A DNA stretch of 64,000 nt from Haloferax elongans ATCC BAA-1513 (GTDB taxonomy: Archaea > Halobacteriota > Halobacteria > Halobacteriales > Haloferacaceae), in contig NZ_AOLK01000021.1 of assembly GCF_000336755.1 (NCBI RefSeq), positions 126,253 to 190,252 of the forward strand, read 5' to 3'. Within the stretch, counting starts at the first letter, position 1; every line of letters starts with the position of its first letter. This document shows positions 1-64,000 of the stretch, one piece after another. The notes beneath the pieces are model-generated. The model ran no database searches. It had not been told where the DNA came from and worked only from the letters and a program-made list of their open reading frames with translations. The position numbers and the translations under genes are program-made.

Positions 1-127
1 CCCGAACCACCGACCTGTTCGCGTCAGCACGGAGGTGAGACCCAAACTCCTGCTGTCCGGCCGCGAGATCGACCCACATGTCTGTGAGGCTATCGAGGTC
101 GGTCAGCGAGGCAGGTGTGACGCGCAT
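1..127 (-). CDS. GNAT family N-acetyltransferase, N-terminal fragment
   Basis: Reading leftward from the ATG complement at 125-127 gives 42 residues that run off the window edge. They begin MRVTPASLTDLDSLTDMWVD and continue with a GSHL/ADANR segment. This is the usual opening of single-domain GNAT acetyltransferases, where a first beta strand is followed by a helix contacting the substrate. The acetyl-CoA binding motif would lie outside the window, so substrate and activity cannot be judged. The gene is divergent from livH, and the 162 bp between them carry both promoters. Confidence 0.6.
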   Translation of the reverse strand, partial: MRVTPASLTDLDSLTDMWVDLAAGQQEFGSHLRADANRSVVR

Positions 128-242
128 GTGTCTTTTTCGCATCCAGACGGCAATTAATTGTCGCTGAAATTGACGCGAATCTCCAACTTGGCCCGGGCTG
201 GCCTGATTGTGACGGCACTTGCTCACCGCTCGCGTGAAGAAA

Positions 243-252
243 GATTTATGTT
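243..252 (+). promoter_or_regulatory. TATA box and Shine-Dalgarno of the livHMGF operon
   Basis: GATTTATGTT sits behind a purine-rich stretch (GAAGAAA) typical of an archaeal BRE. It lies about 42 nt before the livH ATG, giving a leader of roughly 15-20 nt. A GAGGA Shine-Dalgarno-like motif lies around 277-281, about 9 nt before the start, so this operon is probably not leaderless. Assigned by eye. Confidence 0.45.
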
Positions 253-289
253 CGTTAATCGTCCGCACATAGCATGAGGATAGTTATCA

Positions 290-1396
290 ATGGGTATCGC
301 CGAAACATACTCCCGGGGCAGGGAGTTCGCAATCGAGCGTCCGTTCGCACTCGTGCTCGGAGTCATCGCAGCGTACCTGCTGGGTGACCTCCTGCTCGGG
401 CTCGCAACTGGGCAGACGCAGTTCGCCGACATCGGCTCGCTCGCCTGGGACGGACTGATGCGCGGGCTCGTAATTGGCCTCGCAGGCATCGGCCTGTCAA
501 TGACGTACAGTATCTTGAACTTCGCAAACTTCTCGCACGGTGACTACATCACCGCCGGCGCGTTCTCCGGGTGGTCGACTACGTACCTCCTCGCGGGACT
601 CGGCCGCGCCGACATTGGTGCGCTGATGTTGGTCGGTGCGGGGGGTTCCGTCTACGGCGGCACGCTCGGCATCGGCATGCTGTCGACGCCGCTCGCAGTC
701 ATCGCTGGCATCGTCGTCGCCGGAGGATTCACCATCCTCCTCTCGCTGGCGGTCGACCGTACCATTTTCAAGCCGATTCGTGACGAGGGTGGCATCACGC
801 TCCTCATCACGAGTATCGGTGTCGCGTTCGCACTCCGGTACCTGATGCAGTTCGTCTTCGGGTCTGACGTGCGTGGCACGACTGCACAACCGCCGTCTGT
901 CGGCCTGTACCTCGTCGACGGGACGGTATTCATCGACGCACACGACATCACGCTCCTCGTCATCGCGTCGGGCCTGATGCTGGGCGTTCACTTGCTGCTC
1001 CAGCGGACGAAGCTCGGCAAGGCGATGCGCGCGATGGCTGACAACGAAGACCTGGCCCGCATCACTGGCATCCCGACCGAACGGGTCGTCCGTTCCACGT
1101 GGATTATCGGTGGCGGTCTCACGGGTATCGCGGGATACATGTTCATCCTCTGGAAGGGGACCCTCGGCTTCAACGACGGGTGGCTGCTGCTGCTGCTCAT
1201 CTTCGCAGCGGTCATCCTCGGCGGTATCGGGTCCATCTACGGGGCAATCACTGGCGGCCTCGTCATCGGCCTGACCGCGTCGATGTCGGTCCTCTGGATT
1301 CCGTCGGCGTTCGCACGGGCCGCAGCGTTCGTCGTGATGATTGTCATCTTGCTCGTGAAACCGTCTGGTCTCTTTAGTGGGAGGTCGACGGCATGA
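290..1396 (+). CDS. livH: Branched-chain amino acid ABC transporter permease, LivH type
   Basis: This 368-residue multi-spanning inner-membrane permease is one of the two channel subunits of a hydrophobic amino acid (HAAT/LivFGHMK) importer. Family signatures are the early GLAGIGLSMTYSILNFANFSHGDY segment of the first half, and the cytoplasmic coupling loop with AMRAMADNEDLARITGIP that contacts the ATPases. About eight hydrophobic helices are visible, and the final GGIGSIYGAITGGLVIG helix is characteristic. It is slightly longer than bacterial LivH because of a glycine-rich extracellular loop near residues 110-130. It opens a tightly packed operon, and its TGA overlaps the ATG of livM. The transported substrate cannot be read from the sequence. 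Confidence 0.88.
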   Translation: MGIAETYSRGREFAIERPFALVLGVIAAYLLGDLLLGLATGQTQFADIGSLAWDGLMRGLVIGLAGIGLSMTYSILNFANFSHGDYITAGAFSGWSTTYLLAGLGRADIGALMLVGAGGSVYGGTLGIGMLSTPLAVIAGIVVAGGFTILLSLAVDRTIFKPIRDEGGITLLITSIGVAFALRYLMQFVFGSDVRGTTAQPPSVGLYLVDGTVFIDAHDITLLVIASGLMLGVHLLLQRTKLGKAMRAMADNEDLARITGIPTERVVRSTWIIGGGLTGIAGYMFILWKGTLGFNDGWLLLLLIFAAVILGGIGSIYGAITGGLVIGLTASMSVLWIPSAFARAAAFVVMIVILLVKPSGLFSGRSTA

Positions 1397-2772
1397 GTGT
1401 CCGCGACGACATCGCTGCCCGTATGCCGGGTGGCGACGCGGGACTTATCCTTGCCGTGCTCGCGACGGCGTACCTCCTGTACGTGCTCGCGGGCGTCGTG
1501 CTTGGCTACGACCTTCGCGGACAACTGAACTCCCTCGCGACGCTGACGTTCTACATCGGCGTGTTCGCGATGCTGTCGCTCGCGCTCAACCTCCACTGGG
1601 GGTACACGGGGCTGTTCAACATCGGCATCGTCGGCTTCATGGCCGTCGGTGTGTACGTGATGGCACTTGTCTCCAAGCCGACGTTCGTCGCCGGTGGTGC
1701 CGCACAGGTCGGGGGCCTCGGCCTTCCGCTCTGGGTCGGCATCATTGCCGGGATGGTCGCCGCTGCAGTCCTCGGATTCGTGGTGGCGCTCCCGGCGCTT
1801 CGGTTGCGGGCCGACTATCTGGCCATCGTGACTATTGCGATGTCAGAAATCGTCCGGTTCAGCTTCCTCTCGGGTGACCTGCAACAGTTCCAACTCTTTG
1901 GGTCGAAAGTCGGATTCGGTGGCGGGTCGGGGCTCATCCTCGACTTCGTGCCGCCGCTCGAAGCGCTGTTCCAGTCTGTGGGCCTGTGGGGCGTCTACCT
2001 CGGCTTCGTGGACGCGACGAAGGTTATCGTTCCGACGAACCCGAAGCCGGTCGTCGACGGCCTCGTCTACGGCCTGCTGCTCCTCACGTTCGTCACGGTG
2101 TTCTTCTGGCTGCTCAAGCGTACCGGCGAGTCTCCCTTCGGCCGCGTGCTGAAGGCCATCCGCGAGGACGAAGACGTCGCCAACGCGCTCGGGAAGGACA
2201 CCGACCGCTTCAAAATCAAGTCGTTCATGCTCGGGTGTGCGCTGATGGGCCTCGCCGGTATCCTCTGGCTGATGCCGCAGGGTGCCGTGACGCCGAACTT
2301 CTTCCGCCCGCGCGTGACGTTCTTCGTCTGGATCGCGCTCATCATCGGCGGTGCCGGGTCGAACACCGGCAGCGTGCTCGGTGGCGCGACGTTCGCGGCT
2401 CTCCTCTACCAGGGACCGCGGTACTTCCAGAACCTCGTGACGACGGTGCTTCCCAACCTCGACTCCCCACCGGGATTCGGGCAGGCGATCGGACCGCTCA
2501 TCTCGCAACTCGACCCCGTCCCGTTCCTGCTGTACACCATCGACAGTATCCGCCAACTCCAGTTGGTGGTGATGGGTCTCGTCCTCATCTGGCTGATGCA
2601 CAACCGGCCAGAGGGACTTCTCGGCCACCGCAAGGAGACGGCGTCGGTCATCTCGCTGTCGCGTCCCAAAGCGGCTGCTGCAGCCACTGACGGCGGCTCG
2701 GCCGATGGTGACGTCCAGACTGACGGCGGCGTCGATGTCGCCGACAACAACGGAGGTGTTGACGATGAGTGA
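1393..2772 (+). CDS. livM: Branched-chain amino acid ABC transporter permease, LivM type
   Basis: This 459-residue protein is the second permease subunit of the importer. Its N-terminal half has the LALNLHWGYTGLFNIGIVGFMAVG motif. A coupling loop (GRVLKAIREDEDVANALGKD) precedes the last helices, and an IIGGAGSNTGSVLGG helix follows. A soluble tail of about 60 residues rich in Ala, Gly and Asp extends beyond the usual family end and is probably a disordered haloarchaeal extension. The start overlaps livH by 4 nt (ATGA) and the end overlaps livG, which indicates translational coupling. It should pair with LivH to form the membrane pore. Confidence 0.88.
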   Translation: MSVRDDIAARMPGGDAGLILAVLATAYLLYVLAGVVLGYDLRGQLNSLATLTFYIGVFAMLSLALNLHWGYTGLFNIGIVGFMAVGVYVMALVSKPTFVAGGAAQVGGLGLPLWVGIIAGMVAAAVLGFVVALPALRLRADYLAIVTIAMSEIVRFSFLSGDLQQFQLFGSKVGFGGGSGLILDFVPPLEALFQSVGLWGVYLGFVDATKVIVPTNPKPVVDGLVYGLLLLTFVTVFFWLLKRTGESPFGRVLKAIREDEDVANALGKDTDRFKIKSFMLGCALMGLAGILWLMPQGAVTPNFFRPRVTFFVWIALIIGGAGSNTGSVLGGATFAALLYQGPRYFQNLVTTVLPNLDSPPGFGQAIGPLISQLDPVPFLLYTIDSIRQLQLVVMGLVLIWLMHNRPEGLLGHRKETASVISLSRPKAAAAATDGGSADGDVQTDGGVDVADNNGGVDDE

Positions 2773-3625
2773 TGCAAGCCAACCCGTCGATGATGTCGCA
2801 ACCAAGGTCGACGAAGGCGCACTAGGCTCCTTCGCGTCCGGCGTCCAGACCACCGAAGAGTACCCGCTACGTGTCGAAGGACTCCGCAAGTCGTTCGGCG
2901 GTATCACCGCCGTCGACGGCGCGACCTTCCAAGTCGAATCCGGGTCGCTCACTGGACTTATCGGCCCCAACGGTGCCGGGAAGTCCACGACGTTCAACCT
3001 CATCACCGGGATGATAAAACCCGACGCGGGGACCGTCACGTTCAACGGTGAGGACATCACCGGACTCGACCCACACGAGGTCGCAAACCGCGGGATGGTT
3101 CGGACGTTCCAAATTGCTCGCGAACTGAGCGAGATGACCGTCCTCGAAAACATGATGCTCGCCCCGCAACGCCAGCGCGGCGAAGAACTCTGGCGGTCCG
3201 TCCTTCCGGGCGTCCGAAACGACGTGCGCGAGCAAGAAGAAGAACTGCTCGAACGCGTCTGGGAAGTCCTCGACTTCTTCGACATCGACCACATCGCCGA
3301 GGAGTACGCTGGAAACCTCTCCGGTGGCCAGCGGAAACTGCTGGAGATGGCACGGGCGCTCCTCACGGACCCGGACATGCTGCTCCTCGACGAACCGTTC
3401 GCCGGCGTCAACCCGACGCTGGAGAAGAAACTCCTCGAACACATCCACGAACTCCGTGAACAGGGCTACACCTTCCTGCTCGTCGAACACGACATGGACC
3501 TCATCATGAACAACTGTGAACACGTCATCGTCCTTCACCAGGGACGGGTGCTCACCGAAGGCACCCCCGACGACATTCGGAGCAACGAAGAGGTCATCGA
3601 AGCGTACCTCGGAGGGAACGTATGA
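2765..3625 (+). CDS. livG: Branched-chain amino acid ABC transporter ATP-binding protein, LivG type
   Basis: ABC ATPase of 286 residues. Walker A is GPNGAGKST (residues 67-75), the signature is LSGGQ (185-189), Walker B is MLLLDEP (205-211) and the switch His is H242 (LVEHDMD). The long insertion between the Q-loop and signature (about 130-180) and the GMVRTFQIARE segment are typical of LivG rather than LivF. The ATG at 2765 overlaps the livM stop. An earlier in-frame Met exists but would lie deep inside livM. The N-terminal 35 residues before the nucleotide-binding domain are acidic and poorly conserved. It energises uptake together with LivF. Confidence 0.9.
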   Translation: MSDASQPVDDVATKVDEGALGSFASGVQTTEEYPLRVEGLRKSFGGITAVDGATFQVESGSLTGLIGPNGAGKSTTFNLITGMIKPDAGTVTFNGEDITGLDPHEVANRGMVRTFQIARELSEMTVLENMMLAPQRQRGEELWRSVLPGVRNDVREQEEELLERVWEVLDFFDIDHIAEEYAGNLSGGQRKLLEMARALLTDPDMLLLDEPFAGVNPTLEKKLLEHIHELREQGYTFLLVEHDMDLIMNNCEHVIVLHQGRVLTEGTPDDIRSNEEVIEAYLGGNV

Positions 3626-4383
3626 GCGTCGACGCGAACCGCAACGCAACGAGCGGCGCTGGTATCGAAGACCGAAGCGACGTGCTCCTCCGCGTCCGCG
3701 GCCTCGACGCCGGCTACGGCGACCTGCAAATCCTCACTGACGTCGACATGGACGTCTTCGACGGGGAGTACGTGACCATCGTCGGACCCAACGGGGCTGG
3801 CAAGTCGACGACGATGAAGTCTGTCTTCGGGCTGACTGCTCTCATGGGCGGCGATATTCAGTTCAAAGACGAGGACATCACCGGTCGCAAACCGGAAAAT
3901 ATCATCCACGTCGGCGTCGGCTATGTCCCGCAGAACGACAACATCTTCTCGGCCCTGACGGTCGAAGAGAACCTCGAAATGGGTGCGTACATCCTCGACG
4001 ATGTTCCGCAAGACGCGATTCGAGCGGTGTACGACCGCTTCCCCATCCTCGAAGAGCGCAAGCACCAGAAAGCTGGCACCATGTCCGGCGGGCAGCAGCA
4101 GATGCTCGCAATGGGTCGCGCGCTGATGCTCGACCCCGACTTGCTCCTCCTCGATGAGCCATCGGCGGGTCTCGCACCCGACCTCGTCGAGGAGATGTTC
4201 GACAAAATCGACGAGATTAACGAGGCGGGGACGGCCATCCTGATGGTCGAACAGAACGCAAAAGAGGCGCTTCGACGCTGTGACCGCGGCTACGTCCTCG
4301 CGAACGGACAAAACCGCTACATGGACACGGGGACGGCACTCCTCGAAGACGAACAGGTCCGACAGGACTTCCTCGGCGGATAA
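3622..4383 (+). CDS. livF: Branched-chain amino acid ABC transporter ATP-binding protein, LivF type
   Basis: ABC ATPase of 253 residues with Walker A GPNGAGKST (55-63), signature MSGGQ (154-158), Walker B LLLLDEP (174-180) and the LivF-type AGLAPDLVEEMF segment. It is the last gene of the livHMGF operon and overlaps livG by 4 nt. A run of six T at about 4408-4413, just past the stop, is a plausible terminator. LivF forms the ATPase pair with LivG. The binding protein that should feed this transporter is encoded just downstream on the opposite strand. Confidence 0.9.
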   Translation: MSVDANRNATSGAGIEDRSDVLLRVRGLDAGYGDLQILTDVDMDVFDGEYVTIVGPNGAGKSTTMKSVFGLTALMGGDIQFKDEDITGRKPENIIHVGVGYVPQNDNIFSALTVEENLEMGAYILDDVPQDAIRAVYDRFPILEERKHQKAGTMSGGQQQMLAMGRALMLDPDLLLLDEPSAGLAPDLVEEMFDKIDEINEAGTAILMVEQNAKEALRRCDRGYVLANGQNRYMDTGTALLEDEQVRQDFLGG

Positions 4384-4704
4384 CTCATCCTCCCGAACAC
4401 GGACTCATTTTTTGACGCTGCCTGCCAACAGCCGTGCTATTCGCTCACTCGCGACAGGTGTAGCACGATTCGACCGCTGTTGGATTCCAGAACAGCAGCC
4501 ACGACTCCCCACGCCTCTGGCCCTCTCGGCTTCACAGCCAGCTTTGTGGTTCAAACCTGCTCAACCACGCTCGACGTGTCAGAACCTCACTCAGCGTCTT
4601 GTGGCGGCGCTGTATGTCTGACGATTGTTGACTATCAGCATGAACGAGGCGATGCAACCGCTCACGACGGAGTGTCGAAAGAAAAGTCGGGTCTGTGTAT
4701 CCGC
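4384..4704. other. Convergent intergenic region, no gene seen
   Basis: These 321 bp lie between the converging livF and binding-protein genes. T-rich tracts sit at both ends: one at about 4408-4413 for the plus strand, and an ACTTTTCTTT tract read on the minus strand at about 4677-4687. They look like terminators. A 6-bp inverted repeat (GCTGTT 4476-4481, AACAGC 4491-4496) is the only hairpin noted. No credible protein or tRNA was found, and no remnant of a second binding-protein copy is recognisable. Confidence 0.5.
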
Positions 4705-6018
4705 TTAGTTGTCCGGGCCGGACAGCGCCGTCTCGATGACCGAAGAGTACGACGACTCGCCGATGTTGAACGCGACTTGGTTGTAGACCTCTCCGTCGAA
4801 CTGGTCGCTGAAGACGTTCGAGAAGCGCTCGGAGAGCTGCTGGCCGTAGTCGTTGTTGACGAACAGCGTCGACACCGTGCTGACTTCGAGGCGTTCGGCC
4901 ATGACCTGCGCCATGACGCGCCCCTGCAGGAAGTCCGACGGTGCCGTCCGGAAGATGAAGTCGTTGTCTTCGAGGTTCGAGACGGACAGTGCCGTCGAGG
5001 ACGGTGAGCAACCGACGACTTCGTTCGGAATGAACGCCTGCTGTGAGACAGGGACGTTCACACCGGAGGACGCCGACCCACACACCGAGGGGACACCCGC
5101 GGAGACGAGCGACTGCGCGGCGGAGACACCAGCGTCCGGGGACGTTTGGGTGTCTTCGATTTGCGCGTTGACCGAGATTCCCGCCGGGTTGGCCTCGTTG
5201 ACCTGCTTGACCGGAATCTGTGCCGCCTGAATCATCGGCTGACCGACTGCTGCGAGGTCACCGGTCTCCGGCAGGAGAATCCCAACCGAAATCTCACGGT
5301 CGGAGCCACCGGGACCGCTGTCCGCCATCGGGCCAGCGCCGTCAGGGTTCTCGCCCGCGAAGCTCTGCTTGTCGACGCCGGTCGTCGCGTTGTTCTCGGC
5401 GTCGAACTCCCAGATGGAGTAGGCTGCCTCTGCCGGGTCGCCCTTCTCGTCGAAGTTGACAGAGGAGGACGCACCCTCGTAGCTGATGTCGTCGCCGTTT
5501 GCGGCCGCTTCCATCCCCTCGATGAGGTTGTCTGGGCCGACTGTCATTCCGCCGGGATTGGCCATCCGGCGCATCTGGTCTTTGACCGCCGGACCGGAGT
5601 TCTCACCGGCTGCGGCGTTCGCCAGTAGCTGCACTGCGACGGAGTCGTAACACTGCGACGTGAAGACGCCGGGTGCTGCTCCGTACTCGTCTTGGAACAA
5701 CTGGTTGAACGTCTCTTGGTTCGGACCACCTGCCGCCGGTGCCGTCCCGGTCACGTTCTCCATGTCGTTACCGACCTGTCCGGGCATCGAACCCGAGCGC
5801 AGGCCGTCAGGAACGAGAATTTCTTCGCTCCCGTCGGAGGCGCTGTAGTAGTCGCGGAACAGTTGGATACCACTCTCGGGGTACCCAATGACGACGAGCC
5901 CATCTGGGCCGCCGCCTCCGCCGCCGCCACCGATACATCCGGATAATCCTGTCAAGCCTGCCGCTCCCGCGGCTCCCACTCCCTTGAGGAAGTCGCGGCG
6001 TACGATATCACGTACCAT
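4705..6018 (-). CDS. LivK-type substrate-binding lipoprotein with circularly permuted lobes
   Basis: This 437-residue Tat-exported lipoprotein (RR at 7-8, lipobox LSGC with Cys28, then a poly-Gly linker) should capture the substrate for livHMGF. The order of its halves is reversed. Residues 38-238 are the usual C-terminal half: GLVVIGYPESGIQLFRDYY, then ILVPDGLRSG, FTSQCYDSVAVQLLANAAAG and VNFDEKGDPAEAAY. Residues 239-437 are the usual N-terminal half: ISVGILLPETGDLAAVGQ, then DTQTSPDAGVSAAQSLVSAG, FRTAPSDFLQG and VNNDYGQQLSERF, ending SVIETALSGPDN at a TAA. A Gly/Pro-rich segment (about 222-238) joins the old termini. The start is the ATG at 6018 because TTTATAAA at 6042-6049 puts transcription initiation there. 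The ATG at 6030 would precede the mRNA. The family is clear; retained function is inference. Confidence 0.85.
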   Translation of the reverse strand: MVRDIVRRDFLKGVGAAGAAGLTGLSGCIGGGGGGGGPDGLVVIGYPESGIQLFRDYYSASDGSEEILVPDGLRSGSMPGQVGNDMENVTGTAPAAGGPNQETFNQLFQDEYGAAPGVFTSQCYDSVAVQLLANAAAGENSGPAVKDQMRRMANPGGMTVGPDNLIEGMEAAANGDDISYEGASSSVNFDEKGDPAEAAYSIWEFDAENNATTGVDKQSFAGENPDGAGPMADSGPGGSDREISVGILLPETGDLAAVGQPMIQAAQIPVKQVNEANPAGISVNAQIEDTQTSPDAGVSAAQSLVSAGVPSVCGSASSGVNVPVSQQAFIPNEVVGCSPSSTALSVSNLEDNDFIFRTAPSDFLQGRVMAQVMAERLEVSTVSTLFVNNDYGQQLSERFSNVFSDQFDGEVYNQVAFNIGESSYSSVIETALSGPDN

Positions 6019-6030
6019 GTGAATTGCCAT

Positions 6031-6062
6031 GGTGAGAGTGGTTTATAAATTTAACTCTCACC
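6031..6062 (-). promoter_or_regulatory. TATA box of the binding-protein gene inside a 9-bp inverted repeat
   Basis: TTTATAAA at 6042-6049 is centred about 27 nt before the chosen ATG at 6018, which fits leaderless transcription. It is bracketed by GGTGAGAGT (6031-6039) and its exact reverse complement ACTCTCACC (6054-6062). A dimeric repressor bound there would block TBP access. The repeat is seen directly; the operator role is inferred. Confidence 0.5.
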
Positions 6063-6134
6063 AGTCCGTAATCCGCTCCAATTGCGGGATACGGCGGTAC
6101 GAGAATTGTATGTTAGGTACAGACAAACACCGCG

Positions 6135-6143
6135 TTTTATATA
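6135..6143 (+). promoter_or_regulatory. TATA box upstream of udk
   Basis: TTTTATATACTAA lies about 65 nt before the udk ATG and would give a leader of roughly 40 nt. It stands in an AT-rich patch between the two divergent genes. Assigned by eye. Confidence 0.4.
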
Positions 6144-6204
6144 CTAATGTGAGAGACGCTGCGAATCGCTGCGTTCAAACCTATTCGCGGGTGTTTTTCG
6201 TTCG

Positions 6205-6888
6205 ATGACCATCCCGTCGTTCGTCATCGGTATCGCCGGGGGCAGCGGTGCCGGTAAGACGACTGTGGCCCGACTCATCACGGAGAACGTCGGTGAGTCA
6301 GTCACCCGAATCCCGATTGACAACTACTACAAAGACCAGAGCCACCTCGAGATGGCCGAACGCGAGCAGGTCAACTACGACCACCCCTCGGCGTTCGAGT
6401 GGGACCTCCTTCGCGAGCAACTGGCCGAACTGCTGGAGGGCAGGGCCGTCGAGATGCCGCAGTACGATTTCGAGATTCACAACCGAAAGCCCGAGCCCGC
6501 GGCGGTCGAACCGACCGACGTCATCATCCTCGAAGGGATTCTCGCACTCTACGACGAGCAGGTCAACGAGATGCTCGACCTTCGGCTCTACGTCGAAACC
6601 GACGCCGACGTTCGTATCCTTCGGCGCATCCAGCGCGACGCCATCGACCGTGGCCGTGACTTACAGGGCGTCATCGACCAATATCTCTCGACGGTCAAAC
6701 CGATGCACGAGCAGTTCATCGAACCGACGAAGAAACACGCCGACCTCATCATCCCTGAAGGGGCCAACAGCGTCGCGGTCACGCTCCTCGAAGAGAAAGT
6801 GCAGGCCGAGGTCGAAGGCGACGCCACGCGCACGTGGGAGCGCGAAGCTATCGAGCAGGAAGTCAAAGAACGGACCTCGTTCGACTGA
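6205..6888 (+). CDS. udk: Uridine kinase
   Basis: P-loop kinase of 227 residues of the uridine/cytidine kinase family, which phosphorylates uridine or cytidine in pyrimidine salvage. Walker A GGSGAGKT is at residues 12-19. The family motifs IPIDNYYKDQSHL and NYDHPSAFEWDLL (nucleoside-binding lid) are present, as are VIILEGILALYD and the RRIQRDAIDRGRDLQGVIDQY lid region. Length matches the family, with a haloarchaeal charged C-terminal tail. It is monocistronic with its own promoter. No nucleoside transporter is adjacent, so a link to the neighbouring ABC operon is not supported. Confidence 0.93.
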   Translation: MTIPSFVIGIAGGSGAGKTTVARLITENVGESVTRIPIDNYYKDQSHLEMAEREQVNYDHPSAFEWDLLREQLAELLEGRAVEMPQYDFEIHNRKPEPAAVEPTDVIILEGILALYDEQVNEMLDLRLYVETDADVRILRRIQRDAIDRGRDLQGVIDQYLSTVKPMHEQFIEPTKKHADLIIPEGANSVAVTLLEEKVQAEVEGDATRTWEREAIEQEVKERTSFD

Positions 6889-6953
6889 GTCGGTGGTGTC
6901 GCTCTGCTCGCGTTTGGCCGAGCGTTCGTCGAACCGAGAGAAGAGACGGGAAA

Positions 6954-7274
6954 TTACGCGGTCGAGTTATTGACGAACTGTTCTGCGCCTTCGTAGAACC
7001 AGAAGTCGTTTTCGCGCATCGCTTTGCCGACCGCTTTGTGGAATTCGATGAAACCGCCGAACTCCTCTCCTTCGACGTGCTCGAAGATTTCCGACAGCGA
7101 GACGACGCGCTCGTGGTCGAGTCGGATGGGCACGTCACCGAATTCGTCGACGAACTCCGCCTTGTTCAGCGGGAAGTCTGCTTCTTCGTCGATTTTCTTC
7201 GCGATAATTGCCTGGCCGTACTTACGTCCGCCTTCGCTTCCTTCCTCACCGTCGGGGTCGTGTGGCCAATCCAT
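6954..7274 (-). CDS. Conserved haloarchaeal protein (DUF5785-like)
   Basis: Small soluble protein of 106 residues beginning MDWPHDPDGEEGSEGGRKYG, a compact haloarchaeal-only family I associate with DUF5785. The conserved core reads AIIAKKIDEEADFPL, then FVDEFGDVPIRLDHERVVSL and ENDFWFYEGAEQF. It has no membrane segment, no cysteine pair and no catalytic motif I recognise. The Met at 7274 is preferred because the conserved MDWPHD opening starts there; residues upstream look non-coding. It is convergent with udk and divergent from the DUF21 gene. Function unknown. Confidence 0.75.
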   Translation of the reverse strand: MDWPHDPDGEEGSEGGRKYGQAIIAKKIDEEADFPLNKAEFVDEFGDVPIRLDHERVVSLSEIFEHVEGEEFGGFIEFHKAVGKAMRENDFWFYEGAEQFVNNSTA

Positions 7275-7384
7275 ATCCGAGTGTTGGCAGGCCGATTCAA
7301 AGCCGTTACGCATTTGTTGGTATCTGTCATGCGAGATTCACCGAGGCGGAACGATTTCCGTCTTCGCTCCAACGGGCTACGTGT

Positions 7385-7903
7385 ATGACAACGACCACTC
7401 TCCTCGTCGGCGGACTTACCGCAGTTATCCTGCTGTTGGTGTGTAGCGCGTTCTTCTCCAGTTCTGAGACGGCTATCTTCTCACTGCCACAGGATTGGAT
7501 TCGACAGCAAGCGGACACCACCGGTGACTCCCGTGCGACCACACTCGCCGAACTCTCTGGCGACCCGCACCGACTGCTCGTGACGCTCCTCGTCGGCAAC
7601 AACGTCGTGAACATCGCGATTTCCAGTATCATGACAGTGCTGGTCGTCAGTTATCTCCCACCCGGCCTCGCGGTCGTCGCAACGACGCTCATCAGCAGTT
7701 TCGTCATCCTCGTGTTCGGTGAAATCGTCCCCAAATCCTTCGGCCTCGGAAACGCCGAACGGTGGGCGACGACGGTCGCACCAGTCATCCGGCTCGTCGA
7801 AATCGCACTCTTTCCCCTCATCGTCGTCTTCGACTGGATTACGCGCCGCATGAACACGCTCATCAGTGGCGAGAGCGCCATTGAAGCGCCGTATCTGGAG
7901 TAA
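7385..7903 (+). CDS. DUF21 (CNNM transmembrane domain) protein without CBS domains
   Basis: A 172-residue membrane protein that consists only of the DUF21/CNNM transmembrane domain. This is the ion-conducting part of CNNM/CorB-type magnesium or sodium exporters. Family features are the opening hydrophobic helix followed by SAFFSSSETAIFSL, LLVTLLVGNNVVNIAISS and the FGEIVPKSFG motif near the third helix. Usual homologues continue into a CBS pair and a CorC/HlyC domain. Here the protein stops shortly after the last helix, and the following 90 bp carry no continuation. It may be a natural single-domain paralogue or a truncated gene. Transport activity is inferred only. Confidence 0.8.
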   Translation: MTTTTLLVGGLTAVILLLVCSAFFSSSETAIFSLPQDWIRQQADTTGDSRATTLAELSGDPHRLLVTLLVGNNVVNIAISSIMTVLVVSYLPPGLAVVATTLISSFVILVFGEIVPKSFGLGNAERWATTVAPVIRLVEIALFPLIVVFDWITRRMNTLISGESAIEAPYLE

Positions 7904-7993
7904 GCGAGTTCCTGCGGCGGTGTTCTCCACAAGTATGCTGCGTGGTACCGTGAGGCAAGAAATAACATGCTGGCCCCCTATTCTCAGGGGAGT

Positions 7994-8725
7994 ATGCGAG
8001 CGACCGAGCACCCAACGTTCGAATCAGAGGCCAGCAAGCGGATTTACGAGTACGTCGAGCGCCACGGGACCGCAAAACGAAACGTGCTCCTCGATATCGC
8101 ACCTGTCTCGTCCGACGAGTTCGGGGCCGAACTCGACCGCCTAAAAACGCGTGGCTATCTGGAGGAAGACGGCGGGACGCTCCAGTTAGCGCTCGACGTG
8201 GGTGCAATCGAAGAACACCAGACCGACGTGGGAGTGGTCACTATCCGACCGGGTCGCCAGCAGGATTTCGAGGGGCTCATCGATGCGATTCGGGACGTCA
8301 CCTCGGAGAAGACCTACGTCATCGCCGAAGGTATCGCCGAGCAACTGCTCTACGAGGAGGCTGTCACGCGCCACAACCAAGTGGCTTCTCGGGTGTTCTT
8401 CGTCGCAACCGTCGACGGCGAGGTCGTCGGGTGGACGCATCTCGACCTCCCGCAGGTCGAAAAAGTTCGAGAGACCGCCCAGCAGACCGTCGGCGTCAAA
8501 GAGGACTTCCGTGGCTCGGGTATCGGGAGCCTGCTCCTCCAACGCGGCCTCGATTGGGCGGAAGCAAACGGCTTCCGCAAAGTCTACAACAGCATTCCAA
8601 TGACGAACGACCGCGCCATGGAGTTCCTCGGCGACCACGGGTGGGACACCGAGGCGATTCGCAGAGAACACTACACCATCGACGGCGAGTTCGTCGACGA
8701 AGTGATGATGGCGTATCGGTTTTGA
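7994..8725 (+). CDS. HTH-GNAT fusion acetyltransferase, paralogue 1
   Basis: This 243-residue protein has an N-terminal winged-helix-like segment (about 8-65, with YEYVERHGTAKRNVLLDIA and a LKTRGYLEEDGG turn). A GNAT domain follows from about 75. Acetyl-CoA loop motif A is visible as VKEDFRGSGIGSLLLQRGLDWA, followed by FRKVYNSIPMTNDRAMEFLGDHGW. It is a clear paralogue of the gene at 62537-63271, with the same architecture and closing VDEVMMA motif. The Met at 7994 is chosen because homology between the two starts near there. A DNA- or nucleoprotein-directed acetyltransferase is possible but unproven. Confidence 0.82.
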   Translation: MRATEHPTFESEASKRIYEYVERHGTAKRNVLLDIAPVSSDEFGAELDRLKTRGYLEEDGGTLQLALDVGAIEEHQTDVGVVTIRPGRQQDFEGLIDAIRDVTSEKTYVIAEGIAEQLLYEEAVTRHNQVASRVFFVATVDGEVVGWTHLDLPQVEKVRETAQQTVGVKEDFRGSGIGSLLLQRGLDWAEANGFRKVYNSIPMTNDRAMEFLGDHGWDTEAIRREHYTIDGEFVDEVMMAYRF

Positions 8726-8756
8726 GCAGGTTCTCTTCGGTCGTACTTTCGCAGAC

Positions 8757-8779
8757 TGCGGTGGGACTGGGATTTGAAC
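8757..8779 (-). repeat. Duplicated 3' end of tRNA-Ser (direct repeat)
   Basis: These 23 bp are identical to 8886-8908, which covers the last 21 nt of the tRNA-Ser gene plus 2 flanking bases. Both copies have the same orientation, 129 bp apart. Such partial tRNA copies are usually left by tyrosine-recombinase integration at a tRNA 3' end (attL/attR). Nothing element-like remains between them, so this would be a scar or a small rearrangement. Confidence 0.7.
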
Positions 8780-8868
8780 TCACTCGCAAATCAGAGATTT
8801 GCTCGCTTCTCAAATCCCAGCCGTCTCCGATTTCCACTCACAGAGCCGCGCAGCTGTAACTGCGCGGC
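8767..8868. other. Hairpin-rich spacer between the tRNA-Ser 3' end and its copy
   Basis: Three perfect inverted repeats are packed here. An 11-bp pair (8767-8777 with 8810-8820) encloses a 7-bp pair (GCAAATC 8786-8792, GATTTGC 8796-8802). A separate 9-bp hairpin follows (GCCGCGCAG 8845-8853, CTGCGCGGC 8860-8868). The first arm lies within the duplicated tRNA 3' end. On the minus strand the 9-bp hairpin lies 20 nt past the mature tRNA end and may serve as terminator or processing signal. Confidence 0.5.
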
Positions 8869-8887
8869 GGTTGGTTCGTGGAAAATG

Positions 8888-8971
8888 CGGTGGGACTGGG
8901 ATTTGAACCCAGGATTCCGTGTGGAAACCTGCTTTCAAGGCAGGCGCGTTAGGCCACTCCGCCATCCCACC
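8888..8971 (-). tRNA. tRNA-Ser(UGA)
   Basis: Read on the minus strand, GGTGGGA pairs with TCCCACC as a 7-bp acceptor stem with discriminator G. The anticodon arm CTGCCTTGAAAGCAGG presents TGA, and the long variable arm expected of a class II serine tRNA is present. The T-arm reads GGGTTCAAATCCC. The 84-nt length fits. No CCA is encoded. The 3' end is duplicated at 8757-8779. Confidence 0.95.
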
Positions 8972-9018
8972 TTCACCCGCTACTTTCAGACGGGGTACCT
9001 AAGATGTGTCGCTCTCGG

Positions 9019-9774
9019 TCAGTCGACGACGAGTTCGAGCACGCCGTCTGTCTCCTCGACGCGAAGCCCACGGTCGAAGACGAACGTCGTCGTGTGTTCG
9101 GGGACGACACGCTCCGAGGCGACGCGTGAGCGGAGCATCGGAACCAACGTCGCGAGGTCCGCACCGGTTTCGACGACCGGAAGCATCGGGATGTAGTCGA
9201 GACCCAAGTCCGCCTCGTCGGCGCGCTCGGCGAGGGTCTGGACTTCCGGGGTGTCGTAGGCGTCGGTGAAGTCGATAGGCTCACGGAAGCCCGCGAAGTG
9301 AACCCGGCCTTCGGTCGATGGACCGAGGACGACTGGCGTGCTGCGGAGTTTCATCGCTGCGCTGTCGATGTGGGTGCGGCCGAGTTGCGGGACGACGGGG
9401 CGAACCACGGCCGCAGAGTGGACCGCCTCCTCTTCGAGCAGGTGGGTGACGGTGTTGCCAGCGCGGGCCGCGAACGTCGAACCGACCTGTGGTTCGAATC
9501 GGACGTCTTCGGTTCCGCCGAGGGCGTCGGCAACGAGGGCACGAATCTCGGCCTCCGCGCTGGTGTCGCCGACGAACTCTTCGGGAAGTTCGTCGTCTGG
9601 ACGGTAGTTCACGAGAAGGTCGCCACCAGAGCGCTCGACAGCGATGCAGATGTCTTTGAGCATCGCGGCGTACAGGTCCGCGGCCGCCGCTTCTGAGAGC
9701 GGACTCGTCGCTGCGAGGTCAGACAGCACCAATCCCGGCCGCGGTGGCTCCGCGAGTACGGCGATGACGGTCAT
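9019..9774 (-). CDS. DUF2064-like predicted nucleotidyl/glycosyl-transferase-fold protein
   Basis: A 251-residue protein beginning MTVIAVLAEPPRPG, which resembles the start of DUF2064/CofC-like GT-A-fold proteins (variants of AKAPxxGxxKTRL). AAADLYAAMLKDI matches the next family block, and VVLGPSTEGRVHFAGF aligns with the usual LGPAxDGGYYLIG block. The usual basic nucleotide-binding residues at the N-terminus are replaced, so catalytic competence is uncertain. The Met at 9774 is favoured because the conserved fold begins there. It lies 52 bp downstream of the UDG-like gene on the same strand and may be cotranscribed with it. Family assignment is moderate; substrate unknown. Confidence 0.6.
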   Translation of the reverse strand: MTVIAVLAEPPRPGLVLSDLAATSPLSEAAAADLYAAMLKDICIAVERSGGDLLVNYRPDDELPEEFVGDTSAEAEIRALVADALGGTEDVRFEPQVGSTFAARAGNTVTHLLEEEAVHSAAVVRPVVPQLGRTHIDSAAMKLRSTPVVLGPSTEGRVHFAGFREPIDFTDAYDTPEVQTLAERADEADLGLDYIPMLPVVETGADLATLVPMLRSRVASERVVPEHTTTFVFDRGLRVEETDGVLELVVD

Positions 9775-9826
9775 GTACGTCTCTCTGCCCGGCGAACCCT
9801 TCAACCCGCCGCTTGTGGTTGCCGAG

Positions 9827-10462
9827 TCAGCGACTCCGACGCCCCTTCGTCTGCCGGTAGTCGCGGTCGAACACTTCCTCGATGACGTGCGTGACGAACG
9901 CTTCGGTGTCCGCGTCGGTTTGCCGTGTCGGGGCTTTCATCGGGACGAGTTCGAAGCCGCGGCCGCGAATCGTGGTGGCGTGTTCCGCGTCGATATCGAA
10001 ACTGTCCCGCGAGCGAGTCGTGTAATCGAACGCGAGCGCCTCCAGTGCGGCCTGTCCTACGGGGACGATGATGTGCGGGTTTATCATCCGAATCTCGGCG
10101 TTCAAAAACGGCTCACAGGTCGTGATTTCGTTCTCAGTCGGCCCGCGCTCGGGGTGCCGACACCGGGTCAAATAGGTGAGATAGACGTTCTGAAGGTCCG
10201 GTTCCTCCGCGTCGGGGTCTGACCGGGAGAACCCCAGCTCACCGAGAATACGCTGGACTCGCTTCCCCGCGTCGTCGCCGGTGAAGGGGACGCCGGTTCG
10301 TTCCGCCCCCGCACTCGGCGACTCGCCGACGAACAGAAATTCCGCGCCTACGTCGCCGTAGCCGTGGACGACCTGCTCGCGCACCTCACAGAGCGCATCG
10401 CAGTTGGTGCACTCGGCGTCCATCGAGAAGGGGTTCCGGAACTGGCGTTGATTGGCGTCCAC
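9827..10462 (-). CDS. Uracil-DNA glycosylase superfamily protein (family 4-like), atypical
   Basis: A 211-residue protein starting at GTG. The family-4 UDG pattern includes N-terminal cysteines CTNCDALC (C18, C21, C25) and motif A GESPSAGAERTGVPFTG. A second pair in TRCRHPERGPTENEITTCEPFL completes an apparent iron-sulfur site, and NPHIIVPVGQAALEAL follows. At the place where family 4/5 enzymes carry the catalytic HPSP or HPAA motif, the sequence reads VPMKAPTRQTDADTEAF and has no histidine. DNA repair is the family role (uracil removal from deaminated DNA), but this copy may be altered in activity. The GTG is preferred because the NPFSMD segment before the first Cys pair looks family-like; an ATG at 10423 is the alternative. 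Confidence 0.78.
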   Translation of the reverse strand: MDANQRQFRNPFSMDAECTNCDALCEVREQVVHGYGDVGAEFLFVGESPSAGAERTGVPFTGDDAGKRVQRILGELGFSRSDPDAEEPDLQNVYLTYLTRCRHPERGPTENEITTCEPFLNAEIRMINPHIIVPVGQAALEALAFDYTTRSRDSFDIDAEHATTIRGRGFELVPMKAPTRQTDADTEAFVTHVIEEVFDRDYRQTKGRRSR

Positions 10463-10745
10463 ACGCGTGCTTGCGCCTCCGGGACCAAAACCGGCGCGGT
10501 CGAGTCAGAACGTGTTCGGCGCTGTGTTACTCTCTCAGATACGGTCTCTAACGCGCCGACAGAGCGTCATACAGTACGAGCCACAGGTGCAGAGTGAAAG
10601 TAAAAATACACGACACGACACCTTGCGTCCTTGGTGGTGGCGTATTCGTACGATTCTGGCACCTACTGCAAGTGAAACTAAAGGACGAACAACGCGGGGT
10701 ATGGCGTCGCGAACCAGACTGCGATGGGGTCGGCTGCGACCGCGA

Positions 10746-11045
10746 TTAGCGGTCGAGTCCGCCCTGCGCCTTGATGTCCATGATGTGGCGGACGTTGAGG
10801 TAGATTTCTTCGGGCGACGTATCGCCTTCGGGGTCGTAGAGGTCGCTCACGCGGTAGAGGATGGCTGAAACTTGCCTGCTCTCGGAGGACTCGCCGTAGA
10901 TGTCCTCGGCGATTTCGCGGATGAACTCGACCTTTTCGGGGTCGTTCGGGAACTCGGCGTCCGAGTCAGGGGCCATCTCCCAGTCCACGTCGTCAGTGGA
11001 CGTCTCGCCCTTGGACCGGTCGTCTGCGGGTGTCTCGTCGCTCAT
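10746..11045 (-). CDS. Small conserved haloarchaeal protein translationally coupled to mrp
   Basis: This 99-residue acidic protein has a low-complexity first third (TPADDRSKGETSTDDVDWEM). A conserved helical core follows: EKVEFIREIAEDIYGE, VSAILYRVSDLYDPE and EIYLNVRHIMDIKAQGGLDR. No cysteine or membrane segment is present. Its ATG overlaps the mrp stop by 4 nt, so the two are probably made together, and a role connected with Mrp is possible by association only. I do not recognise the family. Confidence 0.75.
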   Translation of the reverse strand: MSDETPADDRSKGETSTDDVDWEMAPDSDAEFPNDPEKVEFIREIAEDIYGESSESRQVSAILYRVSDLYDPEGDTSPEEIYLNVRHIMDIKAQGGLDR

Positions 11046-12082
11046 TGCTTGCTAATCGGACGGCGCTGTACGACACCGACCATGTCGGCGACGTTCTCGG
11101 TCATCACGCGGAAGGCGTCCGCGGTTTCGTTCCCGTCTTCGAGGACGATTGGTCGGCCGCCGTCGCCACCCTCACGAACCGCTGGGTCGAGGGGGAGCGC
11201 GCCGAGGAACGGCAGGTCGTTCGAGGCGGCGAAGTCGCGGCCGCCGCCCGCGCCGAAGATATCGTGGTTATTGCCACAGTCCGGGCAGCGGAACGTGCTC
11301 ATGTTCTCGACGATGCCGAGGACGTTCGTGTCGTGCTTGCCGAACATCCGCAGTCCTTTGTTCGCGTCGTCGAGCGCGACGTCCTGCGGGGTCGTAACGA
11401 CGACTGCACCGGTGAGTGGGAGCGTCTGGAGAATCGTCAGTTGCGTGTCGCCCGTTCCCGGCGGGAGGTCGAGAACGAGGTAGTCGAGGCTTCCCCACTC
11501 CACGTCTTCGACGAGTTGCGTGAGGAGTTGGTGGACCATTGGCCCGCGCCAGATAACGGGGTCGTCCTCGCCGACGAGGAACGCCATCGACATGAGCTTC
11601 ATCCCGTAGCGTTCCGGCGGGACGATAGTCTGGTCTTGTGTCGCCTGCGGTGCTTCCTCGGCGGCGACCATCCGCGGGACGTTCGGTCCGTAGATGTCGG
11701 CGTCGAACAGACCGACACGCGCACCGAGTTTCGACAGCCCGGCCGCGAGGTTGACCGCGACGGTCGATTTGCCGACGCCACCCTTTCCGGACGCGACGGC
11801 GATGATGTTCTTGACTCCCGGGAGGACTTCCTCGTCGGGGTCGCGGTCGGTCGGAATCTTGGCAGTGAGGTCGGCCTCCAGCCCTTCGTCCGAAAGCACT
11901 TCGCGGATGCGACGACCGATTGTCGTCTCCGACGGGGAGTACGGTGCCCCGAGCGCGAGCGAGATGCGGGCGGTGTCGCCATCGACTTCGACGGCGTTCA
12001 CCAGTCCGAGCGAGACGATGTCGTCTCCGAGTTCGGGGTCCTCGACCGCACGCAGGAGGTCGCGTACGTCGGCTTCGTCCAT
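11042..12082 (-). CDS. mrp: Mrp/ApbC family iron-sulfur cluster carrier ATPase
   Basis: This 346-residue protein has an N-terminal MIP18/DUF59 domain (about 1-85) and a ParA/MinD-type ATPase domain. The deviant Walker A GKGGVGKST is at residues 99-107, with FDADIYGPNVPRM switch I and LDLPPGTGD following. A CPDC pair (C266, C269) near the C-terminal third is the conserved cluster-bridging motif of Mrp/NBP35 dimers. The family binds and transfers 4Fe-4S clusters to apoproteins in the cytosol. The iron-sulfur proteins nearby (UDG-like, MoaA) are possible clients but no specific link is shown. It overlaps the 99-residue protein gene downstream by 4 nt. Confidence 0.92.
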   Translation of the reverse strand: MDEADVRDLLRAVEDPELGDDIVSLGLVNAVEVDGDTARISLALGAPYSPSETTIGRRIREVLSDEGLEADLTAKIPTDRDPDEEVLPGVKNIIAVASGKGGVGKSTVAVNLAAGLSKLGARVGLFDADIYGPNVPRMVAAEEAPQATQDQTIVPPERYGMKLMSMAFLVGEDDPVIWRGPMVHQLLTQLVEDVEWGSLDYLVLDLPPGTGDTQLTILQTLPLTGAVVVTTPQDVALDDANKGLRMFGKHDTNVLGIVENMSTFRCPDCGNNHDIFGAGGGRDFAASNDLPFLGALPLDPAVREGGDGGRPIVLEDGNETADAFRVMTENVADMVGVVQRRPISKQ

Positions 12083-12191
12083 GCCCGTTCATCCGGCGGT
12101 GTGGCCGATAAGGGTTTTGTAAGCCGGTGTCGGGGAGTGCCTGTGATATCCTGCTGCTGTCACTGCTGCCGAGGGGAAAGAATTTGAGGAA

Positions 12192-12209
12192 GTGTTGTTA
12201 TATCAACAC
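12192..12209 (+). promoter_or_regulatory. Inverted repeat overlapping the start region of the propeller lipoprotein gene
   Basis: GTGTTG (12192-12197) and CAACAC (12204-12209) form a perfect 6-bp inverted repeat with a TTATAT centre, ending 2 nt before the ATG. The AT-rich AGAATTT at about 12180-12186 lies at the right distance to be the TATA box of a leaderless mRNA. The repeat would then cover the transcription start, as an operator does. Inference from spacing. Confidence 0.35.
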
Positions 12210-12211
12210 GA

Positions 12212-13567
12212 ATGCCCTCCTCGAACGCTGACGGTTCTGTCCCCGATAGTTCTCGGCGGAAATTCCTCGCCACGGTTGGTGCAGCCTCGCTCGTCAGGAT
12301 AGCCGGCTGTTCGGAAACGAATCGGTTCGCGACAATCACTGGGTCGTGGCCGACCCGCGGTTACGATGCCGCCCGCACAGGTGCACCCGAAGACGTGTCT
12401 GGACCGAAGCCACCACTCAACCGCCGGTGGAAAGCGGATTTTCCCGGCGACTGGAACAAGACGTCTCCGGTCGTCGTTGGCGACACGGTGTATCTCGGCT
12501 CGATAGTCGGGGGACTAAGCGGCGAGGTAGCTGAGACGTTTCTCAGCGCCTACGACGCCAGTACCGGCGAGAAGCACTGGTCCCGGTCGATAGAGCGCTA
12601 CACGCCCGAACAAAACCGTCGGTACGGTGATTCGCTCACGGCGACGGAGGATGCGCTCTATCTCCAAACGTTCCGCGGCCTCCGGGCACTCGATTTCGAC
12701 GGACGCGAACAGTGGGTCTTCGAGAACACTGGCCCTGACTTCGGAGACACCTGCCACCCCATAGTCGTCGATGGTGTGGCGTACACCGGTGCCTACGGGT
12801 CTACTACCGGCGGCGACGAGGGAGAATCCGCTGGCTTGGAAGGAGTCTTTGCAGTCGATACCGAGGACGGAAGCTTGGTGTGGCGGTTTACACCGGAGAA
12901 GTACGTGTCCGACAGGACGTTTAGCCCGACAGCAGCAGATGGGACGGTCTTCGTCTCGTTTTGGCAGAGTGCAGTCGTCGCTCTCGATGCCACTGACGGG
13001 TCGGTACTGTGGAAACGGGAGATACCTGCAGACACGCCGGTGACGGTGCGTAATGGGGTCGCCTTTGTCGCCACCGATGCTGAATCGGACGACTATCGAC
13101 TGTACGCTCTCGACGCCACGACGGGCGAAACGGTATGGAACCGGTCGGTAGGCGGTGCGTGGCCCGGCCGTGGGATATCTCACGACGGTGACGCACTCTA
13201 TCTCTCCAGTGACCGGTATCTACTCTCTCTCGATGCTGAGACCGGCGACGAGCGGTGGCGCGCGTTCAGAGATGCAAGTGATGGGGCGTCGAAAATCGAC
13301 TGGATTGACGACGAACACGGCTTGATTGCCGGGTGGGGTATTCCTGTTGTGGTCGGCGATATCGTCTACACCAGTGACGGAGAGTACGGGACGCTCGTCG
13401 CACTCGACAGAGAGACGGGAACACTGCTTGATGCAGCACCCAAACGTCGGTTGGGGGCGAGTGAGTCCAGATGCTCGCCTGCAGTCGCTGATGGAGTCGT
13501 TTACTATACGACTCCCCACTGGCTGTACGCGGTGGACGCGAACACCGTGGAGTTCTGGCGAAGGTAA
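12212..13567 (+). CDS. Tat-exported PQQ-like beta-propeller lipoprotein
   Basis: A 451-residue surface protein. SRRKFLATVG gives the Tat motif and IAGC a lipobox, so it is probably anchored outside the membrane by a lipid on Cys. The body carries repeated propeller blades of the PQQ/quinoprotein type, recognised by recurring DxxTGxxxW-like ends (DASTGEKHWSR, DATDGSVLWKR, DATTGETVWNR, DAETGDERWRA). The family in haloarchaea is large and mostly uncharacterised; BamB-like scaffolding or sugar/redox roles are possible. No dehydrogenase partner gene lies nearby. It is monocistronic and divergent from mrp. Confidence 0.85.
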   Translation: MPSSNADGSVPDSSRRKFLATVGAASLVRIAGCSETNRFATITGSWPTRGYDAARTGAPEDVSGPKPPLNRRWKADFPGDWNKTSPVVVGDTVYLGSIVGGLSGEVAETFLSAYDASTGEKHWSRSIERYTPEQNRRYGDSLTATEDALYLQTFRGLRALDFDGREQWVFENTGPDFGDTCHPIVVDGVAYTGAYGSTTGGDEGESAGLEGVFAVDTEDGSLVWRFTPEKYVSDRTFSPTAADGTVFVSFWQSAVVALDATDGSVLWKREIPADTPVTVRNGVAFVATDAESDDYRLYALDATTGETVWNRSVGGAWPGRGISHDGDALYLSSDRYLLSLDAETGDERWRAFRDASDGASKIDWIDDEHGLIAGWGIPVVVGDIVYTSDGEYGTLVALDRETGTLLDAAPKRRLGASESRCSPAVADGVVYYTTPHWLYAVDANTVEFWRR

Positions 13568-13636
13568 CTACAAGCGATTACATCCGGCGCACTACCGACA
13601 GCGAATTTATCAACGTACACTCCCAGTGTTCGACAC

Positions 13637-14599
13637 ATGGTCTTGGCAGACGACTTCGGGAGAGAGGTAACCGGTGTCCGTGTCTCGCTGACAGACCGGT
13701 GTAACTTCGACTGCGTCTACTGCCACAACGAGGGGTTAGGCGACACGCGCGGGCCGATGGACCCCTCCGACTCGGAGATGAGCGCCGACGACGTGGTTCG
13801 GTTTCTCGAAGTCGTCGAGGAATACGGCGTCGAGAAGGTGAAGTTCACCGGCGGCGAGCCGATGCTCCGCGCCGACCTCGAAGAGATACTCCGCCGGACG
13901 CCCGATTCCATGGAGACGTCGCTGACGACCAACGGGACGTTCCTCTCCGGTCGCGCCGAAGACCTCGTCGACGCCGGTCTCTCTCGGGTGAACGTCTCGC
14001 AGGACGCCCTCGACCCCGAGGCGTTCGCCGAGATTACGAAATCCGGCGCGTACGACAAGGTGATGGACGGCGTAAAATCGGCTGTCGACGCCGGTCTCAC
14101 GCCCGTCAAACTCAACATGGTCGTGTTCACCCACACCGCCGGATACGTCGAGGAGATGGTCGAGTACGTCGCCGAGAACGAGGGCCTCCAACTCCAACTC
14201 ATCCAGTACATGCCCGAACTCACCGGGCGACCCGAGTGGAACATCGATATCGACCGCGTCCACGGATGGCTCGACGACATCGCCGACGAGACCGAGCGTC
14301 GGGACATGCACCATCGCCGACGCTACCACGTCGGAGAGGGAATGGTCGAAATCGTCGACCCTGTCGAGAACCCCGAGTTCTGCGCGAACTGCCACCGCGT
14401 GCGCGTCACGCACGAAGGATACCTTAAGGGGTGTCTGAACCGGAACGACGACCTGCGCTCGATGGGCGAGATGACCCGCGAGGAGATTCGAAAAACCTTC
14501 GAAGAAGTCGTCGCTAACAGGGTGCCGTACTACGGCGAGTATCTCGTCCGCGACGACGACGGCGACTGGGTCGTCAACGAAGAGTACATCGGTGCCTGA
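13637..14599 (+). CDS. moaA: GTP 3',8-cyclase (molybdenum cofactor biosynthesis protein A)
   Basis: A 320-residue radical SAM enzyme. The N-terminal CX3CX2C binds the SAM cluster (C22, C26, C29), and C249, C252 and C266 bind the second 4Fe-4S cluster at the substrate site. [15 protein letters not shown] and [13 protein letters not shown] are family blocks. The enzyme converts GTP to 3',8-cyclo-GTP, the first step of molybdopterin synthesis. The usual C-terminal Gly-Gly tail is replaced by Gly-Ala in EYIGA. No other moa gene lies in the window. The start is the ATG at 13637, before the conserved [18 protein letters not shown] opening. Confidence 0.93.
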
Positions 14600-14892
14600 C
14601 CGGCGCGCGTTTGCCGAACTCCTGTTACTTCGCTTTCTCAACGTTGCTATCGGCAGTCTGTGTGTACATGTATCGTCGTTATCTCGAAGGAATAAATCCT
14701 GAATAGATTTTTTGAAGTTTCGTTCAATTTATATGACCTCAGTCCACAGTAGCTGGTGTTGATTGTACGTTCAGTCAACTGGGTCGATGACTCAGTTCGA
14801 GCGTGTATCAACGCACCCCGAATCCCCCCTCAACCACCACACATACCCGTTGAACGCTACGAACCTCCCCACACCTCTCAGTCCCACACCCC
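14600..14892 (+). other. AT-rich intergenic region with terminator and possible promoter
   Basis: This 293-bp gap separates moaA from the export cassette. A T6 tract at about 14707-14712 may end moaA transcription. CAATTTATATGACC at about 14726-14739 is the only good TATA box and would leave a leader of roughly 135 nt. Within that leader AGTCA and TGACT arms (about 14774-14793) form a weak 20-bp palindrome, a possible but unsupported TetR operator. No coding potential was seen. Confidence 0.4.
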
Positions 14893-16518
14893 ATGAAATT
14901 TTCACGAACACTCGTTGTCTTGCTGGTCGTCCTGGTCGCGATTCCGAGTCCAGCGATGGCCGGTATCGTCGGCGAACCGAATCTCCAAGGATACGCTCCA
15001 AGTAACAAACTCGTCCCCGGTCAGGAGACGTCGCTCGACGTCGTCGTCACGAACTACGGCGGCGACACCGAGTACCGAAAGTTCTCCTCGTCAGAGAGTT
15101 CTGCCTCGCTGAGCGACCAACAACGCAATAAACTCGAAGCGAAGGTTCGTTCCGCGCGCAACGTCAGGCTCACTCTCGAAGACGGTGAGGCACCGCTCGA
15201 AGTGAACACGGCGACGCTCCCCGTCGGCGACATCCCGCACGCGACCCAGCGTGACGCGACGTTCTCCGTCTCAGTCAACGAGAACGCGACGCCCGGGACC
15301 TACGAGATGACGATGGTCGCCGAGTACGAGTACGACGAATCGGTCCGTGACAACGGTGACGTCCAGAACGAAGAAGAGACGACGACCAAGATTCCGGTCA
15401 CTGTCGTCATCGAGGAAGCGCCTCGATTCGAAGTCGTCTCCGTTGATACCACCGCGCAGGTCGGTGGCAGCGGAACGACCACTGTCACCATGCGCAACGT
15501 CGGCAGCCAGACGGCCTTCGATTCGTCCGTCTCGCTGACCTCGCAGAACGCCGAAGTCACCTTCGGACAGGCGTCCACCGCCAGCCGCTACGCCGGTGAA
15601 TGGGCCGTCAACGAGACGCGCAGCCTCGAATTCGAGACCGGCGTCGCCTCGTCTGCGGCAGTCCAGCAGTACTCGCTCTCGGCGGTCGTCAACTACGAGA
15701 ACGAAGACGGCATCCCGAAGAAGTCGAAGAACCTCGCGACTGGCGTAACTCCGATGGCCGAACAGTCGTTCTCGCTCGAAGCGACCGATTCGACCCTTCG
15801 TGTCGGCCGCGAGACCACCGTCTCCGGGACCATCACCAACGACGGTCCGCAGACGGCCAGTGACGCCGTCGTCGTCGTCTCCTCGAAGTCTCCGAACACG
15901 AACATCAAAGAGACCGAGTACGCCCTCGGCACGCTCGAAGCGGGCGAGTCGAGTGACTTCTCGTTCTCTATCGAAGTGACTGACTCGGCAGACGCCGGGC
16001 AGCGTCAACTGAGTTACACCGTCGAGTACCGCAACGTCGACGGCGACACCCAGCGCTCCGACGCGCTCTTGATGAACGCCGAGGTGAAGCCCAAGCAGGA
16101 CCTCTTCGACGTCTCGGTCAAGAACGGCTCGCTCGAAGCGGGTAACTCAGAGACGGTGACGCTCGTCGTGACCAACAACGGCGACGAGACGTTCCGCAAC
16201 ATCGACGCCAAGGCGTTCGCCGACAGTCCGCTGTCGCTCACGGACGAGACTGCCTTCATCGAAGAACTCGGCCCCGGCGACACCACGGAGATTACGCTCG
16301 GACTGAGCGCCAGTTCGTCTGCGAACCCGAAGACCTACTCGTTCGACATCGACTTCGAGTACGAAAACGAAGACGGTGAGCGCAAACTCTCCGACTCGTA
16401 CCCTGTGGCCATGACGGTCACTGAATCGACGCGCGGCGGCGGCCTTTCGATGCCGCTCGTCGGTGGTCTCGTCGTCGCCGGTCTCGGCGTCGTTGGCTTC
16501 CTCTGGTACCGGCGGTAA
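14893..16518 (+). CDS. COG1361/CARDB-like surface protein with C-terminal anchor
   Basis: This 541-residue secreted protein has a classical N-terminal signal (hydrophobic 7-22, AMA before Gly) and a single C-terminal helix (MPLVGGLVVAGLGVVGFLWYRR) that keeps the rest outside the cell. The exterior part holds about four Ig-like CARDB/NEW3-type modules, visible as recurring VTNYGGDTE, TMRNVGSQTA, TITNDGPQTA and VTNNGDETF turns. Proteins of this kind often precede RND exporters in archaea, which have no outer membrane. They have been suggested to act as an external adaptor, but this is not established. The RND gene follows after 21 bp, so an operon is likely. Confidence 0.78.
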   Translation: MKFSRTLVVLLVVLVAIPSPAMAGIVGEPNLQGYAPSNKLVPGQETSLDVVVTNYGGDTEYRKFSSSESSASLSDQQRNKLEAKVRSARNVRLTLEDGEAPLEVNTATLPVGDIPHATQRDATFSVSVNENATPGTYEMTMVAEYEYDESVRDNGDVQNEEETTTKIPVTVVIEEAPRFEVVSVDTTAQVGGSGTTTVTMRNVGSQTAFDSSVSLTSQNAEVTFGQASTASRYAGEWAVNETRSLEFETGVASSAAVQQYSLSAVVNYENEDGIPKKSKNLATGVTPMAEQSFSLEATDSTLRVGRETTVSGTITNDGPQTASDAVVVVSSKSPNTNIKETEYALGTLEAGESSDFSFSIEVTDSADAGQRQLSYTVEYRNVDGDTQRSDALLMNAEVKPKQDLFDVSVKNGSLEAGNSETVTLVVTNNGDETFRNIDAKAFADSPLSLTDETAFIEELGPGDTTEITLGLSASSSANPKTYSFDIDFEYENEDGERKLSDSYPVAMTVTESTRGGGLSMPLVGGLVVAGLGVVGFLWYRR

Positions 16519-16539
16519 TCGACCTTCCACTCCCCCACC

Positions 16540-19014
16540 ATGATTGATTACGAAGTGTACGTCGACCGCCTCGGCGAGTTCATCGTCACGAACCCCGGCA
16601 GGGTTGTCGCCCTGTTCTTCGTGGCGACGCTCATCTTCGGGGCCGGCCTCGGGAACATCTCGACCGACGCTGGGACCTCGCAGTTCACCGATAACTCGCC
16701 CGCACAGGAGGCACTCGACGACGTCGACCGCGAGTTCTCGCCCCCGTTCGAAACGAGCAGCGGGAGTACACAGCTCATCCAACAGGACTCGAACGTCCTC
16801 TCGAAGCCGGCGATGCTCGACATGTTGCGCTTACAAGAACGCATCATGGACCGGTCGCATCTCCGCGCTACCTCGGCGTCGAGCGTCGCCTCGACGGTCG
16901 CACAGACGCTCGACCCCTCCGCGAAGACGCTCGACCAGCAGATAGACGCGCTCGAATCGGCGTCGCCGTCTGAGGTTCGCGCCGCAGCGAAGAAAGCGAC
17001 GGCGAACCCGCAAATAGCGTCGCTCCTGAGCGACGACTTCAACCGCGAGTCGGTCCGTGCCTCGTCGACTATCGGCGTCGTCAGCCACGAGGTTCCCGGT
17101 ATCTCGTCGAGTGCAGGGACGTCCGGGACGAGCCCGATGACCGGGATTCAAACCGAGATTCAGTCGATGGCTACCACTGCCGACAGCGACATTCGCGTGT
17201 TCGGTAGCGGTATCATCTCCAGTGAACTGAGCAACGTCATCTCCGACTCGCTGTTGCTCGTCGTTCCGGCGGCGGTGCTTCTCATCTTCGGCTTCCTGGT
17301 CATCGCCTACCGCGACCCTATCGACCTGCTCTTGGGCGTCGTCTCGCTCGTGATGGCGGTCATCTGGACGTTCGGGTTCATGGGTCTCGCAAGCATCCCG
17401 TTCAGCCAGATGCTCATCTCGGTGCCGCCGCTCCTCTTGGCGGTCGGTATCGACTTCGGCCTCCACGCGGTGAATCGCTACCGCGAAGAGCGGGTGAAAG
17501 ACGTCGAGCCGGTTCCCTCGATGGCGACGACTGTCCGACAGCTCTCGGTTGCGTTCTTCATCGTCACCGGGACGACAGTGCTCGGGTTCCTCGCGAACGT
17601 CACGAGTGACCTCGCGCCCATCCGCGACTTCGGTCTCGTCGCGGCGGTCGGTATCCTGTTTACGTTCTTCGTCTTCGGTGTGTTCCTCCCTGCGGCCAAG
17701 CTCTACGTCGACCAACTCCGCCACAAGTACGGGGTTCCGGCGTTCGGGTCCACACCGCTCGGAAGTGAGGGCGGTGCCCTCGCCCGTGTGCTCTCGGTCG
17801 GCGTCACTATCGGACGTACCGCACCGCGTGCCTTCCTCGTGGTCGTGCTCCTCTCGACTGTCGCTGCCGGTGCGTACGGGACCGGCGTCGACACGTCGTT
17901 CTCACAGGAAGACTTCCTCCCACCGGAAGAGCAAGCAGGCTACCTTCAGCAACTTCCTGAACCGTTCAAGCCCGGCGTGTACACGGTCACGCGCGACATC
18001 AACTACCTCGAAGACAACTTCGAGAGTACGCAAGGTGACAGCGTCACACTGTACGTCGAAGGACAACTCAGGGAAGACTCATCGCTAGAGATGATTCATC
18101 GCGCGGGTGAGGACCCGCCTGAGACCTTCGTCGAGGAGGACCGCCGCGCCGAGACGACGAGTATCGTCACGGTTATTCAGAACTACGCGGCCCAAGACCC
18201 TGAGTTCGCGGCCCTCGTCGACCGGAACGACGCTGACGGAAACGGCGTTCCAGACGACAATCTCGAGACGATATACGACGAGTTGATGGCCTCTCCCGTC
18301 TCGGGACAGGCATCGTCGTACCTCACCGAAGACTACCGCGCGACGCGCATCGTCTACACTGTCGAGGGTGACGCAGAACAGAAGGCAATCGTCGCAGACG
18401 GGAAAGTCGTCGCTGACCGACTCCGCATGGACGCGACGGCGACGGGGAACACAGTCGTGTTCAAGGCCGTCTCGGACACCATCTTCATGTCCGCCATCGA
18501 GAGTCTCACGGTCGCCCTCCTCGCGACGGCGGTCTTCCTCGTGTTCATCTACCAAGTCCTCGAAGGCCAGTGGACACTCGGTGTGGTCAACCTCGTCCCA
18601 ATCGGGGTGTCACTCGGGTTCCTCGCGGGGTCGATGCGATACTTCGGTATCCCGCTGAACGCTCTGACAGCGACCATCCTGTCTATCGCTATCGGGTTGG
18701 GTATCGACTACTCTGCTCACGTCGTCCACCGATTCGCCGACGAGTACAACACCGGACAGGACCTCGACGAGGCGCTTCGGCTGACCGTCAGCGGGACTGG
18801 TGGTGCACTCACCGGGAGTATGCTCACCACCACGACCGGACTGGGTGTGCTGGCTATCGCTATCACGCCCGTCCTCGGTCAGTTCGGTGTCGTGACCGCG
18901 ATGAGTATCTTCTACTCGTATCTCGCGGCGCTGGTCGTCACCCCACCGACAATCGTCGTCTGGGAACAACTGACCAGTCCAGAATCGACCGCTTCGGCGG
19001 CCACCGCAGACTAA
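16540..19014 (+). CDS. RND superfamily (MMPL-type) exporter
   Basis: This 824-residue pump has two similar halves, each with one N-terminal helix, a large exterior domain and a five-helix bundle. Helix blocks are VVPAAVLLIFGFLVIAYRDPID with LLLAVGIDFGLHAVNRYREER in the first half. AVFLVFIYQVLEGQWTLGVVNL and AIGLGIDYSAHVVHRFADEY form the second; the GIDFG/GIDYS positions hold the acidic residues used for proton coupling. The architecture resembles MmpL and hopanoid/lipid exporters. The second exterior domain contains DADGNGVPDD (from D564), a calcium-loop-like motif. Substrate unknown; a hydrophobic or lipid-like cargo is the family expectation. Confidence 0.88.
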   Translation: MIDYEVYVDRLGEFIVTNPGRVVALFFVATLIFGAGLGNISTDAGTSQFTDNSPAQEALDDVDREFSPPFETSSGSTQLIQQDSNVLSKPAMLDMLRLQERIMDRSHLRATSASSVASTVAQTLDPSAKTLDQQIDALESASPSEVRAAAKKATANPQIASLLSDDFNRESVRASSTIGVVSHEVPGISSSAGTSGTSPMTGIQTEIQSMATTADSDIRVFGSGIISSELSNVISDSLLLVVPAAVLLIFGFLVIAYRDPIDLLLGVVSLVMAVIWTFGFMGLASIPFSQMLISVPPLLLAVGIDFGLHAVNRYREERVKDVEPVPSMATTVRQLSVAFFIVTGTTVLGFLANVTSDLAPIRDFGLVAAVGILFTFFVFGVFLPAAKLYVDQLRHKYGVPAFGSTPLGSEGGALARVLSVGVTIGRTAPRAFLVVVLLSTVAAGAYGTGVDTSFSQEDFLPPEEQAGYLQQLPEPFKPGVYTVTRDINYLEDNFESTQGDSVTLYVEGQLREDSSLEMIHRAGEDPPETFVEEDRRAETTSIVTVIQNYAAQDPEFAALVDRNDADGNGVPDDNLETIYDELMASPVSGQASSYLTEDYRATRIVYTVEGDAEQKAIVADGKVVADRLRMDATATGNTVVFKAVSDTIFMSAIESLTVALLATAVFLVFIYQVLEGQWTLGVVNLVPIGVSLGFLAGSMRYFGIPLNALTATILSIAIGLGIDYSAHVVHRFADEYNTGQDLDEALRLTVSGTGGALTGSMLTTTTGLGVLAIAITPVLGQFGVVTAMSIFYSYLAALVVTPPTIVVWEQLTSPESTASAATAD

Positions 19015-19137
19015 TGCCCACCGACCGAATCGCCATCCGAACAGCCCACGTTCGCCGCGTCACGTCGACTCGGCGAACACCCCACACCAACCGCCCTGTC
19101 TCGCAGGTCGGTTGCTCCTGCCCTGCCCCCCACACGC

Positions 19138-19181
19138 CCGAATCGCACGCTGACCACCCACTGCCGTCCGAATCGCACGCT
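19138..19181. repeat. Pair of 14-bp direct repeats in the RND/zinc-ribbon gap
   Basis: CCGAATCGCACGCT occurs at 19138-19151 and again at 19168-19181, exactly 30 bp apart, in the 211-bp gap after the RND gene. No gene is visible in that gap. The pair could be a regulatory site or a small slippage duplication; only two copies are seen. Confidence 0.5.
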
Positions 19182-19225
19182 AACTAGCCCACCACACAGA
19201 CCTCCGATATACGAACGGAACGCTC

Positions 19226-19669
19226 ATGACTCAGAACCAACCGAATGCAACCATGTCTGAACTGACGAAGGTTCGCCCGTGGCTCGCCGCGATACTCGGT
19301 CTCGCGATTACTGGCCTCGGCCATCTCTATCTGCGGCGCTGGCGGCGTGCCCTGCTTTGGGTCGCGCTGTCGTTTGCTGTCCTGATGCTGTTCGTCCCGA
19401 CAGAATCGGTCACGGCCCTGTCGAACGCGGCGAACGGAAGTGGCACGCTCCCCCCACTGACCGACATCCTTCCGGTGCTTTCGGTGAGCCTGATGAGCGT
19501 CGTCGACGCGTTCTTCATCGGCCTGAAGCAGGTTTCCGAGCCGTCCGGCGTGCTGACTGACGACGATACCGAATCGGTGGCGTGCCCGCAGTGCGGCCGC
19601 GAGGTCGACGCCGACCTCGACTTCTGTCACTGGTGTACGACTCGCCTCGACGAACCGACTGACGACTGA
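19226..19669 (+). CDS. Zinc-ribbon membrane protein
   Basis: This 147-residue protein has two or three hydrophobic helices in its first two thirds (WLAAILGLAITGLGHLYL, ALLWVALSFAVLMLFV and LPVLSVSLMSVVDAFFIGL). A C-terminal cytoplasmic zinc ribbon with CPQCGREVDADLDFCHWC follows (two CX2C knuckles). This fusion is common in haloarchaea and its function is not known. It stands between the pump and the TetR gene, 21 bp before the latter, and is probably cotranscribed with the regulator. A regulatory or assembly role for the exporter is a guess from position. Confidence 0.75.
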   Translation: MTQNQPNATMSELTKVRPWLAAILGLAITGLGHLYLRRWRRALLWVALSFAVLMLFVPTESVTALSNAANGSGTLPPLTDILPVLSVSLMSVVDAFFIGLKQVSEPSGVLTDDDTESVACPQCGREVDADLDFCHWCTTRLDEPTDD

Positions 19670-19689
19670 ACATACAGGATTCACACACT

Positions 19690-20367
19690 ATGCACGAAGA
19701 CCGAATCGACACTGGACGAAGCGAGACGGAGCAGGCGATTATGGACGCCACGCTCAACGCGCTCGCTAAACACGGCTACGCAGACCTTTCGATACAGAAC
19801 ATCGGCACGGAGTTCGACAAGAGCACGTCACTTCTGTACTACCACTACGAGAACAAGGACGAACTGCTCTTGGCATTTCTCGACTACGTTATCGACCTCT
19901 ACATCGCCACGATAGACCGCCACGCTGACGACCCCGACGCGGAGATACGGAAGTTCGTCGGCTACCTGCTGCCCTCAGACGACGAACCGTGTGAGGGGGC
20001 GACTGAACCCGAGATAGACGAACTGGAAGTTTTCCAGCGAGTCATCTTCGAACTCCGAACACAGACCCTCCACGATGAGGACTACCGCGAGAAGTTCGGT
20101 GAGATGGAGTCGTACATGATTGAAACCGTCACGATGCTCATCGAACGGGAGATAGATGCCGGAAACTACCGCGAGATGGACGCTGAGATGATGGCCGAGA
20201 ATCTGATGGCGTTCCTGTTCCGCACGCTCGACATGCGCGTCACGCAGACGCGCCCCGAGTCCGCAGAGGCCATGCGGAAGTCGGTGTACTTCCTTCTCGA
20301 CCACGTGATGCCCATCGACGGCCAACCAGGTGACGTGGCGACCTCGGACGTCGACCTCGACCTCTAA
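19690..20367 (+). CDS. TetR/AcrR family transcriptional regulator
   Basis: This 225-residue repressor has a TetR helix-turn-helix at about 15-60 (MDATLNALAKHGYADLS, then IGTEFDKSTSLLYYHYENKDELL). An all-helical ligand-binding domain rich in acidic residues follows. It is the last gene of the pump cluster. No TATA box lies at leaderless distance, so it probably depends on the upstream gene's transcript. By analogy with AcrR/QacR it would repress the exporter until it binds the exported compound. Its operator is not identified with confidence. Confidence 0.88.
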   Translation: MHEDRIDTGRSETEQAIMDATLNALAKHGYADLSIQNIGTEFDKSTSLLYYHYENKDELLLAFLDYVIDLYIATIDRHADDPDAEIRKFVGYLLPSDDEPCEGATEPEIDELEVFQRVIFELRTQTLHDEDYREKFGEMESYMIETVTMLIEREIDAGNYREMDAEMMAENLMAFLFRTLDMRVTQTRPESAEAMRKSVYFLLDHVMPIDGQPGDVATSDVDLDL

Positions 20368-20433
20368 GGCGTCCTGGTATTTCTCTTCTCCCGTCTCGAC
20401 CACGTGAATCGAACCTGCGACCCGCTCAGGCTG

Positions 20434-20784
20434 CTATTCTGCTTCGTTTTCGACGAAGTCGATGATTGCTTGCGCACCCTGGAACCCGTCGTCGAGTCGC
20501 CCGACTAGCTCGCCGTCGTCGAATCGGAGGAGCGTCGGAACACTCCGAATGCTGTAGCGCTCAGCAATCGTCATGTCGGTCTGCGGGTTTATCATCGCGA
20601 CGACCACGTCGGTCGCTTTGGCGACCGTTCCGAGCACCGGTTCGATGCTCTGACAGAGCGTACACCCCTTGGTGTAGATGTCGAGCAGCACACGGTCGTG
20701 GTCGGCAACGAGCGCGTCCAATTCGTCGGCGGTCTCGATGCGGATGGGCTTTGTCGGCGTGGCAGTCGAGTCTGAGGAACTCAT
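20434..20784 (-). CDS. Thioredoxin-like protein (CTLC active site)
   Basis: A 116-residue cytosolic thioredoxin-fold protein. The active site is C41-T-L-C44 in YTKGCTLCQSIEPVL instead of the canonical CGPC. The cis-proline block appears as YSIRSVPTLLRFDDGE. An N-terminal extension of about 12 residues (MSSSDSTATPTK) precedes the fold. The Met at 20784 is chosen because a promoter-like sequence lies about 30 nt upstream and residues before it are not family-like. Disulfide reductase activity is expected; its redox partner is not encoded here. Confidence 0.85.
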   Translation of the reverse strand: MSSSDSTATPTKPIRIETADELDALVADHDRVLLDIYTKGCTLCQSIEPVLGTVAKATDVVVAMINPQTDMTIAERYSIRSVPTLLRFDDGELVGRLDDGFQGAQAIIDFVENEAE

Positions 20785-20810
20785 TGCACCGAATACGTAA
20801 TCGATTGTGT

Positions 20811-20833
20811 TATGATTTTGGTGAGCAATCATA
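20811..20833 (-). promoter_or_regulatory. Inverted repeat over the thioredoxin promoter
   Basis: TATGATT (20811-20817) and AATCATA (20827-20833) form a perfect 7-bp inverted repeat with a 9-bp spacer. It is centred about 38 nt before the thioredoxin ATG, and its near arm lies about 30 nt before it, where the TATA element should be. This is a plausible operator for a dimeric regulator. No regulator is assigned. Confidence 0.35.
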
Positions 20834-20899
20834 GCACACCGCAAAACAGCCGCGAGCGTGGCGGTCTCCGGCAGTCCCACGACAGCTCCCTTTCGTGAT

Positions 20900-20907
20900 G
20901 TTTAAGT
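20900..20907 (+). promoter_or_regulatory. TATA box of the tRNA-Ser / rps13 operon
   Basis: TTTAAGTA lies in GATGTTTAAGTAATGC, about 85-90 nt before the tRNA. A precursor starting near 20930 would carry the tRNA followed by rps13, whose ATG is only 23 nt past the tRNA. Assigned by eye. Confidence 0.4.
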
Positions 20908-20990
20908 AATGCCCACGTCTCGTATCGCATGCAATCGCTGTAGGGGCGTCGGCCCCGAGTCCGAATGGGCGAAAATAACACGAACGCAGT

Positions 20991-21075
20991 GTTGCGGTAG
21001 CCAAGCCTGGCCCAAGGCGCTGGGTTGCTAACTCAGTGGCGTCAAGCCCCCGGGGTTCGAATCCCCGCCGCAACG
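20991..21075 (+). tRNA. tRNA-Ser(GCU)
   Basis: Acceptor stem GTTGCGG pairs with CCGCAAC, discriminator G. The anticodon arm CTGGG-TTGCTAA-CTCAG shows GCT. A long variable arm and the T-arm GGGGTTCGAATCCCC identify a class II serine tRNA of 85 nt. CCA is not encoded. It sits directly in front of rps13 and is probably released from the ribosomal-protein transcript. Confidence 0.96.
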
Positions 21076-21098
21076 CTCACAACACGACTTTCCAAGTC

Positions 21099-21602
21099 AT
21101 GAGTGCAGAAGAACCACAGGATAGCTCTCCGGAGGAGGGTGAGGACCTCCGTTACTTCATCCGAATTGGTCAGACCGACCTTGACGGGACGAAGACGGTG
21201 GAGCGAAGCCTGACAGACATGAAGGGTATCGGCAAGCGCACAGCGCGCATTATCGCCGACGCCGCGGATGTTGACCGAACGGCACTGTTCGGTAAACTTC
21301 CCGAAGACGAGATCGACTCCGTCGTCGATGTCGTCCAGAACTTCGAGGAACACGTCCCAGAGTGGATGGTCAACCGACAGCGTGACTTCTACTCCGGCGA
21401 GACGGCCCACATCACCGGGTCGGACCTCGAAGAAAAGCGGCGTCACGACATCAACCGCATGAAGATGGTCAGCTCCTACAAGGGCGTTCGACACCAGCGC
21501 GGCCAGAAGGTTCGCGGCCAGCGGACGAAGTCCACTGGACGTACCGAAGGCACCATCGGTGTCAACGTCGAGGAGATCAAGGAGGCGCAGGCTGAAGAAT
21601 GA
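21099..21602 (+). CDS. rps13: 30S ribosomal protein S13 (uS13)
   Basis: A 167-residue archaeal S13. The family block FIRIGQTDLDGTKTVERSLTDMKGIGKRTA is near the N-terminus. The C-terminus is the basic GVRHQRGQKVRGQRTKSTGRTEG tail that reaches into the decoding head of the 30S subunit. Haloarchaeal acidic ends flank the conserved core. The start at 21099 gives MSAEEPQD, the usual haloarchaeal N-terminus. The stop overlaps rps4 by 4 nt, opening the S13-S4-S11-RpoD cluster. Confidence 0.96.
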   Translation: MSAEEPQDSSPEEGEDLRYFIRIGQTDLDGTKTVERSLTDMKGIGKRTARIIADAADVDRTALFGKLPEDEIDSVVDVVQNFEEHVPEWMVNRQRDFYSGETAHITGSDLEEKRRHDINRMKMVSSYKGVRHQRGQKVRGQRTKSTGRTEGTIGVNVEEIKEAQAEE

Positions 21603-22126
21603 CGACCGGAAACAACACTAAGTTCTACGAGACACCCAACCATCCGTTCCAGGGCGAGCGTATCGCTCAGGAGGCCGACCTCCTGTCTCGCTACGGTCTC
21701 TCGACCAAGGAAGAACTCTGGCGTGCGCAGTCCGAACTGCGTAACATCCGCCGTGAGGCACGTCGCCTCCTCGGTGAGGCCCAGGGTGACGTCGAAGAGG
21801 CAGAGGCGCTCGGTGACGAGTTCATCACGCGCCTGCGCCGCTACGGCATTCTGTCTGCGGAAGACGACATTTCCCAGACGCTGCGTCTCGACGTGACGGA
21901 CATTCTCGAACGCCGCTTCCAGACGGTCGCCTACCGCAAGGGTCTCGCACAGACCCCGCAGCAGGCCCGTCAGTTCATCGTCCACGGACACGTGACGATT
22001 GACGGCGCTCGTATCACCGTCCCGTCCCGCAAGGTCGAAGTCGACGAAGAAGACGCCGTGAGCTTCGACGAAACGTCGCCGCTCTCGGACGAACTGCACC
22101 CTGAGCGCGCGGAGGCCCAAGAATGA
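21599..22126 (+). CDS. rps4: 30S ribosomal protein S4 (uS4)
   Basis: A 175-residue archaeal S4. It has the N-terminal [27 protein letters not shown] block and an S4 RNA-binding fold later in the chain ([38 protein letters not shown]). It nucleates assembly of the 16S rRNA 5' domain. It overlaps both neighbours by 4 nt, which is consistent with coupled translation across the operon. The acidic C-terminal tail is typical of halophiles. Confidence 0.97.
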
Positions 22127-22515
22127 GCGAAGCAGAATCCGGTGACAAGTGGGGAATCGCCCACGTACACGCATCGTTCAACAACACGCTCATCACGGTC
22201 ACTGACATCACGGGCGCCGAGACGATTGTCAAGTCGTCCGGTGGTTCCGTCGTCAAGCAGAACCGTGACGAGGCATCCCCGTACGCGGCCATGCAGATGG
22301 CCGAGAGCGTCGCCGACCAGATTAAGGCGGCTGGCATCTCGGGCCTGCACGTTCGCGTCCGTGGTCCCGGTGGCAACCGAAACAAGAGCCCCGGCCCCGG
22401 CGCACAGGCAACGATTCGCGCCCTCGCCCGTGCCGGTCTCGAAATCGGTCGCATCGAGGACGTGACGCCGATCCCGCACGACGGGACTCGCGCGCCGAAA
22501 AACAGCCGACTCTAA
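22123..22515 (+). CDS. rps11: 30S ribosomal protein S11 (uS11)
   Basis: A 130-residue S11 of the platform of the 30S subunit. [24 protein letters not shown], then [29 protein letters not shown] and the [11 protein letters not shown] ending are near-universal signatures. It is at the expected length and lies between rps4 and rpoD in the canonical archaeal order. It overlaps rps4 by 4 nt and is followed by rpoD after 6 bp. Confidence 0.97.
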
Positions 22516-22521
22516 CACACA

Positions 22522-23304
22522 ATGGCAGACGACTTCGAGGTCGAGTTCATCGAACGCGAAGACCGACGCGCCCGCTTCGTCGCGCGCGGTCTGACCCCGG
22601 CGCTAGCCAACGGTATCCGCCGGGCGATGATCGCCGACGTGCCGACGTTCTCCATCGAAACCGTTCGGTTCGTGGAGAACACGTCGGTGATGTTCGACGA
22701 GATGATCGGGCTTCGCCTCGGTCTGGTTCCGCTGACCACGCCCCTCGACGAGTTCGAGCCTGGTGACTCTGTCACCGTCGCGCTCGAAGTCGATGGGCCT
22801 GCGACCGCGTACTCTGGAGACATCGAGTCTGCAGACGACATGGTCGTCCCAGCGGACGAAAACGTCCCAATCATCGAGCTGAAGGAAGGCCAGCGCCTCG
22901 AATTCGAGGCTGACGCAGTCCTCGGCTACGGGAAGGACCACGCCCGAAATCAGGGTGGGGTCTCCGTCGGCTACCGACACCTCCAGCGCGTGGAGGTCGT
23001 CGGCGACGCTGGCGAGTTCGATGAGCAGGAACCGAACATCCTTCGCGGCGTCATCGAAGAGGCCGCGGCGGAACACGCAGCCGACGAGGACGCCGAAGAC
23101 GGTGACCTCGTCGTCACCGATGAGTTCGGGAACGACCTGACGAAGCGGTACCCCGGCAAGGACGTCGAAGTGCACGACGTGCCGGGTGCTTTCGTCTTCA
23201 GCGTGGAGACGGACGGTTCCTTCACCGTCGACGAGCTGGTTACGCGCGCCGTCGCCTCGATTGGCGACCGCGCTGCTGAGCTCGAAGAGAAGGTCGCACT
23301 ATAA
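22522..23304 (+). CDS. rpoD: DNA-directed RNA polymerase subunit D
   Basis: This 260-residue archaeal counterpart of Rpb3/alpha dimerises with RpoL to start polymerase assembly. It has [30 protein letters not shown] at the N-terminus and a second dimerisation part at the C-terminus ([26 protein letters not shown]). The middle domain lacks the cysteine cluster that holds a 4Fe-4S centre in some archaeal D subunits. It is the last gene before the tRNA-Leu promoter region. Confidence 0.95.
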
Positions 23305-23414
23305 GTATGAATACTGCCCCGTACACACACCGACGTTCGCCCCGCCCGGGAGCGGCCGCACTCGCCACACACACGGCGTGCGACCGCACCACGGCACCGG
23401 GTCGGACCGAAGGT

Positions 23415-23424
23415 GTTTTTACGG
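23415..23424 (+). promoter_or_regulatory. TATA-like element before tRNA-Leu
   Basis: GTTTTTACGG lies about 30 nt before the mature tRNA-Leu 5' end, within the 144-bp gap after rpoD. It can serve the tRNA and the following rpl18e-rpl13-rps9-rpoN-rpoK-eno-rps2 block. Assigned by eye. Confidence 0.35.
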
Positions 23425-23448
23425 GGCATGAAGTAGAGCGGAATGCGT

Positions 23449-23533
23449 GCAGGGATAGCCAAGTCTGGCCAACGGCGCAGCGTTCAGGGCGCTGTCTCAT
23501 AGGAGTCCGCAGGTTCAAATCCTGCTCCCTGCA
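23449..23533 (+). tRNA. tRNA-Leu(CAG)
   Basis: The acceptor stem GCAGGGA pairs with TCCCTGC, discriminator A. The anticodon arm is CAGCG-TTCAGGG-CGCTG with CAG. The long variable arm and T-arm GCAGGTTCAAATCCTGC fit a class II leucine tRNA of 85 nt. CCA is not encoded. It stands 27 bp before rpl18e, mirroring tRNA-Ser before rps13. Confidence 0.96.
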
Positions 23534-23559
23534 CTCCGCTTTCTCTCTGGAGGTAGACA

Positions 23560-23910
23560 ATGAGTAAGACGAACCCGAGACTCAACAGTCTCATCGCCGA
23601 GCTGAAGGCGGTCTCGCGTGAGTCCGGTGCCAACGTCTGGCAGGATGTCGCGGACCGTCTCGAAAAGCCACGGCGCACCCACGCGGAAGTCAACCTTGGT
23701 CGTATCGAACGATACGCTCAGGAAGACGAAACCGTCGTCGTGCCCGGCAAAGTGCTGGGTAGCGGTGTGCTGCAAAAGAACGTCACAGTCGCGGCCGTGG
23801 ACTTCTCGTCCACCGCTCGAAAGAAGATCGAGCAGGTCGGCGACACCGTGACACTGGAACAACTCGCTGAACAGAACCCCGAAGGGTCCAACGTACGGGT
23901 GATCCGATGA
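23560..23910 (+). CDS. rpl18e: 50S ribosomal protein L18e (eL18)
   Basis: A 116-residue eL18, shared by archaea and eukaryotes but absent from bacteria. The core is [35 protein letters not shown], followed by [26 protein letters not shown] Shine-Dalgarno GGAGGTAG precedes the ATG by about 5 nt. It overlaps rpl13 by 4 nt. Confidence 0.96.
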
Positions 23911-24344
23911 GCCTCGCAGAATTCGACGCCGACGTTGTCGTCGACGCACGAAACTGCATCATGGGCCGCGTCGCTTCCGAGGTTGCACAGCGCTCCCTCG
24001 CAGGCGAGAAGGTCGCCGTCATCAACGCGGAAGACGCCGTCATCACTGGGTCGGAAGACGACGTGATGGGCGTTTACCGCAAGCGGGCCGAAATCGGTTC
24101 GGACCAGGGTCCGTACTACCCGAAGCGTCCCGACCGCATCTTCAAGCGTGCCATCCGCGGGATGGTTCCGTACAAGAAGCCCCGCGGGCGCGAGGCGTTC
24201 TCGAACATCCGCGTCTACGTCGGCAATCCGTTCGACGAAGACGGTGAGATGCTCGACGACACCTCGCTGGACCGCCTGTCGAACATCAAGTTCATCTCTC
24301 TCGGAGAGGTCTCCGAGAAGCTGGGTGCTAACGTCACATGGTAA
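23907..24344 (+). CDS. rpl13: 50S ribosomal protein L13 (uL13)
   Basis: A 145-residue archaeal L13, an early-assembling large-subunit protein. [38 protein letters not shown] and the central [27 protein letters not shown] are diagnostic. Its TAA overlaps the rps9 ATG (ATGGTAA), so the two are coupled. Confidence 0.97.
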
Positions 24345-24736
24345 CGAACACGTCAGGGAAGAAGAAGACCGCCATCGCCCGCGCCACCGTGCGCGAGGGC
24401 GAAGGGCGAGTCCGTATCAACTCCCAGCCGGTCGAGCTGGTCGAACCGGAGATGGCCCGCCTGAAGATGCTGGAACCGTTCCGCATCGCAGGTGAGGACC
24501 TCCGCTCGAAGGTCGACATCGACGTGCGTGTCAGCGGTGGCGGCGTGGCCGGTCAGGCCGACGCAGTCCGAACCGCGCTCGCGCGTGGGCTGGTGCAGCA
24601 TCTCAACGACGCGGAGCTTCGCGACGCGTACATGGACTTCGACCGCTCGCTGCTGGTTAACGACGTCCGCCAGTCCGAACCCAAGAAGTGGGGCGGACCA
24701 GGCGCGCGCGCTCGCTACCAGAAGTCTTACCGCTGA
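24338..24736 (+). CDS. rps9: 30S ribosomal protein S9 (uS9)
   Basis: A 132-residue S9 whose C-terminal tail contacts P-site tRNA. The family blocks are [41 protein letters not shown] and the basic end [13 protein letters not shown]. It overlaps rpl13 by 7 nt. GAGGTGA across its own stop forms the Shine-Dalgarno for rpoN. Confidence 0.97.
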
Positions 24737-24748
24737 GGTGATCAACCC

Positions 24749-24943
24749 ATGATGATTCCCGTCCGGTGTTTCACCTGCGGCAAAGTGATCGGCGAACACT
24801 GGGACGAATTCAAGGCCCGTGCTCGCGAGGGCGACGAGGACCCCGCAGACGTCCTCGACGACCTTGGAGTCACTCGTGCCTGCTGCCGGCGGATGATGGT
24901 ATCGCACAAGGACCTCGTCGACGTCGTGTCACCCTACCAATGA
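24749..24943 (+). CDS. rpoN: DNA-directed RNA polymerase subunit N (Rpb10)
   Basis: A 64-residue zinc-bundle subunit that stabilises the D/L assembly platform. It contains the CFTCGKVIG motif near the N-terminus and the CCRRMM motif at about residues 46-51, the four ligands of the Rpb10 zinc site. The ATG at 24749 is 7 nt behind GAGGTGA; the adjacent ATG at 24752 is an equal possibility. It overlaps rpoK. Confidence 0.95.
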
Positions 24944-25116
24944 TGCAACGGTACAACCGATACGAGAAGGCCCGAATACTCGGTGCACGTGCGCTGCAGG
25001 TCTCCTACGGCGCGCCTGTGCTCGTCGAGAGCGATCAGACCGAACCGATATTAATCGCGGCTGAGGAGTACGACGCAGGAGTCCTTCCGTTCACCGTAAA
25101 ACGAGAGGGTCAGTAA
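24940..25116 (+). CDS. rpoK: DNA-directed RNA polymerase subunit K (Rpb6)
   Basis: A 58-residue omega/Rpb6 homologue that clamps the largest subunit. The family core is [21 protein letters not shown], followed by [21 protein letters not shown]. It starts at an ATGATG that overlaps the rpoN stop and ends 4 nt before eno. The size is normal for haloarchaea. Confidence 0.95.
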
Positions 25117-25120
25117 GAAC

Positions 25121-26320
25121 ATGACTCGAATCACATCCGTATCCCTACGCCGTGTGCTCGATTCCCGTGGAAACCCGACCGTCGAAGCCGACGTGCTCAC
25201 CGAATCCGGTGGGTTTGGTCGCGCTGCGGCACCGAGTGGGGCGTCCACCGGCGAGTACGAAGCAATCGAACTTCCCCCGACGGAAGCGATTGCGGCTGCA
25301 CGCCGTCACGCCGTCCCCCGACTCGTAGACGAGGTCTACGCCGGGAACCAGCGTGAGGTCGACGCCGCACTTCGTGGTGCTGACGGAACCGAGGACTTCT
25401 CGGAAATCGGTGCCAACAGCGCCGTCGCGATTTCGATGGCTGCCGCCAAGGCTGGAGCCGACGTGCTCGGTGCCCCGCTGTACCAGCACCTCGGTGGTGC
25501 CTTCCGCGGTGAGAACTTCCCGACACCGCTCGGGAACGTCATCGGTGGCGGTGAACACGCGAAGGAAGCGACGAACATCCAGGAGTTCCTCGCCGCGCCG
25601 GTCGGCGCGCCGAGTGTCTCCGAGGCAGTCTTCGCCAACGCACAGGTTCACGCCCGTGCGTCCGAGATTCTCGATGAACGCGGCATTCCTGCCGCAAAGG
25701 GTGACGAGGGTGCATGGGCACCTGCCGTCTCCGACGAAGAGGCGTTCGAGATTATGGACGAAGCGGTCTCCGACGTCGAGGACGACCTCGGCTTCGAGAT
25801 CCGCTTCGGACTCGACATCGCAGCCTCCGAGATGTTCGAAGATGGCGTCTACCACTACGGAGACGAGACGAAGACGCCCGACGAGCAGATCGACTACGTG
25901 GCCGAAATGGTCGACGAGTACGACCTCGTCTACGTCGAAGACCCCCTCGACGAGAACGACTACGAGGGCTTCGCGGAACTCACAGACCGTGTGGGCGACC
26001 GCACACTCATCTGTGGTGACGACCTCTTCGTGACCAACGTCGACCGCCTCTCCGAGGGAATCGACGTGGGCGCTGCGAACTCCATCCTTATCAAGCCGAA
26101 TCAGATTGGGACGCTTTCGGACGCGTTCGACGCCGTCGAACTGGCGTCTCGAAACGGGATGGACGCCGTCATCTCGCACCGTTCTGGTGAGACCGAAGAC
26201 ACGACCATCGCACACCTCGCCGTTGCGACCGACGCACCGTTCATCAAGACGGGCACGGTCCAGGGCGAGCGAACTGCAAAGCTGAACGAACTCATCCGCA
26301 TCGCGGACGACGCAGCATGA
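25121..26320 (+). CDS. eno: Enolase
   Basis: A 399-residue glycolytic enzyme that interconverts 2-phosphoglycerate and phosphoenolpyruvate. [15 protein letters not shown] opens the N-terminal domain. Magnesium and catalytic residues lie in [46 protein letters not shown] and [18 protein letters not shown]. It lies in the ribosomal cluster between rpoK and rps2, as in other archaea, and overlaps rps2 by 4 nt. This ties its expression to growth rate. Confidence 0.97.
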
Positions 26321-27099
26321 GCGACAACGACAACGACGCGGTGGAGGTCGTCGACGAGGAAACCGAGACGGAGGCCGAAGAGGTCGCCGAGACGGTCACC
26401 GACGAGGCCGCCACCGAAGACGAGACAGCAGAGACCGCCGAGGCGGCCGACGAGGCTGCCGAGGCTGAAGAAGCAGCGCAGGAACCGGCCTTCGACGAGG
26501 ACGTCATGCCCGACGAAGACGCCGACCTGCTCATCCCGGTCGAAGACTACCTGGCCGCCGGTGTCCACATCGGTACCCAGCAGAAGACCCAGGACATGGA
26601 GCGGTTCATCCACCGCGTCCGTGACGACGGTCTGTACGTCCTCGACGTGAGCCAGACGGACTCGCGAATCCGCACCGCCGCGGACTTCCTCGCGAACTAC
26701 AGTCCCGAGCAGATTCTGGTCACGTCCTCCCGCCAGTACGGTCGGTTCCCGGCAGAGAAGTTCGCCGACGCAGTCGGCGCCCGTGCCCGCACGGGTCGCT
26801 TCATCCCCGGAACGCTGACGAACCCGGACTACGCCGGTTACATCGAACCCGACGTGGTCGTCGTCACCGACCCCATCGGAGACGCACAAGCGGTCAAGGA
26901 GGCCATCACGGTCGGCATCCCTGTCATCGCGATGTGTGACTCCAACAACCAGACCTCGAACGTTGACCTCGTCGTTCCGACGAACAACAAGGGTCGCCGC
27001 GCACTGTCGGTCGTCTACTGGCTTCTCGCCAACGAGACGCTCGACCGCCGCGGTACCGACACCGTCTACGCCCTCGAAGACTTCGAGGCCGAACTGTAA
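26317..27099 (+). CDS. rps2: 30S ribosomal protein S2 (uS2)
   Basis: A 260-residue S2 with a haloarchaeal N-terminal extension of about 65 residues that is almost pure Glu, Asp, Ala and Thr. The conserved body starts at [22 protein letters not shown] and includes [15 protein letters not shown], then [26 protein letters not shown] and [15 protein letters not shown]. The acidic arm probably suits high salt rather than rRNA binding. It ends the operon; a short TTTT tract follows at about 27124. Confidence 0.96.
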
Positions 27100-27231
27100 G
27101 ACGGGTCGCCCGTTTCAGACCGACCTTTTCTGACCACTCACGCGCCGAGCGACGGTGTCGGCTCGCGATAGCTGTCTTCCTGAGAACCATCGCCGCAAAC
27201 TGTTTTGGGTGCTGTTCACATACGTCAATCT

Positions 27232-28437
27232 ATGGGAACACTCCTCCATCAGCTCACGGTTCAGGAACTCGCGGCCGACCTCGACGCCGGGAAATCGTTC
27301 ACTGTGGTCGACACCCGGCCGCCGGAGAGCTTCGATGCGTGGCACATTGAGGGGGCGGTAAACGTCCCCTACCACCCCATCGACGGTCTCGGCGAAGGAT
27401 GGGACTGGAAGCGAGTCGAAGCACTCGCTGCAGAGGGTCAACTCGTCACTATCTGTGGGAAAGGACTCTCTTCGACATCACTGGGCTTCGAACTCAGACG
27501 CCGTGGATACGACGACGTCTCAGTCGTCAAGGGCGGAATGGAAGACTGGAGCAAGCTCTACGAGGTGGTCGAAGTCGAGACAGACGATGACGAACTGTTT
27601 ATCGCGCAGGTCCAGCGTCGCGCGAAGGGGTGTCTCGGCTACGTCGTGGGGGCGCGGTCGGCTGGCGAGGCTGTCGTCGTAGACGCGACGAGACAGCACC
27701 ACGAGTTCGAACTCGTCGCTGCGGACGAACAGTTGACCATCGCTGGCGTCCTCGACACGCACGTCCACGCAGACCACATTTCTGGCGGTCGGGCGCTGGC
27801 TGACAGGCTCGACGTTCCGTATTATCTCGGCAGCCACGCAGCAGACAGAGACGTCGCCTCTGAGTTCGTCTCACTCGACGAGGGCGACACGATTACACTC
27901 GTCGACGTGGACATCGAGGCGCGATACGCGCCGGGGCACACCTCGGACATGATGAACTACCTCGTGGATGGTCGCTACCTCCTGACCGGGGATACACTCT
28001 TCGTTGAATCGGTCGGTCGGACCGAACTCCAGTTCGGGGAGGTTGCCGAGGCCCCATCGACAGGCCCTCAAACGCAGTCTGGTGACGCGGATGCGGCGAC
28101 AGGGGCAAAACTCCTCTACGAGACACTCCACGAGTCAATTCTCACCTTACCCGACGATACGCGAATTCTCCCCGGTCACGTCTCGGTCGATTCTGAGGGT
28201 GTCTACGGCGTTGCCAGCCCGGGTGAACTCGTGAGTGCGATGCTCGGCGAACTCCGCCGCGACCTCGACCTCCTGTCGATGGACGAAGAGACGTTTGTCC
28301 ACCGAATCGTCGACGACACGCCGGAGAAACCGCCGAATTACGAGCGCGTCATCGCCATCAACACCGGCCGTGAGACAGTGACGGGCGAGGAGGAAGCGAC
28401 GGAACTCGAACTCGGACCGAACAACTGTGCAGCGTGA
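27232..28437 (+). CDS. Rhodanese-metallo-beta-lactamase fusion, persulfide dioxygenase-like
   Basis: A 401-residue protein with an N-terminal rhodanese domain (about 8-115; catalytic Cys75 in TICGKGLSS). An MBL domain of the ETHE1/glyoxalase II type follows (zinc/iron motif HVHADH at 177-182, later LLTGDTLF and ILPGH). Family enzymes oxidise glutathione or low-molecular-weight persulfides and move sulfane sulfur. The order is the reverse of the well-studied MBL-then-rhodanese fusions such as CstB. The start at 27232 is chosen over an upstream in-frame codon because the rhodanese fold begins there. Sulfide detoxification is the likely role. Confidence 0.85.
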   Translation: MGTLLHQLTVQELAADLDAGKSFTVVDTRPPESFDAWHIEGAVNVPYHPIDGLGEGWDWKRVEALAAEGQLVTICGKGLSSTSLGFELRRRGYDDVSVVKGGMEDWSKLYEVVEVETDDDELFIAQVQRRAKGCLGYVVGARSAGEAVVVDATRQHHEFELVAADEQLTIAGVLDTHVHADHISGGRALADRLDVPYYLGSHAADRDVASEFVSLDEGDTITLVDVDIEARYAPGHTSDMMNYLVDGRYLLTGDTLFVESVGRTELQFGEVAEAPSTGPQTQSGDADAATGAKLLYETLHESILTLPDDTRILPGHVSVDSEGVYGVASPGELVSAMLGELRRDLDLLSMDEETFVHRIVDDTPEKPPNYERVIAINTGRETVTGEEEATELELGPNNCAA

Positions 28438-28459
28438 CTGAAATCGCACTCCAGCGGCG

Positions 28460-29278
28460 CTAGGCCAGTTCGACGACGCCTAACCGCCCGTCGAACAACT
28501 CGTGGTCGAACCACGCCATCCGTCGGTCGCTGTAGCGTTGTTCGCCACCGAGCGAGAGCGACTGGCGCGCTCTATCGAGGTCGGTGACGCCGACGAGGAA
28601 CGCACACGGCCCCTCGCCGACTTCTTCGACTCGCTTGGCGAGGACGCCATCGCCGGGTTCGCAGAGTGCGACGGGCGACCCAGGCAGCACAGCGAAGTTC
28701 GAAAACGGGCCATTAATCTCGACTGGCGAAGCGTATCGGTGTCGGCGGGCGAACAACTCCGCAGTCGCGTCGCGGTCGCGAGTTGCGACGATAACTGTCT
28801 GTAGACCGCGAACCGGTGTGTTCGGTGCGGCGCTCGGAACGCGGTACTCCCGCGGTGTCCGGTCTCGAATGGTGAACGGAAGCCGCCAGTCGTCGCCCTC
28901 GAAACACATGTCCCACTCGACCAGTCGCCCGTCCGGTCGTTCGCGGGCGGCTTCGTGCGGTCCGTCGACGGGGAGCCCGGCGTCGATAGCTGCCTTTGAC
29001 GTTTCTCTCACGTCGTCGACGTCCACACACCACGCGGTGGGGCCGGCGGACGTAGCGAGGTGTGTCGGCCAGAAGTCAGCGTTCTCTGCGTCGGTGCCGA
29101 GCGTTGGTGCGATGAGTTCGAGATACGAGCCATCCGGGAAGGGAACGACAGCCATGTGTGTCGTCCCAGTGCTGTGTTCGCCGCCGTAGGTCGGTGTGAG
29201 CCCCACGTCGTTGGCGGCGGTCCGAAGGTCGTAGAGTTCGAGACCACCGAACACACAGTGGTCGATGGTTCGGGCCAT
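28460..29278 (-). CDS. VOC/glyoxalase-like domain protein
   Basis: A 272-residue cytosolic protein of the vicinal-oxygen-chelate superfamily (glyoxalase-like type). It opens with TIDHCVFGGLELYDL and the substrate-side THMAVVPFPDGSYLELIAP. A second, weaker repeat follows at about 150-270 (GLQTVIVATRDRDATAELFARRH, later MAWFDHELFDGRLGVVEL). The paired beta-alpha-beta-beta-beta modules usually hold a divalent metal. The substrate cannot be predicted. It is convergent with the rhodanese-MBL gene and divergent from the zincin. Confidence 0.75.
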   Translation of the reverse strand: MARTIDHCVFGGLELYDLRTAANDVGLTPTYGGEHSTGTTHMAVVPFPDGSYLELIAPTLGTDAENADFWPTHLATSAGPTAWCVDVDDVRETSKAAIDAGLPVDGPHEAARERPDGRLVEWDMCFEGDDWRLPFTIRDRTPREYRVPSAAPNTPVRGLQTVIVATRDRDATAELFARRHRYASPVEINGPFSNFAVLPGSPVALCEPGDGVLAKRVEEVGEGPCAFLVGVTDLDRARQSLSLGGEQRYSDRRMAWFDHELFDGRLGVVELA

Positions 29279-29398
29279 ACAGACCTAACGCGAGAGGGCG
29301 CCTAATCTTTAGCGGGCACGCCAGGCAGGACGTTCGTCTCTGCTGACCGTTTTGTAGCTCGTCCGAAGCGTTTTGGCCGGTGACGCCCACGTTCCCGT

Positions 29399-30358
29399 AT
29401 GAACTTCTTCCGGAGCGTCAGAGCGGTCGCGGACGCCTCGGCGACTGGGACAGGCACCATCGACTGGGACGCGGTCGGGGAAGCCGCGAAAGCCTCAGTC
29501 GACCCAGGGTCGATAGACTTGTCGGCTGACGAGCGCGACGGCTACGCGACCGACGTTCGCGACGCCCGCGACAGACTCCGGCGCGTCGCCGCTGTCGACT
29601 TCGAGGTCCCCGAGGTCGTCGAGGTTCAGAACCGCCACCACTGGATCGACGCGAACGTCGAAACGTTCCGTCGGGTCATGGTCCCCTTCGAGGAACACGG
29701 CCCGGTGTTCCTGCCGGGACTCACCCGCGCGGTCAACACCGGAACGTTCGCACTCGTCCTCTCGTTCCTCGGAAACAACGTCCTCGGGCAGTACGACCCG
29801 CTGCTTCTCGCCGACAACGACGACCACGGTCTCTACTTCGTCCATCCCAACATCCGCCGGGTCGCCGACTCACTGGACGTCGACTACCCGCGATTCCGCC
29901 GCTGGATTGCGTTCCACGAAGTCTCGCACGCCGCGGAGTTCGGCGCTGCACCGTGGCTCTCGACCCACCTCGAATCGCGGATGGAACGCGGTATCGACGC
30001 ACTCGTCGAGGGGGACCTCGACCGAGAGGCGTTCCGGGAACTCGATACGGCGATGACAGCCGTCGAAGGCTACGCGGAGCTTCTGATGGACCGCGCGTTC
30101 GACGACGAGTACGAAGACCTGCGCCGAAAGCTCGACGAACGTCGTCGCGGTGGCGGCCCCGTCGCAAAACTGGCTCGCAGATTCCTTGGGCTCGGACTCA
30201 AGCGACGACAGTACGAACGCGGCGCTCGATTCTTCGAGGCAGTCGCTGACGAGCGCGGCCTCGCGGCCGCTTCGCGTGTTTGGGACCATCCAGAGAACCT
30301 GCCGACAGACGCAGAATTGGACGCGCCCGAGCGATGGATCGCACGGGTGTCGCCCTGA
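29399..30358 (+). CDS. Zincin-like metallopeptidase of the F420-biosynthesis-associated type
   Basis: A 319-residue protein with a zinc-binding H173-E-V-S-H177 helix (RRWIAFHEVSHAAEFGAAPWL) and a downstream Glu-rich helix (AVEGYAELLMDR) as possible third ligand. The layout matches the DUF2342-like family. In actinobacteria and haloarchaea this family is labelled F420-biosynthesis-associated and is mostly uncharacterised. No F420 gene lies nearby. There is no signal peptide, so the protein appears cytosolic. Protease activity is inferred from the motif only. Confidence 0.75.
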   Translation: MNFFRSVRAVADASATGTGTIDWDAVGEAAKASVDPGSIDLSADERDGYATDVRDARDRLRRVAAVDFEVPEVVEVQNRHHWIDANVETFRRVMVPFEEHGPVFLPGLTRAVNTGTFALVLSFLGNNVLGQYDPLLLADNDDHGLYFVHPNIRRVADSLDVDYPRFRRWIAFHEVSHAAEFGAAPWLSTHLESRMERGIDALVEGDLDREAFRELDTAMTAVEGYAELLMDRAFDDEYEDLRRKLDERRRGGGPVAKLARRFLGLGLKRRQYERGARFFEAVADERGLAAASRVWDHPENLPTDAELDAPERWIARVSP

Positions 30359-30389
30359 GGAGACTGCAACTCCATCAGAAATGCGCACC

Positions 30390-30520
30390 CGAGAGCCGAA
30401 CGTCGTTCGGTTCGCGCACGCACCTTGGGTAGGGCCCCGTGCTGTTCCAGGAGCCCAATCCTGGAACCCCACGAGGCATCCGGTGTAGAACCAGGTCGTT
30501 GCCCCTGCCCTGGTTACCGG
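30390..30520 (-). ncRNA. Candidate structured small RNA
   Basis: The 285-bp gap between the zincin and the small membrane protein holds three strong stems: 9 bp around 30393-30413, 9 bp (30444-30452 with 30459-30467), and a compound 5+7-bp stem (30480-30484 and 30489-30495 with 30509-30520). On the minus strand TATATATTA at about 30543-30551 lies about 28 nt before the first base of the compound stem, which suits a promoter. No open frame fits, and no canonical SRP, RNase P, tRNA or H/ACA layout was recognised. Confidence 0.35.
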
Positions 30521-30540
30521 CGAAAAATTGTCCTCATGGG

Positions 30541-30640
30541 AGTAATATATAGTCTGCGATTCTTTGGCACACGTTTTGTTTTGTTTACGATTCTGTGTAC
30601 TAATTGTACAATTGACATGATTTTTGAATGTCAGAAATAG
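30541..30640. other. AT-rich intergenic stretch
   Basis: This low-GC stretch beside the candidate RNA contains TATATA at its left end. On the plus strand it has repeated T tracts (TTTTGTTTTGTTT around 30573-30585) that may terminate transcripts coming from the zincin gene. No coding frame is evident. Confidence 0.4.
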
Positions 30641-30643
30641 GAG

Positions 30644-30874
30644 TCACCGACGACGATTGACGTCGGTGAACTCGCGACCCCACTGCGCCATGTATCGCGT
30701 CAGGAGCCATCCGACGACGAGTCCGGCGATGGTGGCGAGGCCCGCTTGAACGAGTGTCGCATCTGCGGTCACTGCGATGAGGCCGGAGGAGACGCCGACG
30801 AGCGCGATGAGTCCCAGTTTGAGGCGGTTGTTCGCGAGACGGGTCTCCTCGTCGCTTAGGCTCGGTCCGACCAT
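30644..30874 (-). CDS. Small two-helix membrane protein
   Basis: A 76-residue protein with two transmembrane helices (LGLIALVGVSSGLIAVTA and VQAGLATIAGLVVGWLLT) and short charged ends. The N-terminus is acidic (SLSDEETRLANN) and the C-terminus basic (NRRR). Such hairpin proteins are common beside haloarchaeal house-keeping genes and have no assigned function. Its ATG lies inside the end of a possible short frame upstream, which suggests coupling. Confidence 0.6.
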   Translation of the reverse strand: MVGPSLSDEETRLANNRLKLGLIALVGVSSGLIAVTADATLVQAGLATIAGLVVGWLLTRYMAQWGREFTDVNRRR

Positions 30875-30933
30875 TGGTCCTCCGGGTCGTCCAGCGGGGA
30901 GACCGACAACGTGTCTGTGGACGAATCGTACAT
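30856..30933 (-). CDS. Possible 25-residue microprotein overlapping the membrane protein start
   Basis: An ATG at 30933 opens a 25-codon acidic frame (MYDSSTDTLSV, ending DDPEDQWSDRA). Its TAA lies 16-18 nt past the start of the next gene, a 19-nt overlap in another frame. It could be a translated leader that delivers ribosomes to the membrane protein, or chance. No homologue is known to me. Confidence 0.25.
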   Translation of the reverse strand: MYDSSTDTLSVSPLDDPEDQWSDRA

Positions 30934-31018
30934 GTTGGAAACGTAGGCTCTCGGACGATTTGAAACCGCGGGCTCGCCGGAAAGAGTTGTTTCGAGATGA
31001 ACGCCGAACCGAGGCGCG

Positions 31019-31579
31019 TCAGTGGAATCCGCGGCCAACTTCGTCGGTCTCGATGAGGTCGTCGAGTTCCGACGAGAGCAGGTCGTCGGCGTCTGTGAAC
31101 TCCGCCGAGAGGTCGTCGAGGCGGTCGGGCCGGTTGTCGAACTCGTAGTCCATCGGTCCGAACGCGGGGCTATCGAGCGCTTCCATCACGTCGGTGAAGA
31201 AATCGTCGGGCGTCGTCGGTGCCTCTGCGTGCACCTTCACCGTCTCTTCGAGGCGGGTCGCCATCGACTTCGCTTGCGACTCGTCTTCCGGTGGGCGCTG
31301 GACACCGAACCGGCCGGTGTCCTCGTCACGCTCGCGGTGTGGAAACAGCGAGTCGAGGCCGTCGTCGATACGACGGGCGACGCGCGCTCCGACCCCGCGA
31401 ACGTCGTAGGGGTTCTTCGCGTAGGTCTTGAGGTGGTAGACACCGGCACTCGGATGGCCGAGATAGAGGTCCTCGCCGATTCCGCCGCGTCGCTCTCCGG
31501 CCACGGCCCGCCAGTCGTCCGGGTTGCGACCGTCGTCGACGACGTCCGAAAGGATGTCTTGCCAATCTCTAACCCGCAT
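31019..31579 (-). CDS. Conserved haloarchaeal protein of unknown function
   Basis: A 186-residue soluble acidic protein. The conserved part seems to be the N-terminal half (MRVRDWQDILSDVVDDGRNP, then GEDLYLGHPSAGVYHLKTYAKNP and VGARVARRIDDGLDSLFP). The C-terminal half is a Asp/Glu-rich helical tail. No catalytic motif or cysteine pair is visible. It is divergent from dna2 with 117 bp between them, so it could share regulation with that repair gene. I do not recognise the family. Confidence 0.7.
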   Translation of the reverse strand: MRVRDWQDILSDVVDDGRNPDDWRAVAGERRGGIGEDLYLGHPSAGVYHLKTYAKNPYDVRGVGARVARRIDDGLDSLFPHRERDEDTGRFGVQRPPEDESQAKSMATRLEETVKVHAEAPTTPDDFFTDVMEALDSPAFGPMDYEFDNRPDRLDDLSAEFTDADDLLSSELDDLIETDEVGRGFH

Positions 31580-31696
31580 ACGTGGTCATATCGGTGCGGA
31601 GAGAAAGAACGTGACGGTTGCGGCGGTGTCGAACGACAGGCCATCGCGGTCAAACGACCGACGCCTATTTGCCCGCGCCTCACCGAGCAATTCGAC

Positions 31697-34351
31697 GTGA
31701 ACCTTCGCGGTCCGGTCGTCGAGGTCGGCGAGCCACGGGAGGTCGAAACGCAATACGGAGAGCGGTCGCTGGCCGAAGTGACGCTCCGCCCAGAACGCGG
31801 CACGGCCGACCCACTGACCGTCACGCTCTGGGGGAAGTGGACCCACGCCGCCGAGCACGCCGAACCGGGCATGGACCTGCTCGTCACCGACGTGGAGGAA
31901 TCTGAGTACCGCGGTGAGACGACCTACGCCACCTCCGGCGACTCCTTCGTCGTCGTCGAACCCGACTTCCTCGTCGACGTGACCGACATTCGCTCGTGGG
32001 TGCAGTGCTCGCGGATGTACTACCTGAACAAACTCTCGGGCATCCCGCTGAACTACCCCGTGGTCAAAGGGACCATCGTCCACGACGTGTTCGGCGACCT
32101 GCTCCGCGGCCGCGACCTCGACTCCTCCATCGACGAACGCATCGAAGAACGCGGGCTGGAACTCGGTCTTCTCGGCCGCGAAGTCGAGGAAGTCGCAGAC
32201 GAGGTCCGGCGCAACGCTGCGGCCATCGAAGGGTGGCTCTCACAGGGCGTCCTCACGGACGAAGACGAGTGGCGTTCGGAGTACACTCTCATCTCGCCGA
32301 CGTTCGGCATCAAAGGACGCGCTGACGCCCTCCGCCGGGGCGCACCGGTCGAACTCAAGACAGGGAAGAACCTCAACCGCGACCCGCGATTCCAGGACAA
32401 GATTCAGGCAGCGGCGTACGCGCTCATCCTCGACGAGCGGGGCGTCCCGGTCGATACGGGGACGCTTCTGTACACCAAGAACACGACGCTGGACCGCACC
32501 GAAGAGTCGGGTGACCTCTCGCCCGCGAAGGACTTCTCTATCGGTCGCGGCCTCCTCGAATTCGTCGTCCGCACCCGCAACGAAATCGCGGCGATGGAAC
32601 ACGACGTGTCGGTGCCGACGGGCTACGAGTCGAACTCGAAGTGCGAGTACTGCTTCGAGAAAGATACCTGTATGGTCGTCTCCGGTCGCCTCGGACAGGA
32701 ATCGAAAGCCGGGGCTGTCGGCACGCCCGTCCCCGAAGACGAACGCGAGTACTTCGACCGCTTCTACCGGGCCATCGAAGAAGAGCGCCGGGCGGTCCAC
32801 GACGAGTACCGCAAACTCTGGGAACAGACCGCCGACGAACGCGCCGACGACGACCGGGCGATTATCGGCCTCGAACCCCTCGGCCGCGAGGAGCGCCCCG
32901 ACGGGACGTGGGAACTCCGCGCGAAGAAGACGGACGACGCCGTCTCGAAACTCCGCGCGGGTGACGTTGCGCTCGCCAGCGACGGCGACCCGGTGGAAGG
33001 CCACGCCGAACTCGCGCGCATCGTCGAACTCGGCGAGGAAGTCGTCGTCACGACCGACGAACCGGTCCCGCTGCGCCGCCTTGATGTGTACCCCTCGGAA
33101 CTCACCGTCGACCGTCTCCTTACCGCGCTCCACGATGCTGTCCTCAAGGGGTCGCCCGACCGCAAGGACGTGCTGTTCGGCCGCCGCGACCCCGAGTTTT
33201 CGGACCGCTCGGCAGACACGACCTACATCGACAACAACGAGAAACAAGACGAGGCAGTCAGTCTCGCGGTGGACGCCGACGACGTGGCACTCATCCACGG
33301 GCCGCCGGGCACGGGGAAGACCTACACCATCGCTCGGACCATCCGCGCCCTCGTCGAAGACGGCAATCGCGTTCTCCTGTCGGCCTTCACGAACCGCGCC
33401 GTGGACAACGCACTCGAAGCCCTGCGCGACCAAGGATTCGAGGATATCGTCCGTGTCGGAACCGAAACCGGGGTTCGCGAGGACATGCAGGACGTTCGGC
33501 TCTCTCGAAGCGGCGACCCGAACACCCTCGCAGGCGCGCTCCACGACGCGCCGGTCGTCGCCGCGACGACTGCCACCTGCGGGTCGCGCGTGATGCGCGA
33601 ACAGTCGTTCGACGTGGCGCTCGTGGACGAAGCGTCGCAACTCACCGAACCCGGCACGCTCGCCGCCGTGAACCTCGCAGACCGGTTCGTTCTCGTCGGC
33701 GACCACAAGCAACTGCCGCCGGTCGTCCGCGCCGAAAACGACCTTCAGACCTCGCTGTTCCAGCGCCTCATCGAGACCTACCCGGATGCGTCGGTGATGC
33801 TGGACCGCCAGTACCGGATGTCCCAGCGCATTCAGGCGTTCGCATCCGCGGAGTTCTACGATGGCGCGCTCCGCCCGGCGACCGGGGAAGTCGCGGCCCA
33901 GCATCTCCACGACCTCGACGTGGACGCTACCGACCTCCCCGAAGTCATCGCCGACCCGGTTTCGTTCGTCGACCCCGACGGGCGTCGCGTCGGCAACACG
34001 AACCCGACCGAAGCGGACCGCGTGGCAGAGATAGTCGCCGCATACGAATCCGCGGGCGTCGCGCCTGAGGACATCGGCGTCATCGCACCCTTCCGCGCGC
34101 AAGTGGCTGAAATCTCTCGCCGAACCGACGTGACCGTCGATACGGTGGACCGCTTCCAGGGCTCTTCGAAGGAAGTCATCATCGTCTCGTTCGTCGCCAC
34201 CGGCGACCTCGACGGCCCGCTGTTCGAGGACCACCGCCGCATCAACGTCGCTCTCACGCGGGCGAAGAAGGCACTCTGTCTCGTCGGCGACGCGGACGCG
34301 CTCGAATCCGACCCGTTCTACGGGCGGATGTTGCAGTGGGCGCGGCGGTAG
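31697..34351 (+). CDS. dna2: Dna2-like nuclease-helicase
   Basis: An 884-residue protein with three parts. An OB-fold-like N-terminus (about 1-85) is followed by a Cas4/RecB-type nuclease with Fe-S cysteines C104, C316, C319 and C325 and a nuclease lobe with PVELKTGKNLNRDPRFQDKIQAAAY. The third part is an SF1 helicase (Walker A GPPGTGKT 535-542, VDEASQ, GDHKQLPP, RQYRM, TVDRFQGSSKEVIIVS). It acts on flaps and in DNA end processing. The GTG at 31697 is chosen because a TATA-like CCTATTTGCC lies about 28 nt upstream and the fold starts there. Frames reaching further upstream overlap the divergent gene. Confidence 0.9.
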   Translation: MNLRGPVVEVGEPREVETQYGERSLAEVTLRPERGTADPLTVTLWGKWTHAAEHAEPGMDLLVTDVEESEYRGETTYATSGDSFVVVEPDFLVDVTDIRSWVQCSRMYYLNKLSGIPLNYPVVKGTIVHDVFGDLLRGRDLDSSIDERIEERGLELGLLGREVEEVADEVRRNAAAIEGWLSQGVLTDEDEWRSEYTLISPTFGIKGRADALRRGAPVELKTGKNLNRDPRFQDKIQAAAYALILDERGVPVDTGTLLYTKNTTLDRTEESGDLSPAKDFSIGRGLLEFVVRTRNEIAAMEHDVSVPTGYESNSKCEYCFEKDTCMVVSGRLGQESKAGAVGTPVPEDEREYFDRFYRAIEEERRAVHDEYRKLWEQTADERADDDRAIIGLEPLGREERPDGTWELRAKKTDDAVSKLRAGDVALASDGDPVEGHAELARIVELGEEVVVTTDEPVPLRRLDVYPSELTVDRLLTALHDAVLKGSPDRKDVLFGRRDPEFSDRSADTTYIDNNEKQDEAVSLAVDADDVALIHGPPGTGKTYTIARTIRALVEDGNRVLLSAFTNRAVDNALEALRDQGFEDIVRVGTETGVREDMQDVRLSRSGDPNTLAGALHDAPVVAATTATCGSRVMREQSFDVALVDEASQLTEPGTLAAVNLADRFVLVGDHKQLPPVVRAENDLQTSLFQRLIETYPDASVMLDRQYRMSQRIQAFASAEFYDGALRPATGEVAAQHLHDLDVDATDLPEVIADPVSFVDPDGRRVGNTNPTEADRVAEIVAAYESAGVAPEDIGVIAPFRAQVAEISRRTDVTVDTVDRFQGSSKEVIIVSFVATGDLDGPLFEDHRRINVALTRAKKALCLVGDADALESDPFYGRMLQWARR

Positions 34352-34417
34352 TTGCCGCCCGCTCTCCAGACATCGACTTGCCGACAGATTCACCTTTCTG
34401 CTGCCGAAGTCCGAGGC

Positions 34418-35626
34418 ATGGACCTCCCCCTCGGAGACGGGACGCTCTCTATCTCGCTCCCGTCGTGCGACGTGGACGTTGCTCGCCCGCCCGGTGGCGA
34501 CCCGGTCGACCCCCGGAGCGCCGCCGAGGAAGCGATGGAGACACCCCACGGCCCGCCGCTCGCCGGACTGGTCGATTCGACCGACGACGTGGCAATCGTC
34601 GTCACGGACGTGACTCGCGACACGCCCGACGACGTGCTCTTGGACGTCCTCTTCGACCATCTTCCGGTCCCGCGCGAGAACGTCACGGTCGTCGTCGGCC
34701 TCGGCCTCCATCGCCCGATGACCGACGAGGAACTCCGCGACGGCCTCGGAGAGTACGCGGACCTCGCGGTGAATCACGACCCCGGTTCGGTAGTCACGCT
34801 CGGCGCTGTCGATGGCTGTCCGGTCGCAGTGCACCCCGCCGTCGCATCGGCCGACATCGTTCTCTCGACTGGGATGGTCGAACCCCACCAGTACGCAGGC
34901 TTTTCGGGCGGGGCGAAGACCGTCGTCATCGGTGCCGGGTCGGAGTCGATTATCCGCTACACACACGGCCCGACGATGCTCTCGCGCGACGGGGTCCGTC
35001 TGGGTCGCGTCCGCGGCAACCCCTTCCGCGAGACGTTGGACCGGGCCGGACTCGTCGGTGGCCCGGACTTCTGTCTCAACGTGACGAAAGGGCCTGACGG
35101 GTTCCTCGGCGCGGCCGCGGGCGACCCAGTCTCGGTCGTCCGGTCGCTGGCCGAGACTGCGCGCGAAGCGCTCTCGGTCTCAATCGAAGACGAGTACGAC
35201 GCAGTCGTCTGCGGCGTAGGCGCGCCGAAAGACGCGAACCTCTATCAGGCGACTCGTGCCGCGACCTACGTCGCCCTCGGCGACCGCAACCCGCTTCGGG
35301 AGGGCGGGCGACTCGTCGTTCCCGCCGCGCTCCCCGAGGGTGCGGGCGAGGGGACCGGCGAACAGCGGTTCTACGACGCGCTCTCGACCGCCGAGGATGC
35401 CGCATCGCTCTACGAGTCGATGCGTGCGGGATACGAACCGGGCGCGCAACGGGCGTTCGTCGTCGCGCGCGTCCTCCGTGAGTTCGACGTGTTCGTGACG
35501 AACTCGGCGTCGCCCGATGTCGTCGACGACTGCCTCATGCACGCCCGCGAGTCGGTCGAAGACGCAGTCGAGGACGGGAGCCGCGTTCTCGTGGTCCCGG
35601 ACGCGCTGAACACGCTTCTCGTGTGA
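34418..35626 (+). CDS. LarA-like nickel-pincer racemase family protein
   Basis: A 402-residue member of the lactate racemase (LarA/DUF2088) family. Nickel-pincer active-site equivalents are visible: H98 in GLGLHRPMTDEEL, H157 in EPHQYAGFSGGAK, K167 in the same block and H183 in IIRYTHGP. The N-terminal domain carries the TDVTRDTPDDV block. The family racemises or epimerises alpha-hydroxy acids. No larB, larC or larE cofactor genes are in the window, so cofactor must come from elsewhere or the activity differs. It starts at the ATG at 34418, 66 bp after dna2. Confidence 0.82.
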   Translation: MDLPLGDGTLSISLPSCDVDVARPPGGDPVDPRSAAEEAMETPHGPPLAGLVDSTDDVAIVVTDVTRDTPDDVLLDVLFDHLPVPRENVTVVVGLGLHRPMTDEELRDGLGEYADLAVNHDPGSVVTLGAVDGCPVAVHPAVASADIVLSTGMVEPHQYAGFSGGAKTVVIGAGSESIIRYTHGPTMLSRDGVRLGRVRGNPFRETLDRAGLVGGPDFCLNVTKGPDGFLGAAAGDPVSVVRSLAETAREALSVSIEDEYDAVVCGVGAPKDANLYQATRAATYVALGDRNPLREGGRLVVPAALPEGAGEGTGEQRFYDALSTAEDAASLYESMRAGYEPGAQRAFVVARVLREFDVFVTNSASPDVVDDCLMHARESVEDAVEDGSRVLVVPDALNTLLV

Positions 35627-35662
35627 CTACTTCGGCAGTGGCGACGCTTGCAGCTCCGCTGG

Positions 35663-38413
35663 TCAGGACACGTCGAGTTCGACGTCGTCTTCGCCGATTT
35701 CGTCGAGGACACGGTCATGAAACGCCCGGAGCGCCGCGCTCTCGTCTTCGGCGAGAACCACGTCACTCGCCATGAGCGTCGCGAGGCCGAAGGCTCGGGG
35801 CGTTGGGGTCGAGACCTGCTGGTCGAAGACCTCCATCTCGCCTGCAGCGATGGCGGAGACGGCGTCCTCGATGGCTGCGAGGTTGAGTTTGTCTTCGAGA
35901 ATTTCGCGGTAGGTCTCTTCCATCACGGCGAAGTCGTCTAGGTTCTGTGCGAACGACAAGAGCATCTCTGAGGAGACTTGTTGCTGGGCGGCGGACTTCT
36001 CGTAGCCCTTGTAGCGCTTTAGAATCATCAGCGAGCGCGTGGCGTTGATGCGGAAGTAGCGCTTCAGGAGGTCGGTCCCGCCGAGTGCGGCCCGCAGGTC
36101 TTCGACCACGGTGTCGGGGTCGAGGTCGCGGAGGATGCTCGCGAGGTCGATTTTGCGGTTCAGCGGCATCGACAGCGAAAAGCCGTTGTCGGCGACGGCG
36201 ACCTGCACGTTCGCGTTGGTTCGCCGAGCCGCGTGGTACGCGAGGAGGCGCGAGAGGCCGTCGTTGAACTGGCGGCCGAGGGTGCAGTGGACGTAGAAGT
36301 GTCGGCGGTACGTCTCGCGGTCGAGTTCCTCTTCGACGACGAGGCGGTCCGGGGTCGAGACGCTTTCTGCCCCGGCATAGCGGCGTTGCTCGTCGAACAT
36401 TCGCGTGATAGCGCGGACGCTGTTTTCGTCGAGCGGGAAGTCCCGAAGCCACGCGCGAACCGTGGGCTGGCCGCCGGACTGGAGGCGCTCCATAATTTCG
36501 GCTTGGAAGGACGCAATCTCCCGTCCGAGGTCGTACGAGAGGGGCAGGCGCTCGGAGAACCACGAGGGGACGGTCGGCCGCTGGGCGGTTCTATCCACGT
36601 ACACCTTCGACCCGCGGCGGTACCGATAGGCGAAGTTGTCGCCGCCGAGGACGAACACGTCGCCTTTCTCCAGCGTGTCGAGATAGCCCTCGTCGAGGGT
36701 GCCGACCCACTCGTCCGACCCGCGGGTGACGACATCGCAGGTAAAGGAGTCGGGAATGGTGCCGATGTTGGTCATGTAGATGACGCGTGCCATCCGCCCG
36801 CGCTTGCCGACGAGGGGTTCGCCGACCGAGTACTCCGGGTAGTGGTGCTCGCCGTCCGGGGGGTCGTTGGTGTCGCGCCAGACCTTCGCGTAGACGTTCT
36901 TGTCTTCGAGGCCGTCGTAGTCGGCCGTCAGGTAGCGAAACAGATGCTCGAAATCCTCGTCAGAAAAGTCCCGATAGGGGTACGCGTGGCGGAGCGTCTC
37001 CCGGACCTCGGACTCCGGGCGAATCTCGTTGATGGCCATGCCGTAGATGTGCTGAGCGGCCACGTCGAAGGTGTTCTCGGGGACGAACACGCGGTCGACG
37101 AACCCTTCTTCGGCCTTCTTGAGCATGACCGCGCACTCGACGAGTTCGTCCCTGTCGAGGGCGATGACCCGGCCTTCGACAGTTTGGCCGAGTTGGTGAC
37201 CGGCGCGGCCGACGCGCTGGAGGAGCGAGGAGACCGACTTCGGCGACCCGACCTGCACCACGAGGTCGATGTGCGGCATGTCGATACCGAGTTCGAGGCT
37301 CGTCGAGGTGGTGACGACCTGTAACTCACCGGCTTTCAGCTTCGACTCGATTTCCTGCCTGCGCTCTTTCGAGAGGCTGCCGTGGTGACACCCGGAGTTT
37401 GTCTCGTCGATGTCGTCGAAGCCCTCGCGGAGGTTGTGAAGGACGCGCTCGGCCCCGGAGCGCGTGTTCGTGAAGACGAGCGTGTTCGTGTGGGCAGAGA
37501 CGAGTTCGTGGAGGCGGTCGTAAAAGCGCGATTGGACCTCGTTTCGCGGGGTGCGAATCAGGTCGTCAGTCGGACACTCAAGTTCGAGGTCGAAGTCGCG
37601 GACGAAGCGCGTGTCGACGATTTCGTAGTCTCGCGGCTCGCCGCCTTCGCAGCCGACGAGGTACTCCGCGACAGTGTCGAGGGGTTCGACGGTAGCAGAA
37701 CAGCCAATGCGCGTCGGCGACGACTCGGCGAGGTCTCCTAACCGCTCTAAGGAGACAGAGAGGTGCGTCCCGCGTTTGTTCTCGGCGAGGCTGTGAATCT
37801 CGTCGACGACGACGTACTCGACGGTTCGAAGTTTCTCTTTGAACTTCGGCGAGTTCAGCAGGATAGCGAGCGTTTCGGGCGTCGTATTCAGGATGTGCGG
37901 CGTCTCGTCGAGCATCTTCTGGCGGTCTGCCGACGAGGTGTCGCCGTGGCGGATGGCGTGGCGAATGTCGATTGTTTCGCCGCGCTCGGCGGCGATGTCG
38001 GCGATTCCGCCCAGTGGCTCGGTCAGGTTGCGGTGGATGTCGTTGGCGAGCGATTTGAGGGGCGAGACGTACAGACAGTACACCGAGTTGTCGAGACCGT
38101 CGGGTGATTCGCGGTCTCGATGGAACAACTCGTTGATGATGGCCGTAAACGAGGCGAGTGTCTTGCCGGACCCGGTCGGAGCGCAGATGAGGGCATTTTG
38201 CTCCTCGTGGATGAGGGGAATCGCCCCGCGTTGCGGTGGGGTGAAAAAGCCGCCGTTGCCGGGGACGAACTCGCCGAACTGGTCGACCCACCACTCTTGG
38301 ACGGCGGGTTCCAAGAGGCCGAGTACGTCCTCGTCGGCGACAGCCACGGCTTCGGGGTCGAAGTCGTAGTCATCGGCCCGCGACGCGAGGAGGGACCGGC
38401 CGCGTTGGCTCAT
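35663..38413 (-). CDS. lhr: Large helicase-related protein (Lhr-type DEAD/DEAH helicase)
   Basis: A 916-residue SF2 helicase. FFTPPQRGAIPLIHEEQNALICAPTGSGKT is the Q-like region and Walker A (78-85). DEIH is motif II (204-207), with SATVEPLDTVAEYL and the RecA2 motifs TNTRSGAER, CHHGSLSKERRQEIE and QRVGRAGHQ. A winged helix and the Lhr-core domain follow (VWRDTNDPPDGEHHYPEYSVGEP). The family unwinds DNA and DNA-RNA forks in repair. It lies 44 nt downstream of dppC on the same strand but has a TATA-like ATACCTA about 26 nt before its ATG, so it may be independent. Confidence 0.93.
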   Translation of the reverse strand: MSQRGRSLLASRADDYDFDPEAVAVADEDVLGLLEPAVQEWWVDQFGEFVPGNGGFFTPPQRGAIPLIHEEQNALICAPTGSGKTLASFTAIINELFHRDRESPDGLDNSVYCLYVSPLKSLANDIHRNLTEPLGGIADIAAERGETIDIRHAIRHGDTSSADRQKMLDETPHILNTTPETLAILLNSPKFKEKLRTVEYVVVDEIHSLAENKRGTHLSVSLERLGDLAESSPTRIGCSATVEPLDTVAEYLVGCEGGEPRDYEIVDTRFVRDFDLELECPTDDLIRTPRNEVQSRFYDRLHELVSAHTNTLVFTNTRSGAERVLHNLREGFDDIDETNSGCHHGSLSKERRQEIESKLKAGELQVVTTSTSLELGIDMPHIDLVVQVGSPKSVSSLLQRVGRAGHQLGQTVEGRVIALDRDELVECAVMLKKAEEGFVDRVFVPENTFDVAAQHIYGMAINEIRPESEVRETLRHAYPYRDFSDEDFEHLFRYLTADYDGLEDKNVYAKVWRDTNDPPDGEHHYPEYSVGEPLVGKRGRMARVIYMTNIGTIPDSFTCDVVTRGSDEWVGTLDEGYLDTLEKGDVFVLGGDNFAYRYRRGSKVYVDRTAQRPTVPSWFSERLPLSYDLGREIASFQAEIMERLQSGGQPTVRAWLRDFPLDENSVRAITRMFDEQRRYAGAESVSTPDRLVVEEELDRETYRRHFYVHCTLGRQFNDGLSRLLAYHAARRTNANVQVAVADNGFSLSMPLNRKIDLASILRDLDPDTVVEDLRAALGGTDLLKRYFRINATRSLMILKRYKGYEKSAAQQQVSSEMLLSFAQNLDDFAVMEETYREILEDKLNLAAIEDAVSAIAAGEMEVFDQQVSTPTPRAFGLATLMASDVVLAEDESAALRAFHDRVLDEIGEDDVELDVS

Positions 38414-38457
38414 TGCGTGGGGGTTAGCCTGCGTAGGTATGAGGGTTGTGCCCTCGG

Positions 38458-39585
38458 CTAGTCGCTCATCTTCGGGTCGAACACGTGCCGGAGTGCATCA
38501 CCGAGCACGCTGAAGGCAACGACTGTGATACAGAGCGCGACAACCGGAACCGCAGAGACCCACCACGCTCGCGGGAAGTAATTCATCCCAGTGCGAATCG
38601 TCACACCCCACGACCCCGTGGTGACGACTGTCAAGTCCATGTAGGACAGCGCCGCCTCGACGAGGAGTAACATCGGAATCTGTCTCGTGACGGCAGTGAC
38701 GATAGAGCCGGAGAGCTTCGGAAGGATATGGTTGCGGAGGATGTGCGGTGTTCCAGCGCCGACCACGACCGCCGCAGACACGAACTCGCTGGCCCGGAGG
38801 TGGACCGTCTCGTTGCGGACGATTCGCGCGACGCTCCCCCAGCTCGTGAGCCCGAAGACGGCGACGAGCAGGAACTGGCTTTCACCGTAGAGGAAGCTCG
38901 CGATGAGGTAGATAACGAACGCTGGAAGCGTCTGCTGGATATCGACGATTCGCATTAGTACTTCGTCCATCCAGCCGCCGGTGTACCCGGCGAGGACGCC
39001 GACGAAGGTCGCGATGGGAACGAGCAGCGCCGCGACGATAGTCGCGAACGTGAGCGCCTCGCGCGTCCCGAAGAGGGCGAGCGTCAGCACGTCGCGGCCG
39101 ATACTCGTCGTTCCGAGTGGATGCACCAGCGTCCCCGAACAGCGCCCGTTAGCGATGGTTCCGAGACAGTCGTTCGAGAACGTACTCGGAATGGTGGTAA
39201 AGGCCGGTGGCTGGTGGGTCGCGGCGAGGTCGAACGACCGCTCGATGAAGAGCGGGGCGACTAGTCCGGTGACGACGAAGCCGACGACCCACAGGAGGCT
39301 GAACAACACCAGTGGACGTCCCTTCGCGTAGTCCCAGACTGGCTTCGCCCGACTCGGCTCGGCCAGCAATGGGATGACGCCGTAGACGGCAAACAGGAAC
39401 AGCGCTGCAATAAACAGGAAGTCGATTCTGCGGAGACCGTCGAGGTACGGCAGCGACTCGACGAAAAACGAGTACCACGCGAGCGCCGCGAAACTCACGA
39501 GTCCGACGATGACGACAATCGGTCGCAGCCCGAGACCGTTTGCCGAGTCGCTGCCGGTCCAGCGGCCCGAGAGGAGGTCGCTCAT
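38458..39585 (-). CDS. dppC: Dipeptide/oligopeptide ABC transporter permease, DppC/OppC type
   Basis: A 375-residue permease. Four extra N-terminal hydrophobic segments precede the family core, which includes HPLGTTSIGRDVLTLALFGTREALTFA, GYTGGWMDEVLMRIVDIQQTLP and the coupling-loop region RNETVHLRASEFVSAAVVVGAGTPHILRNHILP. It ends in a helix and SVLGDALRHVFDPK. It overlaps dppB by 4 nt. No peptide-binding protein or DppD/F ATPases occur in this window, so the importer must be completed by unlinked genes. Confidence 0.88.
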   Translation of the reverse strand: MSDLLSGRWTGSDSANGLGLRPIVVIVGLVSFAALAWYSFFVESLPYLDGLRRIDFLFIAALFLFAVYGVIPLLAEPSRAKPVWDYAKGRPLVLFSLLWVVGFVVTGLVAPLFIERSFDLAATHQPPAFTTIPSTFSNDCLGTIANGRCSGTLVHPLGTTSIGRDVLTLALFGTREALTFATIVAALLVPIATFVGVLAGYTGGWMDEVLMRIVDIQQTLPAFVIYLIASFLYGESQFLLVAVFGLTSWGSVARIVRNETVHLRASEFVSAAVVVGAGTPHILRNHILPKLSGSIVTAVTRQIPMLLLVEAALSYMDLTVVTTGSWGVTIRTGMNYFPRAWWVSAVPVVALCITVVAFSVLGDALRHVFDPKMSD

Positions 39586-40562
39586 GCGGCACCTCCATCG
39601 TCACCGATTCGCGGGTCGAGAACTGTGTTTGCGACTTCCTGAAGGAAGTTCACACCGATGCCGGTGAGGGCGACCACCATCGTCATTCCCAACACGACCG
39701 GCATGTCGCGGTCGAGGATGGCCTGGTAGGTGAGCAGGCCGATTCCGGGGATGTTGAAGACGAATTCGATGACGAAGATGTTGATGACGAGGATGGCGAT
39801 GAGGTCCGCCAGAGACACCGCGAGCAACGGTACGGCGGCGACACGGAGGACGTACCACATGACGCGCCACCGACTGATGCCGATTGCCTGATGCTGGCGG
39901 ACGAAGTCGGACTGGAAGTACTCCCGTCCCTTGGTGCGGGCGTACCTAAGCTGTCCAGCGAAGACGTTCGCCGCGACGATTATCGCGGGCGGAACGAGAA
40001 ACAGCGCGGTCTGGGGCGTAAATGGCCCGTCAGTCGGGAGGATGTCCGGGAACCAAGATATCTCCGGCGCGATTGCGGTGAGGAACATCGCGGCGAGCCA
40101 GAAGCTTGGCACGCCAAAGGCCACGTACGAAATGACTGACAGGCCGCGTCGCGACCGCGACTGGTCGTCGAGCGACCCGGACAGTCCTGCCCAGATACCG
40201 CCGATGGTCCCGAACAGGACGCCGGGAACGACGTACGAGAGCGTGTAGGAGAGGCCGTCACGCACCATCATGAGAACGGGGCGACCAGTTGCGAGCGAGC
40301 GACCCCAGTCGAACACCGTGATGTCGACCATCCACCGAATGTAGCGGACTGTCACCGGCTTGTCCAGATTTCGGGCTGCTCGGTACGCCTGCAGTTTCGC
40401 TTCAATTTTGTCTCCTTGCCCTGTCCGAGCAAGCTGGTGGGCGATGAACGCCTCACCAGGGTCTGGAGTAAGCGCGACGATGAGGAATGCGAGCGATACC
40501 ACTGCATAAACGCCAAGAACGGCGAAGACACCGTGGGAAAGTAGTGTGCGAATACGAGACAC
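39582..40562 (-). CDS. dppB: Dipeptide/oligopeptide ABC transporter permease, DppB/OppB type
   Basis: A 326-residue permease from the GTG at 40562. The family core shows KPVTVRYIRWMVDITVFDWGRSLATGRPV and GIWAGLSGSLDD. The coupling region is YARTKGREYFQSDFVRQHQAIGISRWRVMWYVLRVAAVPLLA, with FVIEFVFNIPGIGLLTYQAILDRDMPVVLG after it. An upstream in-frame ATG at 40607 exists. Between the two lies an AT-rich GATATCATATAGG about 26 nt before the GTG, which reads better as a promoter for a leaderless mRNA. The product forms a pore with DppC. Confidence 0.85.
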   Translation of the reverse strand: MSRIRTLLSHGVFAVLGVYAVVSLAFLIVALTPDPGEAFIAHQLARTGQGDKIEAKLQAYRAARNLDKPVTVRYIRWMVDITVFDWGRSLATGRPVLMMVRDGLSYTLSYVVPGVLFGTIGGIWAGLSGSLDDQSRSRRGLSVISYVAFGVPSFWLAAMFLTAIAPEISWFPDILPTDGPFTPQTALFLVPPAIIVAANVFAGQLRYARTKGREYFQSDFVRQHQAIGISRWRVMWYVLRVAAVPLLAVSLADLIAILVINIFVIEFVFNIPGIGLLTYQAILDRDMPVVLGMTMVVALTGIGVNFLQEVANTVLDPRIGDDGGAA

Positions 40563-40667
40563 AATTACACACACGACATGATTCCTATATGATATCAAAT
40601 TTATCATTATTGTTCGTTGGTAGGTTAGGACACAAGTACTATCTCACGAAGCGTGGTATAATATCGT

Positions 40668-41414
40668 ATGCGCGTCACGTTTCTCGGTACTGGGAGTGCG
40701 ATGCCCGTCTCGGGACGGGGACAGACCGGGTTGTTGCTCGAATCTGAGACGAATGCGGTTCTCGTCGACTGTGGTTCGGGTGTCCTCGAACGACTCGCCG
40801 AGACTAAAGTCGGATACGAAGGAATCTCGTCGGTTCTCCTCACGCATCACCACCTCGACCACGTCTCCGACCTCATGCCGCTCATCAAGGCTCGTTGGCT
40901 GGCTGGCGAAGACGACCTCGAAATCGTCGGCCCCGAGGGGACCGAGGCACTCGTCGAGGGACTACTCGACGTACACGACTATATGAAGGGCAAACTCGAC
41001 CTCCAGATTCGAGAGGTCGGCCCCCACGAGTTCGGCATCGCCGGATTCGACGCTATGGGCTACGAGGTACGTCACTCGATTTCGACGCTCGCCTACCGGT
41101 TCACGAACGAGAAAGGAGAGAAGGACTTCGTCTTCTCCGGCGACACGGAGGCGTTCGAGGGACTCGTCGAATTCGCCGACGGCGCGAGCGTCCTCGTCCA
41201 CGACTGTTCGTTCCCCGACGACATCGAGGTGTCGAACCACCCAACGCCGAGTGCGCTCGGCGGAGTACTCTCCGGTAGCGACATCGAATCGGTCTACCTC
41301 ACGCACCTCTACCCACACGCCGACCGCGTGACAGACGAACTCGTCGAGAGCGTGAAAACCCACTTCGACGGCGACGTGGCGGTCGCAGAAGACGGAATGG
41401 TGCTCGAATTCTAG
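40668..41414 (+). CDS. MBL-fold hydrolase, RNase Z-like
   Basis: A 248-residue metallo-beta-lactamase-fold protein. FLGTGSAMPVSGRGQTGLLLE opens it as in RNase Z and its relatives. THHHLDH (59-65) holds the di-zinc site, VFSGDTEAFEG gives the bridging Asp and YLTHLYPHAD a late His. It lacks the RNase Z exosite arm, so it may instead be a small phosphodiesterase-like or uncharacterised ribonuclease. ATAATAT only 5-10 nt before the ATG cannot serve this start; the in-frame Met 11 residues later would be better placed for it. Confidence 0.8.
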   Translation: MRVTFLGTGSAMPVSGRGQTGLLLESETNAVLVDCGSGVLERLAETKVGYEGISSVLLTHHHLDHVSDLMPLIKARWLAGEDDLEIVGPEGTEALVEGLLDVHDYMKGKLDLQIREVGPHEFGIAGFDAMGYEVRHSISTLAYRFTNEKGEKDFVFSGDTEAFEGLVEFADGASVLVHDCSFPDDIEVSNHPTPSALGGVLSGSDIESVYLTHLYPHADRVTDELVESVKTHFDGDVAVAEDGMVLEF

Positions 41415-41453
41415 CCGAAGACTGACGGCGACCCGCGAACGACGGTTCTGCGC

Positions 41454-42200
41454 CTATTCGCCGCGCACGACAGTCCCCGGTGACTCACCGGCGACGAACG
41501 CAGATAGTCCATCCGGGCCGAAGATGTGCGCGGGCGCACCGAGCGCGAGCAATTTCTGTACCTTGGCGGCCATGCCGCCGGTCACGTCTGTCGAGTCCGA
41601 CCCGCCGAGTGCGTCGGATACGTCTTCGAACGCCGTAATTTCGGGAACCACGTCGCCGTCGGTGTCGAGCACGCCGGGGACGGTCGAACACAGGCCGACG
41701 CGGTCGGCGTCGAGTCCGCTTGCCAGCGACACCACGAGGTCGTCGCCACTGACGATGGTCGCGCCCTTCTCGGCGTGAGAAATTACGTCGCCGTGGAGGA
41801 CCGGGACGAACCCTTCGTCGAGCATCGCCTCGGTGGCAGAAAGCGACAGCGAGAGCGACCCGTCTTTCTCGCGGGCACCGGCCGAAAGCGGGTGGACCGG
41901 CAGCGCGGCCACGTCGCGGTCGGCGAGGGCGTCAAGGACGGCGTCGTTCAGGTCCTTCATCGCGTCGTGGATTGCGCGGATGCCACGGGCGTTGTCGGTC
42001 CCAGACTCCGAAGAGACACCGTGTTCGGCCGCGTGATGGTGGCCGAAGCTCCCGCCGCCATGGACGACGACGACCTGTCCGGTCTCGGCGAGCGAAGCGA
42101 CTGCGTCGGCAGCGGCCGCGAGACCAGCGTCATCCACCGTCTCTGGCTCGTCCTTGTCGGTGACGACGCTCCCGCCGAGTTTGAGGACGACGAGGCTCAC
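41454..42200 (-). CDS. ipk: Isopentenyl phosphate kinase
   Basis: A 248-residue amino-acid-kinase-fold enzyme that phosphorylates isopentenyl phosphate in the archaeal mevalonate pathway. VVLKLGGSVVTDKDEPETVDD is the phosphate loop. VVVHGGGSFGHHHAAEHGV carries the diagnostic His, followed by PVLHGDVISHAEKGATIVSGDDL and DVTGGMAAKVQKLLALG. The GTG start at 42200 overlaps the mvk stop (GTGA), giving direct coupling with the preceding pathway enzyme. Its product feeds isoprenoid lipid and carotenoid synthesis. Confidence 0.93.
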   Translation of the reverse strand: MSLVVLKLGGSVVTDKDEPETVDDAGLAAAADAVASLAETGQVVVVHGGGSFGHHHAAEHGVSSESGTDNARGIRAIHDAMKDLNDAVLDALADRDVAALPVHPLSAGAREKDGSLSLSLSATEAMLDEGFVPVLHGDVISHAEKGATIVSGDDLVVSLASGLDADRVGLCSTVPGVLDTDGDVVPEITAFEDVSDALGGSDSTDVTGGMAAKVQKLLALGAPAHIFGPDGLSAFVAGESPGTVVRGE

Positions 42201-43267
42201 GCCGACTCCTCCGTGAACGAGTCGCCGTCTCCTGCTGGGTCGGCAGTCTCTGGCGGTTCTTCGACGCGAACGCCCTCGGTCGCGAGTTCGGCGCGGAACG
42301 CATCTTCGCATCCGGGTGTAAATCGCAGCGCCGTCATCGTCTCTGGCGTCGGGTCGATGGCGACGATACAGCCGCCGCCGCCCGCACCAGTCAATTTCGC
42401 CCCGTGTGCACCCGCCTCGCGGGCCGACCAGACCATCGAGTCGAGCGAGCGCGAGGAGACGCCGAGCGCTTCCAAGAGCCCGTGGTTGAAGTTCATGAAG
42501 CCGCCGAGTTCGGAGAGAAACTCGTCGGACGGGTCCTCGTCCGGGTCGGCGTCGGCGAGTAGTGTCTCGCCGCGGCGAACGATATCGCCGATAGTCTCGA
42601 CGGTGTCGGCGGCGAAGTCGTACTGCTCGCGGAGGTCGCGGACACCTGCGACGAGCGTGCCGGTGTCGCCCGCGCCACCGTCGAAGCCGATGACGAACGG
42701 GAGGGCGGGCGCGTCGATGGTTCGGCAGTCGTCGCCCTCGACGCGGACGGCACCACCCATCGCACAGCAGAACGTGTCTGCGCGCGAGGCCTGTCCGTCT
42801 TGGACTTCGTACTCCGCCTGATAGGCGCGGTCAGCAATCTCGCGCGGTGAGAGTTCGACGCCGAGTTCGCGGGTCGCGGCGTCGATTCCGGCGACGACGA
42901 CGGCCGCAGAGGAGCCGAGGCCAGCCCCGAGTGGGATGTCACTTTGGACGGTGATGTCGAAGCCAGCGTCGGGCGCGTCGGCGGCGTCTCGTGCCTGTTC
43001 GACCGCCGCGTCGATGTAGCCGACCGCCGCCTCGACGAGGGGGGCGGGAACGTCCACGTCTGGACGGTCGCTGGTCGAACCGCTGTACTCGACGGTAAAG
43101 CCGTTGAGACTCAGGTCTTCGGCACGGACGCGAACGTGGTCGTCGTCCCGGGCGGTCACGGAGACGGTCGCGCGTCGCTCTACGGCGCACGGAATGGCGG
43201 GTTCCCCGTAGACGACGGCGTGCTCCCCGAAGAGATACACCTTGCCGGGGGCGCTCGAAACGGTCAT
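42197..43267 (-). CDS. mvk: Mevalonate kinase
   Basis: A 356-residue GHMP kinase. SSAPGKVYLFGEHAVVYGEPA is the N-terminal family motif. PLGAGLGSSAAVVVAGIDAA is the ATP loop and LTGAGGGGCIVAID the C-terminal motif 3. It phosphorylates mevalonate. The Met at 43267 is supported by CGCTTAAGCG (about 43290-43299), a TATA-like element at leaderless distance. The last 25 residues are acidic and halophile-specific. It is paired with ipk. Confidence 0.94.
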   Translation of the reverse strand: MTVSSAPGKVYLFGEHAVVYGEPAIPCAVERRATVSVTARDDDHVRVRAEDLSLNGFTVEYSGSTSDRPDVDVPAPLVEAAVGYIDAAVEQARDAADAPDAGFDITVQSDIPLGAGLGSSAAVVVAGIDAATRELGVELSPREIADRAYQAEYEVQDGQASRADTFCCAMGGAVRVEGDDCRTIDAPALPFVIGFDGGAGDTGTLVAGVRDLREQYDFAADTVETIGDIVRRGETLLADADPDEDPSDEFLSELGGFMNFNHGLLEALGVSSRSLDSMVWSAREAGAHGAKLTGAGGGGCIVAIDPTPETMTALRFTPGCEDAFRAELATEGVRVEEPPETADPAGDGDSFTEESA

Positions 43268-43366
43268 GTTCCGGGCTTTCTGTGGGACTCGCTTAAGCGT
43301 ATCCGACCGGTGTCGCCACTGTGTTACGGCATCGCCCACCGAACAAAATGAGGGTGTGACGCGCGC

Positions 43367-43669
43367 TCAGGCACCGAGTTCGACTTCCTCGCGGTCGTCG
43401 AGGTCGGCGAGTTCGTCGAGGTCTTCGCCTCCGCCGCGGAGGTAGCGGACGCCCGCAGCGATGCCGATGAGGAGGACGAGACCGAACAGGAGGCCCATCT
43501 TGGACCCACCTTCGGACTCCGACTCGTATTCGGCCTCGTAGTCGTCTTCGAACTCCACGTCGTACTCGTCATCTGATTCGTCTTGGGCGCCCATGAGCGG
43601 CGCGCGGTTGGTCGGGCTGAACTCGAATCCGTCGTGCAGGTGCACCTCGAAGAGGGTAAAATCGGCCAT
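43367..43669 (-). CDS. Acidic single-helix membrane protein
   Basis: A 100-residue protein. It starts MADFTLFEVHLHDGFEFSP, followed by a very acidic central stretch (DDEYDVEFEDDYEAEYESESEGG). One membrane helix follows (KMGLLFGLVLLIGIAAGVRYL), and the tail is acidic. The first 30 residues look conserved and folded, the rest like a tether. It lies just upstream of mvk on the same strand with a 99-bp gap. Function unknown. Confidence 0.65.
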   Translation of the reverse strand: MADFTLFEVHLHDGFEFSPTNRAPLMGAQDESDDEYDVEFEDDYEAEYESESEGGSKMGLLFGLVLLIGIAAGVRYLRGGGEDLDELADLDDREEVELGA

Positions 43670-43874
43670 ACTCGTATTACGCTGACAAACGAGATAGTCG
43701 TTGCGGCGAACGCGGGATATGGGCCTTGACCGGTGGGGCTGACGACTGGCTGGCAGGTGGGACTGACGACTGGCTGGCGGGACTGAGACTGACCGCCGAG
43801 ACTGACGACCGGCCATCGCGTCGCCCCGGTACGCTTTCGCTGTGTTCTTCACGGACGACCGATGAGGTCTCTCT

Positions 43875-44939
43875 ATGGACGAAGACCACCGTGCCTTCCT
43901 CGACGATTTGCTGACGACCCCCAGCCCGTCTGGTTACGAAACCGACGGCCAGCGCGTGTGGGTCGAGTACGTTTCGCAGTTCGCCGACGACGTGACGGTC
44001 GACGCCTACGGAAACGCCGTCGCCGTCCACGAAGGGTCCGGAACCGGCCCCGAAATCGCCTTTACGGGCCACGCCGACCAGATTGGCTACATCGTCCGCG
44101 ACATCGACGACAACGGATTTATTCGCATCGGCCCGATTGGCGGTGCTGATCGTACCGTCTCGAAGGGGCAGCACGTCACGGTCCACACCGACGACGGCGA
44201 CGTCTCCGGCGTCATCGGTCAGACCGCGATTCACCTCCGCGACGTCGGGAGCGAGGAGTACGACGACCTCGAAGAGCAGTTCGTCGACATCGGCGCGACC
44301 AGTAAGGGCGAGGCAAAGGACTACGTCGAAGTCGGCGACCCCGTGACGGTCGAAGCCCGAGTGCGCGACCTCGCAGGCGACCGTGTCGCTGCGAACGGCA
44401 TGGACAACCGCGTCGGTACGTGGTCGGCCGCCGAAGGGCTTCGCGCTGCCGTCGAAAACGACGTGGACGCGACGGTCTACGCCGTCAGTACGGTCCAAGA
44501 AGAAGTCGGCGTACAGGGCGCGAAGATGGTCGGCTACGACCTCGACCCCGACGCGATGGTCGCGGTGGACGTGACCCACGCGACGGACAACCCGGACGTG
44601 CCGGGCAAGGCCAAGGGACCGGTCGAACTCGGCGAGGGGCCGGTCGTCTCCCGCGGCAGCGCCAACCATCCGAACGTCGTTTCGCTCGCCCGCGATGCTG
44701 CGACCGAGGCGGACATCGACGTCCAACTGCAGGCTGCCGGAAGCTACACCGGGACCGACGCCGACGCCTTCTACACGAGTCGCTCCGGCATTCCGTCGCT
44801 CAACATCGGCATCCCGAACCGCTACATGCACACGCCTGTCGAAGTCGTCTCGACCGACGACCTCGACGACGTGGCAGCACTCCTCGGAGCGATGGCGGAA
44901 CTCGCTGGCGACGTGGACTCCTTCGGTGTCGACCTGTAA
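43875..44939 (+). CDS. M42 family metallopeptidase (tetrahedral aminopeptidase type)
   Basis: A 354-residue di-metal aminopeptidase. FTGHADQIGYIV holds the first metal His and GMDNRVGTWSAAEGLR the bridging Asp. STVQEEVGVQGAKM carries the catalytic Glu-Glu, VAVDVTHATDNP another ligand, and IPNRYMHTPVEVVSTDDL the last His. Enzymes of this family form dodecameric particles that trim peptides released by the proteasome. There is no signal peptide, so it is cytosolic. It is divergent from the acidic membrane protein gene. Confidence 0.92.
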   Translation: MDEDHRAFLDDLLTTPSPSGYETDGQRVWVEYVSQFADDVTVDAYGNAVAVHEGSGTGPEIAFTGHADQIGYIVRDIDDNGFIRIGPIGGADRTVSKGQHVTVHTDDGDVSGVIGQTAIHLRDVGSEEYDDLEEQFVDIGATSKGEAKDYVEVGDPVTVEARVRDLAGDRVAANGMDNRVGTWSAAEGLRAAVENDVDATVYAVSTVQEEVGVQGAKMVGYDLDPDAMVAVDVTHATDNPDVPGKAKGPVELGEGPVVSRGSANHPNVVSLARDAATEADIDVQLQAAGSYTGTDADAFYTSRSGIPSLNIGIPNRYMHTPVEVVSTDDLDDVAALLGAMAELAGDVDSFGVDL

Positions 44940-45075
44940 CCCCTCGGAGTCGTCCTGTAACACGGGGACACCCCAACCCGAGCTATCTGGTGTATAACCG
45001 ACTCCACCGCGCGCGACGGAGTTGCTACCGCCGCCGTGCGTAGTCTTCTCACACGACTCCGGGCGAAAGAAAACC

Positions 45076-45087
45076 GTTAAAAGTCGC
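45076..45087 (+). promoter_or_regulatory. Leaderless promoter of rpl11, 12-mer shared with 49318-49329
   Basis: GTTAAAAGTCGC starts exactly 30 nt before the rpl11 ATG, behind a purine-rich GAAAGAAAACC BRE-like tract. The predicted transcription start falls on the ATG. The same 12 bases precede the zinc microprotein gene at the same distance. Confidence 0.55.
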
Positions 45088-45105
45088 CACACGGTGTTTC
45101 CACGT

Positions 45106-45585
45106 ATGGCTGGAACTATCGAAGTACTCGTTCCCGGCGGGAAGGCGAACCCCGGCCCGCCGCTCGGCCCGGAACTCGGCCCGACCCCCGTCGACGTGCA
45201 GGACGTCGTCAACCAGATTAACGACCAGACGGCAGCGTTCGACGGCATGGAAGTGCCCGTTACCGTCGAGTACGAGGACGACGGTTCGTTCTCTATCGAA
45301 GTCGGTGTCCCACCGACGGCTGCTCTTGTCAAGGACGAAGTCGGATTCGACACCGGTAGCGGCGAACCCCAGAAGAACTTCGTCGCCGACATGTCCATCG
45401 AACAGCTGAAGAAGGTCGCCGAGCAGAAGTCTTCTGACCTGCTCGCGTACGACCTCAAGAACGCCTCGAAGGAAGTCGCCGGGACGTGCGCGTCCCTCGG
45501 CGTCACCATCGAGGGCGAGGACGCTCGTGAGTTCAAGGAGCGTATCGACGGCGGCGAGTTCGACGACCAGTTCGACGACAAATAA
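45106..45585 (+). CDS. rpl11: 50S ribosomal protein L11 (uL11)
   Basis: A 159-residue L11 of the factor-binding stalk base. The N-terminal block is IEVLVPGGKANPGPPLGPELGPTPVDVQDVVNQIN. The RNA-binding C-terminal domain carries VADMSIEQLKKVAEQKSSDLLAYDLKNASKEVAGTCASLGV. It is a separate transcription unit from rpl1-rpl10-rpl12, in line with what is reported for halobacteria. The start is fixed by the promoter at leaderless distance. Confidence 0.97.
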   Translation: MAGTIEVLVPGGKANPGPPLGPELGPTPVDVQDVVNQINDQTAAFDGMEVPVTVEYEDDGSFSIEVGVPPTAALVKDEVGFDTGSGEPQKNFVADMSIEQLKKVAEQKSSDLLAYDLKNASKEVAGTCASLGVTIEGEDAREFKERIDGGEFDDQFDDK

Positions 45586-45746
45586 TCGTCTCGACCGCGT
45601 CGAATCGCCCTTTCCGTCGGGTCGGTTCTCTCGACCCGTTTTCTCCTCTCCACCACGTCGCGGCGAGCTGCTGCGCAGTCCGCATGTGGTCTCTTGCCAC
45701 GCGAAACGCCCGAATTCGGGCGTTTCGACGCCCATTCTTCGACGGA

Positions 45747-45755
45747 CTTAAGTCG
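45747..45755 (+). promoter_or_regulatory. TATA box of the rpl1-rpl10-rpl12 operon
   Basis: ACTTAAGTC in GACGGACTTAAGTCGAGCC is the only good TATA element before rpl1. Initiation about 26 nt later leaves a leader of roughly 60-65 nt. A 7-bp hairpin (45762-45768 with 45773-45779) spans the expected start site. Confidence 0.4.
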
Positions 45756-45775
45756 AGCCTACTCGTCCTGCCGGA

Positions 45776-45840
45776 CGAGGCAGGCAGCAGCCTGTTTCAC
45801 TGACCCGTAGGAGCAATCCTGCGTACTACGGAGGTGAATA
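45776..45840 (+). promoter_or_regulatory. Structured rpl1 leader, candidate L1 autoregulation site
   Basis: The leader folds as CCGTA/TACGG (45805-45809 with 45827-45831) closing over GGA-GCAA-TCC (45810-45819), with a one-sided bulge at 45820-45826. The stem pairs the first two bases of the Shine-Dalgarno GGAGGTGA (45830-45837), 3 nt before the ATG. In halobacteria, L1 is known to repress this operon by binding an rRNA-like leader. The fold is seen here; the equivalence is inferred. Confidence 0.45.
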
Positions 45841-46479
45841 ATGGCAGATACAATAGTTGACGCAGTCTCTCGCGCACTCGACGAGGCACCTGGGCGGAAC
45901 TTCCGCGAAACGGTTGACCTCGCCGTGAACCTGCGCGATTTGGATCTCAACGACCCGTCAAAGCGTGTTGACGAGAGCATCGTGCTCCCGTCTGGCACCG
46001 GCCAAGACACCCAGATTGTGGTGTTCGCGACCGGTGAGACCGCGCTCCAAGCTGAGAGTGTCGCCGACGAGGTTCTCGGGCCCGACGAGCTCGAAGACCT
46101 CGGTGACGACACCGATGCGGCGAAGGACCTTGCCGACGAGACCGACTTCTTCGTTGCCGAGGCAGCACTGATGCAGGACATCGGTCGCTACCTTGGTACC
46201 GTCCTCGGTCCCCGCGGTAAGATGCCGACCCCGCTTCAGCCTGATGACGACGTCGCAGAGACGGTGAATCGGATGAAGAACACGGTGCAACTCCGCTCCC
46301 GCGACCGACGCACGTTCCACACGCGTGTCGGCGCGGACGACATGGATCCTGACTCGATTGCGGAGAACATCGACGTCATCATCCGTCGTCTCGAGGCGAC
46401 CCTCGAAAAGGGTCCCCTGAACATCGACTCGGTCTTCGTGAAGACCACGATGGGCCCATCCGTGGAGGTGCCCGCATGA
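45841..46479 (+). CDS. rpl1: 50S ribosomal protein L1 (uL1)
   Basis: A 212-residue L1 of the mobile stalk near the E site. [36 protein letters not shown] is the first RNA-binding block. [16 protein letters not shown] and the [21 protein letters not shown] end are further signatures. It starts behind a strong Shine-Dalgarno, unlike leaderless rpl11. It overlaps rpl10 by 4 nt and is the probable repressor of its own operon. Confidence 0.97.
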
Positions 46480-47519
46480 GCGAGTCCGGTGTGCGACAGA
46501 CGGAAGAGATCCCTCAGTGGAAGCGTGAAGAGGTCGACGAACTTGTCGACTTCATCGAAGGCTACGAATCCGTCGGCGTCGTGGGCGTCGCGGGCATCCC
46601 GAGCCGACAGCTCCAGGCCATGCGCCGCGAGCTGCACGGCTCGGCCCAGGTGCGCATGAGCCGTAACACGCTCGTGAACCGCGCGCTCGACGAAGTTGAC
46701 GACGGATTCGAGGGACTCAAAGAGTACGTCGCCGGACAGGTGGCGCTCATCGGCACGAACGACAATCCGTTCGCGCTGTTCAAGGAGCTCGAAGCGTCGA
46801 AGACGCCCGCGCCCATCAACGCTGGTGAGGTCGCACCGAACGACATCGTCATCCCCGAGGGTGACACGGGTGTGGACCCGGGTCCGTTCGTTGGCGAACT
46901 CCAGCAGGTCGGTGCGTCCGCGCGCATTATGGACGGCTCCATCAAGGTGACCGAAGACTCCCAAGTCCTCGACGAGGGCGAGGAAGTCTCCGAGGAACTC
47001 TCCAACGTCCTCGCCGAACTCGGTATCGAACCCAAGGAGGTCGGTCTCGACCTTCGTGGCGTCTTCTCCGAAGGCGTCCTGTTCGAACCCGACGAACTCG
47101 AAATCGACGTGGACGAGTACCGCGCCGACATCCAGTCGGCCGTCGCCGCCGCGACGAACCTCTCGGTCAACGCGGTTTACCCGACCGCCCAGACCGCGCC
47201 GACGCTCATCGCGAAGGCGACTGGCGAAGCCAAATCCGTCGGTCTGTTCGCGAACATCGAGAGTCCGGACTTCATGCCGGAACTCGTCTCGAAGGCAGAC
47301 GCCCAGCTTCGGGCGCTCGCCGCACAGATCGACGACGAAGAGGCGCTCCCTGAGGAACTCCGCGGCGTCTCCGCGCCTAGCGCGCCCGCCGCAGAGGAAG
47401 AAGAATCGACTGACGAAGAACCCGCAGAGGCCGACGAAGCCGACGCCGACGCTGACGAGGACGCCGACGATGACGACGGCGACGAAGACGCAGGCGACGC
47501 TCTCGGATCTCTGTTCTAA
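46476..47519 (+). CDS. rpl10: 50S ribosomal protein L10 (uL10/P0)
   Basis: A 347-residue archaeal P0 that carries the L12 dimers. The rRNA-binding N-domain has [27 protein letters not shown] and [24 protein letters not shown]. The long helical spine follows, then an acidic Glu/Asp-rich C-terminal hinge ending DALGSLF, which matches the short hydrophobic end of L12 and recruits translation factors. It lies between rpl1 and rpl12. Confidence 0.97.
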
Positions 47520-47543
47520 CAACACACTACGAGGAACACAACA

Positions 47544-47882
47544 ATGGAATACGTCTACGCTGCTCTCATCCTGAACGAGACGGACGAAGAGATCAACGAA
47601 GAGAACATCACCGCAGTGCTCGACGCTGCCGGTGTCGATGTCGAAGAGTCCCGCGTCAAGGCGCTCGTCGCCGCGCTCGAGGACGTCGACATCGAAGAGG
47701 CCATCGAGACGGCCGCCGCTGCCCCCGCTCCCGCTGCGGGCGGCGCTGGTGGCGAAGTCGAGACGGCTGACGACGACGACGACGAAGCCGACGCAGCCGA
47801 AGAAGAGGCTGCCGACGAAGACGAAGGCGACGACGAAGACGAAGAGGCAGACGGCGAAGGCCTCGGCGCGCTCTTCGGTTAA
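47544..47882 (+). CDS. rpl12: 50S ribosomal protein L12 (P1/P2 type)
   Basis: A 112-residue archaeal L12 stalk protein. The dimerisation domain begins [41 protein letters not shown]. An Ala/Pro/Gly hinge and a highly acidic stretch follow, ending in EGLGALFG, the hydrophobic hook that binds elongation factors. It ends the operon; GAGG about 11 nt before the start is a weak Shine-Dalgarno. Confidence 0.97.
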
Positions 47883-48030
47883 ACACCACGAGTCTTCCGC
47901 CGCACACGCGGCGTAATCGTCGAACAACTCTGATTTCTTTCGACGCTGCGCACAGAGCGACAGCGCTCGCCGCAGTCTGTGCCGACCCACGGCGTAGATT
48001 CATACCTGAAGCCGGTCCCATCGCGGTTCG

Positions 48031-49257
48031 ATGTGGGACATGCTCGGCCCGGACGTACCCATCTTCGCGGGTGTCGCCGTGGGTATCGTCCTCGGTACGT
48101 GTTCCGGGCTCGTACCGGGACTTCACGCGAACGCCTTCGCACTCCTCGTGGCGAGTGTCGCGTCTCGCGTTCCGGGCCCACCGACGGCCGTCGCAGCAGC
48201 AGTCCTCGCGGCCGCGACCGTCCACACCTTCCTCGACATCGTCCCGTCGCTCGCACTCGGCGTCCCCGACGCTGGGCTCGCAGCCGGGTCGCTGCCGGGG
48301 CACCGACTCGTCCTCGGCGGGCGCGGACGCGAAGCCCTCCGGCTCTCCGCTGTCGGAAGCGGCATCGCGCTGTGTCTCGCCGTTCCCATCGCAGTCCCGT
48401 TCACAGAGGTAGCGACGCAGGTTTACCCAGTGGTTCGAGAGCACCTCTGGGCAGTTTTGCTCGCAGTTGTCGTCGCACTGGTGTGGACCGAAGCGTCGAC
48501 GCGAGCGCGAGTGGCCGCGATTGTCACCATCGTCGCAGCGTCGGTACTGGGAGTCGCTGTCCTCGATTGGCCCACGAGTGGGCCGCTTCCGGTCGGCGGC
48601 ATTTTGAGCCCGCTGTTCGCCGGATTGTTCGGTGTTCCTGTCCTCCTCGACGCGAAGGACGGTTCGGGAGTGCCGCCGCAGGGGGATGCCGCGCTTGCGA
48701 TATCTCCGGCCACGCTCGCGCGGAGTGTCTTCGCTGGAAGCGGCGGTGGGGCGTTCGTCGGGTACCTGCCGGGTGTCTCCGCTGGCGTCGCGGGGACGCT
48801 CGCGTTGGCTGCACTGCCGAGTGCCGACCAAGACACGGCCGCTCGCTCGTACGTCGTAGCCACGAGTGCCGCGACGACAGCGACGTCAGTGTTCGCGCTC
48901 TTCGCGTTAGCCGGGTTGGGGACGCCGCGAACTGGGGCACTCGTGGCACTCGTGGCGGCCGACCTCCCATCGCGACTCTCGGTTGCGCTCCCCGTCACCC
49001 TCGTCGCGGGCGTCTCCGGGGCTCTCCTCGTTCCAACGCTCGGCGACCGGGTGTTGGCACTCGTCGGGCGACTTGACCAACGGCGACTCGTCGCGGCTGT
49101 CTGTGTCTTCCTCGTCGCCTTGTCGTGGGCGTTCGCAGGCGTCGTTGGCGTCGTGGTCCTCGTCGTCGCTGCGGCCGTCGGACACCTTCCGCCGCGACTC
49201 GGATGTCGGCGTGTCCACCTGATGTGCGTTCTCGTGACGCCGCTCGCACTCGGATGA
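48031..49257 (+). CDS. TctA-like integral membrane protein (tripartite tricarboxylate transporter family)
   Basis: A 408-residue protein with about ten membrane helices. GIVLGTCSGLVPGLHANAFALL is the archaeal version of the TctA loop motif, and AGSGGGAFVGYLPGVSAG repeats the Gly-Pro signature in the second half, giving the two-fold pseudo-symmetric design. No TctB or TctC partner is nearby, as is usual for the archaeal branch, whose substrate is unknown. GATTCATACC at about 48004 gives a leaderless promoter for the ATG at 48031. Confidence 0.82.
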   Translation: MWDMLGPDVPIFAGVAVGIVLGTCSGLVPGLHANAFALLVASVASRVPGPPTAVAAAVLAAATVHTFLDIVPSLALGVPDAGLAAGSLPGHRLVLGGRGREALRLSAVGSGIALCLAVPIAVPFTEVATQVYPVVREHLWAVLLAVVVALVWTEASTRARVAAIVTIVAASVLGVAVLDWPTSGPLPVGGILSPLFAGLFGVPVLLDAKDGSGVPPQGDAALAISPATLARSVFAGSGGGAFVGYLPGVSAGVAGTLALAALPSADQDTAARSYVVATSAATTATSVFALFALAGLGTPRTGALVALVAADLPSRLSVALPVTLVAGVSGALLVPTLGDRVLALVGRLDQRRLVAAVCVFLVALSWAFAGVVGVVVLVVAAAVGHLPPRLGCRRVHLMCVLVTPLALG

Positions 49258-49317
49258 GGGCATCTCTGCCGGGAAGCATGTGACCTCGACACACCATTGG
49301 GACCCGGAAAGACAACG

Positions 49318-49329
49318 GTTAAAAGTCGC
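49318..49329 (+). promoter_or_regulatory. Leaderless promoter of the zinc microprotein / aEF-1beta operon
   Basis: GTTAAAAGTCGC begins exactly 30 nt before the ATG at 49348 and is identical to the element before rpl11. GGAAAGACAACG upstream resembles a BRE. Confidence 0.55.
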
Positions 49330-49347
49330 GCCTCGGTTAGTCATCGT

Positions 49348-49527
49348 ATGAGCGAGGCAGAACAGCGACACGCTCACCAGTGCGTGTCCTGTGGCATCAA
49401 CATTGCCGGCATGAGCGCTGCGACGTTCAAGTGTCCGGATTGTGGCACGGAGATTTCGCGTTGTTCCAAGTGCCGCAAGCAGAGTAACCTCTACGAGTGC
49501 CCCGACTGCAGTTTCCTGGGTCCATAA
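49348..49527 (+). CDS. Two-zinc-knuckle microprotein (HVO_2753-like)
   Basis: A 59-residue protein with four CX2C pairs (CVSC, CPDC, CSKC, CPDC) that can form two zinc-binding sites. By sequence memory it corresponds to H. volcanii HVO_2753, a small zinc protein reported to be needed for swarming and biofilm formation. It is followed after 2 bp by the elongation factor gene and shares a promoter motif with rpl11, which hints at a translation-linked role. The start at 49348 is set by the promoter distance. Confidence 0.9.
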
Positions 49528-49529
49528 CG

Positions 49530-49796
49530 ATGGGAAAAGTAGCTGCTAAAATCAAGGTTATGCCGAACAGCCCCGAGCTGGACCTCGACGACCTCGAGGA
49601 CAAGCTCGAAGATTCCCTCCCCGAGGGAGCCAAGATCAAGGGCTTCGAGCGCGACGATGTCGCGTTCGGTCTCGTTGCCCTCCTGCCAACGGTCATCGTC
49701 CCCGACGATGCCGGTGGCACCGAAGCTGTCGAAGAGGCGTTCACCGAAGTCGACGGTGTCGAAAGCGTCTCTGTCGAAAACGTCGGCCGTATCTGA
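49530..49796 (+). CDS. ef1b: Translation elongation factor aEF-1beta
   Basis: An 88-residue guanine-nucleotide exchange factor for aEF-1alpha. The family pattern is [26 protein letters not shown], then [34 protein letters not shown] and the [12 protein letters not shown] end. It contains only the catalytic C-terminal domain of its eukaryotic counterpart, as usual in archaea. It is coupled to the zinc microprotein gene by a 2-bp gap. Confidence 0.95.
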
Positions 49797-49894
49797 ACTG
49801 ACGTCCGACCTTTTCAAAAACTCCATGCCGCAGAGCGACTGCACCGCGCCGATTTTTGGTCTGGCTCGGTGTGTCTCGTGACTCGCGACGGTGC

Positions 49895-50152
49895 TCAGCT
49901 GCGCTCCATCATGTAGACACCGAGCACGACGCCAAGCGAGAGCCCGAGCAGTAGCACTACCGGGAACGACCCTCCGATGACGCCACCAATACCTCCGAGG
50001 AGAAGTCCGACTGCGAGACCGATGCCGAACTGTTCGGCCTTGTGGCTCGACTCTGCGTGTTCGTCGGAGTCCACGTCGACGTGTTCGGCCGGCTCCGTAG
50101 ACTGTTGACTCTGTAGCATCTCTCCACTCACGGACACGGACTCTTGAGACAT
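49895..50152 (-). CDS. Small two-helix membrane protein
   Basis: An 85-residue protein. Its acidic N-terminal 40 residues (SQESVSVSGEML, later DVDSDEHAESSHK) are followed by a glycine-rich helix pair (IGLAVGLLLGGIGGVIGG and FPVVLLLGLSLGVVLGVYMM). The close Gly spacing suggests tight helix packing. It is convergent with aEF-1beta. The Met at 50152 is preferred to earlier codons because only it gives a sensible N-terminus. Function unknown. Confidence 0.65.
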   Translation of the reverse strand: MSQESVSVSGEMLQSQQSTEPAEHVDVDSDEHAESSHKAEQFGIGLAVGLLLGGIGGVIGGSFPVVLLLGLSLGVVLGVYMMERS

Positions 50153-50278
50153 AGCTAGTGATTGTCCCTCACACTCAATAACCCTTACTCGGGTTCCCAC
50201 TCCGCGAAAATAACCGAATACGAGACTTACAGGACTTCTAGACCGCGTCTAAAGAATTCGAAAAGAGGGTGGCGTCCC

Positions 50279-51439
50279 TTAGAATGCGGCGTCGAACGCC
50301 TGTTCGAGGTCGGCTTTCATGTCATCGACGTGCTCGATACCGACAGAGACTCGGATGAGACCGTCGGTCAGGCCAGCTTCGAGGCGCTCTTCGCGGGGAA
50401 TCGCCGCGTGCGTCATCGCTGCTGGCTGTTCGATGAGGCTCTCGACGCCACCGAGACTCTCTGCGAGGGTGAACACCTCTGTCTCCTCGACCACGGTGGA
50501 CGCTTGGTCGAGCGTGCCGTCGAGTTCGAACGAGAGCATGCCGCCGAAGTCATCCATCTGCTTGGCTGCGAGGTCGTGTTGCGGGTGCGAGTCGAGGCCG
50601 GGGTAGAAGACTTCAGAGACGGCCTCGTGGTCGTCGAGCCACGCAGCGAGTTCGCGGGCGTTGTCACAGTGGCGGTCCATTCGAACGGGGAGCGTCTTCG
50701 TCCCGCGGAGAACGAGGAAGCAGTCGAACGGCGATGGCGTCGCGCCGACCGAGTTCTGGTAGAACGCAATCTCCTCGTCGAGTTCTTCGTCGTCGGTGAT
50801 GAGCGCGCCGCCGACGATGTCGGAGTGGCCACCGAGGTACTTCGTCAGCGAGTGCGAGACGATGTCTGCACCGTGTTCGAGCGGGCGCTGGAGGTACGGC
50901 GTCGCAAAGGTGTTGTCGACAGCGCAGAGCGCATCGACCTCGTGGGCGATGTCAGCCAGCGCTTCGATGTCGTTGACGCGCATGAGGGGATTCGTCGGCG
51001 TCTCGACCCACACGAGTTCGGTGTCGTCGCGGACAGCGTCGCGGACAGCGTCGTGGTCGGTCGTCTCCACGAAGTCGAATTCGAGGTCGTACTTCTCATA
51101 GACCTGCGTGAAGATGCGGTGGGTCCCACCGTAGACGTCGTTGCCGGCGACGACGTGGTCGCCCGCTTCGAGCAGGTTGAGAACGGTGTTGATTGCGCCC
51201 ATCCCCGAGGAGAAGGTGCGGCCGTACTCGCCGCCTTCGAGGGCTGCGAGATTCGATTCGAGGTCGGTCCGCGTCGGGTTGCCAGTGCGCGAGTACTCGT
51301 AGCCGCGGTGGTCGCCGGGGCCGTCCTGTGCGTACGTCGAGTTCGCGTAGATGGGCGTCATGAGCGCCCCTGTCTCCTCGTCCGGTTCCTGTCCGGCGTG
51401 GATAGCGCGCGTCTCGAGGTGTCGCTCGTCTTCAGCCAT
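50279..51439 (-). CDS. metB: Cystathionine gamma-synthase/lyase family PLP enzyme
   Basis: A 386-residue Cys/Met-metabolism PLP enzyme. [22 protein letters not shown] opens it. [11 protein letters not shown], then [22 protein letters not shown] and the Schiff-base lysine in [17 protein letters not shown] are diagnostic. It makes or breaks cystathionine in methionine/cysteine interconversion; synthase and lyase cannot be separated by eye. A GGTTAAGTCC element about 26 nt before the ATG makes it leaderless. It is divergent from rpl21e. Confidence 0.9.
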
Positions 51440-51504
51440 ACGCGAACGGCCGCACCGACTCGGGTTAAGTCCGTCCCTCTCACTGCGCTGCCGACCCGCC
51501 GACT

Positions 51505-51540
51505 ACGGTGTGGCACCACTCGCCAATCACGGTGTGGCAC
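51505..51540. repeat. 12-bp direct repeat between metB and rpl21e
   Basis: ACGGTGTGGCAC occurs at 51505-51516 and 51529-51540, 24 bp apart, in the shared upstream region of two divergent genes. It lies about 40 bp before the rpl21e TATA box (TTTATAA, 51582-51588). It may be a tandem regulator site; only two copies are present. Confidence 0.5.
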
Positions 51541-51617
51541 GACCACGCGCCTCGCCCACACGCGCGGTTCGTAACGTGCAATTTATAACGGCGACGCAAG
51601 TACTCGTTCTCACGACT

Positions 51618-51908
51618 ATGCCGAGCTCCAACGGTCCGATGAAGGGGACGCGAGGAAAGCTTTCGAACAAACCACGTGAACGCGGTACCTCTCCGCCGCA
51701 GCGCTCTATCGCCGAATTCGACGAGGGTCAGAAGGTCCACCTCAACCTCGACCCGAGCGTGCGCGAAGGCCGCTTCCACCCGCGCTTCAACGGCCTCACC
51801 GGTGAGGTCGTCGGTAAGCAGGGTCGCGCATTCAAGGTCCAGATCAACGATGGCGGCAAAAAAAAGACCGTCATCGTCCGGCCTGCCCATCTGCGCGCCC
51901 AACAGTAA
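51618..51908 (+). CDS. rpl21e: 50S ribosomal protein L21e (eL21)
   Basis: A 96-residue eL21. The N-terminus is [23 protein letters not shown]. The SH3-like barrel includes [40 protein letters not shown] and an Arg/Pro/Ala-rich end. It opens a run with rpoF, and a TATA box at 51582-51588 gives a leader of only a few nt. rpoF begins 3 nt after the stop. Confidence 0.96.
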
Positions 51909-51911
51909 GCG

Positions 51912-52268
51912 ATGACCATCTTCAAAGAGAAGCTCGACGAGGAGTATCTGACCATCTCAGAGGTCAAAGAACTCCTCGCCGAGGTCGAGGCCGACCGCGC
52001 TGCCGACGAAGAGCGCGAAATGCGCTACGAGCTGGCGCGTGCAATCGAGCACGTCAACCGGTTTGCCCACCTCGACCCCGAGGAATCTCGTGAACTCGTC
52101 GAGGAGCTCGCCGAGTTAGAAAAGGTCGACGCACCGACGGCGATCAAAATCGCGGACCTCCTCCCGGAGAACCGCGACGAACTCCGTGCGGTCTACGCGC
52201 AGCAGCGCTACGCGCTGTCGGGCGACGAACTCGACGAGATTCTCAACGTCGTCGCGAAGTACGTCTGA
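51912..52268 (+). CDS. rpoF: DNA-directed RNA polymerase subunit F (Rpb4)
   Basis: A 118-residue archaeal Rpb4 that pairs with RpoE to form the polymerase stalk. EEYLTISEVKELLAEVEADRA, then LARAIEHVNRFAHLDPEESRELVEEL and the C-terminal DLLPENRDELRAVYAQQRYALSGDELDEILNVV are typical. The gene order rpl21e-rpoF-DUF655-ksgA-hemK is a known archaeal cluster that joins transcription and rRNA maturation. Confidence 0.93.
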   Translation: MTIFKEKLDEEYLTISEVKELLAEVEADRAADEEREMRYELARAIEHVNRFAHLDPEESRELVEELAELEKVDAPTAIKIADLLPENRDELRAVYAQQRYALSGDELDEILNVVAKYV

Positions 52269-52290
52269 CCGCGCGACGGCGCGGCCAACT

Positions 52291-52299
52291 ATTTAAATA
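52291..52299 (+). promoter_or_regulatory. Leaderless TATA box of the DUF655 gene
   Basis: ATTTAAATA is centred about 27 nt before the ATG at 52322 and is the strongest TATA match in this part of the window. It shows that the DUF655 gene can be transcribed apart from rpoF. Confidence 0.55.
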
Positions 52300-52321
52300 T
52301 CGGCTCACCGTAGTTACTTGC

Positions 52322-52909
52322 ATGACAGCTTCGGAGAGCGGTGACGCCGATGCGACGGTTGAGTACGCTGTCTTGCTTGACGTACTCAGACATGGGCGTC
52401 GAAACGACGACCGGCGATTCGATTCGGCTCCGATAGCGTACGCACTCGGTGAGACGAACTTCCAGCTCTTGGAGTTGACACTCGAAGAGGACGCCGACGT
52501 GAGCATCGGCGACCGCGTCGCTATCGCACCGACCGCAGACCGCGAGTTGGTGCAGCGCGTCGCGGAGTCGTCGTTCGGCGACCTCTCTAATACGGCCTCC
52601 TCCGAGTTGGAGTACGTCGTCGAGGACATCGTCGACGCCGACGAGAAGCGCTTTGTCGACTTCTACAACGACGCCCAACCTATCACGCTCCGACTCCACC
52701 AGTTGAATCTCCTCCCCGGAATCGGGAAGAAACTCCGAGACAAGCTTCTCGAAGAGCGCAAGCGCTACGGCCCCTTCGAGTCGTTCGAAGACCTCGAAGA
52801 GCGTGTCTCTGGCCTTCATCACCCGAAAGAAGTCGTCGTCGAGCGCATTATCGACGAACTTCACGACGACGATGTGAAGTACAAGACGTTCGTGCGAAAC
52901 GACCAATAG
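52322..52909 (+). CDS. DUF655 family predicted RNA-binding protein
   Basis: A 195-residue archaeal DUF655 protein. The N-terminal half is an OB-like beta domain (ALGETNFQLLELTLEEDADVSIGDRVAI). A C-terminal helix-hairpin-helix follows (LLPGIGKKLRDKLLEERKRYGPFESFEDLEERVSG). The family is always near ksgA in archaea and is thought to act in rRNA or ribosome metabolism, but no direct function is established that I know of. Confidence 0.88.
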   Translation: MTASESGDADATVEYAVLLDVLRHGRRNDDRRFDSAPIAYALGETNFQLLELTLEEDADVSIGDRVAIAPTADRELVQRVAESSFGDLSNTASSELEYVVEDIVDADEKRFVDFYNDAQPITLRLHQLNLLPGIGKKLRDKLLEERKRYGPFESFEDLEERVSGLHHPKEVVVERIIDELHDDDVKYKTFVRNDQ

Positions 52910-52952
52910 CTGGAACGGGACTTTTACCCGCCCCCGCCTGTTACTGCTGGCA

Positions 52953-53816
52953 ATGACGAGCGACGGACGTGGCCAGACCCACGGAGACGCCGCGCGCGAC
53001 CCGGACGCGCTCATCCGACGTGCAGGGGCCAGCGGCGACCCCGACCGTGACCAGCACTTCCTCGTCGACGACCGCGTCGTCGACCGAATCCCGACGTACC
53101 TCCCCGAGAACACCGACCTGTCTCACGTCCTCGAAATTGGGGGTGGACCGGGCGTCCTCACGGACCGGCTGCTCGACGTGGCAGACCGCGTCACCGTCGT
53201 CGAACAGGACCGAACGTTCGCCGACCACCTGCGCCGTGAGTTCGCTGAGGAAGTCGAAGCCGGTCGCCTCACAGTACTCGAAGGCGACGCCCTCGAAATC
53301 GACCTCCCCGACTTTTCGGCGTGTGTCTCGAACCTCCCGTACGGCATCTCCTCGGAAATCTCGTTCCGTCTCCTCCCCGAAGGCAAGCCGCTCGTGCTCA
53401 TGTTTCAAAAGGAGTTCGGCGAGCGCATGGCCGCCGAGTCCGGCACCTCGGAGTACGGCCGCCTCTCGGTGAGTGCACAGCACTACGGCGACGTCAACGT
53501 CTGCGAAATCGTGCCTCGCGAGGCGTTCGACCCACAACCCGCTGTGCAGAGTGCAATCGTACGTATCGAACCGCACGCGCCCGACTACGAGGTCGACGAC
53601 GAGGAGTTCTTCCTCGACTTCGTGAAGGCGCTGTTTACACAGCGTCGAAAGACCATCCGAAACGGGATTCGAAACACGCCACACATCTCCGGGCTCTCTG
53701 ACCCGGACGCGGTCGTCGAGGCTGCGGACGAGGACGTCCTTCGAAAGCGCGCCGGAAACATGGCGCCCGCGGAATTCGCCGAACTCGCGCAACTCGCCGC
53801 CGACGTCGGCCTGTAG
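52953..53816 (+). CDS. ksgA: Ribosomal RNA small-subunit adenine dimethyltransferase
   Basis: A 287-residue KsgA/Dim1 enzyme. It dimethylates two adjacent adenosines at the 3' end of 16S rRNA late in 30S assembly. Motif I is VLEIGGGPGVLTDRLL and the catalytic NLPYGISSEI is motif IV. QKEFGERMAAESGTSEYGRLSV continues, and the C-terminal helical domain includes FTQRRKTIRNGIRN. CTTTTACCC about 27 nt before the ATG serves as leaderless promoter. mscS follows after 3 bp. Confidence 0.95.
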   Translation: MTSDGRGQTHGDAARDPDALIRRAGASGDPDRDQHFLVDDRVVDRIPTYLPENTDLSHVLEIGGGPGVLTDRLLDVADRVTVVEQDRTFADHLRREFAEEVEAGRLTVLEGDALEIDLPDFSACVSNLPYGISSEISFRLLPEGKPLVLMFQKEFGERMAAESGTSEYGRLSVSAQHYGDVNVCEIVPREAFDPQPAVQSAIVRIEPHAPDYEVDDEEFFLDFVKALFTQRRKTIRNGIRNTPHISGLSDPDAVVEAADEDVLRKRAGNMAPAEFAELAQLAADVGL

Positions 53817-53819
53817 GTT

Positions 53820-55046
53820 ATGTTCACCCCTGTGTTCGACACTCCAGCCGCCGCGTCCGAGCTCACACTCCTTCAAGGTGAGACGCCTCTCGCCACCATT
53901 CTCTCGTCGTTCGAAGCCAGAATCGTGGCTAGCGTCCTCCTCGTCGTCGCGATACTGGCAGTCTGGCGGTCCTCCGCTCGACTCCACGACCGGGACGTCG
54001 AGTCGCTGTCGTCGCTGCTGTGGCACCTCGCTGTCACGCTCTTTCGCCTCACTGTTGTCGTCGCCGGTGGGAGTCTACTCGTCGCAATCTGGCCGACCAG
54101 CGAAGAGTTCGCCACGATAGCCGCCGAGTACGGACTCGATACGCAGGCGCTCGTCCGGGTTGTTCTCTCGATGATTCTCCTCGTCGGTGCGTACGTGCTG
54201 ACGTCGGTTCTCGGGCGGTTCATCACAGAGATTGCGAGTACCCGCCCAGAGATATCCGACCACCAGCGGGAGATTATCTACCGACTCGCGCAAGTCGCGA
54301 CGTACCTCGTCGCAATCGTCGGTATCCTCGGCGTCTGGGAGGCGAACCTCGGTGGGTTCCTCGTCGGTGCCGGGTTCCTTGGTATCGTGGTCGGGATGGC
54401 GGCCAGACAGACACTCGGCGCGCTCATCGCGGGCTTCGTCCTCATGTTCTCGCGCCCGTTCGAAATCGGTGACTGGGTCGAAGTCGGAAACCACGAGGGT
54501 ATCGTCACCGAAATCACGGTCGTGAACACCCGCATCCAGACGTTCGACGGCGAGTACGTCATGATTCCCAACGACGTGGTGAGTTCCGAGAGCCTCGTCA
54601 ACCGGAGTCGAAAGGGTCGTCTCCGTCTCGACGTCGAGGTCGGCGTCGACTACGGTACCGACTTGGAACGGGCCGCGACGGTGGCACAGGAGGCGGTCGA
54701 AGACCTCGACGAAGTACTCTCGGTTCCGAAGCCGCAGGTCGTCGCGAAGCGCTTTGCCGACTCCGCAGTCGTTCTCGGGGTTCGCCCGTGGATAGACCGA
54801 CCGAGCGCCCGCCGGAAGTGGCGCGCACAGACGGCGGTCATCGGCACGATTCACGAGGAGTTCCAATCGGAGGGTATCACGATACCGTTCCCGCAGCGCG
54901 AACTCTCGTCGCGTGAGCAGACCGGACCAGTTCGGCTCACGGAGCCGTCGGAGTCGCCCGCGGAGAGAAACGGCCAGCAGTCAGACGGGCAGCAAGCAGA
55001 CTCCAGTGCGGGACAAGCCGATGCGAACCCGGAGGACAGCCGATGA
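53820..55046 (+). CDS. mscS: MscS family mechanosensitive channel
   Basis: A 408-residue membrane protein. It has a four-helix region ending in the pore helix (VVGMAARQTLGALIAGFVLMFSRPFEIGDWVEV) and the beta domain (EGIVTEITVVNTRIQTFDGEYVMIPNDVV). A disordered Gln/Asp-rich tail of about 45 residues follows. Such channels release solutes on osmotic down-shock. It stands in the ksgA-hemK cluster and overlaps the methyltransferase gene by 4 nt, so its expression is coupled to that cluster. Confidence 0.9.
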   Translation: MFTPVFDTPAAASELTLLQGETPLATILSSFEARIVASVLLVVAILAVWRSSARLHDRDVESLSSLLWHLAVTLFRLTVVVAGGSLLVAIWPTSEEFATIAAEYGLDTQALVRVVLSMILLVGAYVLTSVLGRFITEIASTRPEISDHQREIIYRLAQVATYLVAIVGILGVWEANLGGFLVGAGFLGIVVGMAARQTLGALIAGFVLMFSRPFEIGDWVEVGNHEGIVTEITVVNTRIQTFDGEYVMIPNDVVSSESLVNRSRKGRLRLDVEVGVDYGTDLERAATVAQEAVEDLDEVLSVPKPQVVAKRFADSAVVLGVRPWIDRPSARRKWRAQTAVIGTIHEEFQSEGITIPFPQRELSSREQTGPVRLTEPSESPAERNGQQSDGQQADSSAGQADANPEDSR

Positions 55047-55639
55047 CTGACCTCGCAGACCGCCGTGGTGTGAACACCACCGTCTACCAGCCTGCGGAGG
55101 ACTCTGGACTGCTCGCGAAGGCCGCAGTCGGGCGCGTCTCGGGACGCGTCCTCGAAGTCGGAACTGGGTCTGGGTGGGTCTCGGAACAACTCGTCCGAAA
55201 GACCGACGCCGATGTCGTCGCGAGCGACCTGAACCCCCACGCGTGCCGACAGGCAGCAAAGCGAGCCGCCGCGCTCCGAGAAGAGGGCGAACGCGGCTTT
55301 CAGGTCGTTCGCGGAAACCTCGTCAGTCCATTTCGTGACGACTCGTTCGACGCCGTCGCGTTCAACCCGCCGTATCTCCCGGCGGACCCGGACGCCGAGC
55401 GCGACGACTGGATGGAGACGGCGCTCACCGGCGGTGAAGACGGGCGCGCCGTCATCGACCCCTTCCTCGACGCGGTCGGACGTGTTCTCAAGCCGGAGGG
55501 AGAGGCGCTGCTTCTCGTCAGTAGCCTCTCGGGCTACGACGACGTACTCGACCGCGCCGAGGCAAACGGCTTTTCTCACGAGGTCGTCGTCCAGGAGTCA
55601 TATCCGTTCGAGACGCTGACCGTTCTCGCACTAAAATAA
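55043..55639 (+). CDS. HemK2/PrmC-type protein methyltransferase
   Basis: A 198-residue class I SAM-dependent methyltransferase of the archaeal HemK-related group. YQPAEDSGLLAKAA comes first, then VLEVGTGSGWVSEQL (motif I), ASDLNPHACRQAAKRAA and the signature NPPYLP (108-113). In archaea and eukaryotes this group methylates the Gln of the GGQ motif in the release factor, with a Trm112-like partner. No partner is in the window. It overlaps mscS by 4 nt. Confidence 0.88.
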   Translation: MTDLADRRGVNTTVYQPAEDSGLLAKAAVGRVSGRVLEVGTGSGWVSEQLVRKTDADVVASDLNPHACRQAAKRAAALREEGERGFQVVRGNLVSPFRDDSFDAVAFNPPYLPADPDAERDDWMETALTGGEDGRAVIDPFLDAVGRVLKPEGEALLLVSSLSGYDDVLDRAEANGFSHEVVVQESYPFETLTVLALK

Positions 55640-55660
55640 CTCTGGTGCATTTGTTGATAC

Positions 55661-55674
55661 AGGAAATATTATAG
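55661..55674 (+). promoter_or_regulatory. Leaderless promoter of the split methionine synthase operon
   Basis: AGGAAATATTATAG is centred about 29 nt before the ATG at 55699, with the purines as BRE and AATATTATA as TATA box. Confidence 0.5.
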
Positions 55675-55698
55675 CCCGTCATTTCGAAACGAGGAGTG

Positions 55699-56709
55699 AT
55701 GACCGAACTCGTCTCGACCACACCGGGACTGTATCCGCTCCCGGATTGGGCGAAACAGGAGCTCTCCGACCTGAAAGGCCACCAGAAACACGACCTCATC
55801 TCCGGCAACGAAGGGGCCGATATCGTCGCGGCGTACGACCGCGCTCGCGAGGAAGTCGTCTCCGAGCAAGTCGACGCGGGCCTCGACCGCGTCGTCGAGG
55901 GGCAACTCCGCTGGGACGACATGCTCGCGCACCCGCTGACGGTCCACGAGAACGTCGATACCGGCGGTATCGTGCGCTACTACGACAACAACAACTTCTA
56001 CCGCGACCCGCAGGTCCGCGGCGAACTCACCTTCTCCGGCGACGTCGCGGCCGAACTGGACGCCACCGCCGACCTCCTCGGCGACGACGAGTCGCTGCAG
56101 GCGGTCCTCCCCGGCCCGTACACGCTGGCTGAACTCGCGACCGACGAACACTACGGCGACGAAGCCGAGTTCCTCGACGCAGTCGGCGACTTCCTCGCCG
56201 ACGAGGTGGACGCGTTCCCCTCCCACGAGACGCTGTTCCTCCTCGAACCGTCCTTGGTGTTCTCGCCGCCGGGTGAGGACATCGACGCGCGGGTGCCGGA
56301 CGCAATCTCCGCCATCTCTGGTGCGACCGACGCCGACGTGGTCGTCCACACGTACTGGGGCGCACTCGAAGAGAAAGTCTACGCCCACCTGATGGACGCC
56401 GACGTGGACGCGCTCGGCTTCGACTTCGTCGCTGGCGACCGCGACCAGACGCTTTACAACATCAACGAGTACGGCACGAAGGATGACATCGCACTCGGCC
56501 TCGTCGATGGACAGAACACGCTCGTCGAGAGCCCCGAGACGGTCCGCGAGCGCGTCGATTGGACCCTCGACCAAGTACAGAGCCAGACGTTCGACACCGC
56601 CTACGTGACTTCCAACACCGAACTGTTCTACCTGCCGGAGAACCGTGCGACCGAGAAACTCAGTGCGCTCGCCGCTGTCGCTGACGCGGAAGTGGAGGTG
56701 GAAGCATGA
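55699..56709 (+). CDS. Methionine synthase (cobalamin-independent type), N-terminal-like subunit
   Basis: A 336-residue TIM-barrel protein related to the MetE/UROD superfamily. It begins TELVSTTPGLYPLPDWAKQELSD, and ADIVAAYDRAREEVVSEQVDAGLDRVVEGQLRWDDML is typical. It lacks the His/Cys zinc set seen in its partner, so it likely provides the folate- or methyl-donor-side barrel. It overlaps the next gene by 4 nt (ATGA), and the pair equals the two halves of bacterial MetE encoded separately. Confidence 0.85.
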   Translation: MTELVSTTPGLYPLPDWAKQELSDLKGHQKHDLISGNEGADIVAAYDRAREEVVSEQVDAGLDRVVEGQLRWDDMLAHPLTVHENVDTGGIVRYYDNNNFYRDPQVRGELTFSGDVAAELDATADLLGDDESLQAVLPGPYTLAELATDEHYGDEAEFLDAVGDFLADEVDAFPSHETLFLLEPSLVFSPPGEDIDARVPDAISAISGATDADVVVHTYWGALEEKVYAHLMDADVDALGFDFVAGDRDQTLYNINEYGTKDDIALGLVDGQNTLVESPETVRERVDWTLDQVQSQTFDTAYVTSNTELFYLPENRATEKLSALAAVADAEVEVEA

Positions 56710-57779
56710 GCCGCGACGTCGAAAATCGCGAGCAGTTCCGCCCAGAGAACCACGACAACGAGCACTTCCTGCTCACCACCGTCGTTGGCTCGTATCCGAA
56801 GCCCAAGTGGCTCAACCGCGCGACCGACCTCGCGGAGGACCCCGACTCGAAGTTCACGGACGAACACCTCCACGAGGCGCACGACGACGCCTGTCGCGTC
56901 ATCACGCACGAACACGAACGCGCCGGCCTCGACACCGTCGTCGACGGCGAGATGCGCCGCAACGAGATGGTCGAGTTCTTCGCTCATCGGATTCCTGGCT
57001 ACGAGTTCAACGGGCCGGTGAAGGTCTGGGGCCACAACTACTTCGACAAGCCCTCGGTAATCGACAAAGTCGAGTACGACGAACCGTGGCTCGTCGACGA
57101 GTTCGAATTCACGAGCAACGTGGCATCGAAACCCGTCAAGGTTCCAATCACGGGGCCGTACACGCTCGCGAGCTGGTCGTTCAACGAACACTACGACAGC
57201 GAGGAAGAACTCGCGTACGCGCTTGCTGACCTCGTCAACGAGGAAATCGAGCAACTCGTCGAGGCGGGCGCGCGCTACATCCAAATCGACGAACCCGCGC
57301 TGGCGACGACGCCCGACGACCACGCCATCGTCGGTGAGTGTCTCGAACGCATCGTCTCGGGTGTCCCGGACGAGGTTCGCGTCGGTCTCCACGTCTGTTA
57401 CGGCGACTACTCGCGCATCTACCCCGAACTCAACGACTACCCTATCGACGAGTTCGACGTGGAACTGTGCAACGGCGGCTACGAGCAAATCGACGTGTTC
57501 ACCGAACCCGAGTTCGAACCCGACCTCGCACTCGGCGTCGTCGACGTGCACACCGCCGAGGTCGAGACCGTCGAAGAAATCAAGGAGAACATCAAGCAAG
57601 GGCTGAAGGTCGTCCCGCCGGAGAAACTCACCATCTCGCCCGACTGTGGTGTGAAACTCCTCCCCCGCGAGGTTGCCTATCAGAAGATGGAGAACATGGT
57701 CACGGCCGCCCGCGAAGTCGAAGCCGAACTCGACGCCGGAGAAATCGACCTCGCTGCGCCCGTCCCGCAGGCCGACTAA
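56706..57779 (+). CDS. metE: Methionine synthase (cobalamin-independent type), catalytic zinc subunit
   Basis: A 357-residue TIM barrel that transfers a methyl group to homocysteine. Zinc ligands are visible: H229 and C231 in LHVCYGDY and C314 in SPDCGVKLLP. TTVVGSYPKP is the homocysteine-side start, and YIQIDEPALA carries the substrate Asp/Glu. In archaea the natural methyl donor may differ from the bacterial polyglutamyl folate. It is coupled to the N-terminal-like subunit. Confidence 0.9.
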   Translation: MSRDVENREQFRPENHDNEHFLLTTVVGSYPKPKWLNRATDLAEDPDSKFTDEHLHEAHDDACRVITHEHERAGLDTVVDGEMRRNEMVEFFAHRIPGYEFNGPVKVWGHNYFDKPSVIDKVEYDEPWLVDEFEFTSNVASKPVKVPITGPYTLASWSFNEHYDSEEELAYALADLVNEEIEQLVEAGARYIQIDEPALATTPDDHAIVGECLERIVSGVPDEVRVGLHVCYGDYSRIYPELNDYPIDEFDVELCNGGYEQIDVFTEPEFEPDLALGVVDVHTAEVETVEEIKENIKQGLKVVPPEKLTISPDCGVKLLPREVAYQKMENMVTAAREVEAELDAGEIDLAAPVPQAD

Positions 57780-57917
57780 CTGTCCGGACCACTCAGCCGA
57801 CGAACTGGCCGGGTGTCTCGGCTCTCTTTTTGAACAGTGCCAACTCGCACAGCGCGGTACTCTCGTTTCACAGAATGTTTGTGAATTGTTAACACTAAAC
57901 ACTGTGTATTGGGTGTT

Positions 57918-58409
57918 ATGGCATCCGAATCAATCGCGCCGACCACCGAGAACGTCGAACTCTGTCGTCGGTACGTAGAGGACTTCATCAACACCGGAGA
58001 CCGCGCAGTCGCCGCGGACACACTTCACACAGACGTGGTTTCACACCAGTTAGGCGTCGACGAGGTCCGAGAGGGCCGGGACGTGCTCGTCGACCAGTTG
58101 CTCGCCTTCCGCGATGCGGTACCGAATTGGCATATGACGATAGAAGACACCCTCGCACAGGACGACCGGGTGATGTTTCGAATGACCACGCGCGGGACGC
58201 CGCAGAAGGCGTACTGGAATCTCGTTCCGACGGGGAAGTCATTCGAGCAACCGACGTTCTTCGTCTTCCGCGTCGAAGACGACCGCATCGTCGAGCAGTG
58301 GAACATGGTGAATCTGATGGGTATCGCACGAGACCTCGGGATGATGCCGCCGGGACCGCGCGTCATCGCGAAGATGATTGCCCATCGAATTCGCTCGCGA
58401 CTCAGGTGA
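57918..58409 (+). CDS. SnoaL-like ester cyclase family protein
   Basis: A 163-residue NTF2-fold protein. NVELCRRYVEDFINTGDRA opens it. The pocket contains DAVPNWHMTIEDTLAQDDRVMFRMTTRGT and FVFRVEDDRIVEQWNMVNLMG, the usual SnoaL-like lines. Members hydrolyse, cyclise or only bind small hydrophobic molecules; most are uncharacterised. The C-terminal basic helix (RVIAKMIAHRIRSRLR) is unusual. A GTTAACAC element about 28 nt upstream supports the ATG at 57918. Confidence 0.75.
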   Translation: MASESIAPTTENVELCRRYVEDFINTGDRAVAADTLHTDVVSHQLGVDEVREGRDVLVDQLLAFRDAVPNWHMTIEDTLAQDDRVMFRMTTRGTPQKAYWNLVPTGKSFEQPTFFVFRVEDDRIVEQWNMVNLMGIARDLGMMPPGPRVIAKMIAHRIRSRLR

Positions 58410-58522
58410 CTACACGCGTGGGGTGATGGCTCTCTGAGTGGTCAGAGCGCGGACGAGAGGAGTGCCAACAGACGTAGCGGCCGCTCCACTCGGGAGAAGA
58501 AAACGAAAAACCGCGACCTGAC

Positions 58523-58987
58523 TTACTCGTAAAGCCAGGTTTCGTCGATGCGCTCGTAGTCGACCAGTTCGTCGTCGTCGAAGAACAGGTCGATTTCGCG
58601 CTCGTTTGCGCCCTCGTCCTCGTGGTCGGAGCCGTGGATGACGTTCCGACCGAGGTCGAGACCGTAGTCACCGCGGATGGTACCGGGAGCGGACTCGGCG
58701 GGGTCGGTCTCGCCCATCATGCGGCGGACCTGTCGCGTCGCGTCCTGACCTTCCCAGACCATCGCGAAGACGGGACCGGAGGTGATGAAGTCGACGAGAC
58801 CCTCGAAGAACGGCTTGCCCTCGTGCTCGCCGTAGTGTTCGTGGGCGAGTTCCTCGTCGATTTGCATGAACTTGCCGGCGACCATCTTCAGACCGCGGTC
58901 CTCGAAGCGAGAGACGATGTCGCCGATGAGACCGCGCTGGACGCCGTCAGGCTTGACCATCACGAAGGTGCGCTCTGCGTCGGACAT
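58523..58987 (-). CDS. ndk: Nucleoside diphosphate kinase
   Basis: A 154-residue Ndk that balances NTP pools through a phospho-His. [25 protein letters not shown] opens it, and the active-site His lies in [23 protein letters not shown]. The Kpn loop is also present. Length is normal with a short acidic halophile extension. It is the last gene of rpl7ae-rps28e-rpl24e-ndk; its ATG immediately follows the rpl24e stop. Confidence 0.97.
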
Positions 58988-59182
58988 TTAGTTGTCCTCC
59001 CCTCGTGCGCGCTGACCGGCTTCCGTCCACTCGAGGTCACGGGCCTCGCGACCGAGGAAGTAGTTCTTCTCGGCCTTCGAGTCCTTGAAGTGGAGGATGG
59101 TACCGTCGTTCTTGACGTACATCGTGCCCGTACCGGGCTCGATGTCTTCACCACTGTAGTCGCAGGTTCGCTTCTCAACCAT
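58988..59182 (-). CDS. rpl24e: 50S ribosomal protein L24e (eL24)
   Basis: A 64-residue eL24. The N-terminal zinc-ribbon-like region of this archaeal type (RTCDYSGEDIEPGTGTMYVKNDG) here keeps only one Cys. The core FKDSKAEKNYFLGREARDLEWTEAG follows. A GTG two codons earlier overlaps the rps28e stop; the ATG at 59182 is the simplest choice. It sits between rps28e and ndk, the standard archaeal order. Confidence 0.94.
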   Translation of the reverse strand: MVEKRTCDYSGEDIEPGTGTMYVKNDGTILHFKDSKAEKNYFLGREARDLEWTEAGQRARGEDN

Positions 59183-59184
59183 GT

Positions 59185-59409
59185 TCACTGACCTCCGATG
59201 GAGTCGGCGTCACGCTGGGTCTCGCGCAGCTGGAGAATGTCGCCCTCACGGACGGGACCCAGCACGTTTCGCGTGATGATGCGCCCTTTGTTGGAGCCCT
59301 CTTGGATGCGGCACTTGACCTGCATGGCCTCGCCGTGCATCCCTGTCTTTCCAACGACTTCGATGACTTCGGCAGAGGTCGAGTCGCTGGCTTGTTCGTC
59401 CGCGCTCAT
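59185..59409 (-). CDS. rps28e: 30S ribosomal protein S28e (eS28)
   Basis: A 74-residue eS28 near the mRNA exit. [60 protein letters not shown] is the near-universal archaeal sequence pattern, here described by its blocks [11 protein letters not shown] and [11 protein letters not shown]. It has an acidic N-terminal arm. It lies 6 bp after rpl7ae and overlaps the possible GTG of rpl24e. Confidence 0.96.
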
Positions 59410-59415
59410 GGTCAG

Positions 59416-59778
59416 TTATCGAAGGTCCTCGACCTTGGTCGCGATGTCCTCGACATCGTCCGACGCCTCACCGGCGTCGACGATTGCCGCGGCCGCACTG
59501 CCGACTTCGAGGCCGGCGGCGTGGCCGATGTCGTCTTGCGTCTCGACGAAGAGGAACGGGATGCCCTTCTCGTCTGCGAGTTCGGGCAGGTGCATGACGA
59601 TTTCCTCGGGGGAGACGTCTTCGGCGATGAGGACGAGCTGAGCGTTGCCACGCTCGATTGCCTTGGTCGTTTCGTTGGTTCCTTTCTTCACGATACCAGT
59701 ATCTCGGGCGACCTCGAGCGCCTCGACGGCGCTGTCAGCGAGGTCGGCCGGTACGTCGAATTCTACGTAGACAGCCAT
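59416..59778 (-). CDS. rpl7ae: 50S ribosomal protein L7Ae (eL8)
   Basis: A 120-residue K-turn binding protein. It is a component of the large subunit, of C/D and H/ACA RNPs and, in some archaea, of RNase [54 protein letters not shown] is the RNA-binding part, and [26 protein letters not shown] completes the fold. AGGTGA about 6 nt before the ATG is its Shine-Dalgarno. It heads a four-gene operon with a long structured leader. Confidence 0.96.
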
Positions 59779-59900
59779 TGTTGTTCACCTATATCCTGCT
59801 CGCGGGCTCGACTCCCTCGCCGGCGCACCGGTCGGTCGAAACTGACCGGCAGGCACAATCCCTACGGCGAGGAGGTTCATCAACCCCGGACAGGCTGTAC
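59779..59900 (-). promoter_or_regulatory. Structured leader of the rpl7ae operon
   Basis: On the minus strand CTTTTATGG (about 59921-59930) is the best TATA box, which implies a leader of about 120 nt. Two nested stems are perfect: CGGCGAGG/CCTCGCCG (59865-59872 with 59815-59822) outside, and CCGGTC/GACCGG (59828-59833 with 59844-59849) inside. A small GGTT-GATG-AACC hairpin precedes them. No canonical kink-turn was recognised. Confidence 0.4.
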
Positions 59901-60072
59901 ACATCCCTTGCTTTGGCCCCCATAAAAGCGCTTTCAAAATCTCGACGGCGTGCGACGAGTCCGCACGCGAGGGGAAAACCACCTCGTTTCCGTCACCTCC
60001 AGTACGACCGGGAGTCGGTTTTTCGTCGCTGGGACCGAAGGAAGTGAATACGTTCGTGGACTATCCATTCGT

Positions 60073-62358
60073 ATGACTCGTTCCGGCGACCCGTCCGTCT
60101 CCGACTCGCCCGCCGGTACACCCGACATCGAGGGGCTCGCCGCCGCCCGGCGCGACGAGGCGCTGGCGACCAATCAGCGCCGGTTGGTCGTCATCTCGGG
60201 CGAACGCGACAGCGGTATCGACGCCGCCTTCGACGTGGTTCGCGGTGCCGACGTGCCCGACGACGAGGTGACGTTCGTCACGACTCGCGAGGGGTTCCGG
60301 TTCGAACGCATCGAACCGCGACACGCAGCCAACCTCCTCGGAACCACCCGCACTGTCGTCGTCCTCGACGCCCACGACGACTTCTCTCCGAACGCGCTCG
60401 GTCGCGTTGCGGGCGCTATCGACGGCGGCGGCCTCCTCGTGCTTCTCACTCCCTCGCTCGACGAGTGGGCGAGCACCCGAAACTCGTTCGACGAGCGCCT
60501 CGCTGTCCCGCCAGCGACCGTCGAAGACGTGTCGGGGCGCTTCCGCACGCGACTCGTCTCGACGCTCCGCGACCACCCGGGCGTCGCGCTCGTGAACCTC
60601 GACACCGGCACTGTCGAGCGAGACGGCGCGTACGAACAGGGAATCACGTTCGACATTCCGCTTCCGCCGGTTCCGCGCGACCGGCTCTTCCCGCGGCGCG
60701 CCTACGAAGATTGCCTCACAGCCGACCAGTCCGACGCGCTTGCGGCCCTCGAAGTCCTCCACGAAGATGACGCCGCGGTCGTCGTCGAAGCGGACCGCGG
60801 CCGCGGCAAGTCCAGTGCTGCCGGGCTCGCCGCTGGCTCTCTCGCGGCCGAGGGGCGGGACGTCGTCGTAACCGCACCCGGGAAACGGAACGCTGCCGAA
60901 GTGTTCGTCCGGGCCGAACGACTGCTGGACGACCTCGGCGCACTGTCCGACGGAAGCGCCGACGCGTTCGACCTCTCGGCACGCGGCAGCGGTCGAGTCC
61001 GGTACGTCCCGCCGACGGAGGCTGGAGCCGAAGCGGGCCACGAGACCGTTCTTATCGTCGACGAAGCCGCTGCACTCCCCGTCAGACTCCTCTCGTCGTA
61101 TCTCGACGCGCCCGCAGTCGCGTTCTGTACGACTGTCAGGGGATACGAAGGGGCAGGGCGCGGCTTTTCTGTCCGGTTCCGCGACCGACTCGACGAGTCG
61201 TCACACGAGGTGACTGACGTGCGTCTCGACCACCCGATTCGATACGCTGTCGGCGACCCCGTGGAATCGTGGACCTTCCGCGCGCTCCTCCTCGATGCGC
61301 GGCCACCGGTCGAGGAGTTAATCGAGGACGCGGCCCACAGCACTGTCGCGTACCGCCGACTCACGCCAGACGACCTGCTCGCCGACGAGCACCTGCTTCG
61401 AGAAGCGTTCGGGCTGCTCGTGCTCGCGCATTACCGAACCGAACCCGACGACCTCGCGCGCCTCCTCGACGCGCCGAACCTGACGCTCCGGGCGCTCACC
61501 TTCGACGACCGAGTTGTCTCGGTTGCACTCCTCGCACGCGAAGGCGGCTTGGACGCCGAGACGCGCCAGCACATGTACGAAGGCGGTCGCATCCGCGGGA
61601 ACATGCTTCCCGACGTCTTCACGAGCCAACTCCGAGACGAGCAGGCAGGTGTCCCCGTGGGCTATCGCGTGATGCGCATCGCCACCCACCACGCGGTTCG
61701 CTCGCGCGGGCTCGGGTCACACCTGCTTTCGTCCATCCGAAACGAGTTCGAAGACGACGCGGACTATCTCGGGGTCGGCTTCGGTGCGACACCCGAACTG
61801 CTCTCGTTCTGGCGCGACAACGGGTATCGAACCGTCCACCTCTCGACGACCCGCAACGACACCAGCGGCGAGTACTCCGCGCTGATGATGCACCCGCTGT
61901 CAGATGCTGGTGAGGCACTCCACGACCGGCATGCACGCTGGTTCCTCGGCCGCATCGGCGACGTGCTGACTGACGCGCTCTCAGACCTCGACCCTGATGT
62001 CGCGCGGGCGGCACTGGCTGCGGTCGACCCCGAGTTCGAACCGTCGCTGTCACCCTACGAGTGGCGAGTCGTCGTCGGAGCCTCGTACGGACCGGGGCAG
62101 TACACGTCTGCACCGGGGGCGTTCAAGGAACTCGCGCTCGCCCACCTCACGGCACCAAAAAACGCCTCGCTCACCAAGCTGGAAGAACGGCTCCTCGTCA
62201 GGAAGGTGCTGCAGGCGCGGCCGTGGACACCCGTCGCCGAGGAACTCGGCTTCCATTCGACGGCGCAGTGCATGCGCGCCCTCGGAGACGCGTTCGAACC
62301 GCTCGTGAACTACTACGGCACCGACGTTGCAGCCGCCGAACGGGAGCGCTACGAGTAA
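60073..62358 (+). CDS. tmcA: tRNA(Met) cytidine acetyltransferase
   Basis: A 761-residue RNA acetyltransferase. An N-terminal DUF1726-like domain is followed by an RNA-helicase-like ATPase (Walker A ADRGRGKSSAAG, then LIVDEAAALPVRLL). A GNAT domain comes next (AGVPVGYRVMRIATHHAVRSRGLGSHLL), then a C-terminal RNA-binding part (LVRKVLQARPWTPVAEELGF). It makes N4-acetylcytidine at the wobble base of elongator tRNA-Met; archaeal members can also modify rRNA. The start at 60073 avoids a poor N-terminal extension. The next gene begins 2 nt after its stop. Confidence 0.93.
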   Translation: MTRSGDPSVSDSPAGTPDIEGLAAARRDEALATNQRRLVVISGERDSGIDAAFDVVRGADVPDDEVTFVTTREGFRFERIEPRHAANLLGTTRTVVVLDAHDDFSPNALGRVAGAIDGGGLLVLLTPSLDEWASTRNSFDERLAVPPATVEDVSGRFRTRLVSTLRDHPGVALVNLDTGTVERDGAYEQGITFDIPLPPVPRDRLFPRRAYEDCLTADQSDALAALEVLHEDDAAVVVEADRGRGKSSAAGLAAGSLAAEGRDVVVTAPGKRNAAEVFVRAERLLDDLGALSDGSADAFDLSARGSGRVRYVPPTEAGAEAGHETVLIVDEAAALPVRLLSSYLDAPAVAFCTTVRGYEGAGRGFSVRFRDRLDESSHEVTDVRLDHPIRYAVGDPVESWTFRALLLDARPPVEELIEDAAHSTVAYRRLTPDDLLADEHLLREAFGLLVLAHYRTEPDDLARLLDAPNLTLRALTFDDRVVSVALLAREGGLDAETRQHMYEGGRIRGNMLPDVFTSQLRDEQAGVPVGYRVMRIATHHAVRSRGLGSHLLSSIRNEFEDDADYLGVGFGATPELLSFWRDNGYRTVHLSTTRNDTSGEYSALMMHPLSDAGEALHDRHARWFLGRIGDVLTDALSDLDPDVARAALAAVDPEFEPSLSPYEWRVVVGASYGPGQYTSAPGAFKELALAHLTAPKNASLTKLEERLLVRKVLQARPWTPVAEELGFHSTAQCMRALGDAFEPLVNYYGTDVAAAERERYE

Positions 62359-62360
62359 CC

Positions 62361-62525
62361 ATGGCTGAATGCACTGAATCCGACTGCGACAACGTCGCGG
62401 CGGTCAGACTCCACATTCCGTGGGCTGCCGATAGAGACGTCTGTCCGGGACACGCTCGGGCGCTCGCTCAGCAGGACGGGGTCGTCGCGATTCCGCTCGA
62501 CGATGCAGAAGAAAACTGGTCGTAG
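62361..62525 (+). CDS. 54-residue cysteine-bearing microprotein behind tmcA
   Basis: It begins MAECTESDCDNVAAVRLHIPW and continues ADRDVCPGHARALAQQDG. C4, C9, C27 and the adjacent H30 form a plausible C-C-C-H zinc site. It starts 2 nt after the tmcA stop, so both are read from one mRNA. I do not recognise a named family. A small zinc-bound partner or regulator of TmcA is conceivable but unsupported beyond position. Confidence 0.65.
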   Translation: MAECTESDCDNVAAVRLHIPWAADRDVCPGHARALAQQDGVVAIPLDDAEENWS

Positions 62526-62536
62526 GGTGGCTGGCT

Positions 62537-63271
62537 TCACCGGAGGCTGAAGGCCATCATCACTTCGTCGACGTACTCACCGTTTATCTTGTAGTGGTTC
62601 TCGCGGACCGCCTCGGTCTCCCACCCGTGTTCTTCGAGGAACGTGATTGCGCCCTCGTTCGTGGCCGGAACGCTGTTGTACAGTTTTTCGAAGCCGTGTT
62701 CGCGCGCCCAACGGACGCCGCGGTCGAGGAGTTTGCTCCCGATGCCGTGGCCGCGGAACTTGGAGCGTGTTCCGACTGTCAGAACGGCCGTATGGCTCAG
62801 TTTCTCGGCTTCCGGCAGGTCGAGGTGGACCCATCCGGCGAGGTGGTCGTCGGTCGTCGCGACGAACACCATGCGAGAACTGAGTTCGTTGTGTCGCAGG
62901 ACGACTTCCTCGTGGTCGATGATGTCTGCGACAGTCTCGGCTTCGATGTAGGTCCCTTCGTCGGCGACTTCGTGGATGGCCTCGACGAGACTTTCGAGGT
63001 CCACGTCCTGAGCCATCCGAATGGTCACGTCGAGGTCGTCGAGCGTGTGTACCTCCTCTTCGCCGGGCGCGTAGGCGACCTGCACGTGGTTTCCGACCTT
63101 TCGGATGTAACCGTCTCGTCGCAGAATCGTCAGGTGAGTCCCGAGTGCGGCCGGGTCGAAGTTAAGCGCGCGACGTACCTCGTCCTCGCGGACTGTTCCG
63201 TGGCGCTCGATGTACTCGTAGATGTCTTTGCGGTCCTTGTGGTCGAAGTTGAGACTGTCTGTGACTTCCAT
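62537..63271 (-). CDS. HTH-GNAT fusion acetyltransferase, paralogue 2
   Basis: A 244-residue protein with an N-terminal winged-helix-like part (KDIYEYIERHGTVREDEVRRAL and LRRDGYIRKVGNHVQVAYA). A GNAT domain follows with acetyl-CoA loop TRSKFRGHGIGSKLLDRGVRWA, then FEKLYNSVPATNEGAITFLEEHGW. It matches the gene at 7994-8725 along its full length. GGTTAATA at 63293-63300 is at leaderless distance from the ATG at 63271. AATAAC (63281-63286) and GTTATT (63304-63309) flank it as an inverted repeat. Target unknown. Confidence 0.82.
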   Translation of the reverse strand: MEVTDSLNFDHKDRKDIYEYIERHGTVREDEVRRALNFDPAALGTHLTILRRDGYIRKVGNHVQVAYAPGEEEVHTLDDLDVTIRMAQDVDLESLVEAIHEVADEGTYIEAETVADIIDHEEVVLRHNELSSRMVFVATTDDHLAGWVHLDLPEAEKLSHTAVLTVGTRSKFRGHGIGSKLLDRGVRWAREHGFEKLYNSVPATNEGAITFLEEHGWETEAVRENHYKINGEYVDEVMMAFSLR

Positions 63272-63446
63272 GGTACACAATAACACCCATGGTTAATAAT
63301 TGTTATTCGTGATAGTAACGACACGAGAATCACCCACATGTCGGACGATGGCTGTTACACGTTGCAGAGTTCGTTTCTTTCAGTGAGGTCTGTAGCTGAC
63401 GCGTCCGTTCAAGAGTAACCCGTGGCGCAAGCGGACGCCGACGCAC

Positions 63447-63866
63447 TCACCGCCGCGCCGGGACGCACGTCAACAGTTGCGCCGTGTCGCGGACGTTGTG
63501 CGTCTTCAGCAGTATCTCTGCGGCCTCGCGGATGGTGAAGTCGGCGTCGAGGTCAACGCCGTAACACCGGGCGTACAGCGAGAGCCAGTCGTTGAGCGCG
63601 CGCTGGAGGAGCCGAAACTCGTCTTCTGTGAACGCGACCATCCGGCCGCCAGTCCGCGCCTCGATGTAGAGAGACACGGCCGGGCCGACGCCCTCGCGGG
63701 CGTACGACATCGCCTGCTCATCTGTGCGCTCCTCGTCCGGCGGCTCGAACGCCTCACGGGCTTCACGCGCCTCGGCCGCGAGGTCGCGGGCGCGCTGGCC
63801 GAATCGGGCGTGTTCCGGGTCGCGCTCGGCGTCCGCCGCGGGCTGCGGTGCAGTGTCTCCCGTCAT
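63447..63866 (-). CDS. Conserved haloarchaeal protein of unknown function next to fixX
   Basis: A 139-residue soluble protein. The N-terminal half is Ala/Glu-rich and helical (DPEHARFGQRARDLAAEAREAREAFEPPDEE). The conserved core follows: GPAVSLYIEARTGGRMVAFTEDEF, then LLQRALNDWLSLYARCYG and FTIREAAEILLKTHNVRDTAQLLTCVP. It begins 4 bp after the fixX stop on the same strand, so it is probably part of an electron-transfer flavoprotein operon. I do not recognise the family. Confidence 0.7.
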   Translation of the reverse strand: MTGDTAPQPAADAERDPEHARFGQRARDLAAEAREAREAFEPPDEERTDEQAMSYAREGVGPAVSLYIEARTGGRMVAFTEDEFRLLQRALNDWLSLYARCYGVDLDADFTIREAAEILLKTHNVRDTAQLLTCVPARR

Positions 63867-63870
63867 CGAC

Positions 63871-64000
63871 TCACCCCTGATTGAACTCGACGCCCTTCCC
63901 GCCGCGCGGGTGAGTCCACTCCGTGTCGGCGACGACGGCGCAGGTTCCACACTCGACACAAGGCTGTGTGTCGAGGCTGACGACGCGTTCCTCGGAGCCG
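63871..64000 (-). CDS. fixX: FixX ferredoxin-like protein, C-terminal fragment
   Basis: The minus strand from the window edge to a TGA at 63871-63873 encodes 43 residues that include QPCVECGTCAVVADTEWTHP and end in GGKGVEFNQG. A CX2CX2C cluster and the TEW-HPRGG-GV-F block are typical of the FixX/ETF-QO ferredoxin end. It passes electrons from the electron-transfer flavoprotein to the quinone-reducing FixC. The N-terminus and probable fixABC lie outside the window. Confidence 0.85.
   Translation of the reverse strand, partial: GSEERVVSLDTQPCVECGTCAVVADTEWTHPRGGKGVEFNQG

Follow-up and report, generated by a model that had tools for sequence, protein, structure and literature searches.

The window analysed here, a 64,000-nucleotide stretch of Haloferax elongans ATCC BAA-1513 DNA, encodes a LivK-type substrate-binding lipoprotein (SBP) in which the sequence blocks of the family stand in an unfamiliar order, and the locus raises the question of whether this chain is a genuine circular permutant and, if so, by what route and how many times such proteins arose. 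The first-pass annotation, made from the sequence alone, had proposed circular permutation; the order of the profile matches, unpermuted relatives, the order of predicted secondary-structure elements and conservation all agree with that proposal.

Order of the halves in a LivK-type lipoprotein

A minus-strand reading frame is open across 4705-6030 (441 aa), in line with the uninterrupted frame first described. Because Met5 (at 6018) is invariant across an 18-member orthologue alignment and a TATA-like element (tttataaa, 6042-6049, minus strand) lies ~27 bases upstream of it, the real gene is likely 4705-6018 (437 aa), extendable to 6030; this spacing is suggestive of a leaderless start. All parts of the protein are encoded on the minus strand. 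The Tat signal (RRDFLK) and lipobox, of which Cys28 is the last residue, occupy 5935-6018 (Pfam TAT_signal, E=1.7e-4, bits slightly below the cut-off) and are followed by a Gly-rich stretch (residues 29-36, 5911-5934) that separates the lipobox from the fold and varies in length between orthologues. The original C-terminal half now comes first (C block, residues 37-208, 5395-5910; PF13458 190-312 and alignment with collinear relatives), then a linker (residues 209-241, 5296-5394) that bridges the former C- and N-termini, starting in what was the C-terminal tail strand and finishing in a spacer-like stretch, GGSDR, and lastly the original N-terminal half (N block, residues 242-437, 4708-5295; PF13458 1-186). 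The residue numbers given at first pass for Cys28, the C block (from 37) and the N block (at 242) proved correct.

Both halves of the LivK/HAAT profile PF13458 are thus present, in reversed order and with no collinear alignment, as the first-pass annotation had anticipated for a Pfam search. Scanned whole, the protein matches best over profile positions 1-186 at residues 246-435 (numbered on the 441-aa form); scanned singly, the first half matches 190-312 and the second half 1-186. The unpermuted relatives that the same annotation had sought exist in other haloarchaea, and in one of them (L064, Halorientalis salina) PF13458 2-312 is matched as a single stretch; the paralogues within the H. elongans genome itself are also collinear. 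In half-against-half alignments, like halves match strongly (C/C z=72, N/N z=64) and unlike halves do not (z=1.3 and -0.4), and the alignment score rises twofold, from 537 to 1055, once the two blocks are returned to their original order. Because its halves are reversed, the window SBP is a permuted derivative of the LivK/HAAT family and not a canonical member.

Comparison of chain ends locates the cut. Collinear chains run through SYTSRLDNATADDPDILIVIGYP and terminate soon after DTIxFEA, whereas permuted chains start at (G/T/V)PDxLxVIGYP, pass TxxFEG, enter the linker and the old N-terminus, and terminate ~12 residues after SYTS. On the structural models, the opening of the chain would fall in a loop of lobe 2, flanked by the helix that ends in IETAL and the strand PDGLVVIGY. 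AlphaFold2, run with 40 permuted relatives, models the permuted protein confidently, linker included (pLDDT 85.6, pTM 0.82; a collinear relative reached pLDDT 87.9), and the two models contain the same C-block and N-block elements with the blocks swapped. In sequential Foldseek comparisons, the collinear model matches LivK (3td9) over 385 columns with a TM of 0.88, whereas the permuted model matches it over only ~190 columns with a TM of at most 0.52, a short match that is expected of a permutation. The permuted SBP is hence predicted to fold as a normal two-lobed type I binding protein. The SPSST, GYP and DG motifs, drawn from both blocks and aligned with the pocket regions of LivK, are conserved and may bind an amino acid.

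The gene stands tail to tail with a cluster of cognate importer genes (290-4383, plus strand): a livH-type permease (290-1396; Pfam BPD_transp_2, with an NCBIfam UrtB/LivH match below cut-off), a livM-type permease (1393-2772; Pfam, NCBIfam), a livG-type ATPase (2705-3625, whose start codon may lie further in) and a livF-type ATPase (3622-4383), the last being the direct convergent neighbour. From this placement we infer that the SBP is the ligand-binding component of the neighbouring LivHMGF importer of the HAAT type, whose ligand class is probably amino acids. The same tail-to-tail arrangement of SBP and livF-G-M-H accompanies permuted and collinear SBPs alike in most of the loci examined, so the two forms would appear to serve the same importer family.

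Occurrence and conservation in Halobacteria

The swapped form is present in 15 of 15 Haloferax genomes, with the same block order and 87-100% identity, and in 171 of the 391 Halobacteria genomes sampled. This count comprises full-length or equivalently strong permuted matches to the window protein (E <= 1e-75) and includes three genomes with the doubly permuted form described below; collinear genes reach only ~1e-66, because their match splits in two, and the E-values fall into two clearly separated classes. Collinear relatives occur in ~180 genomes of the sample and both forms in ~50, figures that are approximate since a few weak entries are half-matches to permuted genes. Outside Halobacteria, the phylum-wide and plasmid matches listed, a limited sampling with few bacteria, looked collinear. 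The first-pass annotation had called such a protein unusual; the swapped order is no local oddity but is standard in Haloferax and widespread in Halobacteria.

This distribution also bears on whether the halves were wrongly joined during assembly or annotation. Misassembly is excluded because the same order recurs in every Haloferax genome (15 species) and in many other genera, and with full-length identities of 47-100% across ~170 genomes from several families, the chance of any such artefact is negligible. A reading of the gene as a degenerate copy that no longer yields a functional binding protein is very improbable: a related gene in one genome (G078) has been broken by an insertion element, but in matched pairs both halves show dN/dS values that mostly lie at 0.02-0.2 (those of the linker are usually higher), the predicted fold is confident and the operon partner is conserved. 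The pseudogene reading was dropped on these dN/dS values, by which the permuted SBP is evidently under purifying selection in both halves.

In G078, the permuted SBP gene (L254, 7131-8509) is split by an insert of ~1.4 kb that encodes a 388-aa transposase-like protein and has inverted repeats at its edges. In Haloquadratum walsbyi J07HQW2 (L166), ~11 kb separate two permuted copies, and the stretch retrieved contains no livHMGF; one of the copies has an altered C-terminus and lies within a frame of 606 aa. In genome G013 (L029, 897-2256), a liv-type SBP paralogue of collinear order extends over two frames, probably through a frameshift.

Number of origins and route of the permutation

In an SBP tree for which the halves were aligned separately and then concatenated, the permuted proteins fall into three groups (P1, which contains the window protein, P2 and P3) with collinear proteins between them; the branches starred in this tree force three changes, and a single change is found in 0% of bootstraps. 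The tree of the LivHMGF proteins, themselves unpermuted, recovers these three groups, each next to the collinear relatives that accompany it in the SBP tree. The operon data reject a single permuted clade (p-AU 8e-48), and SBP and operon data combined reject both a single clade (p-AU 7.6e-80) and every pairwise union. Because the SBP and LivHMGF trees agree and a single clade is rejected both by the operon data and by the combination, we take it that permutation arose in parallel three or more times within this SBP family, each time at the same lobe-2 loop. One further permuted SBP (L155 and L211, genome G190) is of uncertain placement and possibly represents a fourth independent permutation.

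A competing account holds that permutation happened once, long ago, and that two of the clades then acquired the permuted SBP in their livHMGF loci by horizontal transfer, or that some lineages permuted back. The cut loop is identical in P1, P2 and P3, as this account would lead one to expect, and the SBP alone leaves it room: the AU test of all permuted proteins as one clade is borderline (p=0.05-0.09), as is P1+P3 (p=0.05-0.09), and P1+P2 is not rejected (p=0.27-0.28), although P2+P3 fares worse (p=0.03-0.04). Nevertheless, each clade sits beside the same collinear relatives in both the SBP and the operon trees, N-half and C-half trees built apart agree for P3, the rejections by operon and combined data stand against it, and on these trees three gains would need fewer changes than back-permutation. 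The linkers are also unlike one another (in P1 resembling GENPDGAGPSADSGPGGxxR, in P2 GGSGDIPQPEPAGSGSGADR and in P3 ELTDEDNAAVAEDPVGVDSF), and each prolongs the kind of C-terminal tail that is characteristic of the collinear proteins next to its clade. We therefore regard a single origin as unlikely. Two models of circular permutation are established, duplication-fusion-trimming and fission-fusion (PMC3320104). Under the latter, the halves would once have been separate genes, re-fused in the other order; the two halves taken from a related type I binding protein (RBP) do fold, and assemble again into a binding heterodimer, in vitro (PMC10601554), but stand-alone half genes are absent from the ~110 loci checked, and the lipoprotein-spacer-like end of the linker (GG..R) is a better fit to a second gene copy, making this route rather improbable. 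Duplication does occur at this locus, given tandem head-to-tail pairs of permuted SBPs beside livFGMH (L124, 4998-7813; L165, 4815-7649); a fused duplicate or half-trimmed intermediate was sought in the relatives' loci and none was found. Duplication followed by loss of the end halves is plausible, and the most likely route is a tandem duplication whose copies fused in frame and were trimmed at either end.

The same family appears to have been re-cut. In three genomes, the block order is N35-194, C1-171, a P1-type linker and N1-34 (L251, 5980-7317, in G378; L252, 5980-7314, in G386; L253, 5977-7425, in G309), in the same convergent livFGMH locus context. Retention of the P1-type linker shows their descent from proteins that were already permuted, and on the models the second cut would fall in a lobe-1 loop between alpha1 and beta2. 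These forms are nested within P1 at two places, with which the operon tree concurs, and their union as one clade is rejected (p-AU 2.3e-4); the doubly permuted form probably had two origins. No extra linker is present at the restored N-to-C junction, which counts against a simple duplication of the permuted gene, unless the linker was trimmed away.

The resulting proposal is that the Tat pathway would export the SBP and lipidated Cys28 would anchor it to the membrane, with the type I two-lobed fold kept, the chain opened in the lobe-2 loop and the old termini joined by a linker of ~30 residues. Ligand closure should work as in LivK, but the membrane tether would enter at lobe 2 rather than lobe 1, and the linker would form an added fourth lobe-crossing segment. 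Whether or how the lobes face the permease differently, as the first-pass annotation suggested, may depend on this change. The swap would have occurred in parallel at least three times at the same loop, with a second permutation at the lobe-1 loop in two P1 sublineages. Our leading conjecture for the repeated use of this loop is that it shifts the tether from lobe 1 to lobe 2. We hold with good confidence that the whole is best explained by a permuted SBP of a LivHMGF importer, with the LivK fold, produced by duplication, with parallel origins and double permutants. That the SBP of one importer was permuted at least five times (three lobe-2-loop swaps and two lobe-1-loop re-cuts), probably driven by where the tether enters, we think reasonably probable.

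Relation to known permutants and meaning

A natural circular permutant with the type I fold has been described in Treponema pallidum, Tp0684 (TpMglB-2), a 'Type Ic / Cluster Bc' ligand-binding protein (PMC4990184). Like the window SBP, Tp0684 is a lipid-anchored type I binding protein with an extra lobe-crossing segment; it is bacterial, belongs to the MglB (glucose) family and is cut in the N lobe, with its first three strands at the C-terminus (PMC4990184), whereas the window SBP is archaeal, homologous to LivK and cut in lobe 2, has collinear relatives in the same locus context and would have several origins. LivK/LivJ-type HAAT SBPs (3td9, 4gnr, 4n0q; PF13458) belong to the same family by profile and share its predicted elements and livHMGF partners, but the window SBP differs from them in the swapped order of its halves and in a tether that would sit on the opposite lobe. 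The collinear SBPs of haloarchaea, L064 for example, are ~55-60% identical per half and have the same convergent livHMGF locus, but show the normal order and no linker. DNA methyltransferases and saposin/swaposin, compared here by their description in a review, likewise provide within-family circular permutations with a duplication model, in unrelated folds (PMC3320104).

No earlier report of permuted haloarchaeal SBPs was found in the open-access literature searched. A permuted type I SBP is already known as a kind from Tp0684; the family, the cut point and the multiplicity are what differ here. As far as we know, most of the natural circular permutations described are ancient, and few of their sister forms survive. 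In Halobacteria, moderately diverged SBPs of all three kinds (collinear, permuted and doubly permuted) share one gene context, and automatic family models score the permuted ones as partial matches. Since Haloferax is genetically tractable, the tolerance, mechanism and benefit of permutation, such as a tether on lobe 1 versus lobe 2, are directly testable. If the five-fold permutation is true, these proteins would constitute a natural series of chain re-openings in one fold and one locus context.
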